45,593 nt of DNA from Candidatus Bathyarchaeota archaeon (lineage in GTDB: Archaea > Thermoproteota > Bathyarchaeia > Bathyarchaeales > DTEX01). The DNA is taken from positions 1-45,593 of the forward strand of contig JAGTQE010000011.1 of the NCBI GenBank assembly GCA_018396635.1, in the 5' to 3' direction. Under the pieces are notes generated by a model. The model had not been told where the DNA came from. It did not search any database and saw only the letters and a list, made by a program, of their open reading frames with translations. The position numbers and the translations under genes were made by a program. Positions 1 to 45,593 of the stretch are shown here, piece by piece. Numbering within the stretch: the first letter of the stretch is position 1; every line of letters begins with the position of its first letter.

Positions 1-158
1 CTTAAAGTCAACCTTAATCCACCTAAAGTAAAACTTAGTCAAACCACATCATATAAACTTTTTTATTTCTTTTTCTTTCCTATGGAATGCTTAAAAAGAT
101 AATTGTGCTCAAAACGAGAATTGAAAACTATTTCCCGGCGCCACACCTTTTGCTTATT

Positions 159-2348
159 TCAGGCTTGTTTTTGGTCTTTAAGGAATTTCTTAGCGTATTC
201 GAGACATTTCTTCTTGAAGTTCTCGTAGTTCTCCGAAAACTCCTCCATAGTTTTTACTGTTGCACCATACTCCCGCCACTCGGAGGGTTTTAGACCCCTA
301 TAGCCATATTTTTCTGGGTTAGCGATGCCAACCTTTTTAAGGAGCTCGACTTGATCGGGTGTTAGTTCATATGCTTTAAGGAATTCTTCTGTGATGAGTT
401 TCCATCCGGAGCACATTATCCTCATAACCTTCTCGGAGTCCGCTTCATCGAAGACCGACTCCCTATATCTTTCAATATTAAAGTTTCTGCTTAAACTTCT
501 AAGTAGGACGTTCATTTGATGATTCGGGAATTCAGTATGCGTCATATGAGAGCTTGCGAGAGATAGGAGGGTTTCCTCAGGTTTCCTCTTTGAGGCCGGT
601 AGAACATCTATCCCTTGAAAAACGGCATCCGCCTGCTCTCTGCTGAGACCAAACTCAGACTGGATGTAAGATAGCCATTTGCCTACGTTTTGTGGGCTGA
701 AGAAGATTTCATAGACTCTATTTGTTATGAGGATCCCGCAGAACCCAATGGCCTCTTCAATCTTAGTTAAGTATTCGGCAACCATCTCTCTTGAGCTGTA
801 TGGAACGCCATATGATGCGAGGAACTCTATGAACGGCTCCTTATTAATTGGGCTGAGAAATCGCCTACTACAAAGCAACTTTATCCTCTCATCTAGGGAG
901 CCCTTCACCTTTATTTTATCCCATATACCCATTGATTCTGCAAGCCTTCTTAAAGCCTCCTCCTTATCTACAGCCTTCTCAAGAGCACTTCTCAACAACT
1001 CCTCCGCATGAACTTCCCTCAAGTGATCATCATGCCTGCCAACCATATTCGTCTCGTAGACCGTCGTTAAATGTATCCCCTTCTTAACCGCCTCAGCCCT
1101 CCCCCTTATCTTCGCCAGGATTAACTCAACCTCCTGCGCGACTGTAAATGTCACGGTATTGTTTGTGCCTATCCCTAAGCTCTCAAGTTTCCTAGTTAGC
1201 TCGATTGCTGCTGGCGAACTGCCAGCAACCTTAAAGACAATATTCGGTCTACCGCGCTCAATATTTGATGAATATCCCCACAGGAGATAATAGTCGTATT
1301 TTTTAAGGAATTCTTCTGCGTCAGCGTATATTTTTAAGGCTTCCTTAAGGCTCTTCTCGTAATCGTCTGCTATAGTTGGATTAAGCTGTAAGCTAACCAT
1401 ACCATGGCGCATGTTCGAAGCTATTGCTATAGGTCTAAAGATAACCAGGTTCGGCCAGATGCTAACTTCGGTGCCTTTTGCGGCAATATCATCAGCATAT
1501 ACTTCAGGGTTCTCTTTCAACGTCACCTCAAGCTCCTCAATAGCCGCCTTAAAGTCTGGACACAAGTCCTCGCCACCATAGCCCTCCCACAAGCTTGGAT
1601 CATCGTCATATGCAGCCGCCGCCAAAACAGGATTTGTTGAAACTTGGACAAAGCCTAGGTGTCTGAGCCATCTAAGGCCTAACGCATAGTCGTTTCCAAA
1701 TTTGCATAGACCTTCCTTACTGAGCCGATAGTATACATTGTTCCGGATACTTTCTTTAGCCGACTTTAGAAAGGACTCCATAATATTCTCCCAGTCAACA
1801 TTCTTTTCTAACTCTTCAGCTATGTAGGCAACCATAGCACCCGGCGGGCGATAGAAGCCGCTCATAACCTTCCTCATGTCTGCAAGGAATATCTTGATGG
1901 TTGCATGAGCTATTTCTGCTCTACCCAGGCTCCTGCGCTCCAGAGCCTCCATCTCCTTAATTGTCTCAACTATGCTAGTATAAGCCCTGTCTGCTTCAAG
2001 ATCAGAGAAACCAATAATCTCTTTCTCCAATCCAATAATGTTTAGGGCCATCTGAATCAAAGCATCATATATTCTCGCACATGTAAGAACCCTTCTTTCA
2101 TCTTTCAGTAAAGTTAAATTAGGGTTTTCAGCGAAAGCCTTATTGAATATTAAACTAAATTGTCTGTTAACCCCTGCAACAATGCTCTCCAGACTGCCGA
2201 CAATTTCTTTATTCAGCAGATGGTCCGCAGCCAGCTTAGTGTAACCTTTTACCGTTAGATGAACAATGTGATCTATGTGGTCAGAGCTAAACATTGGAAA
2301 ATCTAAGGGATCCCGCTTAGAATATAAAATTATTTTCTCCACATTCAT
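159..2348 (-). CDS. Large transaldolase-like protein
   Basis: The middle of this roughly 730-residue protein resembles the transaldolase TIM barrel. A VSTNP motif near residue 241 matches the family's TTNP strand, LQLNPT lies near 325, FKVAGS near 376 carries the lysine expected at the Schiff-base position, and NNTVTFTVAQ near 400 matches the following strand. Ordinary transaldolases have 210-330 residues. Here about 230 residues precede the barrel and about 290 follow it, and I recognise no domain in either. The N-terminal part looks helical and charged. I placed the start at the ATG at 2348 because GGTGG lies 8 bases upstream; an in-frame GTG at 2360 lacks such a site. The gene is divergent from an aldolase/dehydratase pair across about 110 bases, which suggests shared control in sugar metabolism. 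Its substrate is unknown. The family call is fairly sure, but transaldolase activity is inferred. Confidence 0.75.
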   Translation of the reverse strand: MNVEKIILYSKRDPLDFPMFSSDHIDHIVHLTVKGYTKLAADHLLNKEIVGSLESIVAGVNRQFSLIFNKAFAENPNLTLLKDERRVLTCARIYDALIQMALNIIGLEKEIIGFSDLEADRAYTSIVETIKEMEALERRSLGRAEIAHATIKIFLADMRKVMSGFYRPPGAMVAYIAEELEKNVDWENIMESFLKSAKESIRNNVYYRLSKEGLCKFGNDYALGLRWLRHLGFVQVSTNPVLAAAAYDDDPSLWEGYGGEDLCPDFKAAIEELEVTLKENPEVYADDIAAKGTEVSIWPNLVIFRPIAIASNMRHGMVSLQLNPTIADDYEKSLKEALKIYADAEEFLKKYDYYLLWGYSSNIERGRPNIVFKVAGSSPAAIELTRKLESLGIGTNNTVTFTVAQEVELILAKIRGRAEAVKKGIHLTTVYETNMVGRHDDHLREVHAEELLRSALEKAVDKEEALRRLAESMGIWDKIKVKGSLDERIKLLCSRRFLSPINKEPFIEFLASYGVPYSSREMVAEYLTKIEEAIGFCGILITNRVYEIFFSPQNVGKWLSYIQSEFGLSREQADAVFQGIDVLPASKRKPEETLLSLASSHMTHTEFPNHQMNVLLRSLSRNFNIERYRESVFDEADSEKVMRIMCSGWKLITEEFLKAYELTPDQVELLKKVGIANPEKYGYRGLKPSEWREYGATVKTMEEFSENYENFKKKCLEYAKKFLKDQKQA

Positions 2349-2471
2349 TTCGTATGCCACCAGCCATTAAATTAAAACTCACTAAATTCTTGAGAACTGA
2401 AAATGATTTTAAAGTTTATTGCCCAGTTTCTGTATGCCAAATAATTAAATCTCACTTGCAGAATAATTTTA

Positions 2472-3392
2472 TTGAGGGGTGGTTTACTGAGAAAACTTAA
2501 GAATTTAAAAGGCATCGTTCCCTCCTTACACACGATAACTTCCTCAGATGGCGAGATATGCGAGGAAGATATTAGGTCTGAGGTTAGGTTTAATATTGAG
2601 AGCGGCGTGCACGGCTTAGCTGCAGGGTTAGGTGCTGGAGAGTTCTATAAGTTCTCTGATGATGAGAGGAAAAAGCTGTTTAAGATAGTTGTCGATGAGG
2701 CTAATGGAAAGGTTCCTGTTTTGGTTGGAGCTTGGCATACTGGAACCGAGCCTGCCCTAATGCTGGCTAAGTATGCTGAAGATATTGGAGCTGACGGCAT
2801 AGTGCTGATACCGCCGTTCTACAATAGAGTAGAGTCAAAACTCTACCTCTATGAACACTTCTCCAAGATAGCGAGAAGCATTAATCTTCCAGTAATGATA
2901 CAGGACAACGAGGATGTTTTTGGAGTACATATATGCCCTTTCCTCTATAGGAGACTAGTTGAGGAGAACGTTAACATCTATCTAGTTAAGATAGAGGGAT
3001 CTGGAGCACTAGAGAAGATGAAGATCTTGAAAGAAATGTTGGGAGATGAAATAATTATTTTCGGCGGGTCTGCCGCAAGATTTTTCTACGAAGAGATGGC
3101 TGTTGGAGCCAGTGGAAATATTCCCGACGCTTGCTTACCGGATCTACTTGTAGATGTTTTCAACAAGTATAAAAGTGGCGATATTGATGGCTCAAAGAAA
3201 ACTTATGAGAAATTTAAGCGCTGGCTTAACTTCCTGCTTTTACATCCGCTCCAAGCGGCCGAAATAGAGAAGGAGACGCTTAGATTGAGGGGGGTCATTA
3301 AGTGCTCTCATACAAGAGGACCTAAAGTTGGCTTGAGTGAGGAAGATAAGCAAGCTTTAAAAAGAATATTGGAAGAGATGGGTGTGATTTAG
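2472..3392 (+). CDS. DapA-family aldolase/lyase (possible keto-deoxy acid aldolase)
   Basis: This is a class I aldolase of the dihydrodipicolinate synthase/N-acetylneuraminate lyase family, with a typical length of 306 residues. Lys173 in the strand LVKIEGS is the expected Schiff-base lysine and PPFYN has Tyr117. Two signature sites differ from DapA: the GTTGE loop reads GLGAGEF (residues 52-58), and the strand that normally carries the catalytic YN tyrosine reads QDNED (144-148). True dihydrodipicolinate synthase is therefore unlikely. The IlvD/Edd dehydratase follows within 6 bases, so cleavage or dehydration of a 2-keto-3-deoxy sugar acid is the natural guess. The start used is TTG 2472. 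GAGGGGTGG lies inside the first codons, so translation may begin a few codons later, for example at CTG 2487. Confidence 0.85.
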   Translation: MRGGLLRKLKNLKGIVPSLHTITSSDGEICEEDIRSEVRFNIESGVHGLAAGLGAGEFYKFSDDERKKLFKIVVDEANGKVPVLVGAWHTGTEPALMLAKYAEDIGADGIVLIPPFYNRVESKLYLYEHFSKIARSINLPVMIQDNEDVFGVHICPFLYRRLVEENVNIYLVKIEGSGALEKMKILKEMLGDEIIIFGGSAARFFYEEMAVGASGNIPDACLPDLLVDVFNKYKSGDIDGSKKTYEKFKRWLNFLLLHPLQAAEIEKETLRLRGVIKCSHTRGPKVGLSEEDKQALKRILEEMGVI

Positions 3393-3397
3393 GAGCG

Positions 3398-5077
3398 TTG
3401 AGTAAAATGAGGTTAAGAAGCGAGAAGATGGGTTGGGTTGTTAGGGGTTTAATTAGGTCTGGAGGATACGATTACGAGGTTGGAAAACCCATAGTGGAAA
3501 TAGTTAATACTTGGAGCGAATGGAATCCTGGCCATAATCATTTAAGGATGGTTGCTGAAGCAGTTAAGCGCGGGGTTTTATCCGCTGGCGGCTTTCCATT
3601 AGAATACAATACGCTCTCATTATGTCCGGGTCAAAGTCTTCCAAACCGCAATCTACTTGCCCTAGAGGTTGAGTCAATCATTTGTGGTGTGGGTGGAAAG
3701 GAAGACCCGGCACCATATGCTGAACCAGCTGATGCTGTAGTATTTATCTGTAGCTGCGATAAGGATATCCCGGCTCTTTTAATGGCTGCGGCTCGAATAA
3801 ACTTGCCCTCAATTTTTGTTTTGGGCGGAGCAATGCTTCCAGGCAAATTTAAGGGGGAAGATGTTGTATGCTGCACTGATGCGCAGCGATTAGAGCGCGA
3901 CCTCAGGGCTGGAATAATTACGGAGGAGGAATGGAGAGAATTTCGGGAATGTGTTTTTCCATGTTCAGGAGCCTGTGGGCCGATGGGAACTGCAAATACG
4001 ATGCAATGTATGGCTGAAGCTCTCGGTATGGCGTTACCTGGCTCCGCCTGTTCTCCAGCTATACTAGCTGAAACATATAGGAGGGCTGAGGAAAGCGGGC
4101 GGAAGGTTATGGAGTTACTTAAAAATGATATTAGGCCACGAGACATAATGACTGAGGAGTCTTTAGAGAACGCCATAAAAGTTCTCATGGCTATTGGAGG
4201 ATCAACTAACGCTATAATCCACCTCATAGCCATAGCGCATGAATTGGACATAAAATTACCGCTGGAAAAATTTGATGAAATAAGTAGAAAGACCCCCTTC
4301 TTAGTTGATGTTAAGCCTAACGGCCGTTATCCTGCTGTAGATTTTCATCGAGCTGGTGGGGTGCCAGCCTTAATGAAGCAGATGGAACCAATAATCAACC
4401 TTGACGTCTTAACTGTTACCGGTAAAACGCTTAAAGAGAATCTGGCAAACGTTCAGGTCAAGAACGCTAACATAATTAGACCTCTAAATCAGCCATTTTT
4501 ACGTGAAGGCGGCATAGCCATACTTAAGGGGAATCTGGCTCCTAGGGGGGCAGTCATTAAGCATTCCGCCTCAATAGATCGTAGGCTACTTCACCATAAG
4601 GGGCCAGCGGTTGTCTTTAACTCTCCTGAAGAGGCTTATAGGCACTTGTTAAGGGAGGATATAGAGATCACCGAGGATCATGTTTTAATTCTCAGATATC
4701 AGGGACCCAAAGCCGCATGCATGCCTGAAACCGGCGCACTGCCCATACCAACAGTACTAGCTAAGAGAGGCGTTAAGGATATTGTGAGAATAACTGATGG
4801 GAGAATGAGCGGCACCCAATTCGGAACAATAGTTCTACACGTTTCACCTGAGGCATATGTTGGCGGCCCGTTAGCCGCCGTGGAGAATGGCGACACGGTG
4901 GAGCTTGATCTTACACGAAGGCTATTGGAGGTCAAATTGACAGACAAGCAGATTAAAGAAAGGTTAGAGCGATGGACTCCGCCTGAACCCAGATACAATT
5001 ATAAGAGAGGTCCTCACGCCCTCTGGTTTAATTTCTGCACGCAAGCTGATGAGGGATGCATCTATCCATTCATGTAG
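3398..5077 (+). CDS. IlvD/Edd-family dehydratase, probably sugar-acid dehydratase
   Basis: The 559 residues match the Fe-S dehydratase family of dihydroxyacid, phosphogluconate and aldonate dehydratases. CSCDKD at 118-123 contains the Cys-Asp-Lys site (lysine usually carbamylated, binding magnesium). CSGACGPMGTANTM follows near 189, with Cys193 placed as a cluster ligand, and the C-terminal swivelling domain has GRMSGTQFG. The first family cysteine, normally in an NPCN-like motif after NTWSE, is glycine here (NPGH near 43-46); Cys76 in LSLCPGQ is nearby. The gene follows the DapA-family gene in the same transcript, which favours a sugar acid over the valine/isoleucine intermediate. AGGAG at 3391 fits ATG 3407 (11 bases) better than TTG 3398 (2 bases), so either start is possible. 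A T-rich tract follows the stop. Confidence 0.88.
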   Translation: MSKMRLRSEKMGWVVRGLIRSGGYDYEVGKPIVEIVNTWSEWNPGHNHLRMVAEAVKRGVLSAGGFPLEYNTLSLCPGQSLPNRNLLALEVESIICGVGGKEDPAPYAEPADAVVFICSCDKDIPALLMAAARINLPSIFVLGGAMLPGKFKGEDVVCCTDAQRLERDLRAGIITEEEWREFRECVFPCSGACGPMGTANTMQCMAEALGMALPGSACSPAILAETYRRAEESGRKVMELLKNDIRPRDIMTEESLENAIKVLMAIGGSTNAIIHLIAIAHELDIKLPLEKFDEISRKTPFLVDVKPNGRYPAVDFHRAGGVPALMKQMEPIINLDVLTVTGKTLKENLANVQVKNANIIRPLNQPFLREGGIAILKGNLAPRGAVIKHSASIDRRLLHHKGPAVVFNSPEEAYRHLLREDIEITEDHVLILRYQGPKAACMPETGALPIPTVLAKRGVKDIVRITDGRMSGTQFGTIVLHVSPEAYVGGPLAAVENGDTVELDLTRRLLEVKLTDKQIKERLERWTPPEPRYNYKRGPHALWFNFCTQADEGCIYPFM

Positions 5078-5080
5078 AAA

Positions 5081-5108
5081 ATCTTTTATTTTTTAGTATT
5101 TTTGTAAT
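5081..5108 (+). terminator. T-rich tract after the dehydratase gene
   Basis: Just after the stop codon the plus strand has several runs of four to six T within about 25 bases (CTTTTATTTTTTAG followed by TATTTTTG). Archaeal intrinsic termination typically uses such tracts without a required hairpin. The position, between the dehydratase and the glycerol kinase gene, suggests that the two are separate transcripts. Confidence 0.45.
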
Positions 5109-5216
5109 CTGCGTCCGGCAGGCTTATATCATATAAGCGTAAAGGCTTAAGATTAAAAGATGTCTTAAAGTTAATGGTTTAGATTTTGCAAAGCATGGCA
5201 GGCGGGAGAATGCTGC

Positions 5217-6728
5217 ATGAAAAATGATCGCTATATTATGGCTTTAGATGAGGGGACGACTAGCGCTAGGGCGGTTATATTTGATCGCGAGCCGAGCATT
5301 GTGGGTTCAGGTCAACAGGAGTTTTCTCAGATATATCCACGCCCAGGATGGGTTGAACATGATCCTGAGGAGGTATGGGCTGCCCAATTAACGGCTATTA
5401 AAAATGCTCTCAAATCTGCACGTATAGGACCTGAAAAGGTTGCTGCTATAGGAGTAACGAATCAAAGAGAGACCATTATACTTTGGGATAAAACAACTGG
5501 TAAACCAGTATACAATGCTGTAGTTTGGCAGTGTAGGAGAACTGCTGAGCTTGTTGATGAGCTTAAGCGCAACTACTGGGACACATTTAAGAGTAAAACT
5601 GGCTTAATTCCAGATTCATATTTCTCAGGACCAAAGGTTAAGTGGCTTCTAGAGAATGTTCCCGGCTTAAGGGAAAGAGCGCTTAAAGGTGAAATACTAT
5701 TCGGTACGGTAGATACATTTATTATCTGGAGGCTTACTGGCGGAAGAGTGCACGCCATAGATTATAGTAACGCTTCCAGAACCTTGCTCTTCAATATCCA
5801 CAAACTGTGCTGGGATCAGGAACTGCTGGAAATTTTGGGCGTGCCTGAGAGTATGCTGCCTGAGCCAAAGCCATCAAGTCAAGTTTACGGTTATACTGAA
5901 CCAAAATTACTCGGCGCCAGCATTCCGATATCTGGCGATATAGGTGATCAACAGGCAGCATTATTTGGGCAAGCAGCTTTCAAAGAAGGCATGGCTAAAT
6001 GTACTTACGGAACAGGGAGTTTCTTGCTGGTCAATATCGGTGACACTCCACGCGAAACTGGAAAACTCCTAACTACTGTGGCATGGTGTATGGGAGGAAA
6101 GGTAACGTATGCCTTAGAGGGAAGCATTTTTATATCTGGCGCAGCCATCCAGTGGCTTAAAGACTCTCTAGGACTCATACGTGACCTATCTGAAATAGAG
6201 GTTTTAGCGTCATCCGTCAGAGGCAGCGAAGGTGTATTTTTTGTGCCGGCATTGGTTGGGCTTGGAGCCCCATATTGGGATCAGTATGCTAGAGGGTTGA
6301 TCATAGGCTTAACGAGAGGCGCCGGCCGAGCGCATATAGCTAGGGCTGTGCTTGAGTCAATAGCTTATTTAACGCGTGACGTTATTGAGGCTGTAAGAGA
6401 AGCTGGTGTGGAGATTAGCGAGCTTAGGGTGGATGGCGGAGCCTCAAAAAATAACCTTTTAATGCAGATTCAGGCGGATATTTTGGGCTTAAGGATCGTT
6501 AGGCCAAGAATTCTTGAGACCACGAGTTTGGGAGCGGCTTACATGGCTGGTTTAGCTGTAGGATACTGGAGCAGTCTATCGGAGATATCCTCTATGTGGA
6601 GGGCGGAAAGGATCTTTGAGCCGACTATGGGTAGTTGTGAAAGAAATAGAATGTATATGGTTTGGAAAGAAGCCGTAAAGAGATCTTTAAGCTGGGCTAA
6701 GGTGCTTAAAGAAGCCGGCTTAGAATAA
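5217..6728 (+). CDS. glpK: Glycerol kinase
   Basis: ATP-dependent phosphorylation of glycerol to sn-glycerol 3-phosphate in the cytoplasm. The 503 residues fit the FGGY family length. DEGTTS (11-16) is the N-terminal phosphate-binding motif, the glycerol-contact region has TNQRET and WQCRRT, and [12 protein letters not shown] (240-251) holds the catalytic aspartate. TYGTGSF and DGGASKNN are the C-terminal nucleotide-binding motifs. The ATG has GGGAG about 9 bases upstream. The gene begins a compact operon with the FAD glycerol-3-phosphate dehydrogenase genes, so the role is glycerol catabolism. Archaeal membrane lipids use glycerol 1-phosphate, so this product would feed central metabolism rather than lipid synthesis. 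No glycerol facilitator gene is adjacent. Confidence 0.96.
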
Positions 6729-6745
6729 GGAGTTGGAGGGTACGT

Positions 6746-8251
6746 ATGCGCAGAGAACCTATACGTGTGGCCATAATTGGGGCTGGAATTATAGGCGCTA
6801 GCATATCAAGAGTCCTTTCCATGTTTGAGGACTTTGAAGTTATTTTAGTAGAGAAGGAGGCGGATGTGGGCTGGGGGGTTAGTAAAGCTAATACTGGCAT
6901 AATTCATGCAGGCTATGACGATGAGCCGGAGCTATATCCATTGAGGGCGAAATTATGCGTTAGAGGAAATGAGATATGGCGTAAATGGGCTGATGAGCTC
7001 GATATACCAGTCAGATGGTGTGGCTCCTTAGCTTTAGCATTTAACGAGGATGAGGTGAATATCCTTAAAACCCTCCTTTCTAGAGGATTACGTAACGGCG
7101 TTAGCGGCTTGAAGATCGTTGAGGCAGAGGATATTAAGGCTCTAGAGCCGAATGCATCAAGGGATGCTGTTGCAGCGCTTTGGGCTCCAACAGCTGGTCA
7201 AATATCACCTTGGGATGCTGTAATTGCGCTTGTTGAGAATAGCGTTGCGAATGGCGTAAAATTGTATTTGTCTACTGAGGTTAAGGGCATAAGAATAAAA
7301 GATGGCAAGATCTTGGGCTTAGAGACGAACAGAGGTTTTTTAAGGGCTGATTGGGTTATTAACGCTTCGGGAATATATGCTGATAAAATAGCTGAAATGG
7401 TCGGGATTAGAGGGTATAGGATAAGGCCTAGGAAGGGCGAATATATAATCTTCGATAAGGAGGCTGAGCCGAAAGTCACTAGGGTGCTATTTCCAACTCC
7501 AACGCCAATATCTAAAGGAGTTGTCGTAACGACGACTGTTGACGGAAATCTTATGATCGGGCCGAGCGCAGAAGACTTGAACGAAGATTTGAGGGAGGAG
7601 CGAAGCAATACTAAGAGCGGCTTAGATTATGTTTGGGCATCGGCCTCTAAGCTTGTGGATAGGCTTCCGTCCAAAAGCATGATTATAAGGTTCTTTGCCG
7701 GCTTAAGGCCCGAGCCCACTGGGGGAGACTTTATAGTTAGGGGATACGATGAGGTTTACGGTTTCATTGACGCTGCGGGGATGCGTTCGCCGGGGTTAAC
7801 GGCGGCTCCGGCGGTAGCCCACATGGTCTCAGAAATATTGAGGTCACTTATAGATCGTGAGCTTAAGCGGAAGGATAGCTGGAATCCTTATAGAAAGCGC
7901 ATGATTAGGTTCTCGGAGCTAACGCACAGCGAAAGGAGTGCTTTAATTAGTAAAGATCCTAGGTATGGCCGAATAGTATGCGTTGACGAGATGGTAACTG
8001 AGATGGAGGTAATTGAGGCTATTAAGAGGGGGGCAACCACAATAGACGGCATTAAGTTCAGGACCAGGGCATGTATGGGTAAATGCCAAGGATCCTCATG
8101 TATGCATAAGATAGCGTTAATATTGTCCAGGGAGCTTGGCATACCGCTCTGGAGAGTCTCAGTTAAAGGTCCTGGAACCGAGATAGGCATAGGAGACATT
8201 AAAGTGTTGTTTGAGGAGGGAGATCAGTGCGGGAGATGCAGAGAGACCTAA
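6746..8251 (+). CDS. glpA: FAD-dependent glycerol-3-phosphate dehydrogenase with BFD-like domain
   Basis: Oxidises glycerol 3-phosphate to dihydroxyacetone phosphate. An N-terminal FAD-binding motif (GAGIIGASIS, from residue 11) opens a DAO-fold domain with NTGIIHAGYDDEPELYP. The C-terminal 100 residues form a BFD-like [2Fe-2S] domain with Cys412, Cys443, Cys447 and Cys452, as in anaerobic GlpA proteins. I see no membrane segment. It starts 17 bases after the kinase stop with a GGAGGG-type site, and its 3' end overlaps the next gene by 25 bases. Electrons probably pass through the cluster to the oxidoreductase encoded next, since no GlpC-like membrane anchor is present. The family call is strong; the electron route is inferred. 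Confidence 0.93.
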   Translation: MRREPIRVAIIGAGIIGASISRVLSMFEDFEVILVEKEADVGWGVSKANTGIIHAGYDDEPELYPLRAKLCVRGNEIWRKWADELDIPVRWCGSLALAFNEDEVNILKTLLSRGLRNGVSGLKIVEAEDIKALEPNASRDAVAALWAPTAGQISPWDAVIALVENSVANGVKLYLSTEVKGIRIKDGKILGLETNRGFLRADWVINASGIYADKIAEMVGIRGYRIRPRKGEYIIFDKEAEPKVTRVLFPTPTPISKGVVVTTTVDGNLMIGPSAEDLNEDLREERSNTKSGLDYVWASASKLVDRLPSKSMIIRFFAGLRPEPTGGDFIVRGYDEVYGFIDAAGMRSPGLTAAPAVAHMVSEILRSLIDRELKRKDSWNPYRKRMIRFSELTHSERSALISKDPRYGRIVCVDEMVTEMEVIEAIKRGATTIDGIKFRTRACMGKCQGSSCMHKIALILSRELGIPLWRVSVKGPGTEIGIGDIKVLFEEGDQCGRCRET

Positions 8252-9486
8252 CAATTATAGGCGGCGGGCCAGCAGGGCTTGCGGCAGCTATAAAGGCCTG
8301 GAAGCTCGGCATTGAGAGCATCACCCTCATAGATGAGTCTGAGAGGTTAGGTGGTGTTTTACCACAATGCATACATACGGGTTTCGGGCTACATTATTTT
8401 GGAGAGGATTTGACCGGTCCAGAGTTTGCTGCCAGGCTTATAGGGAGGCTTAAAGAGACCGATGTTGAGGTTTTGGGCGGAGCGTATGCTGCCGAGATCA
8501 ACGTTAAACCTGACAGCTTTAAGGAGGTTTATGGATACAGGTATGGAGAAGCATTTAAAATCAAATCTAAGGCCATCATATATGCCGCTGGCTGCAGGGA
8601 GAGAACACGCTTTGAGGCTGGAATTTTAGGCGAGAGACCTTCAGGCGTTTACACCGCTGGCGAAGCCCAGACGCTAATGGATATATATGGGATTCTCCCC
8701 GGTAAGGAAATAGTTATCGTCGGCTCAGGCGACGTAGGCCTAATAATGGCCAGAAGATTTGCCCTAGAGGGCGCCAAGGTTAAGGGCGTCATCGAGATTA
8801 TGCCATATCCTGGAGGATTGATACGCAACATAGTTCAATGCCTGGAGGATTTCGGAATACCACTATACTTAAGTCATGCAGTAGCTGAGGTGAAGGGCTC
8901 TAGAAGGGTTGAGTCAGTTAAGGTCATGAAGGTTGATGGTAACCTCAAACCTATAGGCCCTGGCTTTGAGATAAAATGCGACGCGGTTATATTGGCTGTT
9001 GGTCTTAGACCAAGGATTGAATTGCTCGCGAGGGCTGGCGCCCTAATAGATGATGCGACAGGAGGCCCGATTGTGAACGACTGGCTGGAGACAAGTATAC
9101 CTGGAGTTTTTGCGGCTGGCAACGTTCTCGTCGTTAATGACTTAGTCGATTACGCCGCCGAGCAGGGTGAGAGGGCTGCCGAGTCGGCCTTCAAACTTAT
9201 AAGCGAGGGAGATCTTACAAGATCTGGAGCCAAGCCTCTGATTCGGGGGCGTAATGTAAGATTAATTGTTCCACAATTAGTCAGCTGCCTACAAGATGTC
9301 GTATTCTACGGCCGTGTCAGCGCACCGGAGGAGAATGTCGCAATCAGGTTTGAAGAGATTGGAAAAATCTTTAGGCTGCCGGCTGTCAGGCCTCCGGAAA
9401 TGTTTAGGGTTAAAGTACCAGCCAGCGACCTTTTGAGGTTAAGATGTGAAAAATTAACTGTCAATGTTATGAGATTGGAGGCGTAG
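8227..9486 (+). CDS. NAD(P)/FAD-dependent oxidoreductase, GlpA partner
   Basis: A two-dinucleotide-binding flavoprotein of 419 residues. IIGGGPAGLAAA at 10-21 binds FAD, and a second Rossmann motif (IVIVGSGDVGL, near 160) should bind NAD(P)H. A C-terminal FAD contact reads TSIPGVFAAGN. LPQCIHTGFGLHYFGEDLTG is typical of the proteins encoded between GlpA and DUF1667 genes in anaerobic bacteria. It probably couples glycerol-3-phosphate oxidation to NAD(P)+ or another carrier. The start is GTG 8227, which lies about 6 bases after GGAGGGAG and inside the end of glpA, implying translational coupling. An in-frame ATG at 8236 is the alternative. The exact electron acceptor cannot be read from the sequence. 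Confidence 0.9.
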   Translation: MREMQRDLTIIGGGPAGLAAAIKAWKLGIESITLIDESERLGGVLPQCIHTGFGLHYFGEDLTGPEFAARLIGRLKETDVEVLGGAYAAEINVKPDSFKEVYGYRYGEAFKIKSKAIIYAAGCRERTRFEAGILGERPSGVYTAGEAQTLMDIYGILPGKEIVIVGSGDVGLIMARRFALEGAKVKGVIEIMPYPGGLIRNIVQCLEDFGIPLYLSHAVAEVKGSRRVESVKVMKVDGNLKPIGPGFEIKCDAVILAVGLRPRIELLARAGALIDDATGGPIVNDWLETSIPGVFAAGNVLVVNDLVDYAAEQGERAAESAFKLISEGDLTRSGAKPLIRGRNVRLIVPQLVSCLQDVVFYGRVSAPEENVAIRFEEIGKIFRLPAVRPPEMFRVKVPASDLLRLRCEKLTVNVMRLEA

Positions 9487-9490
9487 TGAA

Positions 9491-9874
9491 GTGATGCCTC
9501 CTGCCGAGGGGCAGAACACACGCGAGATCACTTGCATTATATGTCCGCTTGGATGCACACTTAGGGTGCTGCTTAAAGGTGAGGGAGTGATTAAAGTTGA
9601 GGGGAATAGGTGTCAGAGGGGGATAATTTATGCTCAGGGCGAGGTTAAGCCTAGACGCACGCTCATAACTGTTGTTAAAGTTTATGGTGGCGAATTACCA
9701 GTTGTATCGGTTAAGACGTCTAAGCCAATACCTAAAGATTTAATTCCTGAGGCTATGAAGGTTATCTCCAGGGTTTCTGTTAAAGCGCCGGTCAAAGCTG
9801 GAGACGTGATAGTTGAGAATCTCCTCGGCTTAGGGACTGACGTTATAGCAACAAGGGATGTTAAAGCAGTGTAG
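9491..9874 (+). CDS. DUF1667-family protein
   Basis: A 127-residue protein with cysteines at 15, 18, 22 and 41 (CIICPLGCTL, then GNRCQRG), a spacing suited to an Fe-S cluster or zinc. The rest is predicted beta-rich, with a conserved-looking GLGTDVIATRDV end. DUF1667 proteins are commonly encoded directly after GlpA and an FAD oxidoreductase in anaerobic bacteria, as here (4-base gap), so it is probably a third subunit or electron-transfer partner of the glycerol-3-phosphate dehydrogenase. It may start at GTG 9491 or at the adjacent ATG 9494. Biochemical function is unknown. Confidence 0.88.
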   Translation: MMPPAEGQNTREITCIICPLGCTLRVLLKGEGVIKVEGNRCQRGIIYAQGEVKPRRTLITVVKVYGGELPVVSVKTSKPIPKDLIPEAMKVISRVSVKAPVKAGDVIVENLLGLGTDVIATRDVKAV

Positions 9875-9893
9875 GTTTATATTCCGGGGCCGC

Positions 9894-10055
9894 ATGATTT
9901 TTGCGGTGAATAGAACTTGGCTAAGGCACGGCTTCTATTTTTCCATCCCACTACTAATCATCCTTCTTCCATTCATGGGAGTATTCCTCAAGGCTGCTGT
10001 TGTAGGTTGCGCTGGCATAAGGCTTGAGGGCGGAGACCCTAAGATTAAAGATTAG
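9894..10055 (+). CDS. Possible small membrane protein (54 residues)
   Basis: An open frame starting at ATG 9894, with a weak GGGG site about 4 bases upstream. The product has a charged N-terminus, one long hydrophobic stretch (roughly residues 12-38, likely one or two membrane segments) and a short polar tail ending GGDPKIKD. It follows the DUF1667 gene by about 20 bases on the same strand. I know no family for it. It could be a small membrane anchor for the soluble glycerol-3-phosphate dehydrogenase, or simply chance coding potential. Homologues in the same place would decide. Confidence 0.3.
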   Translation: MIFAVNRTWLRHGFYFSIPLLIILLPFMGVFLKAAVVGCAGIRLEGGDPKIKD

Positions 10056-10097
10056 CTTAGTATTGCTAGCAAAAGAATTTAGCTCAGTAGTCTGAAG

Positions 10098-10112
10098 AAC
10101 AAAATATAAAGA
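10098..10112 (+). promoter_or_regulatory. Possible TATA box for the DUF4438 gene
   Basis: AAAATATAAAG lies about 60 bases before the ATG at 10165, inside an AT-rich gap and after the last gene of the glycerol operon. The spacing would place transcription start near 10130 and leave a leader of about 35 bases. This rests only on resemblance to the archaeal TATA consensus. Confidence 0.3.
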
Positions 10113-10164
10113 TGGAGAGAATGAAAAATATCTTTGTTAAGGTATGCTTAAGGGGAGTTAGAAA

Positions 10165-11031
10165 ATGTTGAGGACCAATGTTGATAGGCTAGTTAAGATT
10201 TCGGTTATAGGTGAAGTCTCAAGCCCAGTTTTCCGCAGATCCCCATACAGAATTTCTTCTGAGGGCAGGCCAGTTGTATTACCGGGGGTTGGCGGAATAA
10301 CATATAATGTTCGCGTAGGTGATCCGGCTGTCGGCTGGGCTGCGGATCACGTTGAACCCGGCGTAAGCGTTAGGAATAGGGAGAGCGATGATGCAAACAT
10401 GGCTTTAAATGTTTTGGCCTGTGTTGGCAATGAAGCCATAGTGGTCTCCGGTGACGCTAAGGGCGCTAGGGGTGTTGTCACCGGGAAGCATGGGGGGATA
10501 GAGCATGTGCTTGTAGACTTTCCGCCCGAAACCATAGAGAAGCTAGTTATAGGTGATAAAATTATGATAAGGGCTTTTGGCGTAGGCCTAGAACTTATCG
10601 ACTACCCTGAAATTAAAGTCATGAATATTGATCCACGTCTCCTCGAGAAGATTGATCCAAAACCCTCAGGCGACAAGATTGAGTTCCCAGTAACTCATAT
10701 AATTCCGGCGTCAATTATGGGTTCTGGGCTTGGTGCGGATCAAACATACTCAGGGGACTACGATATACAGCTGTTTGATGAATCCGTAGTTAAAGAATAT
10801 GGTTTAGAGGACTTAAGGTTAGGCGACCTAGTGGCAATTCAGGATGCTGATAGCTCATATGGCCGCGTATATTTGAGGGGGGCCGTGACAATCGGAGTGG
10901 TCGTGCACTCCAACTGCGTCATTTCTGGGCATGGACCCGGAGTAACAACACTATTAACCTCTAGGAGCGGGAAGATAGTTCCGAGGATCAGTTCCGATGC
11001 GAACATAGCAAAAATCTTGAATTTAAGATGA
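10165..11031 (+). CDS. DUF4438-family protein
   Basis: The 288 residues resemble the DUF4438 family of conserved archaeal and Thermotogae-type proteins. Recognisable stretches are LPGVGGITYNVRVGDPA near residue 40, GDAKGARGVVTGKHGG near 97 and a histidine-rich VVVHSNCVISGHGPG near 250. It has no signal peptide or membrane segment. Function is unknown; the conserved His, Gly and Asp stretches suggest an enzyme or binding protein. It is the last plus-strand gene before the convergent transporter operon, 14 bases from the 3' end of ecfT. Its link to the upstream glycerol operon is unclear because a 109-base gap lies between them. Confidence 0.75.
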   Translation: MLRTNVDRLVKISVIGEVSSPVFRRSPYRISSEGRPVVLPGVGGITYNVRVGDPAVGWAADHVEPGVSVRNRESDDANMALNVLACVGNEAIVVSGDAKGARGVVTGKHGGIEHVLVDFPPETIEKLVIGDKIMIRAFGVGLELIDYPEIKVMNIDPRLLEKIDPKPSGDKIEFPVTHIIPASIMGSGLGADQTYSGDYDIQLFDESVVKEYGLEDLRLGDLVAIQDADSSYGRVYLRGAVTIGVVVHSNCVISGHGPGVTTLLTSRSGKIVPRISSDANIAKILNLR

Positions 11032-11044
11032 GGCGTCAACCCTC

Positions 11045-11845
11045 TCACAATATGTTCAAATCCTCCAGGATTTGAATTAGAGATGGAATCCTTATTGCCA
11101 ACCAAACATACAGTGACACTGCAAGCATAAGTAGCGATAGTAAGATAAACGCGTAGTCTCTTCTTCTCATATTCAGCACATATAGGTTGGTACGCTTCTT
11201 TGTGGCTCCCCAAGCCCTAGACTCCATTGCTTCGGCCAATTCGATACTCCTCCTTATAGCGCTGACTATCAATGGAATTAGAATTGGAATGTAATTCCTT
11301 ATTCTCTTCATGAAGTTTCCGCCCTCTAAATCTAGTCCACGCGCCCTCTGAGCGTCGATTATTGTTTGGGCTTCCTCAGCTAAAACAGGGATGAAGCGTA
11401 TAGCTGTTGTAAATGCGAAGCAGAGCTCATATGGAACTCCCATCTGCTCCATAGATAATCCGAGCATATCGGGCGATGTTGTGAGGAAGAATATGGAGAA
11501 GGACTCTACGAGGACAATAAACCTAACGCTCATCGCTAAGGCGTGCTCTATAATCGAGTATATTGACTGAGAAGCGCCGTAAAAGTACAGCGAAATAACA
11601 TTCATGGCAAATATTAGTAGTGCGAAGAATGTTGAGCCTCTAAGTAGGCGGAGCCATTCTCTCTTAACCCTAGCCAAGACAACTAGGGGTACCTGTATGA
11701 GAAGTATTATTAGGAGCGGGATGAGTTGACTAAATAGCACCGAGATCACGAATAGAACACATACGTAGACAAGTTTAGCCCTTGGGTCAATGCTATGTAT
11801 GGGGGAGGAGACGCTTCTATACTTTAGACCATCAAACATGCTCAT
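11045..11845 (-). CDS. ecfT: ECF transporter transmembrane component EcfT
   Basis: Integral membrane scaffold of an energy-coupling factor importer for vitamins, cofactors or metal ions. It has about five to six hydrophobic segments. Two cytoplasmic coupling motifs of the EcfT family are visible: AQRARGLD near residue 165 and ESRAWGATKKRT near 208. The ATG at 11845 overlaps the TAA of the upstream ATPase gene (TAATG), with GGTGAT 6 bases before it, so translation is coupled. It is the last gene of an EcfA-EcfA-EcfT operon. No substrate-binding S component is in the window, so the module probably serves S proteins encoded elsewhere. Confidence 0.92.
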   Translation of the reverse strand: MSMFDGLKYRSVSSPIHSIDPRAKLVYVCVLFVISVLFSQLIPLLIILLIQVPLVVLARVKREWLRLLRGSTFFALLIFAMNVISLYFYGASQSIYSIIEHALAMSVRFIVLVESFSIFFLTTSPDMLGLSMEQMGVPYELCFAFTTAIRFIPVLAEEAQTIIDAQRARGLDLEGGNFMKRIRNYIPILIPLIVSAIRRSIELAEAMESRAWGATKKRTNLYVLNMRRRDYAFILLSLLMLAVSLYVWLAIRIPSLIQILEDLNIL

Positions 11846-12669
11846 TAGCACATCACCTGCCTAAGTCTCTCCAAAATAAGGCGCTTAGCTTCATAAACGC
11901 TTATGACTTTTCTCGGAAAACCGAGGTCATTCAGCCTCATGAATAGCTGGGTTACCTCGGGAAGCACTAGCGAGGCTGCGCTGATCAGCTCAGGATCAGT
12001 TAACACATCTCTCGCATTCTCATCGGCAATTATCCTACCATTAGCCATCAAAATCACCCTCGGCTCACACTCTGCAACAAACTCGATATCATGCGTCACT
12101 ATTATCACGGTTTTACCCTGGTGATTCAGATGTAGAATAAATTGCTTAAGCTTCTCCTTCTGATAGCTATCTTGACCTATCGTTGGCTCGTCGAGAACCA
12201 GAAACTTGGGGTCCCATGCCAAGACCGATGCTAATGCAACCCTCTTCTTCTCACCGCCACTAAGCATGAATGGTGATACCTTCCTATATTGAGTTAAGTC
12301 TAGCAGGTTAAGAGCCCAGTTAACCCTCTCCCTAATAACTTTCTCATCAAAACCAAAATTCCTGAGGGCGAAGGAAATCTCATCCTCTACTGTTTCACTG
12401 AATAGTTGGTGATCTGGATTCTGAAATACAAATCCAACCTTCCTCGCCAATGCCGCCACAGTCGTGTGCCTTGTATCGACGCCGTCAACTAAAACTCTGC
12501 CCCTTGTCGGCTTTAATAATCCATTAAAATGTTTGACTAGGGTTGTTTTACCGGCACCATTCTGACCCATTATGGCGACAAATTCGCCGTCATTAATCTT
12601 TAGTGAGACGCCCTTTAAGACCTCAACCCCATTCGGGTAGCTGAAATAGACGTTGTCAACCTCTATCAT
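11845..12669 (-). CDS. ecfA2: ECF transporter ATPase (EcfA, second copy)
   Basis: ABC ATPase that powers the ECF importer. It has Walker A (GQNGAGKTT), a Q-loop FVFQNPDHQ, signature LSGGEKKR, Walker B FLVLDEPT and the H-loop VTHDIE. QNPDHQLF is typical of EcfA proteins. I chose ATG 12669 because GGAGGTG lies 7 bases upstream; an in-frame TTG at 12675 has no such spacing. The start lies within the end of the preceding ATPase gene and the stop overlaps the EcfT start, giving a tightly coupled operon. It is expected to form a heterodimer with the neighbouring ATPase. Confidence 0.94.
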   Translation of the reverse strand: MIEVDNVYFSYPNGVEVLKGVSLKINDGEFVAIMGQNGAGKTTLVKHFNGLLKPTRGRVLVDGVDTRHTTVAALARKVGFVFQNPDHQLFSETVEDEISFALRNFGFDEKVIRERVNWALNLLDLTQYRKVSPFMLSGGEKKRVALASVLAWDPKFLVLDEPTIGQDSYQKEKLKQFILHLNHQGKTVIIVTHDIEFVAECEPRVILMANGRIIADENARDVLTDPELISAASLVLPEVTQLFMRLNDLGFPRKVISVYEAKRLILERLRQVMC

Positions 12670-13510
12670 GAGCAAGCACCTCCGCTATAGCTTCATATGC
12701 CTCCTCCGGGCTTAGCGGAACCCTGCCCAGATCAAAACCTTCCTCCTTCAGCAGGAGATATAGTTTAACCACTTTAGGAACACCTATCCCAACGAGCTTA
12801 ACATTTTCATCTAGAAAGACCCTTCTGGGCTCACCATCAGCAATTATTTCGCCATTATTCATAACTATTATGCGGTTAGCATATCTGGCTACTAAATCCA
12901 ACCTATGTTCAACAAGAACAACAGTTATGCCTAAGCTCCTATTCAGTTGATAGATGACTTCCAAAATATTTCTTGCAGTCAACGGATCCAGGAATGATGT
13001 CGGCTCATCGAGAACTATTATTTCAGGCTGCATGGCGAGGACAGATGCTATTGCGACTCGCTGCTGCTGTCCGCCGGAAAGCTCAAATGGAGGCTTACTT
13101 CTAAGGTCATATATGCCAGTAACTTTGAGCGCCCAGTCAACCCTTCTACGAATCTCATCCCTAGGGTAGCCTAAATTCTCTAACCCGAATGCTACATCCT
13201 TCTCAACATTTAGGGCGAATAGTTGATTTTCAGGGTTTTGGAAAACTAAGCCGACGTGCTGCGCCAGCTCGTGGATTGGATGATCAACAGTCCTTAAGCC
13301 GGCTACAATAATCTCCCCCTCAAGTTTACCGCCATAGAAGTGCGGTATGAGCCCATTAAAGCATCTACACAAGGTTGTTTTCCCACATCCGCTCGGCCCT
13401 GTTAAGAGAACGAACTCACCCTTTTCTATGCTGAGGTTTACGTTTTTGAATGCCGGCTTCTCGGATAACGGGTAAGTGTATGTAAGGTTTCTTGCTTCGA
13501 TTATCGCCAA
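12656..13510 (-). CDS. ecfA1: ECF transporter ATPase (EcfA, first copy)
   Basis: First gene of the ECF module, 284 residues. Walker A is GPSGCGKTT, followed by Q-loop VFQNPENQLF, signature LSGGQQQR, Walker B IIVLDEPTS and H-loop VEHRLD. It should pair with the second EcfA and sit beneath EcfT. Translation begins at TTG 13510; the N-terminal MAIIEARNLTYTYP is a normal ABC start, so no longer form is needed. The operon promoter should lie in the AT-rich 140-base gap shared with the divergent hydrolase gene. The C-terminal extension of about 60 residues beyond the H-loop is usual for EcfA. Confidence 0.94.
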   Translation of the reverse strand: MAIIEARNLTYTYPLSEKPAFKNVNLSIEKGEFVLLTGPSGCGKTTLCRCFNGLIPHFYGGKLEGEIIVAGLRTVDHPIHELAQHVGLVFQNPENQLFALNVEKDVAFGLENLGYPRDEIRRRVDWALKVTGIYDLRSKPPFELSGGQQQRVAIASVLAMQPEIIVLDEPTSFLDPLTARNILEVIYQLNRSLGITVVLVEHRLDLVARYANRIIVMNNGEIIADGEPRRVFLDENVKLVGIGVPKVVKLYLLLKEEGFDLGRVPLSPEEAYEAIAEVLAHDRG

Positions 13511-13654
13511 AGTCTAGTTACACCTTAGCTACTTTTCACTAAGGACTTATACTTAAATAACGCGGTAATTAAATTGAAAGTTTGAATAATTAGAATTATT
13601 TATATTTGGAAGTGATAGAAAGTCTTAGGTATTGCGGGAGAGCTGGTTGTTTCC

Positions 13655-14650
13655 TTGAGGATAAAATGGGAGAACGGTGTGGTGGTGGAGTATAAGGGGG
13701 ACGGCGTTGTTCTCGACCCACAGACTAAGAGACTAAACTACAAGGCTGCCTTCATAACGCACGCCCACGTAGATCACTCTCATGCATTCAAGATTAGACA
13801 TATACCAAAGTTCTCTTCTAATGAAACCATGCATCTCGTAACAGTGAGTGGAACTAAAACAGACAATTGGAGACCTCTATCCCTAAATGAGAAGATTGCA
13901 ATAGGCGACATTGAAGTAATGCCACGCTCTTCAGGGCATGTATTAGGATCTTATGAGTTTGAGATAGCAACGCCCAATGGAACAGTCTTATTTACAGGAG
14001 ATATGAATACGAGGCAAACAAGATTGGTCAAACCAGCTGAGCCAGTTAACTGCGATGTACTGGTAATTGAGTCAACTTATGGTTCGCCAGATTTCGTCTT
14101 CCCATCGGACGATATTGTAGCTGAAGAAATGATAAGCTGGGCTGGCAGCGTTTTGAGGGAGGGCAGAGTACCAGTATTCTGTGCAGATCATATTGGGAAT
14201 GCGCAAGAGGTAATACGTATTTTTAACGAGAATAGCAGTATACCCGTAGTGTCGCATTGGAGGGTTTCGAGAGTAAATAGGGTCTATGAGGCTTTCGGGC
14301 ATAAAATAGAGTACATTGACATCAATGATGAGGAGGCTCAGGAATTAATTTCACGCCATAACGCAGTTATTGTGGCACCTAAGAACATAAACTCATTATC
14401 ATTTGACCAGAAATATGTTTCAGCAATAGTTTCTGGATGGGCCCTAAAACTTAGACATAAATCTTTTCCACTAAGCGATCATGCGGATTTTCCAAATTTA
14501 ATGGATTTCATTAGAGAGTGCAGCCCAAAGCTCGTCTTAACCTATCATGGGGGGAGATTCAACGAAGTATTGGCGAGGCATATTGAGAAGAAACTTAGGA
14601 TAAGATCTTATCCCATTAACTTAATAGCGACAAACTTTTTGCCCATATAG
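13655..14650 (+). CDS. Metallo-beta-lactamase-fold hydrolase, probable RNA/DNA exonuclease type
   Basis: Motif 2 reads THAHVDHSH at 35-43 (His36, His38, Asp40, His41). His95 in SSGHVLGS and Asp116 in GDMN supply motifs 3 and 4, and LSDHADF near residue 280 resembles the late motif of beta-CASP nucleases. These two-zinc sites and the order match archaeal exonuclease/mRNA 3'-end-processing-factor-like proteins, although at 331 residues the insert is short. The role is probably nucleic-acid processing. It starts at TTG 13655, giving MRIKWENGVV; the upstream Shine-Dalgarno is weak. It is divergent from the ECF operon and convergent with the DHH gene 16 bases after its stop. Substrate is not determinable. 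Confidence 0.83.
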   Translation: MRIKWENGVVVEYKGDGVVLDPQTKRLNYKAAFITHAHVDHSHAFKIRHIPKFSSNETMHLVTVSGTKTDNWRPLSLNEKIAIGDIEVMPRSSGHVLGSYEFEIATPNGTVLFTGDMNTRQTRLVKPAEPVNCDVLVIESTYGSPDFVFPSDDIVAEEMISWAGSVLREGRVPVFCADHIGNAQEVIRIFNENSSIPVVSHWRVSRVNRVYEAFGHKIEYIDINDEEAQELISRHNAVIVAPKNINSLSFDQKYVSAIVSGWALKLRHKSFPLSDHADFPNLMDFIRECSPKLVLTYHGGRFNEVLARHIEKKLRIRSYPINLIATNFLPI

Positions 14651-14666
14651 ACATTTAAAACCGCCC

Positions 14667-15677
14667 TTACTGGTAAGGATATTGCTTAAGCTTCTCTTTC
14701 AGGATCTTAGCCGCATATTTAAAAGCATCTTCAAGTTTTCCGGTTCCATTAACGCCTGCAGATGTTGAGTGCCCGCCGCCCATTCCATGAAGTTGCTCGC
14801 CTAATATTCTTGCTATATCCCTACCTAAATGTATCCCAGTTTTACTGTAGAATTCATTGCTGCATCTTAGGCTAATTGAGATCTTATCTTTATCCTGTGA
14901 GCCAACGATAGCTAAGCTTGCTCCGACATCTACAAGCGCCCTTGCAGCTGATGCCTGAAAAGAACTGACATGTGAAAAGACTATTATCCAACCATATATT
15001 CTCATAAGCTTCATTCTCTTACAGGCCTTAAGCCTAGCTATACGCTCAGATATATCCATTGGCACAGTCAGTAGCTGTAGCATCTCCTGCGCATTGACCC
15101 CAAAGTCTATTAAGTCGGCTATAGCCTTAAACGTTGAAGAGGAAGCTAGCGTAAAGTGTTTCGTATCGAAAGCCATACCCAAAAATAGTGCTTCAGCCAC
15201 ATCCTTAGTTGGCTTAACACCAGCCTCCTTAAAAAGCTCATATATTATTTCGCAGGTAGACGAATAGTTTTCACGGCATATGCATATGGACGCTATCTTT
15301 TCAGTCTCAGGGTGGGGGGCATGATGATCTACAACAATTATTGGTAAGGAAGACTCATACAAGTCTTCCCCCCACTCGCCTAATTGCTGCACAGTATTAG
15401 TGTCCAGCATAAATATTACATTAGCCCTGCTGAAGTCAGGCTTATCATTGGTAACCTTCATCATGAGACGCTCTAAGATACCTTTAGAGATCTTACTGAC
15501 GCTCTCGGGCGATGCAACCTCGCCATAAATATCAGGCTTAAAATGCTTCAGCAAGCTTAGGAGCGAATAGGATGAACATATGGCGTCTGGATCGGCATTT
15601 TGATGGCATAAAATGAGAATAGACTTTACATCCCTCCCCCCAATTAAATCCATTATTTCGCGAAAAGAGTTCCCCAT
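14667..15677 (-). CDS. DHH-family phosphoesterase (RecJ/NrnA-like)
   Basis: Manganese-dependent phosphoesterase of 336 residues. CHQNADPDA at 24-32, the Asp92 strand MLDTN, and the name motif DHH at 117-119 form the N-terminal metal site. The DHHA1 domain ends with GGGHSTSAG near 305. Relatives are nanoRNases or single-strand exonucleases; which applies is not visible. It is the last gene of the prefoldin beta-DUF3194-DHH run on the minus strand, a neighbourhood I recall as widely kept in Archaea. The gap to DUF3194 is 18 bases, so co-transcription is likely. Confidence 0.88.
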   Translation of the reverse strand: MGNSFREIMDLIGGRDVKSILILCHQNADPDAICSSYSLLSLLKHFKPDIYGEVASPESVSKISKGILERLMMKVTNDKPDFSRANVIFMLDTNTVQQLGEWGEDLYESSLPIIVVDHHAPHPETEKIASICICRENYSSTCEIIYELFKEAGVKPTKDVAEALFLGMAFDTKHFTLASSSTFKAIADLIDFGVNAQEMLQLLTVPMDISERIARLKACKRMKLMRIYGWIIVFSHVSSFQASAARALVDVGASLAIVGSQDKDKISISLRCSNEFYSKTGIHLGRDIARILGEQLHGMGGGHSTSAGVNGTGKLEDAFKYAAKILKEKLKQYPYQ

Positions 15678-15695
15678 GAAAACCAGCCCTAAACC

Positions 15696-16010
15696 CTATT
15701 CTTTAAGCGTCTGTAGCTGCTTAGACCTGACCTCCTCTAAGTATTTTTCAATAGCCTCGAAGGCGACCCTCACAGATTCTTTTGCAAGAGCATCGGCGTC
15801 TACATTCCTGCAGAGAGGTGAGAGCGTGAGCTCAACCTCGATATCGACGTTTAAAGTGTCAGAGCCCTCAAGGTCAACAGATATGGAGAGGTCTGATATA
15901 TACTCCTCGGGAACCTTAGACGTAATATATTTTCTGGCTGCTCTTTCAGCTATCTCGCAAATTTTCTCTAGCTCCTCATATGATAGCGAATCTATTAGGC
16001 GTAGACTCAA
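15696..16010 (-). CDS. DUF3194-family archaeal protein
   Basis: A small acidic alpha/beta protein of 104 residues, with helix-rich ends and a central strand pair (ISVDLEG, VDIEVELTL). Size and the position between prefoldin beta and the DHH gene match DUF3194, a conserved archaeal family without assigned function. It starts at TTG 16010, with GGGTG about 9 bases upstream. The prefoldin beta stop lies 30 bases upstream. The fixed neighbourhood suggests a role in RNA or protein quality control, but nothing in the sequence proves this. Confidence 0.78.
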   Translation of the reverse strand: MSLRLIDSLSYEELEKICEIAERAARKYITSKVPEEYISDLSISVDLEGSDTLNVDIEVELTLSPLCRNVDADALAKESVRVAFEAIEKYLEEVRSKQLQTLKE

Positions 16011-16040
16011 AGCTGCGGCACCCTAAATGGATTTTTATAT

Positions 16041-16403
16041 TTATGTTGGCGGTATAGGCCGTAAGTCTTTTTGGAGCTTCTCTTGGAGCTCCTTTATTTG
16101 GCTTCTAAGCCTTTCCTCCTGCTTCGTGAGGACTGAAACTCTCATCGTAGCTATCTCCTTCCTTTCAGTAAGCTCGCTGGTGACCTTAGCCTTATTAGTT
16201 CTTATAAGGAGGGAGCCTATCGACTTATAGATTACAACGTCATCAGGCGTTTTCTCGATCTCGCTCAGCGCCCTATCTATCTCAAGTATCTCTAAATCGA
16301 GCTGCTGCTTCTGCGCCAAGATTGTTTGCAGAGTCTCCTGTAGCTGCTGCAGCCTAAGGAGCCTCTCCTGGACTGCTGGTGGAAGCCTAACCTCCTCGCT
16401 CAC
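16041..16403 (-). CDS. pfdB: Prefoldin subunit beta
   Basis: One of the two subunits of archaeal prefoldin, the hexameric co-chaperone that hands unfolded proteins to the thermosome. The 120 residues show two coiled-coil helices (about 5-50 and 75-115) around a short beta hairpin (VVIYKSIGSLLIRT), as in beta-class prefoldins. It starts at GTG 16403, with GGTGATG 4 bases upstream. DUF3194 and DHH genes follow. RNA polymerase subunit P and Pcc1 genes, which often precede pfdB in Archaea, are not here; TiaS lies about 70 bases upstream instead. Confidence 0.93.
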   Translation of the reverse strand: MSEEVRLPPAVQERLLRLQQLQETLQTILAQKQQLDLEILEIDRALSEIEKTPDDVVIYKSIGSLLIRTNKAKVTSELTERKEIATMRVSVLTKQEERLRSQIKELQEKLQKDLRPIPPT

Positions 16404-16476
16404 ATTTCATCACCATTAGCCTTAAACTAAACAACTATTATCAATAGGTTATCCTACGATTATAAGTGTTTCCAAT

Positions 16477-17826
16477 TTAAATCATAACCTTACACCAAAA
16501 AGCATCGTACGGAATAATCTCAGAGAATCCATGAGAATAATGCTTCTTTTCCAGCCCATACCTCGATAATGGTTTAGTTAAATGCCTCTCAGACCTTGGA
16601 GGAGCAACATATAACCCCGGGCTTATATTCCTTTCAACCTTAACCCGCATCTTCTCGAGATTCGGACCATGGAAACCGCATTTATAGCATTCAAACCCCT
16701 TACTTCTACCCATAGACTTCATTCTCTTTCCGCAGACCGGGCAGAGCGGATTCCGCAAAACTATTTTCTCAGCTAAATTCAGAACATTTATCTTCTCGAC
16801 ATTTACTGTTTTCGGGTTCTTTCTGGAGGGTGGGCGGACCCCACCATAAACCTCTACCAGATCGCCCTCAACGAGCTCCCTTGCAACCTCGCGTAATCTG
16901 CCGCCCTGCTCATAAACAGCGCAGTCTATGGTTCCAGTTTCGTCCCGGATTTGGAATATTACATGCCCACCCGGTATAATCTTTGGGCTGCCTACAACAA
17001 TCCCCTGCAATATAACTGGATCGTATGCCCTTGCATCCCTTATTGATGGAATCCTCTTTAAATGTGCGTCTGTTCCATGATTTGTCCTAAAAATAACCCA
17101 GCACTCTATAGGCTCATATGAGCGTATCATCTCATGCGCACGCTTAACAGCCTCCGGAGTCTCCCCCCTAACACCATAGAGGACCGGATCCGGCCCCCTT
17201 GGAGTTATCAGAATTCTTCCGCTTTCAGGATCAACGTTGTTAAACGTTAAACCAGCCATTTTCTTATCCATCTCTTTTACTGATGACTCATCAATCCTTC
17301 TTGGTGAGCCCCAATTCTCTCTCTTCCTATACGCTATTAATTCGAAGGTGTGATCCCCCTCCAAGGTCTCACCGATAGCCGCCAAGCCCCCAATGATCCC
17401 TCTGCCAGCATTATAGCCAACAGCCTCAGCCCCAAACTTCCTTATAATCTTTAGAGCATCCCTCATCCGCACAATCCCCTGAATAGCTTCCTTAGCAAAT
17501 CTCTTGACCTCCTCCGGCACATCTCCCACAAGAAAAACTGCTCCGGGATCCGTTCCCTTATAACTAAGGTCCGAGTTCTCCTCTATAACTGTAATGACCT
17601 GCTCTTTTACATCCCCATATAAGCTGTCTTCGCACATAATCCTTAAGCATAATGCTCCATTACCCCGAGTTTTCCATGGAATGTTCGGATTCAACCTAAT
17701 CAAATTAGGGTAATCTATAAATCGAACCCCTAAACCATGCAGCTTTTCAATTATGAGCGCTGCAACGTATGTTGTACATCCACCCCTAGGCGAGTCGGTA
17801 TCATCAAACCCTATATGCAGCTTCAT
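16477..17826 (-). CDS. tiaS: tRNA(Ile2) 2-agmatinylcytidine synthetase TiaS
   Basis: Attaches agmatine to C34 of the tRNA-Ile2 anticodon so that it reads AUA, an archaeal reaction. The 449 residues fit the family. The N-terminus has the conserved GFDDTDSPRGGCTTY (5-19). A PEAVKRAHEMI region and an OB-fold RNA-binding domain (about 275-350) follow, and a zinc ribbon with two CxxC pairs (CPVCGKRM, CYKCGF) lies near 365-390. The start ATG is unambiguous. It lies alone upstream of pfdB in the same direction, 73 bases apart, and may be co-transcribed with it. Confidence 0.94.
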   Translation of the reverse strand: MKLHIGFDDTDSPRGGCTTYVAALIIEKLHGLGVRFIDYPNLIRLNPNIPWKTRGNGALCLRIMCEDSLYGDVKEQVITVIEENSDLSYKGTDPGAVFLVGDVPEEVKRFAKEAIQGIVRMRDALKIIRKFGAEAVGYNAGRGIIGGLAAIGETLEGDHTFELIAYRKRENWGSPRRIDESSVKEMDKKMAGLTFNNVDPESGRILITPRGPDPVLYGVRGETPEAVKRAHEMIRSYEPIECWVIFRTNHGTDAHLKRIPSIRDARAYDPVILQGIVVGSPKIIPGGHVIFQIRDETGTIDCAVYEQGGRLREVARELVEGDLVEVYGGVRPPSRKNPKTVNVEKINVLNLAEKIVLRNPLCPVCGKRMKSMGRSKGFECYKCGFHGPNLEKMRVKVERNISPGLYVAPPRSERHLTKPLSRYGLEKKHYSHGFSEIIPYDAFWCKVMI

Positions 17827-18039
17827 CTATGCGGCACTTTCCAATACTCTACATGCAGGATTATTTAAGAGCCACTATTTATTACGTGAAAATGACTTAA
17901 ACTTAAGGAAACTTAATATAGTTTTCTGAGAAAAATTATTTTGCCGGATGAGGAGAAGGCATTTAATTGAAGTGATGATAGATCAGAGTTAAGCCGACGG
18001 CAATAATTTTAAGCCAGCTCTCTATATCGGAAGACTTGT

Positions 18040-18285
18040 TTATTCTCTCCTCATCTCCTCAATGACTATCATCGTTAGCGTGGATCTAACTTTATTTATT
18101 CTTCGTATCTTCCACGTCACTATATCCTTAAGCTTCTCCATGGATTCAGCCTTAACCTTAGCTATAACATCATAAACTCCATAGACACTATATGCCTCCT
18201 CAACGCCCTCAACTTTTTTCAACTCATTTAAAACTTCCCCTTCAGACCCTATCTCCGCATTTATTAAGACGAAAGCTATTGGCAT
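18040..18285 (-). CDS. Stand-alone Lrp/AsnC ligand-binding (RAM) domain protein
   Basis: An 81-residue protein consisting only of the effector-binding domain of Lrp/AsnC regulators, with the usual beta-alpha-beta-beta-alpha-beta order (AFVLINAEIG, VEEAYSVYGVYDVIAKVKAE, STLTMIVIEE). The DNA-binding helix-turn-helix is absent. Such stand-alone RAM proteins are known in Archaea and may bind amino acids or modulate full-length Lrp proteins. It is monocistronic, divergent from the NAD(P)HX repair gene with a 78-base gap. Its ligand is unknown. Confidence 0.85.
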   Translation of the reverse strand: MPIAFVLINAEIGSEGEVLNELKKVEGVEEAYSVYGVYDVIAKVKAESMEKLKDIVTWKIRRINKVRSTLTMIVIEEMRRE

Positions 18286-18363
18286 AATGAACCCTCAATA
18301 TTAGTATTGTTTAAATGCCTTAAAAATCTTCTTAATTGTTGAAAAGCAGCTCGGTGGGACACA

Positions 18364-19896
18364 ATGGCCGAGAAAATCATAACGACTAAAGAAATGCGCG
18401 CCCTAGACATGAACGCCGAATATTTCGGCATCTCTAGGCTACAGCTCATGGAGAACGCTGGGAGGGGTGTTGCTGAGGAGATTGCGTCGCGCTTTAATCC
18501 ATCAGACACTAGAGTAACAGTCTTCTGTGGCTTGGGTGGAAATGGTGGGGATGGATTCGTCGCCGCTAGGCATCTTGCATGTATGGGTTTTAAGGTTAAT
18601 GTCATACTTGCCGGAAAGCAGTCTGACATAGTCAATGAGGAGGCTAGGAAAAATTGGGAGGCTCTAAAGTCGCTGCGTAGATCACTAAGCCTACAAGAGG
18701 TTTATGACTCATCACTTATACCTGAGGTTAAAGCAGATGTAATTATAGATGCTCTTCTCGGGATAGGTTTAAAGAGCCCGCCGCGCCCACCAATCTCGCA
18801 GATGATAAGGAGGATAAATGAGGCGGATGCCTTCCGGGTTGCGGTAGATGTTCCAACTGGATTAGATTCGGATACTGGCGCAGTTCTAGGCGAGGCTGTA
18901 AAAGCACACTTAACAATAACATTCCATAAGCCTAAGCCGGGGCTCCTGAGAGCCAAAGATTATGTTGGTGAGCTGATCGTTAAGCATATAGGGATTCCGG
19001 AGGAGGTTGAGAGGTTCGCTGGACCGGGCGATGTTTTAATCGTGGTGAAGCCTAGGCCCCCAGAGGCACATAAGGGCGATTTTGGTAGGCTTCTCGTTGT
19101 TGGGGGGAGTGAAACCTTCTCTGGAGCACCTACCTTAACAGCCTTGGCAGCCCTGAGGACTGGTGTAGACTTAGTTTATATTGCCGCTCCCAGGGAAACG
19201 GCCTACGCCATATCTTCAATTTCACCGGATCTTATAACCCTCAAGCTTGAGGGCGACCATTTAAGCATGCGAAACATGCCCGTGATAAGGAGTTATATGG
19301 ATAGGGTGACTGCCGTCGCTATAGGTCCGGGTCTAGGTTTACATAAGGAGACTGAGGAGGCTGTCAGGGAAATAGTGGGGATCGCGGAGGAGCGGAGGAT
19401 TCCGATTCTGCTGGACGCTGATGGATTAAAGGCCTTCGCCAACTTTAAGCATAGACTGGCCACGCCAGCTGTCCTAACGCCTCACTTAGGCGAGTACATG
19501 ATACTTACTGGTGAGAGGCCTCCGGAAGACCTTGAAGGAAGGGCGGAGCATATTAGAAGGACTGCTGAAGGACTCAACGCAGTTATACTTCTAAAGTCTC
19601 ATGTTGATATAATTTCAGATGGCTTTAGGGTTAAATTCAACTTTACTGGGAACCCCGGCATGACTGTTGGCGGCACCGGGGATGTTCTTTCAGGCATAGT
19701 TGCCGCCCTCCTATCTCAGGGAATAGATCCTTTTGAGGCTGCTGTGGCCGGAGCCTTTATTAATGGCGCCGCCGGGGATTTTGTGGCAAATGAGAAGGGT
19801 TATCATATGGTTGCCAGCGACCTGATAGAATGGATACCAAAGGTTATGAATGACCCAATGAGCCATGCGAGGATAAGAAGGCTGGTTTCCGGGTGA
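18364..19896 (+). CDS. nnr: Bifunctional NAD(P)HX epimerase/dehydratase
   Basis: Repairs hydrated NAD(P)H. Residues 1-215 form the YjeF_N epimerase domain (GGNGGDGFVAARHLA near 57, and DVPTGLDSDTG near 160). Residues 225-510 form the ribokinase-like dehydratase (KGDFGRLLVVGGS near 238, NPGMTVGGTGDVLSG near 438, with the catalytic aspartate in GTGD). This fusion is the usual archaeal and bacterial layout. It starts at ATG 18364 with GGTGGG about 5 bases upstream. The presenilin-like gene begins 8 bases after its stop, so the two are probably in one transcript. Confidence 0.95.
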   Translation: MAEKIITTKEMRALDMNAEYFGISRLQLMENAGRGVAEEIASRFNPSDTRVTVFCGLGGNGGDGFVAARHLACMGFKVNVILAGKQSDIVNEEARKNWEALKSLRRSLSLQEVYDSSLIPEVKADVIIDALLGIGLKSPPRPPISQMIRRINEADAFRVAVDVPTGLDSDTGAVLGEAVKAHLTITFHKPKPGLLRAKDYVGELIVKHIGIPEEVERFAGPGDVLIVVKPRPPEAHKGDFGRLLVVGGSETFSGAPTLTALAALRTGVDLVYIAAPRETAYAISSISPDLITLKLEGDHLSMRNMPVIRSYMDRVTAVAIGPGLGLHKETEEAVREIVGIAEERRIPILLDADGLKAFANFKHRLATPAVLTPHLGEYMILTGERPPEDLEGRAEHIRRTAEGLNAVILLKSHVDIISDGFRVKFNFTGNPGMTVGGTGDVLSGIVAALLSQGIDPFEAAVAGAFINGAAGDFVANEKGYHMVASDLIEWIPKVMNDPMSHARIRRLVSG

Positions 19897-19903
19897 CAGT
19901 ATA

Positions 19904-20728
19904 TTGAGAATAGATCTTCTTTTACCCTCAATTCTCCTCTCAACGATTATAGCGTCCCTACTGCTCTATAGAAAGGTAGAAAAGAGGATAAGGAGTATCA
20001 TCGGGGACAGAAAGGTTAAGCCCCGCGAAGTGTTTCTAATAGTTGCCTCTATGGGGGCGCTAGTTACACTAGTTATTTTACTTCCAGGATTCATGCTCCA
20101 AATAATCTTCCTATTCGCTTATTCCTACATGTTGCTAATATTCTCATATGTAATTCTAAATAGGTGGACGTTAGCATTCATACCTCCAGTAGCCTTTATT
20201 ACGGCGTATCTATCAGTGGTCTATCTTATGCCGGAAGAAAACATCGCCTCACTCCTCTTCATGAACCTATCAGCAGCACTCTTCGCAGTGATGGCTACAG
20301 TCTACATAAACTCTATGTTTCCATGGAAGGTCACGCTGATCTTCGCCTCACTATTAACGGTTATGGATTTTATCCAAGTCTTTTTGACGGGGCATATGGT
20401 TGAGGCAGCATATAAAATGGAGAGCCTTCGGCTGCCAGTAATGCTCTACTCCCAGCTCGCAAGGCTCGGAGCAGGAGATGCCTTTCTATCCGGGCTCTTG
20501 TCCGTCCAAGCGGCAGCCAGGTATGGTGTTGGTGCGGGCTTTACTACGGCAGCCACTATAGCAGCATCTCTATTTATATTTGAAGTACTCGCCCTAAACT
20601 CTTATATAGGGTATAGCGTTTTCCCAGCAACTATAATTGTTCTCCTAGGCTGGCTCTTGGGCTTAGCAATTTATTTCCTTGGGAGAAAATATGTTGAGGG
20701 GATTAGGAAAGACGTATGTAGAAGTTAG
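19904..20728 (+). CDS. Presenilin-like intramembrane aspartyl protease (PSH)
   Basis: A polytopic membrane protein of 274 residues with about eight or nine hydrophobic segments. Asp155 lies in VMDFIQVFLTGHMV, which matches the YD-motif helix of archaeal presenilin homologues (followed by the conserved TxHMV), but methionine replaces the usual tyrosine. Asp192 lies in GAGD (189-192), the GxGD motif. PAT at 241-243 occupies the place of the PAL motif. The two aspartates would form the active site that cuts membrane helices. It starts at TTG 19904, with GGGTGA about 7 bases upstream. It lies in a likely operon with nnr, and its last 4 bases overlap the convergent aminotransferase gene. Substrates are unknown. 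Confidence 0.82.
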   Translation: MRIDLLLPSILLSTIIASLLLYRKVEKRIRSIIGDRKVKPREVFLIVASMGALVTLVILLPGFMLQIIFLFAYSYMLLIFSYVILNRWTLAFIPPVAFITAYLSVVYLMPEENIASLLFMNLSAALFAVMATVYINSMFPWKVTLIFASLLTVMDFIQVFLTGHMVEAAYKMESLRLPVMLYSQLARLGAGDAFLSGLLSVQAAARYGVGAGFTTAATIAASLFIFEVLALNSYIGYSVFPATIIVLLGWLLGLAIYFLGRKYVEGIRKDVCRS

Positions 20729-21930
20729 TATAGACTGTTTTCCTCAATGAAGGCTTTCATCCTTCTTAAACCCTCTTTTATAGTCTCCTCTGAGGCGGCA
20801 TATGAAATCCTTATGTGCTCCCCATCACCCTCATTCTTATGTCCAAAGTGTATGTCAGAGAGGACCGCAACGCCAGCCTCATAGAGTAGGCGAGCTCTAA
20901 AGTTCTCAGAATCCCTCGCGCCGACAATCTTACAGGCTTCTGTAACGTTCGGCCACACGTAGAATGCTCCCCTAGGCTTTAAGCATTTAATTCCCTTAAT
21001 TGAGTTTAAGCCGTCAACTATTATCTCCCTTCTCCTCCTAAAGCACTCAACCATTTTTTTCGGCTCGTCTTGCGGTCCAGTCAGCGCCGTCAACGCCGCG
21101 TACTGGTTGGGGTGTGGTGCACAGGATTCGGTATTTGTTACCCAGCGAGCTAAGTAATAGGCGAGCTTGGGATTCGTTGCGAAACCTATCCTCCACCCGG
21201 TCATAGCGTATGTCTTCGATACCCCGTCCACGATTATCGTCCTTTCTTGCATTCCATCTACGGAGGCTATGCTTGCAAACTTTCCGTCGTAAACCATTTG
21301 AGAGTATATTTCGTCTGAGAGGACCCATAGGTTTTTGTAGCGTTTTACTATGTCAGCTATCTGCTCTAAGACGTCCATATCTAAGACTCCGCCGGTTGGA
21401 TTATGCGGAGAGTTCAATATTAGAAGCCTAGTCCTCTCGTTAATTATTTTCTCCAAATATTCTATGTCTATCCTAAACTCGTTCTTTTCAAGTATAGGCA
21501 GCGGGACCGGCACCGCACCGTAAGCTCTTATCAGAGACTCATATATTGGGAAGCCTGGATTGGGATATATGACCTCATGCCCTCTTCCATAATCAGTGAC
21601 AGCTAATATTGTATATCCTATGAAGGGCTTAGCGCCGCACGCTACAACAACCCAATCTGGCTTAACATCAAGTCCTCTAGTCCTAGAGAAGTATTCTGCA
21701 ACCGCCTCCCTAAGCTCTGGTATCCCGGCTGATGGGGTATACCCAGTCTTTCCTTCTCTAATAGCCTTTATTGCCCCCTCCTTAATGTATTCAGGAGTGT
21801 CAAAGTCGGGTTGACCAATACAGAAGTTCATTACGCTCTTTCCACCTCGAACCATTTCATTAACTTCTTTTAGGACATCGAAGGCGGTCTCAGTGCCAAG
21901 GTTTCTAGTCCTCTCAGATATCTCCAACAT
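20725..21930 (-). CDS. Class I/II pyridoxal-phosphate aminotransferase
   Basis: Fold-type I aminotransferase of about 400 residues, likely acting on aspartate, aromatic or branched amino acids. NSPHNPTGG near 180 and the PLP-lysine motif VSKTYAMTGWRIGF near 240 are clear. AYAASEETIKEGLRR closes the small domain. The start ATG at 21930 (MLEISERT) has GGGTG about 7 bases upstream; an in-frame start at 21948 exists but is less likely. It is monocistronic on the minus strand. The exact amino donor cannot be decided from motifs. Confidence 0.9.
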   Translation of the reverse strand: MLEISERTRNLGTETAFDVLKEVNEMVRGGKSVMNFCIGQPDFDTPEYIKEGAIKAIREGKTGYTPSAGIPELREAVAEYFSRTRGLDVKPDWVVVACGAKPFIGYTILAVTDYGRGHEVIYPNPGFPIYESLIRAYGAVPVPLPILEKNEFRIDIEYLEKIINERTRLLILNSPHNPTGGVLDMDVLEQIADIVKRYKNLWVLSDEIYSQMVYDGKFASIASVDGMQERTIIVDGVSKTYAMTGWRIGFATNPKLAYYLARWVTNTESCAPHPNQYAALTALTGPQDEPKKMVECFRRRREIIVDGLNSIKGIKCLKPRGAFYVWPNVTEACKIVGARDSENFRARLLYEAGVAVLSDIHFGHKNEGDGEHIRISYAASEETIKEGLRRMKAFIEENSLY

Positions 21931-22036
21931 CAAGCACACCCTACGCACTAAAATATAGTTCTTTTAAGTTGGAAAAGAATTAAAAAATTTTTCGCATAAA
22001 ATAATCTAAAGTGTGCTGCAATAAGGCGGGGTCAAA

Positions 22037-22321
22037 ATGTTTAGGGCGGAATATAAGGTAGAGGGCGGCAAGCTAATTAAGGTTCAGGTGAGTAAGAGGG
22101 GAGAGAAAATAGACTTTGTGAGAATTACTGGTGACTTCTTCATGCACCCAGAGGAACTCATTGAGGATCTTGAGAAGGCTCTTGTAGGTTGTCCACTTGA
22201 TGAGAAGGTGATAGCGGAAGCGATAAGATGCTTCGTTAGAGATAAAGGTGTAGTTTTGCTCGGCGTATCCCCAGAAGATTTTGCGAGATGCATCATTAGG
22301 GCGGTGAGCCACAGTGGTTGA
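22037..22321 (+). CDS. Lipoate-protein ligase C-terminal domain as a separate subunit
   Basis: A 94-residue protein matching the accessory C-terminal domain of lipoate-protein ligase (FRAEYKVEGGKLIKVQV at the start, then DFFMHPEELIEDLEKALVG). In some Archaea, such as Thermoplasma, the ligase is two proteins and the small domain is needed for adenylation of lipoate. Its 3' end overlaps the catalytic subunit gene by 8 bases, so the pair should be made together. The small subunit gene comes first. The start ATG has GGCGGGG about 5 bases upstream. Confidence 0.87.
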   Translation: MFRAEYKVEGGKLIKVQVSKRGEKIDFVRITGDFFMHPEELIEDLEKALVGCPLDEKVIAEAIRCFVRDKGVVLLGVSPEDFARCIIRAVSHSG

Positions 22322-23084
22322 GAAGTGGCGTTTATTGGATACTGGGCTTAATGACGCTTTCTACAATATGGCTTTAGATGAAGCGATAGCTATAGCTAGA
22401 TCCAGAAATATTGTTCCGAACACGATACGCTTCTTTAGATGGGAGCCCTCAGCGGTATCTATAGGGTACTTCCAGAGTATGGAGGAGGAAGTCGACATAG
22501 AGGCTTGCAGAAGGCTGGGCATAGACTACGTTAGGAGGAGGACCGGTGGCGGGGCGGTTTACCATGACCGAGACGGAGAATTAACCTATAGTATCGTGGT
22601 TAGCGAAGATCATCCGCTGGTTTCAAGGGACTTCCAAAAGACCTACGAAAACCTATGTTCGGGGCTTATTAAGGGCTTGAGGCTTCTAGGCGTCCCCGCA
22701 GAGTTTAGGCCGATAAACGATATAGTTGTTGGGGGTAGGAAGATATCGGGTAATGCCCAAACCAGAGGAATGAATGTTGTACACCAGCATGGAACAATAC
22801 TTCGCGACGTAAACCCAACCATAATGTTCACAGTACTTAAGGTTCCTAGCGAGAAGATCCGCGATAAAATGATAAAATCCGTTGAGGAGAGGGTCACTTC
22901 AATAAATAGGTATTTGGGAAGAGAGGTTAGCTTTGAAGAGCTTAGAGGAGCCTTGATAAGTGGGTTTGAAGAAGCCTTCGGAATAGAGCTAATTCCCGGA
23001 AAAGTGGAGGACTTTGAGGAGAGGTTGGCAATAAGCCTCAAGAGGGAGAAATATTCAACTAGAGAGTGGAATTTTAGGAGATAG
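22314..23084 (+). CDS. lplA: Lipoate-protein ligase A, catalytic subunit
   Basis: Attaches lipoate to lysine of lipoyl-domain proteins such as glycine-cleavage H protein or 2-oxoacid dehydrogenase E2. The BirA/LplA fold has RRTGGGAVYHDRDGELTYS near residue 75 (lipoate-binding loop), and GGRKISGNAQTRG near 140 carries the key lysine. NTIRFFRW and SIGYFQ are further family motifs. It begins at GTG 22314, with GGTGA about 6 bases upstream inside the end of the small-subunit gene. It lacks the usual C-terminal domain because that is the preceding gene. No lipoyl acceptor protein is encoded in this window. Confidence 0.92.
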   Translation: MVEKWRLLDTGLNDAFYNMALDEAIAIARSRNIVPNTIRFFRWEPSAVSIGYFQSMEEEVDIEACRRLGIDYVRRRTGGGAVYHDRDGELTYSIVVSEDHPLVSRDFQKTYENLCSGLIKGLRLLGVPAEFRPINDIVVGGRKISGNAQTRGMNVVHQHGTILRDVNPTIMFTVLKVPSEKIRDKMIKSVEERVTSINRYLGREVSFEELRGALISGFEEAFGIELIPGKVEDFEERLAISLKREKYSTREWNFRR

Positions 23085-23093
23085 AAAGAAACA

Positions 23094-23756
23094 TCAACGC
23101 TCAACGCTCTCTTTTTCATATTCGCTGATGATTTTCAGTATCTCATTAACTATTGTCTCCGGAGGCGTCATCAAATCATTGCAATATACATCCCTTAAGA
23201 CCCCTTTACCCCTATAATACTGTATCAGGGGCTCCGTGCTCCTCCTGTAAACATTTAAACGCTCTCTAATGACTTCAGGTTTATCATCCTCCCTCCGATA
23301 TAATTCGCCGCCACATATATCGCAGATCTCATCAACCTTCGGCCTTAATGTAAGCCTGTTATATATGGCCCCGCATCGCCCACATATAAGCCTATTAGAC
23401 AGGCGTTGGATAATTACCTCATCAGGCACGTTTAAGTTTACAACCAAATCTACTTTAACGATTTTTTCAAGTTCCTCGGCTTGTCTCATTGTTCTTGGGA
23501 AACCGTCAAGTATAAAACCTCTTTTGGCATCCGGCTTCTCAAGCCTATTGATTAACATGGCAATAATTATTTCATCCGGCACAAGCTCACCCCTATCAGC
23601 GTACTCTTTAATCTTCCTCCCTATCTCAGTCTGCGCTTTTATCTCCTCCCTCACCATATCACCTGTTGAAATATGTGGAATGCCAAGTATAGCGGTTAGC
23701 CTAGAGGCATAGGTCCCTTTACCAGAGCCGGGCGGCCCAAATATTATAATCCTCAT
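23094..23756 (-). CDS. adk: Adenylate kinase
   Basis: Bacterial-type adenylate kinase interconverting AMP, ADP and ATP. GPPGSGKGTYASRL is the P-loop near the N-terminus. HISTGDMVREE binds AMP, GFPRTMRQAEEL is the central motif, and the LID has a four-cysteine zinc site (CGRCG ... CDICGG). About 220 residues is normal. ATG 23756 (MRIIIFG) has GGTG about 7 bases upstream; an in-frame start at 23771 would add MLVSY and is unlikely. It is convergent with lplA, with only 9 bases between the stops. Confidence 0.96.
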   Translation of the reverse strand: MRIIIFGPPGSGKGTYASRLTAILGIPHISTGDMVREEIKAQTEIGRKIKEYADRGELVPDEIIIAMLINRLEKPDAKRGFILDGFPRTMRQAEELEKIVKVDLVVNLNVPDEVIIQRLSNRLICGRCGAIYNRLTLRPKVDEICDICGGELYRREDDKPEVIRERLNVYRRSTEPLIQYYRGKGVLRDVYCNDLMTPPETIVNEILKIISEYEKESVER

Positions 23757-23871
23757 ATAGGACACCAGCAAGATTAGCCTAAATCTCTTTCACTATAAAG
23801 CCTATTTAACATTATTTCAGGCTTTCCATAAAAATAGCCTTTTTGGGCGCAAAAATTTGCTGCGAATACGA

Positions 23872-23886
23872 ATAATATAAATATTT
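23872..23886 (+). promoter_or_regulatory. Probable TATA box for the small winged-helix-like gene
   Basis: AATATAAATATTTG lies about 35 bases before the ATG at 23915. With the usual 25-base spacing, transcription would begin near 23905, leaving almost no leader. That fits a nearly leaderless message, because GGGAG directly abuts the start and is too close to act as a ribosome site. Confidence 0.4.
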
Positions 23887-23914
23887 GCTTCAAAGTATTT
23901 ATTTAAGATGGGAG

Positions 23915-24178
23915 ATGGCTAGAAAGCCTAAAAAGGAAAATCAAAGGATGCTTAAGGCTGTCGTTGTCCTTTTGCGGAACACGACCTGGAAGTGCGGCAG
24001 AGTTGAGCGGCTCATCGTTGAGTACCTGCAAAGTCATCTGATTAAATTTGGCACACCACGTTCCTCAATAAAAGAGATAACCCAATATTTTGCAGTGAAT
24101 GGAAAATCGAGGAGCGAGCTCTTCGATGCTCTTAAGAGACTGGAGAGAAGGCGGATAATAGAGATCAGGGAGATCTAA
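23915..24178 (+). CDS. Small basic protein, possible winged-helix
   Basis: An 87-residue basic protein (MARKPKKENQ start). The C-terminal half (ITQYFAVNGKSRSELFDALKRLERRRIIEI) looks like a winged helix: a helix, a turn, a recognition-like helix of the form RSELFDALKRLERR, then a strand. A lysine-rich N-terminal tail could bind nucleic acid. I know no specific family. It stands alone between the divergent adk and the convergent sugar-acid cluster, followed by a T-rich tract. An in-frame TTG at 23885 would add 10 residues, but a TATA-like element overlaps that region, so ATG 23915 is preferred. Confidence 0.6.
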   Translation: MARKPKKENQRMLKAVVVLLRNTTWKCGRVERLIVEYLQSHLIKFGTPRSSIKEITQYFAVNGKSRSELFDALKRLERRRIIEIREI

Positions 24179-24203
24179 TTTTTCTATGCTTTTTATTATT
24201 ATA
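24179..24203 (+). terminator. T-rich tract after the small winged-helix-like gene
   Basis: Directly after the stop the plus strand reads TTTTTCTATGCTTTTTATTA, with two runs of five T. This fits an archaeal intrinsic terminator for the short monocistronic gene. Confidence 0.45.
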
Positions 24204-24272
24204 TTCCATTAGATTGATATTTTCACCGCAAAAAAAGGTAGTGTGGAGGATTTTAGATAGAGATTAATCCGC

Positions 24273-25388
24273 TTACCACTCTGCTACCGAACCATCCTCA
24301 TAATAAAGTCTAGGAGTCTCCCATGTGCCCTCATAAATCTTATCTTTAATGAGGCTCTCATCTATCTCTATTCCTAATCCAGGCTTCTCCGGGATCTCTA
24401 CGTATCCGTTCTTAAGCTTGAACGGTTCCATCAAATACCCTTCGCCAAGAGTGACTTGCTCTTGGATGAGAAAGTTTGGTGTGCAGGCATCTAGTTGAAT
24501 ACATGCCGCTAAAGCTATTGGACCTAGGGGGCAGTGCGGTGCTATAGTAGCATAATATGTTTCAGCCATAGCCGCTATCTTCTTGCACTCCATTATGCCG
24601 CCAGCGTGCGATAGATCTGGCTGAAGAATTGAGGCTGCCTGCTTCTCAACAACCTCTCTGAAGCCCCATTTAGTGAATAGCCTTTCTCCAGTGGCTATTG
24701 GGATAGAGGTCGACCTTGCCACAGTCACCATTGTATCTACATTTTCTGGTAGGCATGGCTCCTCAAGGAACATTGGGTAATATGGTTCCAGAGCTTTTGC
24801 CATGCGGATCGCCATAGCTGGACTCAGCCTACCATGACAGTCAATCGCTATATCCACATCGTCTCCAACAGCATCCCTAATAGCTTTAAATCTTTCCACA
24901 GCCCTCCTCACCAGTGAAAGGGAGTCTACAGGCTTAACCGCCTCGAAGAGAGTCGTCTTCAGAGCTGTGAAGCCCTGCTCCACTTTGGCTAAAGCGTTTT
25001 TAGCATATTCTTCAGGCGTTCTTCCGCCAATGTGCGCATAAACCCTTATTTTATCCCTACATTTTCCGCCTAAGAGCTGATAGACCGGCACGCCCAGCTT
25101 CTTACCCAAAATATCCCACATCGCCTGCTCAATTCCGCTTATAGCGCTCATAAGCACAGGGCCGCCGCGATAGAATGTTCCCCTATACATTGCCTGCCAA
25201 TGATGCTCAATTCTCAAAGGATCTTGACCAATAAGGTACCTTTCGAGTTCTCTCACGGCCATTTCAACTGTTCTGGTTCGCCCTTCAAGCGTCGGCTCAC
25301 CATAACCAATAATGCCTTCATCAGTATGCATCTTTAGAAAAAGCCATCTTGGCTTCACATGAACCATCTCAATCTTAGTTATCTTCAA
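24273..25388 (-). CDS. Enolase-superfamily sugar-acid dehydratase, galactonate-dehydratase-like
   Basis: A mandelate-racemase-group enzyme of 371 residues. Metal ligands appear as Asp in AIDCHGR (near 183), Glu in FLEEP (near 210) and Glu in ATGERLFT (near 236). The catalytic histidine is in APHCPLGPIALA near 285, and His in DCHGR fits the second base. This pattern matches D-galactonate dehydratase and related acid-sugar dehydratases. It makes a 2-keto-3-deoxy acid, the substrate for aldolases such as the one at 2.5 kb. It is the downstream gene of the lactonase (67-base gap) and is probably co-expressed. The exact sugar acid is not fixed by sequence. Confidence 0.87.
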   Translation of the reverse strand: MKITKIEMVHVKPRWLFLKMHTDEGIIGYGEPTLEGRTRTVEMAVRELERYLIGQDPLRIEHHWQAMYRGTFYRGGPVLMSAISGIEQAMWDILGKKLGVPVYQLLGGKCRDKIRVYAHIGGRTPEEYAKNALAKVEQGFTALKTTLFEAVKPVDSLSLVRRAVERFKAIRDAVGDDVDIAIDCHGRLSPAMAIRMAKALEPYYPMFLEEPCLPENVDTMVTVARSTSIPIATGERLFTKWGFREVVEKQAASILQPDLSHAGGIMECKKIAAMAETYYATIAPHCPLGPIALAACIQLDACTPNFLIQEQVTLGEGYLMEPFKLKNGYVEIPEKPGLGIEIDESLIKDKIYEGTWETPRLYYEDGSVAEW

Positions 25389-25455
25389 GCCAACACCCTC
25401 CCAAAAACAATACCTCTTAAACTCATCAAACTTAAATTTTATTTTCGCCTATCAG

Positions 25456-26535
25456 TCACTCAAAGGGGACAATTTTGACACAGACTGGAGAAGGCACTTT
25501 CACAACATGTCCTGTTGGCTTAGGCATCCCCGTCTCATAGTCAACTTGGAAAGTTACAATGTTATTGCTGTGCTGGTTAGCCACTAGGATGAACATGCCG
25601 GAGGGATCTATTGCAAAATTGCGCGGCCATCTTCCCTGGGTGTGCACATGGCCGATAGCCTTCAGAGAACCGTTCTCTTCATCGATTCGGAAAACCGCTA
25701 AACTATCGTGTCCGCGATTCGAGGCGTAGAGGAATCTGCCTGAAGGGGACACATGTATATCTGCCGCATAGTTTTCTCCCTTAAAATCGCCTGGTAGAGT
25801 TGACTCCACCTGAATCTCTCTCAGTGAGCCGTCACGCTCACTGTAGGCATATGCAACAACTGTTGAATCGAGCTCATTGACAAGATATGCAAATCTTCCA
25901 TTTGGATGAAAAGTGAAGTGTCGTGGGCCAGCGCCGGGTCTAGTATTAACCCACGGCTGATCGCCTGGCTCCAACAAACCCTCTTTTAAGTCTAATTTAT
26001 ATATTATTATCTTATCAAGCCCAAGATCAGGCACATAGACATACTTGTTAGCTGGATCTACTACAACGCAATGCGGATGGGGCCCCTCCTGTCTCCTTGG
26101 GTTAATGCTTGAACCTTTATGCTGAATGAAGTAGGCGGCGTCTCCTATACTTCCATCCTCATTTCTCGGTAGCATGCATATGCTTCCGCCCGCATAATTC
26201 GCCACAAAAATGTATCGGTCAGATCTATCGAGAGTTATATGGCAGGGTCCCACCCCCCTAGAAGACTTACTATTCAGGAAGAAGATTTTACCGCTTTCTT
26301 GCTCGATAGAAAATGCGCTGACAGCGCCAGCAGGTTCCCCCAAAAAGCTTGCGATCTCATTAACGGCATATAGGTTCTGATGCCTTGAATCTACCGCTAG
26401 AAAGGAAGGATTAGGTAAATTCCTTACGGCCCCTATATATTCGAGGGCTCCGGAATTCGGGTTCATGTGGTAGATGTAGATTTCACCACCATCCCTAAAT
26501 GTATATGTTCCAACATATACGAGGATTCTACTCAT
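25456..26535 (-). CDS. Seven-bladed beta-propeller lactonase (6-phosphogluconolactonase-like family)
   Basis: The 359 residues show repeating propeller blades with recurring motifs (ASNRGHDSLAVFRID, VANQHSNNIVTFQVD, AYLVNELDSTVVAYAY). TYTF(R)DGGEIYIYHM begins blade one and GPRHFTFHPNGRFAYL is a family hallmark. Members hydrolyse phosphogluconolactone or other sugar lactones. The neighbouring acid-sugar dehydratase and amidohydrolase suggest a sugar lactone-to-aldonate step. The protein has no signal peptide, so it is cytoplasmic. The amidohydrolase gene upstream ends 51 bases before it. Confidence 0.88.
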   Translation of the reverse strand: MSRILVYVGTYTFRDGGEIYIYHMNPNSGALEYIGAVRNLPNPSFLAVDSRHQNLYAVNEIASFLGEPAGAVSAFSIEQESGKIFFLNSKSSRGVGPCHITLDRSDRYIFVANYAGGSICMLPRNEDGSIGDAAYFIQHKGSSINPRRQEGPHPHCVVVDPANKYVYVPDLGLDKIIIYKLDLKEGLLEPGDQPWVNTRPGAGPRHFTFHPNGRFAYLVNELDSTVVAYAYSERDGSLREIQVESTLPGDFKGENYAADIHVSPSGRFLYASNRGHDSLAVFRIDEENGSLKAIGHVHTQGRWPRNFAIDPSGMFILVANQHSNNIVTFQVDYETGMPKPTGHVVKVPSPVCVKIVPFE

Positions 26536-26586
26536 ATGTTCACCAAATTAACCTTAGAGAGGACTTTAGATTTAACAATTCTCCCA

Positions 26587-27348
26587 TTAGCCCTTCTTGA
26601 TGAGGTTTTCAGCGTTCCTATAAAATATTTCTTCTATCTGCTCGCTAGAGAGACCTAGCTGTGGAAGAACTGTCAGCCAGAAGTGCGCACATCTTAAGAA
26701 GTCTTTGGGTTGAGCGTCTGAGCCAAAAAGTATCTTAGAGGGTTTAATATCGAAGAATAGGCGCTCCCTTAAGGTTAATGCTATATAAAATGTATGTCCT
26801 CCCGAAATATCGAAGAAAACGTTTGGATTATGAAATGATACTACTGACGCCTCCTCACACCATGGATGCCCTAAATGCGCCCCAATTATCTTAAGGCTTG
26901 GAAAACTTCTTGCTATCGTCTCCAAGTATACTGGACGCATATTTCTAGACGAAACCCTCCGAATCTTGTCCGCAGCAGTTCTAGCCACAATGCCCGTATG
27001 AAAAAGCGTTAACATCCCGTACCGCTCCGCCCGCTCATAGTAGGGAAAATATTCATCAACATCATAGGGTTTAGGCGGACCGATAAACTTGAGGCCGGTA
27101 AATCCCTTCGCATAGAGATCATCTATTATTTCGACGCTATCCCTTCCCAAATCTACATATCCAAACCCAACTATGAGGTCCGGGTACTCCTTCAACGCTC
27201 TTTCGACAACATCGTTACCCATATTTCCGAAAGCGCTCGGAAGCCCGCAAAGAAAACTCTTCACAATACCGGCTTTCTCGCACTCCTCAACAAATTTTCT
27301 AAGGTCTCCGTCAGCTGGAGGATGCACATGCGCATCTATAATCTTCAT
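26587..27348 (-). CDS. Amidohydrolase-2 family metal-dependent hydrolase
   Basis: TIM-barrel hydrolase of 253 residues: DAHVHPP at the N-terminus, TLFHTG near 115, IIGAHLGHPW near 155 and ILFGSDAQPKDF near 218 supply the His/Asp metal site. This subfamily includes sugar-lactone hydrolases and decarboxylases. Context within the lactonase/dehydratase cluster makes lactone hydrolysis plausible. A ribosome site, GGTGTTGG, lies just before ATG 27348. It appears to be the first gene of the three-gene run ending in the dehydratase; the DUF362 gene upstream is 110 bases away and may have its own promoter. Confidence 0.82.
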   Translation of the reverse strand: MKIIDAHVHPPADGDLRKFVEECEKAGIVKSFLCGLPSAFGNMGNDVVERALKEYPDLIVGFGYVDLGRDSVEIIDDLYAKGFTGLKFIGPPKPYDVDEYFPYYERAERYGMLTLFHTGIVARTAADKIRRVSSRNMRPVYLETIARSFPSLKIIGAHLGHPWCEEASVVSFHNPNVFFDISGGHTFYIALTLRERLFFDIKPSKILFGSDAQPKDFLRCAHFWLTVLPQLGLSSEQIEEIFYRNAENLIKKG

Positions 27349-27458
27349 TCCAACACCCCCATAACAATTAGCCTTTTTAGCTTTAAGTAATTTAAAACTA
27401 AAATTTATTTGAGAATTAAATGGAAGTTTTAGACTTTAGTAGTCAAATACCTTTTTCT

Positions 27459-28643
27459 TTAAGACTGTCGGCTTAATAATTCTTTTAAAGTGCGCTGCAA
27501 ATCCTCTGGTTGAGGCGGGCATCCTGGAATAAAGACTCCGCTTAGACAATTATAAAATGTGGGGGCCACGCAATACCCGCATAGAAGAATTACATCGTTT
27601 TCGCCCCTCAACTCTTTTCCTATGAAGTCTACCTTCGCCTCAGGCCCTATTACACAGATGATTCTACGGTCTCCACCCATAATATTGCGGAGCCCTCTCA
27701 CTACGTGCATGAGGTGCACAGCTGCTTGAAGGCAGCCTGTGCAGGCATTAAAGTTCATGACTTTAAGCTCATTCATTCTGTTATTAATGAAGTCTGCTGT
27801 ACCTGCAGCTCTTCCAAAGCAGGCTTCTTCCAATGACACTCCAAGGATTCTTATTCGATTTATGTCTCTTGTGCCTAAACCGTCCTCCTCAGCCCACTTA
27901 AGATATCTTAGGGAGGAAGGGTTGATTCCAAGGATCTTTGCTGAAATAGTGTCTATTGCTACCGGGTCAAAGCCCGCTAATGTCAGGTTAAGCCTAAAGG
28001 TCTCCTTAAAATCCTCTATGGGTCTAGGTCCTAAATGGAATGTTGTGTATGTGCCGTCCACAACTATCAGATCCGCCCTCTTAGCCTTATATAGGTCAAC
28101 TATTGCCTCCTCAACCCTATTTAAAGTATGGTATAAAACCCTGTCTTCGGGCGGGATTAAGCCATACATGTTCTTTATGGAGACCGTTATTCCACAGGAA
28201 GCGTGAGTCTTTAAAGTGGGCACATTAATGAAAACATCAGACTCCAAGAGCGGCTTGGAGAGCCTAACTTTCTTAAAGAACCTTGGGTTCTCGACGTTCA
28301 CCTCAACAAACGGATAATTATTGAGCTCTAGGAACTTTGCGCCCATTTCATCTGCAAGCTTCTTATACTGAAGAATTGTCTCAGTTTGTCTTCTATAAGT
28401 GGGGGTCTCACCGATAAGAACCTCGGATGCGCCAGCGCAAAAACACTCCTCAACCAGAACCCTAATAGTTTCGAGTTGAACCACTTCACCCGTTATAAAT
28501 GGGGCCCCATCAACAATATTAGGCTTTATAAAAACCTTGTCCCCCTTACCCACCACCTTATGAACCCCACCTAAAAGTTCCACCGCTTCCCTCGTGCGAA
28601 CAACTATATCTTCACCTTTAGTAATGGAGACTTCAGCCATCAT
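27459..28643 (-). CDS. DUF362 protein with C-terminal cysteine-rich, NuoB-like tail
   Basis: The first 270 residues match DUF362, with VFIKPNIVDG near 45, a conserved TLKTHASCGITVSIKNMYG near 145, and FDPVAIDTISAKILGI near 230. The last 100 residues are unusual. They have ACTGCLQAAV near 301, then CGYC near 354, and the ending IPGCPPQPEDLQRTLKELL closely resembles the cluster-binding end of NuoB/hydrogenase small subunits. Thus a redox domain may be fused to DUF362. Function is unknown; DUF362 proteins are often found with ferredoxin domains. It is the most upstream gene of the minus-strand sugar-acid cluster. Confidence 0.85.
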   Translation of the reverse strand: MMAEVSITKGEDIVVRTREAVELLGGVHKVVGKGDKVFIKPNIVDGAPFITGEVVQLETIRVLVEECFCAGASEVLIGETPTYRRQTETILQYKKLADEMGAKFLELNNYPFVEVNVENPRFFKKVRLSKPLLESDVFINVPTLKTHASCGITVSIKNMYGLIPPEDRVLYHTLNRVEEAIVDLYKAKRADLIVVDGTYTTFHLGPRPIEDFKETFRLNLTLAGFDPVAIDTISAKILGINPSSLRYLKWAEEDGLGTRDINRIRILGVSLEEACFGRAAGTADFINNRMNELKVMNFNACTGCLQAAVHLMHVVRGLRNIMGGDRRIICVIGPEAKVDFIGKELRGENDVILLCGYCVAPTFYNCLSGVFIPGCPPQPEDLQRTLKELLSRQS

Positions 28644-28953
28644 TAATGGTCACTTTAATGTTTAAGTCAACTATTTAGTTTAGAGAGGGTATATGAGGCT
28701 TTCTAATCACATCCTTTTACAATACTTATACCCATGGAGCTTAAGACCTGCAGCCATGAGGTAAAAATCCTCAACGGCATAGCCCTCTCACAGCTCCTTT
28801 CCCCAACAAACTTCTTCAGGCTACAACCGCCTGAGAGAATGTAATCTTAATTACTGGCATGCCTAGAGGAGAGGCTCTAGAAAATTATCAAACACGATAT
28901 CAAATTCGATAATTTTAAAATTTCCTTATGGAAATTAAATTATGTGAGGGAAA
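28644..28953. other. 310-base noncoding interval
   Basis: This is the longest gap. It separates the minus-strand DUF362 gene and the plus-strand exporter operon, so it must hold promoters for both. Contents seen: a short minus-strand reading frame resembling a TnpB end, two small hairpins (28815-28835, 28863-28880), and an AT-rich stretch at 28881-28950 suited to the exporter promoter. No tRNA fold or repeat array was found. Confidence 0.6.
28703..28846 (-). pseudogene. Possible decayed TnpB (IS200/IS605-type) 3' fragment
   Basis: The 310-base gap at 28644-28953 has no gene. One minus-strand frame here reads 47 residues without a start, with ERAMPLRIFTSWLQVLSSMG before a stop. This resembles, from memory, the extreme C-terminus of archaeal TnpB proteins, where a proline-rich PVE-type motif precedes PLR-type residues. 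Two small hairpins lie at its 5' side: 28815-28835 (TTCAGGC/GCCTGAG) and 28863-28880 (CTAGAG/CTCTAG). No catalytic part of TnpB and no TnpA are present. The evidence is thin and would be settled by a protein search. Confidence 0.3.
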
Positions 28954-30033
28954 ATGACTAAGGGAATTGCCATTGAAATTATTGATTTGGTTAAACGTTA
29001 TCCAGCCTCCATAGGAAGAATTAGTGGCAGACACCCACACATGGGTTGGCAGGTTGGCGGCATAAGGGAACTTTTCTCACGAAAGAGAAATTATATACAA
29101 GCCTTAGATGGTGTTAACTTGAAGGTTTATGAGGGGGAAGTTTTTGGGCTTCTTGGACCGAACGGTGCCGGAAAAACAACACTCATAAAGATACTCTGCA
29201 CGCTAGTTCTTCCGGATAGTGGGAAGGCTTATGTGAACGGATATGACGTCGTAAAGGAACCTGAAAAAGTCCTGAGGAACCTTCAGGCAGTCTTAGGTGA
29301 CCCTAGAGGTTTTGACTGGAGACTTAGCGCCAGAGCTAACCTAGAGTTTTATGCGGCACTCTATGGGCTGCCAAGAGATTATGCAAAAAAGCGTATAGAG
29401 GAGCTACTTGGGTTTATGGGGTTAATTGATAGGGCAAATGATATGTATCAACGCTTCTCAACAGGAATGGCTCGTAAGCTACAGCTATGTAGGGCGCTTC
29501 TTTTAGACACTCCAATACTTCTCTTCGATGAACCGACAGCCGGGCTAGACCCGATATCCGCTGTGGAGTTCAGACATCTATTGAAGGATAAACTTGCAAA
29601 ATCCGAAAGAAGAACAATATTTATGGCTACACATAACATGTTTGAGGCGCAAACAATGTGTGATAGGGTCGCAATAATAAATAGGGGTAAAATAATCGCA
29701 TGCGATAAACCTGAAAATTTGGGCAGATACGTAAACCCCACAAAGAGATACGTGTTCATACTTGATAAGCACAACACGACATCTTCAGTTAAAAGCTTTA
29801 TGAATGAAGTGTCAAGTTTAAAGGGGATTATTAATTTTAATTTATTGCGTGATGAGGACTCGTCAATGAAGATCAGCATTACCGTTAATGAGAATTTCAT
29901 GATATCAGACATCCTGGCAATTGCAATTAAATATGACCTCAAAATTATGGATATCAAGTATTATGAGCCGACTTTAGAGGAGGTGTTCATGACCTTAGTT
30001 GGAGGGAGGGAAGCATGGCCGACAAGGTTTTAA
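28954..30033 (+). CDS. ABC-2 type transporter ATP-binding protein
   Basis: ATPase of an ABC-2 exporter, 359 residues. Walker A GPNGAGKTT near 70, signature FSTGMARKLQL near 168, Walker B ILLFDEPTAGLDP near 190, and ATHNMFEAQ as the H-loop. The signature lacks the usual SGG and reads STG, seen in some ABC-2 members. An N-terminal extension with the sequence PASIGRISGRHPHMGWQVGG precedes the usual fold and is unusual. The C-terminal 70 residues form the DrrA-type accessory domain. It overlaps the permease gene by 19 bases. Exported substrate unknown. Confidence 0.92.
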   Translation: MTKGIAIEIIDLVKRYPASIGRISGRHPHMGWQVGGIRELFSRKRNYIQALDGVNLKVYEGEVFGLLGPNGAGKTTLIKILCTLVLPDSGKAYVNGYDVVKEPEKVLRNLQAVLGDPRGFDWRLSARANLEFYAALYGLPRDYAKKRIEELLGFMGLIDRANDMYQRFSTGMARKLQLCRALLLDTPILLFDEPTAGLDPISAVEFRHLLKDKLAKSERRTIFMATHNMFEAQTMCDRVAIINRGKIIACDKPENLGRYVNPTKRYVFILDKHNTTSSVKSFMNEVSSLKGIINFNLLRDEDSSMKISITVNENFMISDILAIAIKYDLKIMDIKYYEPTLEEVFMTLVGGREAWPTRF

Positions 30034-30839
30034 GGCTGTCGATATCTTTGAGACAAATAATGGCGTTTGCAAAGAGAGACTTTAAAGACTGGAAAACTTA
30101 TAAGACGCAAGTAATAACACAGCTGATCACGATAGCCATAGGGATTTTAAGCTGGGCAATAAATGCACTATACCGCAATAGACCAGTTCCAGAATATGAC
30201 ACGGATTATATATCATTCCTAGTGGTTGGCCTAGTTATAGGAAATCTTGTCATGCCAATATCTCAAGGAATTGAAAGGAGACTTAATCCATGGACCTTAG
30301 AAAATATTATCATGACCGGCATACCAATACCCATATTTGTGATCGGGCAGATAGCTTGGCCATATATGTTTTCGCTCATAACATTCATACCGCAGCTCCT
30401 CATAGGGATTTTTTGGTTTGGCGTCAATCTGAGAATAAACCCCATATCAACATTTTTCGCGTTTATAGTATCCGCTATGATTCTGCTTGGATTATCCATG
30501 ATAAGCATAGGTTTTAGGCTCGTTACAAAGTCAACGGACCCTATAACATGGACCGTGAACACGCTACAGCAGCTGCTGGCGGGAATATCATTTCCAGTCC
30601 AGTTTCTAGATAACTTCATCCCCGGGATATCGCAGCTATCCTGGTTTCTGCCGCAAACATGGGTCTACCACTTATGGAGGTTAGCGATGCTTAAAGCAGC
30701 CTCAATAATGGACCCGGCAATCACATTAGAGTTCCTGAAGGGTTCGATATTTGCTGTATTCCTATTTCCAATAGGCTACAGAGTATTTAAGTGGGGATTA
30801 AATAGAGCTAAGAGAGATGGGACTTTAGGCTGGTTCTAG
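30015..30839 (+). CDS. ABC-2 type transporter permease
   Basis: Membrane subunit of the exporter, 274 residues with about six hydrophobic segments and an N-terminal amphipathic helix (RQIMAFAKRDFKDWKTYK). It shows the general ABC2_membrane layout, with a conserved-looking re-entrant region ISFPVQFLDNFIPGISQLSWFLPQTWVYH. The start overlaps the end of the ATPase gene, so expression is coupled. The two genes probably form a two-gene operon downstream of the noncoding region. Confidence 0.88.
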   Translation: MADKVLRLSISLRQIMAFAKRDFKDWKTYKTQVITQLITIAIGILSWAINALYRNRPVPEYDTDYISFLVVGLVIGNLVMPISQGIERRLNPWTLENIIMTGIPIPIFVIGQIAWPYMFSLITFIPQLLIGIFWFGVNLRINPISTFFAFIVSAMILLGLSMISIGFRLVTKSTDPITWTVNTLQQLLAGISFPVQFLDNFIPGISQLSWFLPQTWVYHLWRLAMLKAASIMDPAITLEFLKGSIFAVFLFPIGYRVFKWGLNRAKRDGTLGWF

Positions 30840-30886
30840 AATGGCTATTTTTAGCAACAGATTTAAAAAAGTGGGGATGATGAAGG

Positions 30887-31405
30887 CTATTGGCTCAGAG
30901 CCTTTATAATCTCCTTGCAGAAGAATGGTAGGTCGCCGGGCACCCTTGAGGTTATAAGGTTCCCATCCCTTATGACAGGGGAGTCCTCATATATCGCCCC
31001 AGCGTTAATTACATCATCCTTTATGGCTGATACACACGTAGCTTTCTTCCCCCTCAAAATACCCGCAGATATGAGGACTTGCGGACCATGGCATATAGCT
31101 GCCACAACCCCTCCACGCTCATAAATCTTTCTAACGAAGTCCAGGACTTTTGGATCCCTCCTCAATCTATCGGGGGCCCATCCTCCAGGAATGATTACAC
31201 AATCAAAGTCCTCTGGATTGGCCTCACCAACAGATAAATCTGCCTCTATGGAAAGCCCATGCTTACCTCTGACAACTTCCCTCCTCATAGCTAAAACCTT
31301 AACCTCGGCACCCTCCTCAATCAACCTCAAATGTGGATAATGAAGCTCCAGATCCTCGTATTCCGGCCCAGCTAATATTGCCACTCTCTTCCCCTTTAAA
31401 CTCAA
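30887..31405 (-). CDS. DJ-1/PfpI-family protein
   Basis: A Class I glutamine-amidotransferase-like fold of about 170 residues. The acidic residue is in PEYEDLEL near the N-terminus, and the nucleophile cysteine is in AAICHGPQVL with an adjacent His, as in PfpI. Family members are deglycases or intracellular proteases, and the substrate is uncertain. I chose TTG 31405 because GGTGGAGG lies about 9 bases upstream and the product then begins like other family members; in-frame starts at 31414 (ATG) and 31432 (TTG) are alternatives. It lies between the exporter (convergent) and the GH4 gene. Confidence 0.87.
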   Translation of the reverse strand: MSLKGKRVAILAGPEYEDLELHYPHLRLIEEGAEVKVLAMRREVVRGKHGLSIEADLSVGEANPEDFDCVIIPGGWAPDRLRRDPKVLDFVRKIYERGGVVAAICHGPQVLISAGILRGKKATCVSAIKDDVINAGAIYEDSPVIRDGNLITSRVPGDLPFFCKEIIKALSQ

Positions 31406-31480
31406 AGGTCTCATCCTCCACCAAATCCACAATAAGTATTATCCAGTATTTTAAATTTGATTTTTAACTCTTCTCTTGAA

Positions 31481-32860
31481 CTAATTGAAGTGCTCGGCCA
31501 TTTCCTTGTTTTCAGGAAGAGAGAGCAGATCATTTATTGTTTCCTCAATCTGCCTTATGCTCCTTGTTCTCGGATCTGAAATTAGCCAGTCGAAGAGCAG
31601 ATCTCTCCCACCTTCAAGAAACGCCTCAAGCGCCCACTCCATCCTCAACATCCTCGGATACAATACATACTTCATGATGCTCTTGGGTAAGCTGCTCACA
31701 TACACTCTATGCACGCCTTTCCCATCCACTTTGGCCGGAACTTCAACAGCAACATCATCTGGAATACCGTCAATAACACCCTTGTTAAGTATATTCACTT
31801 GATATAGCCCCTCCCCATCATTTGCTATAGAATCAATTATCGGCACAACAGACTCCTGGCTCATTTTAGGGGGTAAAATATTGCTTAGAGGCGTCTTGCT
31901 GTCATATAGCGCTTCAGTTATACGGCTCATCTGTCTCTCATGACCCTCTAAATATATCCTCCAGCCAATCTCGGAATCCGGGCCTCCAGTCGGACCAAAC
32001 CACATCTTCTTAGTCTTCAGGTTCCAATGGTATTTCCATGTTCCTCCCCTCACAGTATCTCCAACCGGGAATAGGCCGTATCGTCTATACATGTCCACAG
32101 CAGCCGGCGACATCTGTATATCGAAGGGACCTTTCTGCCTTTTACGCCACCTCACCCAGTATTTTTCTGAGCTCTTAGCAATCCATTCATCTAGCAGCGG
32201 GTAGGCGTCTTCTCCCTTGCATGTGAATTTCGTTAACCAAATTACATGGTTAAATCCTATACATTCTGCGCTTACATCGCTCGGGTTTAATCCAAGGGTT
32301 TCGGCGATCGTCTGATAGCCGAGGTGACCATGGCAGAGACCTATTACATTAGCCCTTGTCACCCTGGAGAGTAGCGTTGTGCCCTCGAAGACTGGATTAG
32401 CTAAAAGGATTAGATACGCTGTTGGGCTGACATCTTCCACAGCTTCAGCAACCTCTCTCATAAGCTTAAACTGATAGTAGCCCCATATTGTATGGTAGTC
32501 TGAAACCATATTCCACTCAACGCTATTAATGCCCCTATAATACCCATGCTTCTCAGAAATAGCCCTCATCTTCTCATAATAATTGTGGCCGCCAGCCAAT
32601 GCAGTATTTATCACAAAATCCGCATCTCTAATCGCATCAAGCATATTCAACGTCTTCTCAAACTTCAAATCCGCCCCAATCTCAGAAGAGTATCTCCTAG
32701 CAAAATTATAGGTTATCTCTAAGCGCTCCCTGTTTATGTCCATTAACGTAACAGTGCTGCCCCATAAACCCTTCGTGAGAGAAATGTCACGTATTAGAGT
32801 TGAAGACCAAGCTATGCTCCCAGCGCCGATAACGCCTATTTTAACCTTAGCCAAAGGCAA
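31481..32860 (-). CDS. Glycoside hydrolase family 4 (NAD+-dependent)
   Basis: GH4 enzymes cleave alpha- or beta-glycosides by an NAD+ and divalent-metal dependent redox mechanism. The N-terminal GVIGAGSIAWSS binds NAD+. The active-site CHG reads Cys176-His177-Gly178 in GLCHGHLGYQ, with Asn155 in LANP and Asn204/His205 in FNH as other ligands. The residue after CH is thought to track substrate: CHS and CHE/D are usual for galactosidases and glucosidases, while CHG is reported in uronic-acid members. That makes an alpha-glucuronidase or galacturonidase role possible. The start is TTG 32860 or TTG 32854, with GGGGG upstream. It follows an unknown gene on the same strand at 46 bases. Confidence 0.88.
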   Translation of the reverse strand: MPLAKVKIGVIGAGSIAWSSTLIRDISLTKGLWGSTVTLMDINRERLEITYNFARRYSSEIGADLKFEKTLNMLDAIRDADFVINTALAGGHNYYEKMRAISEKHGYYRGINSVEWNMVSDYHTIWGYYQFKLMREVAEAVEDVSPTAYLILLANPVFEGTTLLSRVTRANVIGLCHGHLGYQTIAETLGLNPSDVSAECIGFNHVIWLTKFTCKGEDAYPLLDEWIAKSSEKYWVRWRKRQKGPFDIQMSPAAVDMYRRYGLFPVGDTVRGGTWKYHWNLKTKKMWFGPTGGPDSEIGWRIYLEGHERQMSRITEALYDSKTPLSNILPPKMSQESVVPIIDSIANDGEGLYQVNILNKGVIDGIPDDVAVEVPAKVDGKGVHRVYVSSLPKSIMKYVLYPRMLRMEWALEAFLEGGRDLLFDWLISDPRTRSIRQIEETINDLLSLPENKEMAEHFN

Positions 32861-32905
32861 CCCCCAACTCTATTATAAAGATTTATTTAAAAAGTTTGGG
32901 GCAAA

Positions 32906-33622
32906 TCACCTTATCAGGGGAAGGATATCTTCCATTATATAGTTTACAAAGTCCTCAACTGAACTCTTACTGAATAGCGTCACTACACAATTCCTAGTAA
33001 CGCCTACAACAATGCCCCTCCTCTGAACCTCAAAGACAACATACCATATCTTCCCATGCCTAAGATACTCCTGATATAAGCTTGTGTCTGTGAGGTCTGA
33101 GCCAGCTAAACAGAGCTTTTCAACGCCGGGTATATCAACATTGTCAAACCATATTAGTTTGGTTGCCTGAGGATTAGACTCGTGAAGCGCCTTAAGATTC
33201 TCATGTGGAATCTCAACTTCAAGTATAACGTTAGGTTTTATGAACAAGATTTTACTAATCTTATTTGCAACATAATTCGTTAGCAGCTTCTTCAGGCCGC
33301 GGGCGGTTGACGGCGCCAAAACTATTAGAAAGTATCGGTCGCCAAACTTCTTGATCCAGAAGGGCGACTCTTCCGTGACTGGCGTCTCAATAATTTTACG
33401 CTTATAGATCCTGCTCCGAACAAAATCTCTACTGAAAACCCCAGAAATTGTTTCGCCATCAATCTTTAAATCAAGTATCTCAGAAACTAGATTTATTGTT
33501 TCGCCGCTAACAGTGGTATATTGCTCTTCCTCACGGAAATTCTTGAGCTTTTGGGCTGCAAAAAATAAATTAACTTCCTCCTTAATCTCAAAGACTTTGG
33601 CTGGTAAAACCAAACCTAACAC
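32906..33622 (-). CDS. Unrecognised 238-residue protein
   Basis: I do not recognise a family. The protein looks soluble and alpha/beta, with no signal peptide and no long hydrophobic segment. Notable stretches are SPFWIKKFGDRYFLIVLAPS near 85-105, a conserved-looking LAGSDLTDTSLYQEYLRHG, and IWYVVFEVQRRGIVVGVTRNCVVTLF near 195-220. No metal-site or nucleotide-binding motif is visible. It is separated from the GH4 gene by 46 bases on the same strand, with GTG 33622 as the start. The upstream end faces the RidA promoter region, a 133-base gap. Confidence 0.7.
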   Translation of the reverse strand: MLGLVLPAKVFEIKEEVNLFFAAQKLKNFREEEQYTTVSGETINLVSEILDLKIDGETISGVFSRDFVRSRIYKRKIIETPVTEESPFWIKKFGDRYFLIVLAPSTARGLKKLLTNYVANKISKILFIKPNVILEVEIPHENLKALHESNPQATKLIWFDNVDIPGVEKLCLAGSDLTDTSLYQEYLRHGKIWYVVFEVQRRGIVVGVTRNCVVTLFSKSSVEDFVNYIMEDILPLIR

Positions 33623-33755
33623 CGAAAGGAAAATTATTTTTACTTCACTTTAAAAAATTTCCTTTTCTGGCAGAGACTTAAAAGTACCTGCCAAAGCAAA
33701 CTCTTATATTTGAAGTATCTCATCTAATTACTAAGATTATTAGCGGTGAATGAAA

Positions 33756-34133
33756 ATGCCTGAGGAGAAAAAGGTTATAGGCCCAGGTAAGATTCTTTCA
33801 AGGGCAGTTATCTTCGGCAACCTGATATTTGTCTCCGGGATAGGCCCCCATGATCCTGAAACTGGCAAGGTGGTTGAGGGCGGGATTAGGGAGCAGACAA
33901 GAAGAGTTATGGAAACCATGAAAACTATACTTGAGGAGGCTGGAAGCAGCCTAGACAACGTCTTAAAGTGCACAGTCTATTTGACCGACATAAACCATTA
34001 TTATGATATGAATGAAGTCTACAGTTCATATTTTAAAGTTCCGCCTGCTAGAACATGTGTCCAAGTAGCCAAGCTTCCTAGACCCGGAGAAAATGTCCTA
34101 GTTGAGATAGATGCTATAGCCTATAAACCATAA
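33756..34133 (+). CDS. RidA/YjgF family imine deaminase
   Basis: A 125-residue protein of the RidA family, which hydrolyses reactive enamine/imine intermediates released by PLP enzymes. GPHDPETG near 31, the QTRRVMETMKTILEEAGSSLDNVLKCTVYL core and PPARTCVQVAKLPR near 104 (with the family arginine) are visible, and VLVEIDAIA closes the fold. ATG 33756 has GGTGA about 7 bases upstream; an earlier ATG at 33750 is less likely. It starts the RidA-PLP enzyme-amidohydrolase run and is 29 bases from the next gene, so its target may be the enamine product of that enzyme. Confidence 0.92.
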   Translation: MPEEKKVIGPGKILSRAVIFGNLIFVSGIGPHDPETGKVVEGGIREQTRRVMETMKTILEEAGSSLDNVLKCTVYLTDINHYYDMNEVYSSYFKVPPARTCVQVAKLPRPGENVLVEIDAIAYKP

Positions 34134-34162
34134 AAGTTCAGCATTAGATTGGTGGCCTAGGC

Positions 34163-35302
34163 ATGAGTATTTACGATGAGCTTGGTGTTAAACGTGTCAT
34201 TAACGCTATGGGTACATATACTTTCCTAGGCGGCTCAATAATATTGCCCGAAGCCCTTAAGGCCATGTGTGAGGCTGCAAAAGCTTTTGTTAATATGGAT
34301 GAGCTGCAGAAGAGAGCTGGCGAAATAATAGCTGAGATAACTGGCGCTGAGGCCGCCTGCGTAACCTCTGGCGCAGCAGCGGGATTAGTATTGGCTGTTG
34401 CAGCATGTATGACCGGAGATGACCCAGAAAAGATGGCTAAAATACCCTATATTGATTTTCCTAAAAATGAGGTTATTCTGCCAGCCATTCAAGACAATCC
34501 CTACGTCAGAAATTTAGCTATCCCATGCGCTAAGATAGTTAAGGTTGGGACAGAGAAGGGCTACACGCCAGAGGATATTGAGGGGGCCATAAATGAGAGG
34601 ACAGTAGCTATAGCATTCATATTCTTTACATCAAGAAAAGGATGCGACTTAGATGCTTTAAAAGAAGTTGTGAAGATTGGAAAGAAACATAATATTCCAG
34701 TTATCGTGGATGCCGCCGCAGAGCTACCTCCAATCGAAAACCTGAGAGATATTGTGGCGACTGGAGCCGACCTGGTTATTTTTAGTGGTGGAAAAGATAT
34801 TCGTGGACCAAACGATACGGGTTTCGTCATAGGTAGAGCCGACCTAATAAAGGCCATAGTTGCGCATAGTTCCCCCCGCCACTATATGGGTAGACCTATG
34901 AAAGTTAGCAAGGAAGACATTGTGGGGCTTGTCGTCGCCTTAAAGCATTACACGCGTGAAGCAGTCGAGGCTAGAAAGAAGAGGTGGGAGGAGATAGTTC
35001 AATATTTCATTAGGGAGCTTTCCAGCGAGTATGTTAAGGTTGAGAGGGTTATGCCGGATCCATCTAAGCATGAATACTCAGCCCAAGGCTGGCCCAGAGC
35101 GAGATTAATCTTTAATGAGGAGGCCTTAGGCATAACTGCCGCTGAGATCAATAAAATGCTCCTTGAGGGCAATCCCCCAATATACGCCCATCAGAGGGAG
35201 AACCAAATAATTATTAATCCGCAATGCCTTCAGGATGGCGAGGAGAGGATGATAGCTGAAAGGATAAAAGAAATCATACAGAAGAAGTTATCAAGTAAGT
35301 AA
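34163..35302 (+). CDS. SelA-like PLP-dependent enzyme (possible ammonia-lyase)
   Basis: A fold-type I PLP enzyme of 379 residues, related to bacterial SelA and the D-glucosaminate-6-phosphate ammonia-lyase group. The PLP lysine is Lys211 in FSGGKDIRGPNDTG, the ring aspartate is Asp183 in IVDAAAELPP, and AACVTSGAAAG (64-74) fits the phosphate-binding loop. INAMGTYTFLGGS near the start is typical of the SelA-like family. Selenocysteine synthesis is not implied. The neighbours, RidA and an amidohydrolase, suggest that it eliminates ammonia from an amino acid or amino sugar and that RidA completes hydrolysis. GGTGG precedes the ATG. Confidence 0.87.
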   Translation: MSIYDELGVKRVINAMGTYTFLGGSIILPEALKAMCEAAKAFVNMDELQKRAGEIIAEITGAEAACVTSGAAAGLVLAVAACMTGDDPEKMAKIPYIDFPKNEVILPAIQDNPYVRNLAIPCAKIVKVGTEKGYTPEDIEGAINERTVAIAFIFFTSRKGCDLDALKEVVKIGKKHNIPVIVDAAAELPPIENLRDIVATGADLVIFSGGKDIRGPNDTGFVIGRADLIKAIVAHSSPRHYMGRPMKVSKEDIVGLVVALKHYTREAVEARKKRWEEIVQYFIRELSSEYVKVERVMPDPSKHEYSAQGWPRARLIFNEEALGITAAEINKMLLEGNPPIYAHQRENQIIINPQCLQDGEERMIAERIKEIIQKKLSSK

Positions 35303-35327
35303 GTTAGACCGCAGAGGCTGAATTAAG

Positions 35328-36452
35328 ATGTATGATATAGTTATAAAAAATGGTTTGGTCATAGATCCATCGCAGGGAATTAAAGAGGTTATGGATGTAG
35401 CCATACATGATGGTAAGATTGCCGATTTACGTAGGGGTATAAATGCTACTGGCGCAAGATATGTTATCGACGCATCTGGGTTAATAGTTACACCTGGGCT
35501 GATAGACCTGCATGTGCACTGCTGCTACGGAATTGCCCACATAGCCGTTAACCCCGACCTAGCATGCTTAGCAAAAGGTAGCACAACAGTTCTGGATGCG
35601 GGGTCCACAGGAGAACTAAACTTTATAGGCTTTAAGAAGTATGTTATAAGAAACGCTGAAACCAGAATATATGCCCTAATAAATATCGAGTCTCAAGGAA
35701 TGATCGAGTTTTCCCGACCGAACCAGAAGTGGCCGAGCCTAATTACTGGCCGTGATGAAATGTTTATAAACATTGATGGAACTGTAGAGGAGATAAAACG
35801 GAACAGAGATATCATCATAGGTATAAAGTGGGCTCACCACGGGATTAAGGGCGTCGAGTTGGCTAGGGAGGCGGCGGATAGGGCTCAATGTCTTCTGATG
35901 GCTGAGAACCATCTTCAGCCTGAAACCCTGAAGTATATGAGGAAAGGTGACGTGATTACGCATCTCTATCATGGATTGAGAATGGAGCAGCATGATGGAT
36001 TACTTGACGCTGACGGAAATGTTCAGCCAGAGTTTTTTGATGCTGTGAAGCGGGGTGTGATTCTAGACGTTGGCCATGGCGCAGCTAGCTTCAAGTGGTC
36101 AGTTGCCAGAAAAGGGATCGAGCAGGGGATAAAGCCTGATACAATAAGTACTGATCTACATTCAGGAAGCTATAACGGTCCAGCTTACGATCTACCAACA
36201 GTGATGTCAAAATTCCTCCATCTGGGCTTATCGCTTGAGGAGGTCATAAATGCTACAACTGCTAAGCCAGCGGAAGTTATCGGCAAGAAAGATGTTCTCG
36301 GCACATTAAAGATCGGCGCGTGCGGAGATGTTACAATCCTAAAGATGGAGGAGGGTAAGTTTCCACTTGAAGATACTTCCGGAGAATGGGAAGTCTGCAA
36401 ACAGAGGCTAAGGGCAGTAAAGGTTATCAAAGATGGCAGAATAGTTTTTTAG
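35328..36452 (+). CDS. Amidohydrolase/deacetylase of the dihydroorotase-like superfamily
   Basis: Cyclic-amidohydrolase-like metalloenzyme of 374 residues. LHVHC at 61-65 gives the HxH metal site, IGIKWAHHG near 165 may hold the carboxylated lysine, DVGHG near 245 a histidine, and STDLHSG near 270 the catalytic aspartate. The order resembles the EF_0837-type amidohydrolase that is encoded next to SelA-like enzymes in bacteria. It probably deacylates or ring-opens a nitrogen compound to yield the PLP enzyme's substrate. It follows the SelA-like gene by 25 bases. Its last 26 bases overlap the convergent MoaD-like gene. Confidence 0.85.
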   Translation: MYDIVIKNGLVIDPSQGIKEVMDVAIHDGKIADLRRGINATGARYVIDASGLIVTPGLIDLHVHCCYGIAHIAVNPDLACLAKGSTTVLDAGSTGELNFIGFKKYVIRNAETRIYALINIESQGMIEFSRPNQKWPSLITGRDEMFINIDGTVEEIKRNRDIIIGIKWAHHGIKGVELAREAADRAQCLLMAENHLQPETLKYMRKGDVITHLYHGLRMEQHDGLLDADGNVQPEFFDAVKRGVILDVGHGAASFKWSVARKGIEQGIKPDTISTDLHSGSYNGPAYDLPTVMSKFLHLGLSLEEVINATTAKPAEVIGKKDVLGTLKIGACGDVTILKMEEGKFPLEDTSGEWEVCKQRLRAVKVIKDGRIVF

Positions 36453-36741
36453 AGATACCGCCGGCTACTGGCGGTAAAATAACAATAGTGTCCCCATCCC
36501 TCAGTTTTGTTTTGGTTCCCTCAAGCAGATTAATATTTAGCCCATTCAAAAGTATTACGAGGCCGAAGTCAGTCACTCCCTGCTGACTAGACAAATGTTT
36601 TATTTTCTCATAGAAGCCATTTTTCTCGGTGGAGATCTTTAAGATTAAATCGCTTATATTAGCGCCCTCATCTAGCTCAACTGTTAGCTCGCCGCCTAAT
36701 ATAGGGATTAGCTCGCCGAAAGCTCTAACCTTAACTCTCAT
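36427..36741 (-). CDS. MoaD/ThiS-like ubiquitin-fold protein
   Basis: A beta-grasp protein of 104 residues (VKVRAFGELIPILGG at the start, then LVILLNGLNI and DGDTIVILPPVAGG). It lies just after the AOR gene, which suggests delivery of sulfur for the tungsten/molybdenum pterin cofactor. Classical MoaD ends in Gly-Gly, but here Gly94-Gly95 is followed by nine residues (ISKKLFCHL), so either processing is needed or the function differs. The last codons overlap the convergent amidohydrolase gene by 26 bases. The AOR stop is about 56 bases upstream. Confidence 0.85.
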   Translation of the reverse strand: MRVKVRAFGELIPILGGELTVELDEGANISDLILKISTEKNGFYEKIKHLSSQQGVTDFGLVILLNGLNINLLEGTKTKLRDGDTIVILPPVAGGISKKLFCHL

Positions 36742-36797
36742 CTAACCCCAACTCGACGAATTTTAAAAAAGAGGATTGGGAATTTAAAGGTTTTAAA

Positions 36798-38642
36798 TCA
36801 TTGCTTCCTCACTTTATCTAGAGCCTTATCAACGTCTTCAAGCCCAAGCTCCTTAAGAACAGATGATTTTGGAATCCCCCTCTCGTCCCAACCTATAGCT
36901 TCGTAGTATTGCTTCCTCATATCTTCAAATGTTTTTCTATCTGTAGTTTTACCCTTATATGGTCCCGAGGGAAGCGGTTCGTAGAATCTTGGCGGGTTGT
37001 CATCGTGTATCTCCGGCTTCCAGAATATGTCCGGTCCTCCTAGGAGGAGAACCGCCCTCTGGATATGCGCTATTCTTCGTCCAAGCACACGGCACCAATC
37101 AGCATCCGTGAGCTCCCATCCCGTAACCGCCTTGTAAAAGTCCCATATCAATGGGCTTCCGCACATGCTGCACACGACCGCTGAATCGAAGAAGATAATT
37201 CTCATATCGTTGTAGGCGTCGTAAACCCCTGAGGTGTGATCCCCGCATTGCGGTGAACATGCGTAGGCGATTGGATTGAAATCTAGCCCGCTTCTGGTCC
37301 CATGAGCCCCCACCTCAACTCCCTTAACATGCACGGCGTATTTTGTGACGTCCACGCCTTTCATCTCGCTTATTTTTAAAGCCGCCCTGTAGGTTCCTTC
37401 GGCAAGAATATTTCCTATGCCTTCACGCTTAACTATCATTCTTGCAAGCCTCTCAAATGCCTCTACGTCTCCCCAGTTTAATTCAAATCCCAAGTCCTCC
37501 TTAGTCAATATCCCTCTCTGGTAAAGCTCGGCTGCAAATGCAAGTGTATTTCCACCATTTATCCCTGAGAAACCTAAGTAATCTATGAGGGCTGACAAAT
37601 ATATGCACTTGTCTGGGTCGAATATTCCGAGGTTAGGTCCAAGATAAGCTTGCATCTCATAATCTGGATCATCGGTGATAGCTCCCTTATATGGCCCTGT
37701 CTTAACGACAGCTATCTTCATGCAAGCAACTAGACAGTTAAAGTCACTCCAATACCTCTTAACCCAATATCTGAAGTCGAATTTAGGTCCACCGAATCTT
37801 TTCTCATCGTGCCACTCCTCCTGCCAATTCCTGACAGGCTCAGAGCTTTGTCTAGCGCCAACCTCATACCCACCGTAGCCAGTCCCCCAGCGCCTCAAGC
37901 GGTCCCTTTCAAGGAGCTGCCTCTCAACTTCCCGTAGAAGGATCTTCACGGTCTCCGGGCTAGCAACGCTGGGCAGCGGCTTCCTCCCCTTCACAACAAT
38001 GGCTTTGAGATTCTTTGAGCCCATAACGGCGCCATATCCGCCGTAACCAGCGGCGTGGCTTATCTTCTGCATCACCGCAGCGGTTCTAACCCTGCTCTCA
38101 CCTGCCGGGCCACAATATATTATTGCAGGCTCCTTAACTTTCTCGGCACCCGGCCTCGCCTTCTTAAGTAGTTCAAGCCCCTCCTTAGTTAGGATTCTTA
38201 TTGTTTCCGGAGCCTCTTTACCCCAAACGTGCTCCGCACTCCTAATTTCAGCATTATCATCTGTTATAAACAGGTAAACTGGCTTCTCAGCCTTCCCGGT
38301 AACTATTACTCCGTCGTAGCCAGCACACTTAAGTTCATTTCCAAACTCCCCACTTAAAGTTGACCCGATGATTCCGTTTGACTGGGGTGATTTACCTGAT
38401 ATGCATACACGGGAGCCCGGATATATGCCGGTTAAAGGTCCAGTGAGGGCTAAAAATATGTTTTCAGGGCCTAGGGGATCAATTTCTTCCCATCTATTGC
38501 CGAGTCTATCCCAGAGAATCTTTGCGGCTAAACCCCTTCCGCCAATGAAGTTCCTGAGAATATCATCGCTGAAGGTTACATCCTTTATTCTTCCTGAAGA
38601 GAGGTCTACTTCTAGAAACTTACCAGCATAACCCCTAACCAT
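36798..38642 (-). CDS. aor: Aldehyde:ferredoxin oxidoreductase, tungsten-pterin type
   Basis: AOR-family enzyme of 614 residues that oxidises aldehydes to acids with ferredoxin as acceptor, using a W- or Mo-bispterin. Residues such as IGGRGLAAKIL near 33, AAGYGGYGAVMGSKNLKAI near 197 and GLDFNPIAYACSPQCGDHT near 452 are AOR-like. The [4Fe-4S] motif, normally CxxCxxxC, appears as Asp300-x2-Cys303-x3-Cys307 with a distant Cys491, so the first ligand may be Asp. The polyferredoxin gene ends one base before its ATG (TAAATG) and a MoaD-like gene follows, so all three form an operon. The aldehyde substrate is unknown; glyceraldehyde from the nearby aldolase is one candidate. Confidence 0.93.
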   Translation of the reverse strand: MVRGYAGKFLEVDLSSGRIKDVTFSDDILRNFIGGRGLAAKILWDRLGNRWEEIDPLGPENIFLALTGPLTGIYPGSRVCISGKSPQSNGIIGSTLSGEFGNELKCAGYDGVIVTGKAEKPVYLFITDDNAEIRSAEHVWGKEAPETIRILTKEGLELLKKARPGAEKVKEPAIIYCGPAGESRVRTAAVMQKISHAAGYGGYGAVMGSKNLKAIVVKGRKPLPSVASPETVKILLREVERQLLERDRLRRWGTGYGGYEVGARQSSEPVRNWQEEWHDEKRFGGPKFDFRYWVKRYWSDFNCLVACMKIAVVKTGPYKGAITDDPDYEMQAYLGPNLGIFDPDKCIYLSALIDYLGFSGINGGNTLAFAAELYQRGILTKEDLGFELNWGDVEAFERLARMIVKREGIGNILAEGTYRAALKISEMKGVDVTKYAVHVKGVEVGAHGTRSGLDFNPIAYACSPQCGDHTSGVYDAYNDMRIIFFDSAVVCSMCGSPLIWDFYKAVTGWELTDADWCRVLGRRIAHIQRAVLLLGGPDIFWKPEIHDDNPPRFYEPLPSGPYKGKTTDRKTFEDMRKQYYEAIGWDERGIPKSSVLKELGLEDVDKALDKVRKQ

Positions 38643-39188
38643 TTAAACCCACTCCTCCCCCTTCTCACCATAAAGGTTTATTGCAACATCTTTTGTAATC
38701 TCCTCTGGTGTTTGCGCAAATAGCTTTCTATTGTAACTCCCCCATCCATCTTTTTCCTCCCTAACCGCCCAGAGGGCATTAAATTTAGCCTCCTGGCAAA
38801 CCCTGACACACTGTGGATCCCCACCGCAAAGATCGCATATTACCGCTTTCCCATCGCCTGGATGAAGGAACGGGATATTTCCAGGGCACTCACGTATACA
38901 TACGCCGCATCCAGTGCACTTCTCCCTGTTAACTATGACCGCCCCGGTTCTATCATCAACTGAAAGAGCCCCCGCTGGGCACGCTGAGACGCATGGATAG
39001 TCATGGCATTGAGAACAGAAATGTGGGATTTCTATGCCGGGCACTAGCATGAAGACCCTTATTCTCGAGGCTTCTGGCCATATCCATCCCTCATGAAAAA
39101 GCGAGCAGGCAATTTCGCATCTTCTACAACCTGTGCACTTCAAATAGTCTCTGGCAATCCAAAGAATTGTTTCTCTTCTCCTAGACAT
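38643..39188 (-). CDS. Polyferredoxin partner of AOR (four [4Fe-4S] motifs)
   Basis: An HycB/DMSO-reductase-type iron-sulfur protein of about 180 residues. Cysteine groups CTGCRRCEIAC, CSQCHDYPCVSAC, CTGCGVCIREC and CDLCGGDPQCVRVC give sites for four [4Fe-4S] clusters. It should carry electrons from the AOR to another carrier. The ATG at 39188 has GGTGAT about 5 bases upstream, and a GTG at 39197 is in frame but less likely. It is the first gene of the three-gene tungsten-enzyme operon and ends directly before the AOR start. Confidence 0.9.
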   Translation of the reverse strand: MSRRRETILWIARDYLKCTGCRRCEIACSLFHEGWIWPEASRIRVFMLVPGIEIPHFCSQCHDYPCVSACPAGALSVDDRTGAVIVNREKCTGCGVCIRECPGNIPFLHPGDGKAVICDLCGGDPQCVRVCQEAKFNALWAVREEKDGWGSYNRKLFAQTPEEITKDVAINLYGEKGEEWV

Positions 39189-39333
39189 AGGGATCACCAG
39201 ACAAAAGATATTTAGAATAACTTACATCCTTAAAAAATTATCTTTGAAGATAACTTAAGGATGCCATCCCATCGGTGAAGAAAATTTATCAAAAATATTT
39301 TAGAAGCAAAGTAGTATAATATTATGCTTAGGG

Positions 39334-40347
39334 GTGATTAATACGTGTAAACCTAGAGTTTATGTTACTAGGGAGATCCCTGAAAGGGGGCTTAAGAAAA
39401 TTATGGAGCGCTTTGACACTGAAGTTTGGCCGGAGTATGGTCCACCGCCTAAGCAGGTTATAATTGAAAAAGCTAGGGATGCCGATGCTCTAGTAACTCT
39501 TCTCTCAGATAAAATTGACGCCGAGATTTTTGACGCCGCACCCAAGCTAAAGATAGTTGCTCAGATGGCTGTTGGCTTCGATAATATAGATGTTGAGGAG
39601 GCTACTAGAAGAGGAATATATGTAACTAATACGCCCGGCGTTTTAACTGAAACAACCGCTGATTTTGCATGGGCCCTTCTAATGGCTATCGCTAGAAGAG
39701 TTGTCGAAGCAGATAGATATGTGCGCGAAGGTAAATGGAAGGTAGGCTGGCATCCAAGCATGTTACTTGGAAGGGATGTTTATGGAGCCACATTAGGAAT
39801 AATTGGCGTGGGAAGAATAGGTTCAGCCGTCGCCAGAAGGGCTAAATGCTTCAACATGAGAATCCTATATTATGATGTTGTGCGGAACCCGCAAATAGAG
39901 AAGGAAACAGGCGCAACCTTCGTCGATCTAGACACTTTATTAAGAGAGTCTGATTTCATAAGCGTGCATGTTCCCTTAACAAAGGAAACCTACCATTTAA
40001 TTAATGCTGAGAGACTGAAGTTTGTCAAAAAGACAGCATACCTGATAAATACTTCAAGGGGCCCAGTGGTTGATGAAAAAGCTTTGTACGAGGCGTTAAA
40101 AGAAGGAAGGCTTGCTGGGGCAGCATTAGATGTGTTTGAGCAGGAGCCGCTGCCTACAGATAGCCCGTTACTCAGGCTAGACAATGTAATTTTAACACCA
40201 CATATTGCTAGCGCTAGCTATGAGACGCGTTCAAGAATGGCTGAAATGGTTGCGGAAAATCTGATAGCGTTCTTTGAGGGGAAAGTTCCTCCAAATCTTG
40301 TTAACCCAGATGTAGTAAAGGTGAGACCTCCTCCAGCCCAGCTCTAG
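39334..40347 (+). CDS. D-2-hydroxyacid dehydrogenase (glyoxylate/hydroxypyruvate reductase type)
   Basis: NAD(P)-dependent D-isomer dehydrogenase of 337 residues. [17 protein letters not shown] near 150 is the nucleotide-binding glycine motif, and catalytic Arg ([10 protein letters not shown] near 235), Glu in VFEQEPL near 267 and His in LTPHIASAS near 285 are present. Closest in look to glycerate dehydrogenase and glyoxylate reductase of thermophilic Archaea. Start GTG 39334 overlaps its own GGGGTGAT, so the true start is uncertain. It is followed by the alcohol dehydrogenase 12 bases later, so the pair is likely co-transcribed. Confidence 0.92.
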
Positions 40348-40359
40348 TTGGGATGAAAT

Positions 40360-41649
40360 ATGAGTAAGAGCAGTTTAGATAAATCACTCATGCGGAAAGC
40401 TGAGAGCCTGCTTATTGAATTTAAGGGCGACGACTATGCATTTGGCGTTGAAGCCTTAAAAAGCTTTGACAGGTATGTTGATAGAATCGGTAGAAAAACC
40501 GCCATCATAACTGGTGGAACTGGTATACGGCTTGGAATCGTTGACTTGGTGAAATCTTCACTGAAAAGGAGGGGCTATGAGGTTTTAGGGATTTTAGAGG
40601 GAGCTCGTCAGAACACTCCGAAAGAAGATGTTTATAGGCTTGCTTATCAGCTGGTGAAATTGGGCTGTAATGGCGTCGTCGCTATAGGCGGCGGCAGCGT
40701 AATTGATGGAGCTAAAGCAGCATTAGTCTTGGCGCTGTATGGAGGAGTGATAGAGGATTACTTTGGAACAGGCTTGGTCTCAGCTAAGTCTGGCGGGGAA
40801 AGGATACCGCTAATAGCTATACAAACCGCCAGTAGTTCAGCCTCCCACCTAACTAAATACTCAAATGTAACCGATATTATGACCTTTCAGAAGAAGCTCA
40901 TAATTGATGAGGCGATTGTGCCTAGAGCCTCAATATTTCAGTATGACGTCACTAAAAGCATGACGCCTGACTTAACCAAGGATGGGGCGCTTGATGGAAT
41001 ATCCCATTGCTGGGAGGTTTGGATGGGCGCTACCGGAAAAGCGATCTATAATAGGATAAGTGAGGTAGCGTATACTGGAATAAGGCTTATAGTGGAGGCT
41101 TTGCCAAGAGCTCTTAAAAATGCTGAGGATCTTGAAGCTAGGTATGCTCTGGGGCTTGGAACGGATCTAGGCGGATACTCAATAATGCTTGGAGGAACCA
41201 ATGGGCCCCATCTCGGAAGCTTCTCGCTTGTCGACATTCTTCCACACGGAAGGGCATGCGCCATTTTAAACCCATACTACACTGTTCTATTCTCACATGC
41301 AATACAGGATCAATTAAAAAGTGTTGCCCGGATTTATGTCGACAACGGCTACCTAGATGAGAGTAAAATGAAACTTGAGGGCAGAAAACTCGCTGAAGCT
41401 GTCGCTGAGGGGATGATAAACTTCTTTAGGGAAATAGGGTTCCCGGCCACCCTGAAGGAGGTTGGTGCAACCGAGAGACATATTGAGAAGATGGTGAATG
41501 CGGCTAAGGATCCTCAGCTTAAAAGTAAACTAGAAAATATGCCAATACCGATAAGGGCTGAAGCTGGAGACGTTGATAGACTCATAAAGCCGACTTTAGA
41601 AGCTGCCTACACGGGAGACTTTAATTTAATTCCTTCACCAAAACTTTAG
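40360..41649 (+). CDS. Iron-containing alcohol dehydrogenase
   Basis: Group III (iron-type) alcohol dehydrogenase of 429 residues. AIGGGSVIDGAKAA near 110 binds the nicotinamide cofactor, and metal-binding residues include Asp in KDGALDGISHCWEVW, plus histidines in GPHLGSFSLVDILPHGRACAI near 288-305. A ribosome site GGGATGA lies about 4 bases before ATG 40360. The pairing with a D-2-hydroxyacid dehydrogenase suggests use in sugar-acid or glycolaldehyde metabolism. The physiological alcohol is not known. Confidence 0.92.
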   Translation: MSKSSLDKSLMRKAESLLIEFKGDDYAFGVEALKSFDRYVDRIGRKTAIITGGTGIRLGIVDLVKSSLKRRGYEVLGILEGARQNTPKEDVYRLAYQLVKLGCNGVVAIGGGSVIDGAKAALVLALYGGVIEDYFGTGLVSAKSGGERIPLIAIQTASSSASHLTKYSNVTDIMTFQKKLIIDEAIVPRASIFQYDVTKSMTPDLTKDGALDGISHCWEVWMGATGKAIYNRISEVAYTGIRLIVEALPRALKNAEDLEARYALGLGTDLGGYSIMLGGTNGPHLGSFSLVDILPHGRACAILNPYYTVLFSHAIQDQLKSVARIYVDNGYLDESKMKLEGRKLAEAVAEGMINFFREIGFPATLKEVGATERHIEKMVNAAKDPQLKSKLENMPIPIRAEAGDVDRLIKPTLEAAYTGDFNLIPSPKL

Positions 41650-41671
41650 CCGATTAAACCATTAAACCATG

Positions 41672-42949
41672 CTATCTTACTAGGTTTCCGAGGACATCAA
41701 ACTGCATTTCCTCAGGGTCGCCCAATATTTCTATGCGCTCCAAGAGATCTTTGTCCTGTCTCACCAATTCACATAGGCTCTCTGATATCCACATGTATTC
41801 CAGCTCGAGCGTGTTTTTTATTCTGACTATTTTTGCTTTTTTCGGATCTACTGGCCCACAGCACCTTACGGCCATAAGTATGGCGTCTCGATCGTTTGGC
41901 AAGAATGGCGGGATCTTTGCAGTCTCCGGCCAAGTTGAAGTAAAGCAGTTTACAAATGTCTTCTTAAAGTCTATTTTAGAGAACAGTCTCTCGGTTGTAA
42001 TGTCCGCTAACCCTATCCCGAGAGCGTTTCCATTGGACTCTTCAGTTAAATCCAGGACAACTATTCTCTTGATTCTCGGCGTCTGCGGCTCATATTCATC
42101 AGGCGATGCCCAGAATCTGCCAATAACATTGGTATCCATCCCAGTTCCGCTTATATTCTTCCCCATCTCGTCGACTATTAAGACGTCTATTTCTTTGAAG
42201 GGTATCCTGGCCATAAGCTCCTTAGCTAACTCCAGGAGCTTCGCTTCCTCCTCCTCAATCTCCTCAGGTCTAAGAGCCCTTAATGCTGCAATCTCATGGC
42301 GTGCATTTTCAACTATCGCGACCCCTAAGATTATCGGCGCCCTACTCATTATTAGTCTAGCCGCCTCTGGAATGAGCTTATGGTAGCCCTCAAGTTGATA
42401 TCTATGTATAACTTCAGCGCCCTTCTGCTTCCCTAAACCTATAACCATCATCTTCATTAGACCGCTCTCAATTCTACCCTTAAAGTCCGTGTGCGGCTTA
42501 ACTCTGTTTATGAGAATTATGCCATCCGAACTCATGGCAATTTTATCAACAAAAACTGGCGCACCATTATTTAGGCGCCCTATCTCTTCAACCTCCATGC
42601 TAGCCCGTATCTGTGCGCCAACGGACTCCGGAGTTATACCAAGACTTCTTAGAACCGCTATTTGTCCCTCCGGCGTTCCCCCACCATGACTACCCATAGC
42701 TGGCACAATAAATGGCTCCCCACCAGCTCTCTTCACCTCTTCAACTACAGTTGCAACTATCTCCGCTATATGCGCTATTCCACGGCTACCAACAGCTATC
42801 GCTATTTTATCTCCAGGTTTAATCTTCTCTCTCAGCCCAGCCCTATCTAACTCCTCCCTTAAAACTGAAATATAGTCATCTATTTTTGGGGCGTGAATCT
42901 TCTGCCGCACCCTAACCATTCTAGGAAGAGAAAAGCCGTGATACGACAT
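41672..42949 (-). CDS. LarA-like (DUF2088) protein, possible nickel-pincer racemase
   Basis: A two-domain protein of about 425 residues in the lactate-racemase family. IAVGSRGIAHIAEIVATVV near 55, PAMGSHGGGTPEG near 92, RVKPHTDFKGRIESGLMKMM near 155 and IGLGKQKGAEVIHRY near 178 contain the expected His and Lys positions for the nickel-pincer cofactor and catalysis. Family members racemise or epimerise lactate, malate and sugar acids. LarB/C/E maturation genes are not in the window. ATG 42949 (MSYHGFSLP) is chosen because GGAGGAAG lies about 13 bases upstream and overlaps an in-frame TTG at 42970. It is downstream of the MFS gene. Confidence 0.85.
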   Translation of the reverse strand: MSYHGFSLPRMVRVRQKIHAPKIDDYISVLREELDRAGLREKIKPGDKIAIAVGSRGIAHIAEIVATVVEEVKRAGGEPFIVPAMGSHGGGTPEGQIAVLRSLGITPESVGAQIRASMEVEEIGRLNNGAPVFVDKIAMSSDGIILINRVKPHTDFKGRIESGLMKMMVIGLGKQKGAEVIHRYQLEGYHKLIPEAARLIMSRAPIILGVAIVENARHEIAALRALRPEEIEEEEAKLLELAKELMARIPFKEIDVLIVDEMGKNISGTGMDTNVIGRFWASPDEYEPQTPRIKRIVVLDLTEESNGNALGIGLADITTERLFSKIDFKKTFVNCFTSTWPETAKIPPFLPNDRDAILMAVRCCGPVDPKKAKIVRIKNTLELEYMWISESLCELVRQDKDLLERIEILGDPEEMQFDVLGNLVR

Positions 42950-43004
42950 GAAAGTAAGGTCTTCCTCCAAAAATAAATGTTTTATTCCAAAATAGCTACC
43001 ATTT

Positions 43005-44231
43005 TTAGGTGAGCGTGGGCTTCCCCGGTTTTTTAAGGAGGAATGGGTTAATGAGAAGTGCTGCTGCCAACGCTCCTGCTCCGAGCGCCATCACTATAGA
43101 AGTATAGCTCTTTTGCAGCATAAGTAGGTATGCCGTAACATACCCGGACACTAATCCTCCCCAGCTCTTAGCGGTATACGTGATCCCATAGTTGGTTGTT
43201 AGGTACTTTGAGCCATAGAAGTCTCCTACAATAGCTGGGTTGAACGCGAAGACCGAACCAGCAAACAGCATCGCTAACACAACAAAGAGCGCGAAGCATA
43301 GGGGGTTGGATGCTGTTAAGCCTAGTGCTATCATGCTAACCCCTGATAATGCATAGAATAGTGTAGCTGTAAGCTGTCTGCCAATATAATCTGATATCCA
43401 GCCGCCCAGCACCCTACTAAAGCCATTTGCTATAGGATACGCGATGAGAACTAAGCTTAACATATCTCTCGGCATATTATTTGCTTCCGCCATCGGCGCA
43501 ATTTGGGCGCCAAAGAGCAGGGCGATAGCCGACATAGCAATGAATGAGATGTAAATAAGCCACCACTGCCATGTCTTAAGCATCTCATACCACTTCCAAT
43601 TTACATTATCCCCTCTTTCGGCCCGCCAGTCTCCTTGATTGTCTATCTCAGGATACCTATAGAGGAGGGCGAATGGCAATATGAAGGCGAGCATTAGAGC
43701 ACCAACATAGAGGAAGGCGCATCTAACGCCATAATTTATGATCCACGATTGAATTAAAGGATTAAAAATAGCGGTTCCAGAGCCAAAGCCGAATGTGACG
43801 ATCCCAGCAGCCATCCCCCTCCTATCTGAAAACCATTTAACCGCTATGGCTGTGGAGACTCCATAGAGCACTCCTACACCTACTGAGCCAATAGTATAGT
43901 ATATGTATAGCTCTAGTGGCGATGTTACTCTAGAGCTTAATAGGAAACCGGTGGCCGCCAACAGTCCAGCAAGCACAGATAGTTTTTTGGGGCCAAACTT
44001 ATCTGCAAAATAGCCGGATAAAGGCTGTACAAAGGTTGCCACATAAGTGTAGAGTGTGAAAGCCAGCTGAACCGTCGTCATGGGCCACTTTAGGTCAACA
44101 CTTAATCCTAAGGCGAATAGAGACCATGAATACTGATAGATGGCGATAAACGCCATCACAATGGTTGCCCCGGCTAGTAAAACCCATCTCTGCTCCCTCC
44201 TTGCCCCACACCCATACAAACAATCTTTCAC
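43005..44231 (-). CDS. MFS transporter, OFA (oxalate/formate antiporter)-like
   Basis: A 408-residue carrier with 12 predicted membrane segments. SGYFADKFGPKKLSVLAG near residue 75 is the loop-2/3 MFS signature and GGWISDYIGRQL near 277 its repeat. GVGVLYGVSTAIAVKWF and RRGMAAGIVTFGFGSGTAIFNP are typical of the OFA group of organic-anion carriers. It likely moves a small carboxylate, such as a hydroxyacid handled by the neighbouring LarA-like protein. The start is GTG 44231, or TTG 44219 which better fits the GGGTGA site. Confidence 0.9.
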   Translation of the reverse strand: MKDCLYGCGARREQRWVLLAGATIVMAFIAIYQYSWSLFALGLSVDLKWPMTTVQLAFTLYTYVATFVQPLSGYFADKFGPKKLSVLAGLLAATGFLLSSRVTSPLELYIYYTIGSVGVGVLYGVSTAIAVKWFSDRRGMAAGIVTFGFGSGTAIFNPLIQSWIINYGVRCAFLYVGALMLAFILPFALLYRYPEIDNQGDWRAERGDNVNWKWYEMLKTWQWWLIYISFIAMSAIALLFGAQIAPMAEANNMPRDMLSLVLIAYPIANGFSRVLGGWISDYIGRQLTATLFYALSGVSMIALGLTASNPLCFALFVVLAMLFAGSVFAFNPAIVGDFYGSKYLTTNYGITYTAKSWGGLVSGYVTAYLLMLQKSYTSIVMALGAGALAAALLINPFLLKKPGKPTLT

Positions 44232-44253
44232 CCTTGGGAGGAGTCATGGGAGC

Positions 44254-45009
44254 CTATTGATTAAAGAGGAAGGAAAATATTTTGTCAACCAGATCTGGCT
44301 CAAGTTTTTCGTAGGCCTCTGTGCTTCCAACATCGTACCAGAAGGCGTCAGTAAGATAACCGTAGACGCTGGCGCCCCTACTTATAAGGTATGGGATTAC
44401 GTCACCCATAAGGTCGAGCTCCGACCTTCCACTCACCATTTCATCCATGTCCCTAAGAACATTTCCTTCTAGAGCTGTTATCGCTATACTGACTGGCTTA
44501 TCTATCTTAGGCTTCTCTTGAAAACCCCGAATTCTCCCATCAGCCTCCAGATCAGCTACGCCAACTCTAACTGTAAAGCCGCTGGAAAGGGCAACTGTAG
44601 CTACTGCACCCTTCTTCTTATGAAACTCCAGAAACTCCTGAAGGTTCATGTTTGTTAAAATGTCTCCATAATATATGAGTAGGGTTTCATCAGCATTCAA
44701 AACCTTCCTCCTATAAGCGTTCACTATGGAGCCGGCAGTTCCCTTCAATAGAGGATCATCGTAAACATAGGATATATTTACGTCGAACCTGGAGCCATTA
44801 TCGAAGTAGTTTATTATTTGCTCAGCCTTATAATCGACAAGGAAAACCAAATCCCTCACATTGTAAAATCTCAGCAGCCTAACAATATACTCCAACAGAG
44901 GCTTCTGCATCTTTCCGACTGGGATCATAGCCTTCTGAAAATAATAGGTGATCGGCCTAAGCCTCTTACCCGGCCCACCACACAAAACAACCCCCTTAAC
45001 ATCGCTCAT
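44254..45009 (-). CDS. Sugar-phosphate nucleotidyltransferase
   Basis: NTP-transferase-family enzyme of 251 residues making a nucleotide sugar. GVVLCGGPGKRLRPIT is the N-terminal pyrophosphorylase signature, with LVDYKAEQI and the ISYVYDDPLLKGTAGSI loop next. Asp in IYYGDILTN binds the metal. It lacks the left-handed beta-helix C-terminal domain of longer relatives, so it resembles the short glucose/mannose-1-phosphate type. The ATG at 45009 (MSDVKG) has GGTCTGGG nearby; an in-frame upstream start at 45021 is less likely. It is the first gene after 16S rRNA on the same strand. Confidence 0.9.
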   Translation of the reverse strand: MSDVKGVVLCGGPGKRLRPITYYFQKAMIPVGKMQKPLLEYIVRLLRFYNVRDLVFLVDYKAEQIINYFDNGSRFDVNISYVYDDPLLKGTAGSIVNAYRRKVLNADETLLIYYGDILTNMNLQEFLEFHKKKGAVATVALSSGFTVRVGVADLEADGRIRGFQEKPKIDKPVSIAITALEGNVLRDMDEMVSGRSELDLMGDVIPYLISRGASVYGYLTDAFWYDVGSTEAYEKLEPDLVDKIFSFLFNQ

Positions 45010-45028
45010 CCCAGACCACACCCCACAC

Positions 45029-45050
45029 TAAAAATAAATAATAAAAGAGA
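45029..45050 (-). terminator. T-rich tract downstream of 16S rRNA
   Basis: Reading from the 16S 3' end, the minus strand contains TCTCTTTTATTATTTATTTTTAG shortly before the nucleotidyltransferase start. It may end the rRNA transcript. A TATA-like element (TTTATATG) at 45083-45090 lies upstream of it, so the stretch may equally be a leader. Confidence 0.3.
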
Positions 45051-45082
45051 TTTAACGCTTACTTACATCCACAAAACCTCAC

Positions 45083-45095
45083 ATATAAATATAGG
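45083..45095 (-). promoter_or_regulatory. Possible TATA box for the nucleotidyltransferase gene
   Basis: CTATATTTATATG on the minus strand lies about 75 bases before ATG 45009 and inside the 16S downstream spacer. It fits an archaeal TATA box only loosely, and a start near 45060 would place the T-rich tract in the leader. Weak evidence. Confidence 0.25.
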
Positions 45096-45139
45096 AGTTT
45101 TGCGGGCTCGACGCCAACCCCACCGCTCAAATACATCTT

Positions 45140-45593
<454 letters not shown>

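Follow-up and report, generated by a model that had tools for sequence, protein, structure and literature searches.

This locus raises the question of what a transaldolase-like protein of unusual size contributes to the metabolism of an archaeon, and on which sugar it acts. The window, that is, the whole 45,593-nucleotide stretch of DNA analysed, is contig C3 of the 1.45-Mb genome of a Candidatus Bathyarchaeota archaeon, whose closest relatives are Bathyarchaeota MAGs and, further off, a genome labelled Thermofilaceae. The gene is an uninterrupted open reading frame at 159-2360 on the minus strand, a placement absent from the original prediction; an ATG start at 2348 gives a product of 729 aa and a GTG start at 2360 one of 733 aa, the stop codon lies at 159-161, and the plus strand of 159-2348 is stop-rich, except for a 94-aa chance reading frame. 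The gene and its parts are as follows.

159-2348, minus strand: gene for the enlarged protein of the transaldolase family, its full length kept in 45 homologues (679-755 aa)
1737-2348, minus strand: N-terminal extension, residues 1-204, predicted to be all-helical and matching no known family
225-1736, minus strand: transaldolase-type catalytic region, residues 205-708 including an insert (Pfam TAL_FSA, hhalign, Foldseek)
744-1013, minus strand: helical insert, residues ~446-535, missing in bacterial relatives (hhalign gap against a 406-aa Shinella protein)

Residues 292-454 match the Pfam TAL_FSA family (PF00923; E=3.4e-12, 46.7 bits against a cut-off of 27), as do all 16 of the relatives first aligned (E<=0.1). 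The NCBIfam models for classical transaldolases (TIGR00874, TIGR00876 and PRK03343) give at best 29.4 bits against a cut-off of 367, the model for the fructose-6-phosphate aldolase (FSA)/small transaldolase group (TIGR00875) finds no match at E<=1, and the 729-aa protein departs in size from the ~215-aa single-barrel FSA subunit. By the features tested it is thus a member of the transaldolase superfamily, yet one that lies outside both the classical transaldolase and the FSA subfamilies. It is the sole TAL_FSA protein in its own genome and one of a conserved family, single-copy and about 680-755 aa in length, with same-length homologues in 19 of the 257 genomes of the class and 53 carriers (∼13%) among 398 Thermoproteota genomes, two further genomes with weak local matches (55 matched in all) having been left out of the count. 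Searches of plasmid collections did not find the long form and returned short bacterial relatives only. In one homologue (G437:C2:210667-212787) the gene match contains a single in-frame TAG, which could reflect assembly error, a pseudogene or recoding.

The extent of the catalytic region was defined by profile alignment. Two bacterial proteins annotated as 'transaldolase family protein', WP_241949277 from Shinella (406 aa) and WP_045530995 from Clavibacter (374 aa), align with residues 236-708 (hhalign probability 99.4, E=3.6e-21), and four classical transaldolases align with residues 234-431 (97.7%, 1.5e-12). Because the alignment reaches from 236 to 708, most of the 290 C-terminal residues constitute the rest of the transaldolase domain together with the ∼90-residue insert; the comparison with the short relatives also aligns the C-terminal GLxPxEWxxFGAxxKTMxEF with GMKPEEFSRFGAFAATAAEF. 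The core originally assigned to residues 241-410 does cover strands 2-5 but is longer, and of the flanks described as lacking any family, this holds for the first ∼200 residues, whereas the C-terminal 290 are, besides the insert, mostly the last barrel strands and C-terminus. Conservation across 45 sequences is in agreement with this extent, being 0.70 for residues 201-445 and 536-620 and 0.51-0.55 in the N-terminus, insert and tail. An AF2 model built on an eight-sequence alignment (pTM 0.75, mean pLDDT 74; a single-sequence model with pLDDT 39 was set aside) has low confidence at 214-260 and 582-635, segments too uncertain for the model alone to display a full (beta/alpha)8 barrel. Its top five Foldseek matches in the PDB are nevertheless all transaldolases (TM score, target-normalized, 0.50-0.62), namely Corynebacterium glutamicum 3r5e (E=2e-4) and Neisseria gonorrhoeae entries, with 3clm and 7bbx among the top hits. 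When solved structures were compared with the family profile instead, 3r5e was a weak match only, and matches of the I-CreI type were judged to be due to chance.

No solved relative of the N-terminal domain was found by sequence search, nor does the domain resemble the remainder of the protein. Its invariant or nearly invariant residues are D23, H24, G35, L39, D42, G106, E108 and E134, and it carries a motif of the form S-x-DH-x-x-H...G...LAADHLL, in which D23, H24 and D42 are nearly invariant.

The residues that would form the active site, all on the minus strand and located by alignment, are distributed as follows.

1689-1691: D220, invariant in 45/45, likely counterpart of the transaldolase strand-1 Asp
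1629-1640: STNP, residues 237-240, strand 2 (TTNP of transaldolases)
1386-1388: Q321, invariant, sitting where classical transaldolases have the acid/base Glu
1230-1232: K373, putative Schiff-base lysine of strand 4, 45/45, at the place of the IKIPAT lysine in alignments with classical transaldolases
1155-1163: N396-N397-T398, strand 5, N396 and T398 invariant
1035-1052: TNMxGR, residues 433-438, strand 6, with T433, M435, G437 and R438 invariant
585-593: S586-K587-R588, invariant in 45/45, proposed equivalent of the anion-binding Ser/Arg on strand 7
516-536: TEFPNHQ, residues 605-611, putative strand 8

Among the 83 positions that are invariant in 45 full or near-full sequences (679-755 aa) are D220, T238, N239, Q321, K373, N396, T398, T433, R438, S586 and R588, none of which is substituted in any member (one aligned sequence has masked letters at STNP), and also P240, S319, M435, G437, K587, T605, P608, G685 and W691. 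The motifs that had been read from the DNA were all recovered (STNP at 237-240, LQLNP at 320-324, FKVAGS at 372-377 and NNTVTFTVAQ at 396-405), and the assignment of this unusually large protein to the transaldolase family, with a Schiff-base lysine, is upheld by the Pfam match and by K373, whose loss from close homologues would have spoken against it and which is present in 45/45. D220 is presumably the equivalent of TalB D17, and R438 is the counterpart of the Arg that transaldolases have in SRV/GRI, M435 standing in place of a Phe/Tyr; the strand-6 Arg of TalB has a role in anion binding. By comparison with TalB and the Clavibacter sequence, S586 and R588 are probably equivalent to the anion-binding Ser/Arg pair of strand 7. 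The classical catalytic Glu of strand 3 was not found: VSIEVDP of classical enzymes becomes VSLQLNP in the oversized family, with Gln321 in 45/45. On the strength of these conserved residues, the window protein is predicted to be a catalytically complete, enlarged transaldolase-superfamily enzyme.

Of characterized enzymes, the mycobacterial-type transaldolases (TIGR00876/PRK03343; C. glutamicum 3r5e, matched in fold at E=2e-4) share the Schiff-base lysine, TNP, N-x-T and the strand-6 Arg but are 350-360 aa long and have Glu at the acid/base position where the oversized family has Gln, and the window protein scores far below their NCBIfam cut-offs; we know of no association of that group with UxaE or Iol proteins. 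The Shinella and Clavibacter relatives, at about 25% identity, have the same Gln for Glu replacement (GQVDP, VQTDP), the N-x-T of strand 5, a T-x-M-x-x-R strand 6 and a C-terminal G(L/M)xxE(E/D)FxxFGA, and differ in having neither the N-terminal extension of ∼200 aa nor the insert of ∼90 aa, the only extra parts of the archaeal protein. Their genes, too, lie in sugar-catabolism clusters. On Shinella sp. plasmid p1 (L060:5809-7029) the gene is found inside an operon for a 2-oxoacid-dehydrogenase-type complex (E1 alpha/beta, E2, E3), close to genes for triose-phosphate isomerase and a class II aldolase, and on Clavibacter plasmid pCI3 (L066:6863-7987) it is a few genes from iolB/iolD. These short proteins may share the unusual chemistry of the oversized family.

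The company that the gene keeps in other genomes was examined by comparing the neighbourhoods of 40 homologues, with NCBIfam used to resolve the neighbours. Recurrent neighbours are UxaE (tagaturonate epimerase), a Gfo/Idh dehydrogenase, a Zn-dehydrogenase, two xylose-isomerase-like TIM barrels, a 2-hydroxyacid dehydrogenase and KduI/IolB. UxaE occurs in 38 of the 398 Thermoproteota genomes, and the oversized transaldolase is present in 35 of the 38 (Fisher p=2e-33; at genus level 20/8/2/133, p=3e-17), although the genomes are related, so that the p-values overstate independence. Of the carriers, 26/53 have IolN at a score of at least 200 bits, as against 0/27 non-carriers. The UxaE homologues of archaea are in many cases divergent (∼73-108 bits), and we therefore infer their substrate as well; one homologue (G393:C1:319935-320663) has an in-frame TGA, attributable to assembly error, a pseudogene or recoding. 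UxaE is missing in 18/53 carriers, 10 of which have a KduI/IolB-family gene. Tried as an alternative partner, KduI/IolB gave a significant association that is weaker than that of UxaE (p=3e-6) and partly complementary to it. In three Bathyarchaeia genomes (L069, L070 and L071, from G168, G176 and G179) a KduI/IolB gene lies directly beside the transaldolase-like gene (TIGR04378 223 bits against 205 in G168), which suggests that KduI/IolB may serve as partner isomerase in genomes that lack UxaE. In two distant lineages (L068 in G170; L095 and L096 in G304 and G261) the gene is flanked by several URO-D-family genes, possibly encoding corrinoid methyltransferases.

In G460, genes for an ABC transporter, IolG-like protein, IolM, IolN, IolO (on the opposite strand), the transaldolase-like protein, UxaE, a glyoxylate/hydroxypyruvate reductase and a TIM barrel follow one another in an operon-like array that includes the ABC sugar transporter genes, and the transaldolase gene overlaps at its end with that of UxaE. 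The UxaE match is strong here (567 bits), and scores against cut-offs are 545/450 for IolM, 302/245 for IolN, 270/300 for the IolO-like protein and 488/455 for the reductase. G539 has the same set (IolG 372/355, IolM 521/450, IolN 241/245, IolO 223/300, reductase 600/455), so that IolG/M/N/O and UxaE genes lie beside the transaldolase-like gene in both genomes and in part in G564 (IolG, IolM, UxaE and reductase), G531 and G505 (partial sets). Such inositol clusters occur in both main branches of the family tree, G460 being basal to the branch of the window under midpoint rooting. The same upper enzymes, IolG-IolM-IolN-IolO, make up the inositol route of Thermotoga maritima, in which the product of IolO is D-tagaturonate (Rodionova 2013, as cited in PMC12632266). 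T. maritima, which served as the control in searches for UxaC, UxuA and Mannitol_dh_C, carries genes for all three; in their place the archaeal clusters have the transaldolase-like enzyme and a hydroxypyruvate/glyoxylate reductase. Family searches, on which all statements of gene absence here rest, did not find the fructuronate/tagaturonate reductase family (PF08125) in 51/53 carriers, UxuA in 47/53 or UxaC in 53/53, and hexuronate catabolism fed by UxaC was rejected as a source of substrate because UxaC is absent from all carriers.

The window copy itself has a less revealing setting, with the following genes on the plus strand.

2472-3392: DapA/KDG-aldolase-family gene, divergent from the transaldolase gene (PF00701; TIGR00674 below cut-off)
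3398-5077: IlvD/Edd-family dehydratase gene of the sugar-acid dehydratase type (PF00920; NF004784 626 bits against 539)
5217-6728: glycerol kinase GlpK (TIGR01311 697.6 bits against 590)
39334-40347: GhrB-type glyoxylate/hydroxypyruvate reductase (NF009714 555 bits against 455), 62% identical to the copy in the G539 operon

The divergent aldolase/dehydratase pair described originally is therefore real, consisting of a DapA-type aldolase and an IlvD-type dehydratase; the search for a shared neighbourhood that had been proposed found the context of the window in one close relative (L067), whereas the informative context sits in other lineages. IolG/M/N/O and UxaE do not surround the window copy. 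UxaE is nonetheless encoded in the same genome (539 bits, contig C31), and the distant reductase of the window falls in the same cluster as the reductases of the inositol operons. Family searches of this genome did not find the upper inositol genes or KduI/IolB; IolN reaches 72 bits only and iol genes are not near UxaE. Its six UxuA matches, paralogues of one another, would be compatible with a KDG route in this organism. The genes for the DapA-type aldolase, the IlvD-type dehydratase and glycerol metabolism may serve another pathway than the transaldolase does. GlpK, 2.9 kb from the start of the transaldolase gene, could phosphorylate dihydroxyacetone if that is the product. Beside it, a FAD protein (6746-8251) is similar to type 2 glycerol-3-phosphate oxidase, at 279 bits against a cut-off of 460, and the pair is kept in L067. 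On contig C31, about 53 kb in (L127:12645-14315), an IolO/hydroxypyruvate-isomerase-like gene adjoins a Gfo/Idh gene; as a UxuA paralogue (C31:50305-51213) lies within a few kb, this may be a second sugar-acid cluster.

Taken together, the best explanation, with a probability of about 0.5, is that the protein is an enlarged transaldolase-superfamily enzyme acting downstream of UxaE, whose substrate and products, like its action as aldolase or as transaldolase, we infer: it would cleave a ketohexuronate, of which D-fructuronate is the likeliest, to give a dihydroxyacetone unit plus tartronate semialdehyde. D-fructuronate, which is made by UxaE, is a ketose of fructose configuration that bears a carboxylate at C6, and it has the C3/C4 stereochemistry used by transaldolase and FSA chemistry. 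In the proposed mechanism, K373 would react with the substrate's keto group to form a Schiff base, the C3-C4 bond would be cut and tartronate semialdehyde would leave, and the dihydroxyacetone unit would then be released or passed to an acceptor such as glyceraldehyde 3-phosphate. DhaK and DhaL (dihydroxyacetone kinase subunits) adjoin UxaE and the transaldolase gene in G531, so release of dihydroxyacetone is favoured there, and as Dak1 (dihydroxyacetone kinase) is missing in 50/53 carriers, transfer to glyceraldehyde 3-phosphate or the use of glycerol kinase is favoured elsewhere. Tartronate semialdehyde is an isomer of hydroxypyruvate, into which an isomerase-like TIM-barrel protein might convert it (a dedicated hydroxypyruvate isomerase is weakly suggested, at 49.9 bits against a cut-off of 353), and hydroxypyruvate, the presumed substrate of the hydroxypyruvate/glyoxylate reductase of the cluster, would be reduced to glycerate by the GhrB-type enzyme. 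In many Thermoproteota the transaldolase-like step could then end a myo-inositol pathway of IolG-IolM-IolN-IolO-UxaE, replacing the branch of reductase, dehydratase and KDG enzymes of which, to our knowledge, all described routes beyond tagaturonate/fructuronate are composed.

UxaE itself is a tagaturonate-fructuronate epimerase (as cited in PMC3750489), and the sulfofructose transaldolase of sulfoglycolysis splits a ketohexose with an anionic C6 by transfer of a dihydroxyacetone unit (PMC11659671). The latter is the nearest working analogy, although it is an enzyme of FSA size (∼220 aa; 8c4i) with weak fold similarity to the window protein, and its substrate is a sulfonate rather than the proposed carboxylate; the oversized transaldolase most likely works in the same manner on a carboxylate-bearing ketose. 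No enzyme of this kind turned up when the open literature was searched for a transaldolase connected with inositol, with fructuronate or with tartronate semialdehyde. A new activity, that of a D-fructuronate/tagaturonate transaldolase or aldolase, and with it a new lower branch of archaeal inositol/hexuronate catabolism in which a 3+3 cut bypasses the reductase, dehydratase and KDG steps, is put forward tentatively, at somewhat short of even odds.

Other readings of the same genes were weighed against cleavage of a ketohexuronate. If the protein were instead an aldolase for some other compound in this sugar-acid network (5-keto-L-gluconate, a 2-keto-3-deoxy acid or one of the deoxy-sugar acids of the IolB route), this would account for the IolB/KduI gene adjoining the transaldolase-like gene in Bathyarchaeia (the TIGR04378 match given above), for the dehydratase/aldolase pair from which the window copy diverges and for the bacterial relative near iolB/iolD. 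This reading is nonetheless doubtful, since the co-occurrence with UxaE is much stronger, the window already holds a DapA-family aldolase, and 2-keto-3-deoxy acids are split by pyruvate-type aldolases whereas transaldolase chemistry needs a 1,3-dihydroxyketone donor. The 2-keto-3-deoxy acids and pentoses originally suggested as substrates are likewise not where the comparative evidence points, which is to UxaE and IolG/M/N/O, that is, to ketohexuronates derived from inositol. There is a slim chance that the UxaE-like protein is a ketohexose(-phosphate) 4-epimerase and its partner an FSA-type aldolase for fructose or tagatose (or their phosphates) rather than uronates: many archaeal UxaE homologues are divergent, and in its acid/base Gln the family resembles FSA, which presumably has Gln there as well, but the strong UxaE match of G460 lies within a cluster of IolG/M/N/O genes, a route known to lead to tagaturonate.

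An ordinary transaldolase of the non-oxidative pentose phosphate pathway (S7P + GAP = E4P + F6P) with an added N-terminal domain would fit the Pfam, NCBIfam and fold assignments to the transaldolase family, the apparent conservation of anion-binding residues, and the position of the protein as the sole TAL_FSA member of a genome that has transketolase, an enzyme whose presence also shows that this archaeon, originally suggested to lack the normal pentose pathway perhaps, is not devoid of pentose-pathway genes. Transketolase_N is, however, undetected in 29/53 carriers, including the complete genomes G319, G352, G387 and G397, and a pentose-pathway role was rejected as the general one for this reason; the gene is present in merely ∼13% of Thermoproteota, inositol/uronate genes cluster and co-occur with it, and the acid/base Glu is Gln in every member. 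This reading is accordingly improbable, and the members of the oversized family do not, as a rule, have the look of pentose-pathway enzymes, whereas the original suspicion of sugar-acid chemistry in preference to the normal pentose pathway is supported by gene context and co-occurrence. Loss of catalysis in favour of a regulatory or structural role, which the large size and an N-terminal domain without a family might suggest, is very hard to reconcile with catalytic residues that are all invariant in 45 diverse members.

If cleavage of an inositol-derived ketohexuronate is correct, the missing lower half of inositol/ketouronate degradation would be identified in uncultivated and hyperthermophilic Thermoproteota, and a family that automatic annotation would call 'transaldolase' would be explained. 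Its presence in an archaeal genome would then be poor evidence of a pentose phosphate pathway. Splitting of an inositol-derived sugar acid would represent a new use of the transaldolase family, in which a carboxylate-bearing donor would join the sulfonate-bearing donor of sulfoglycolysis.
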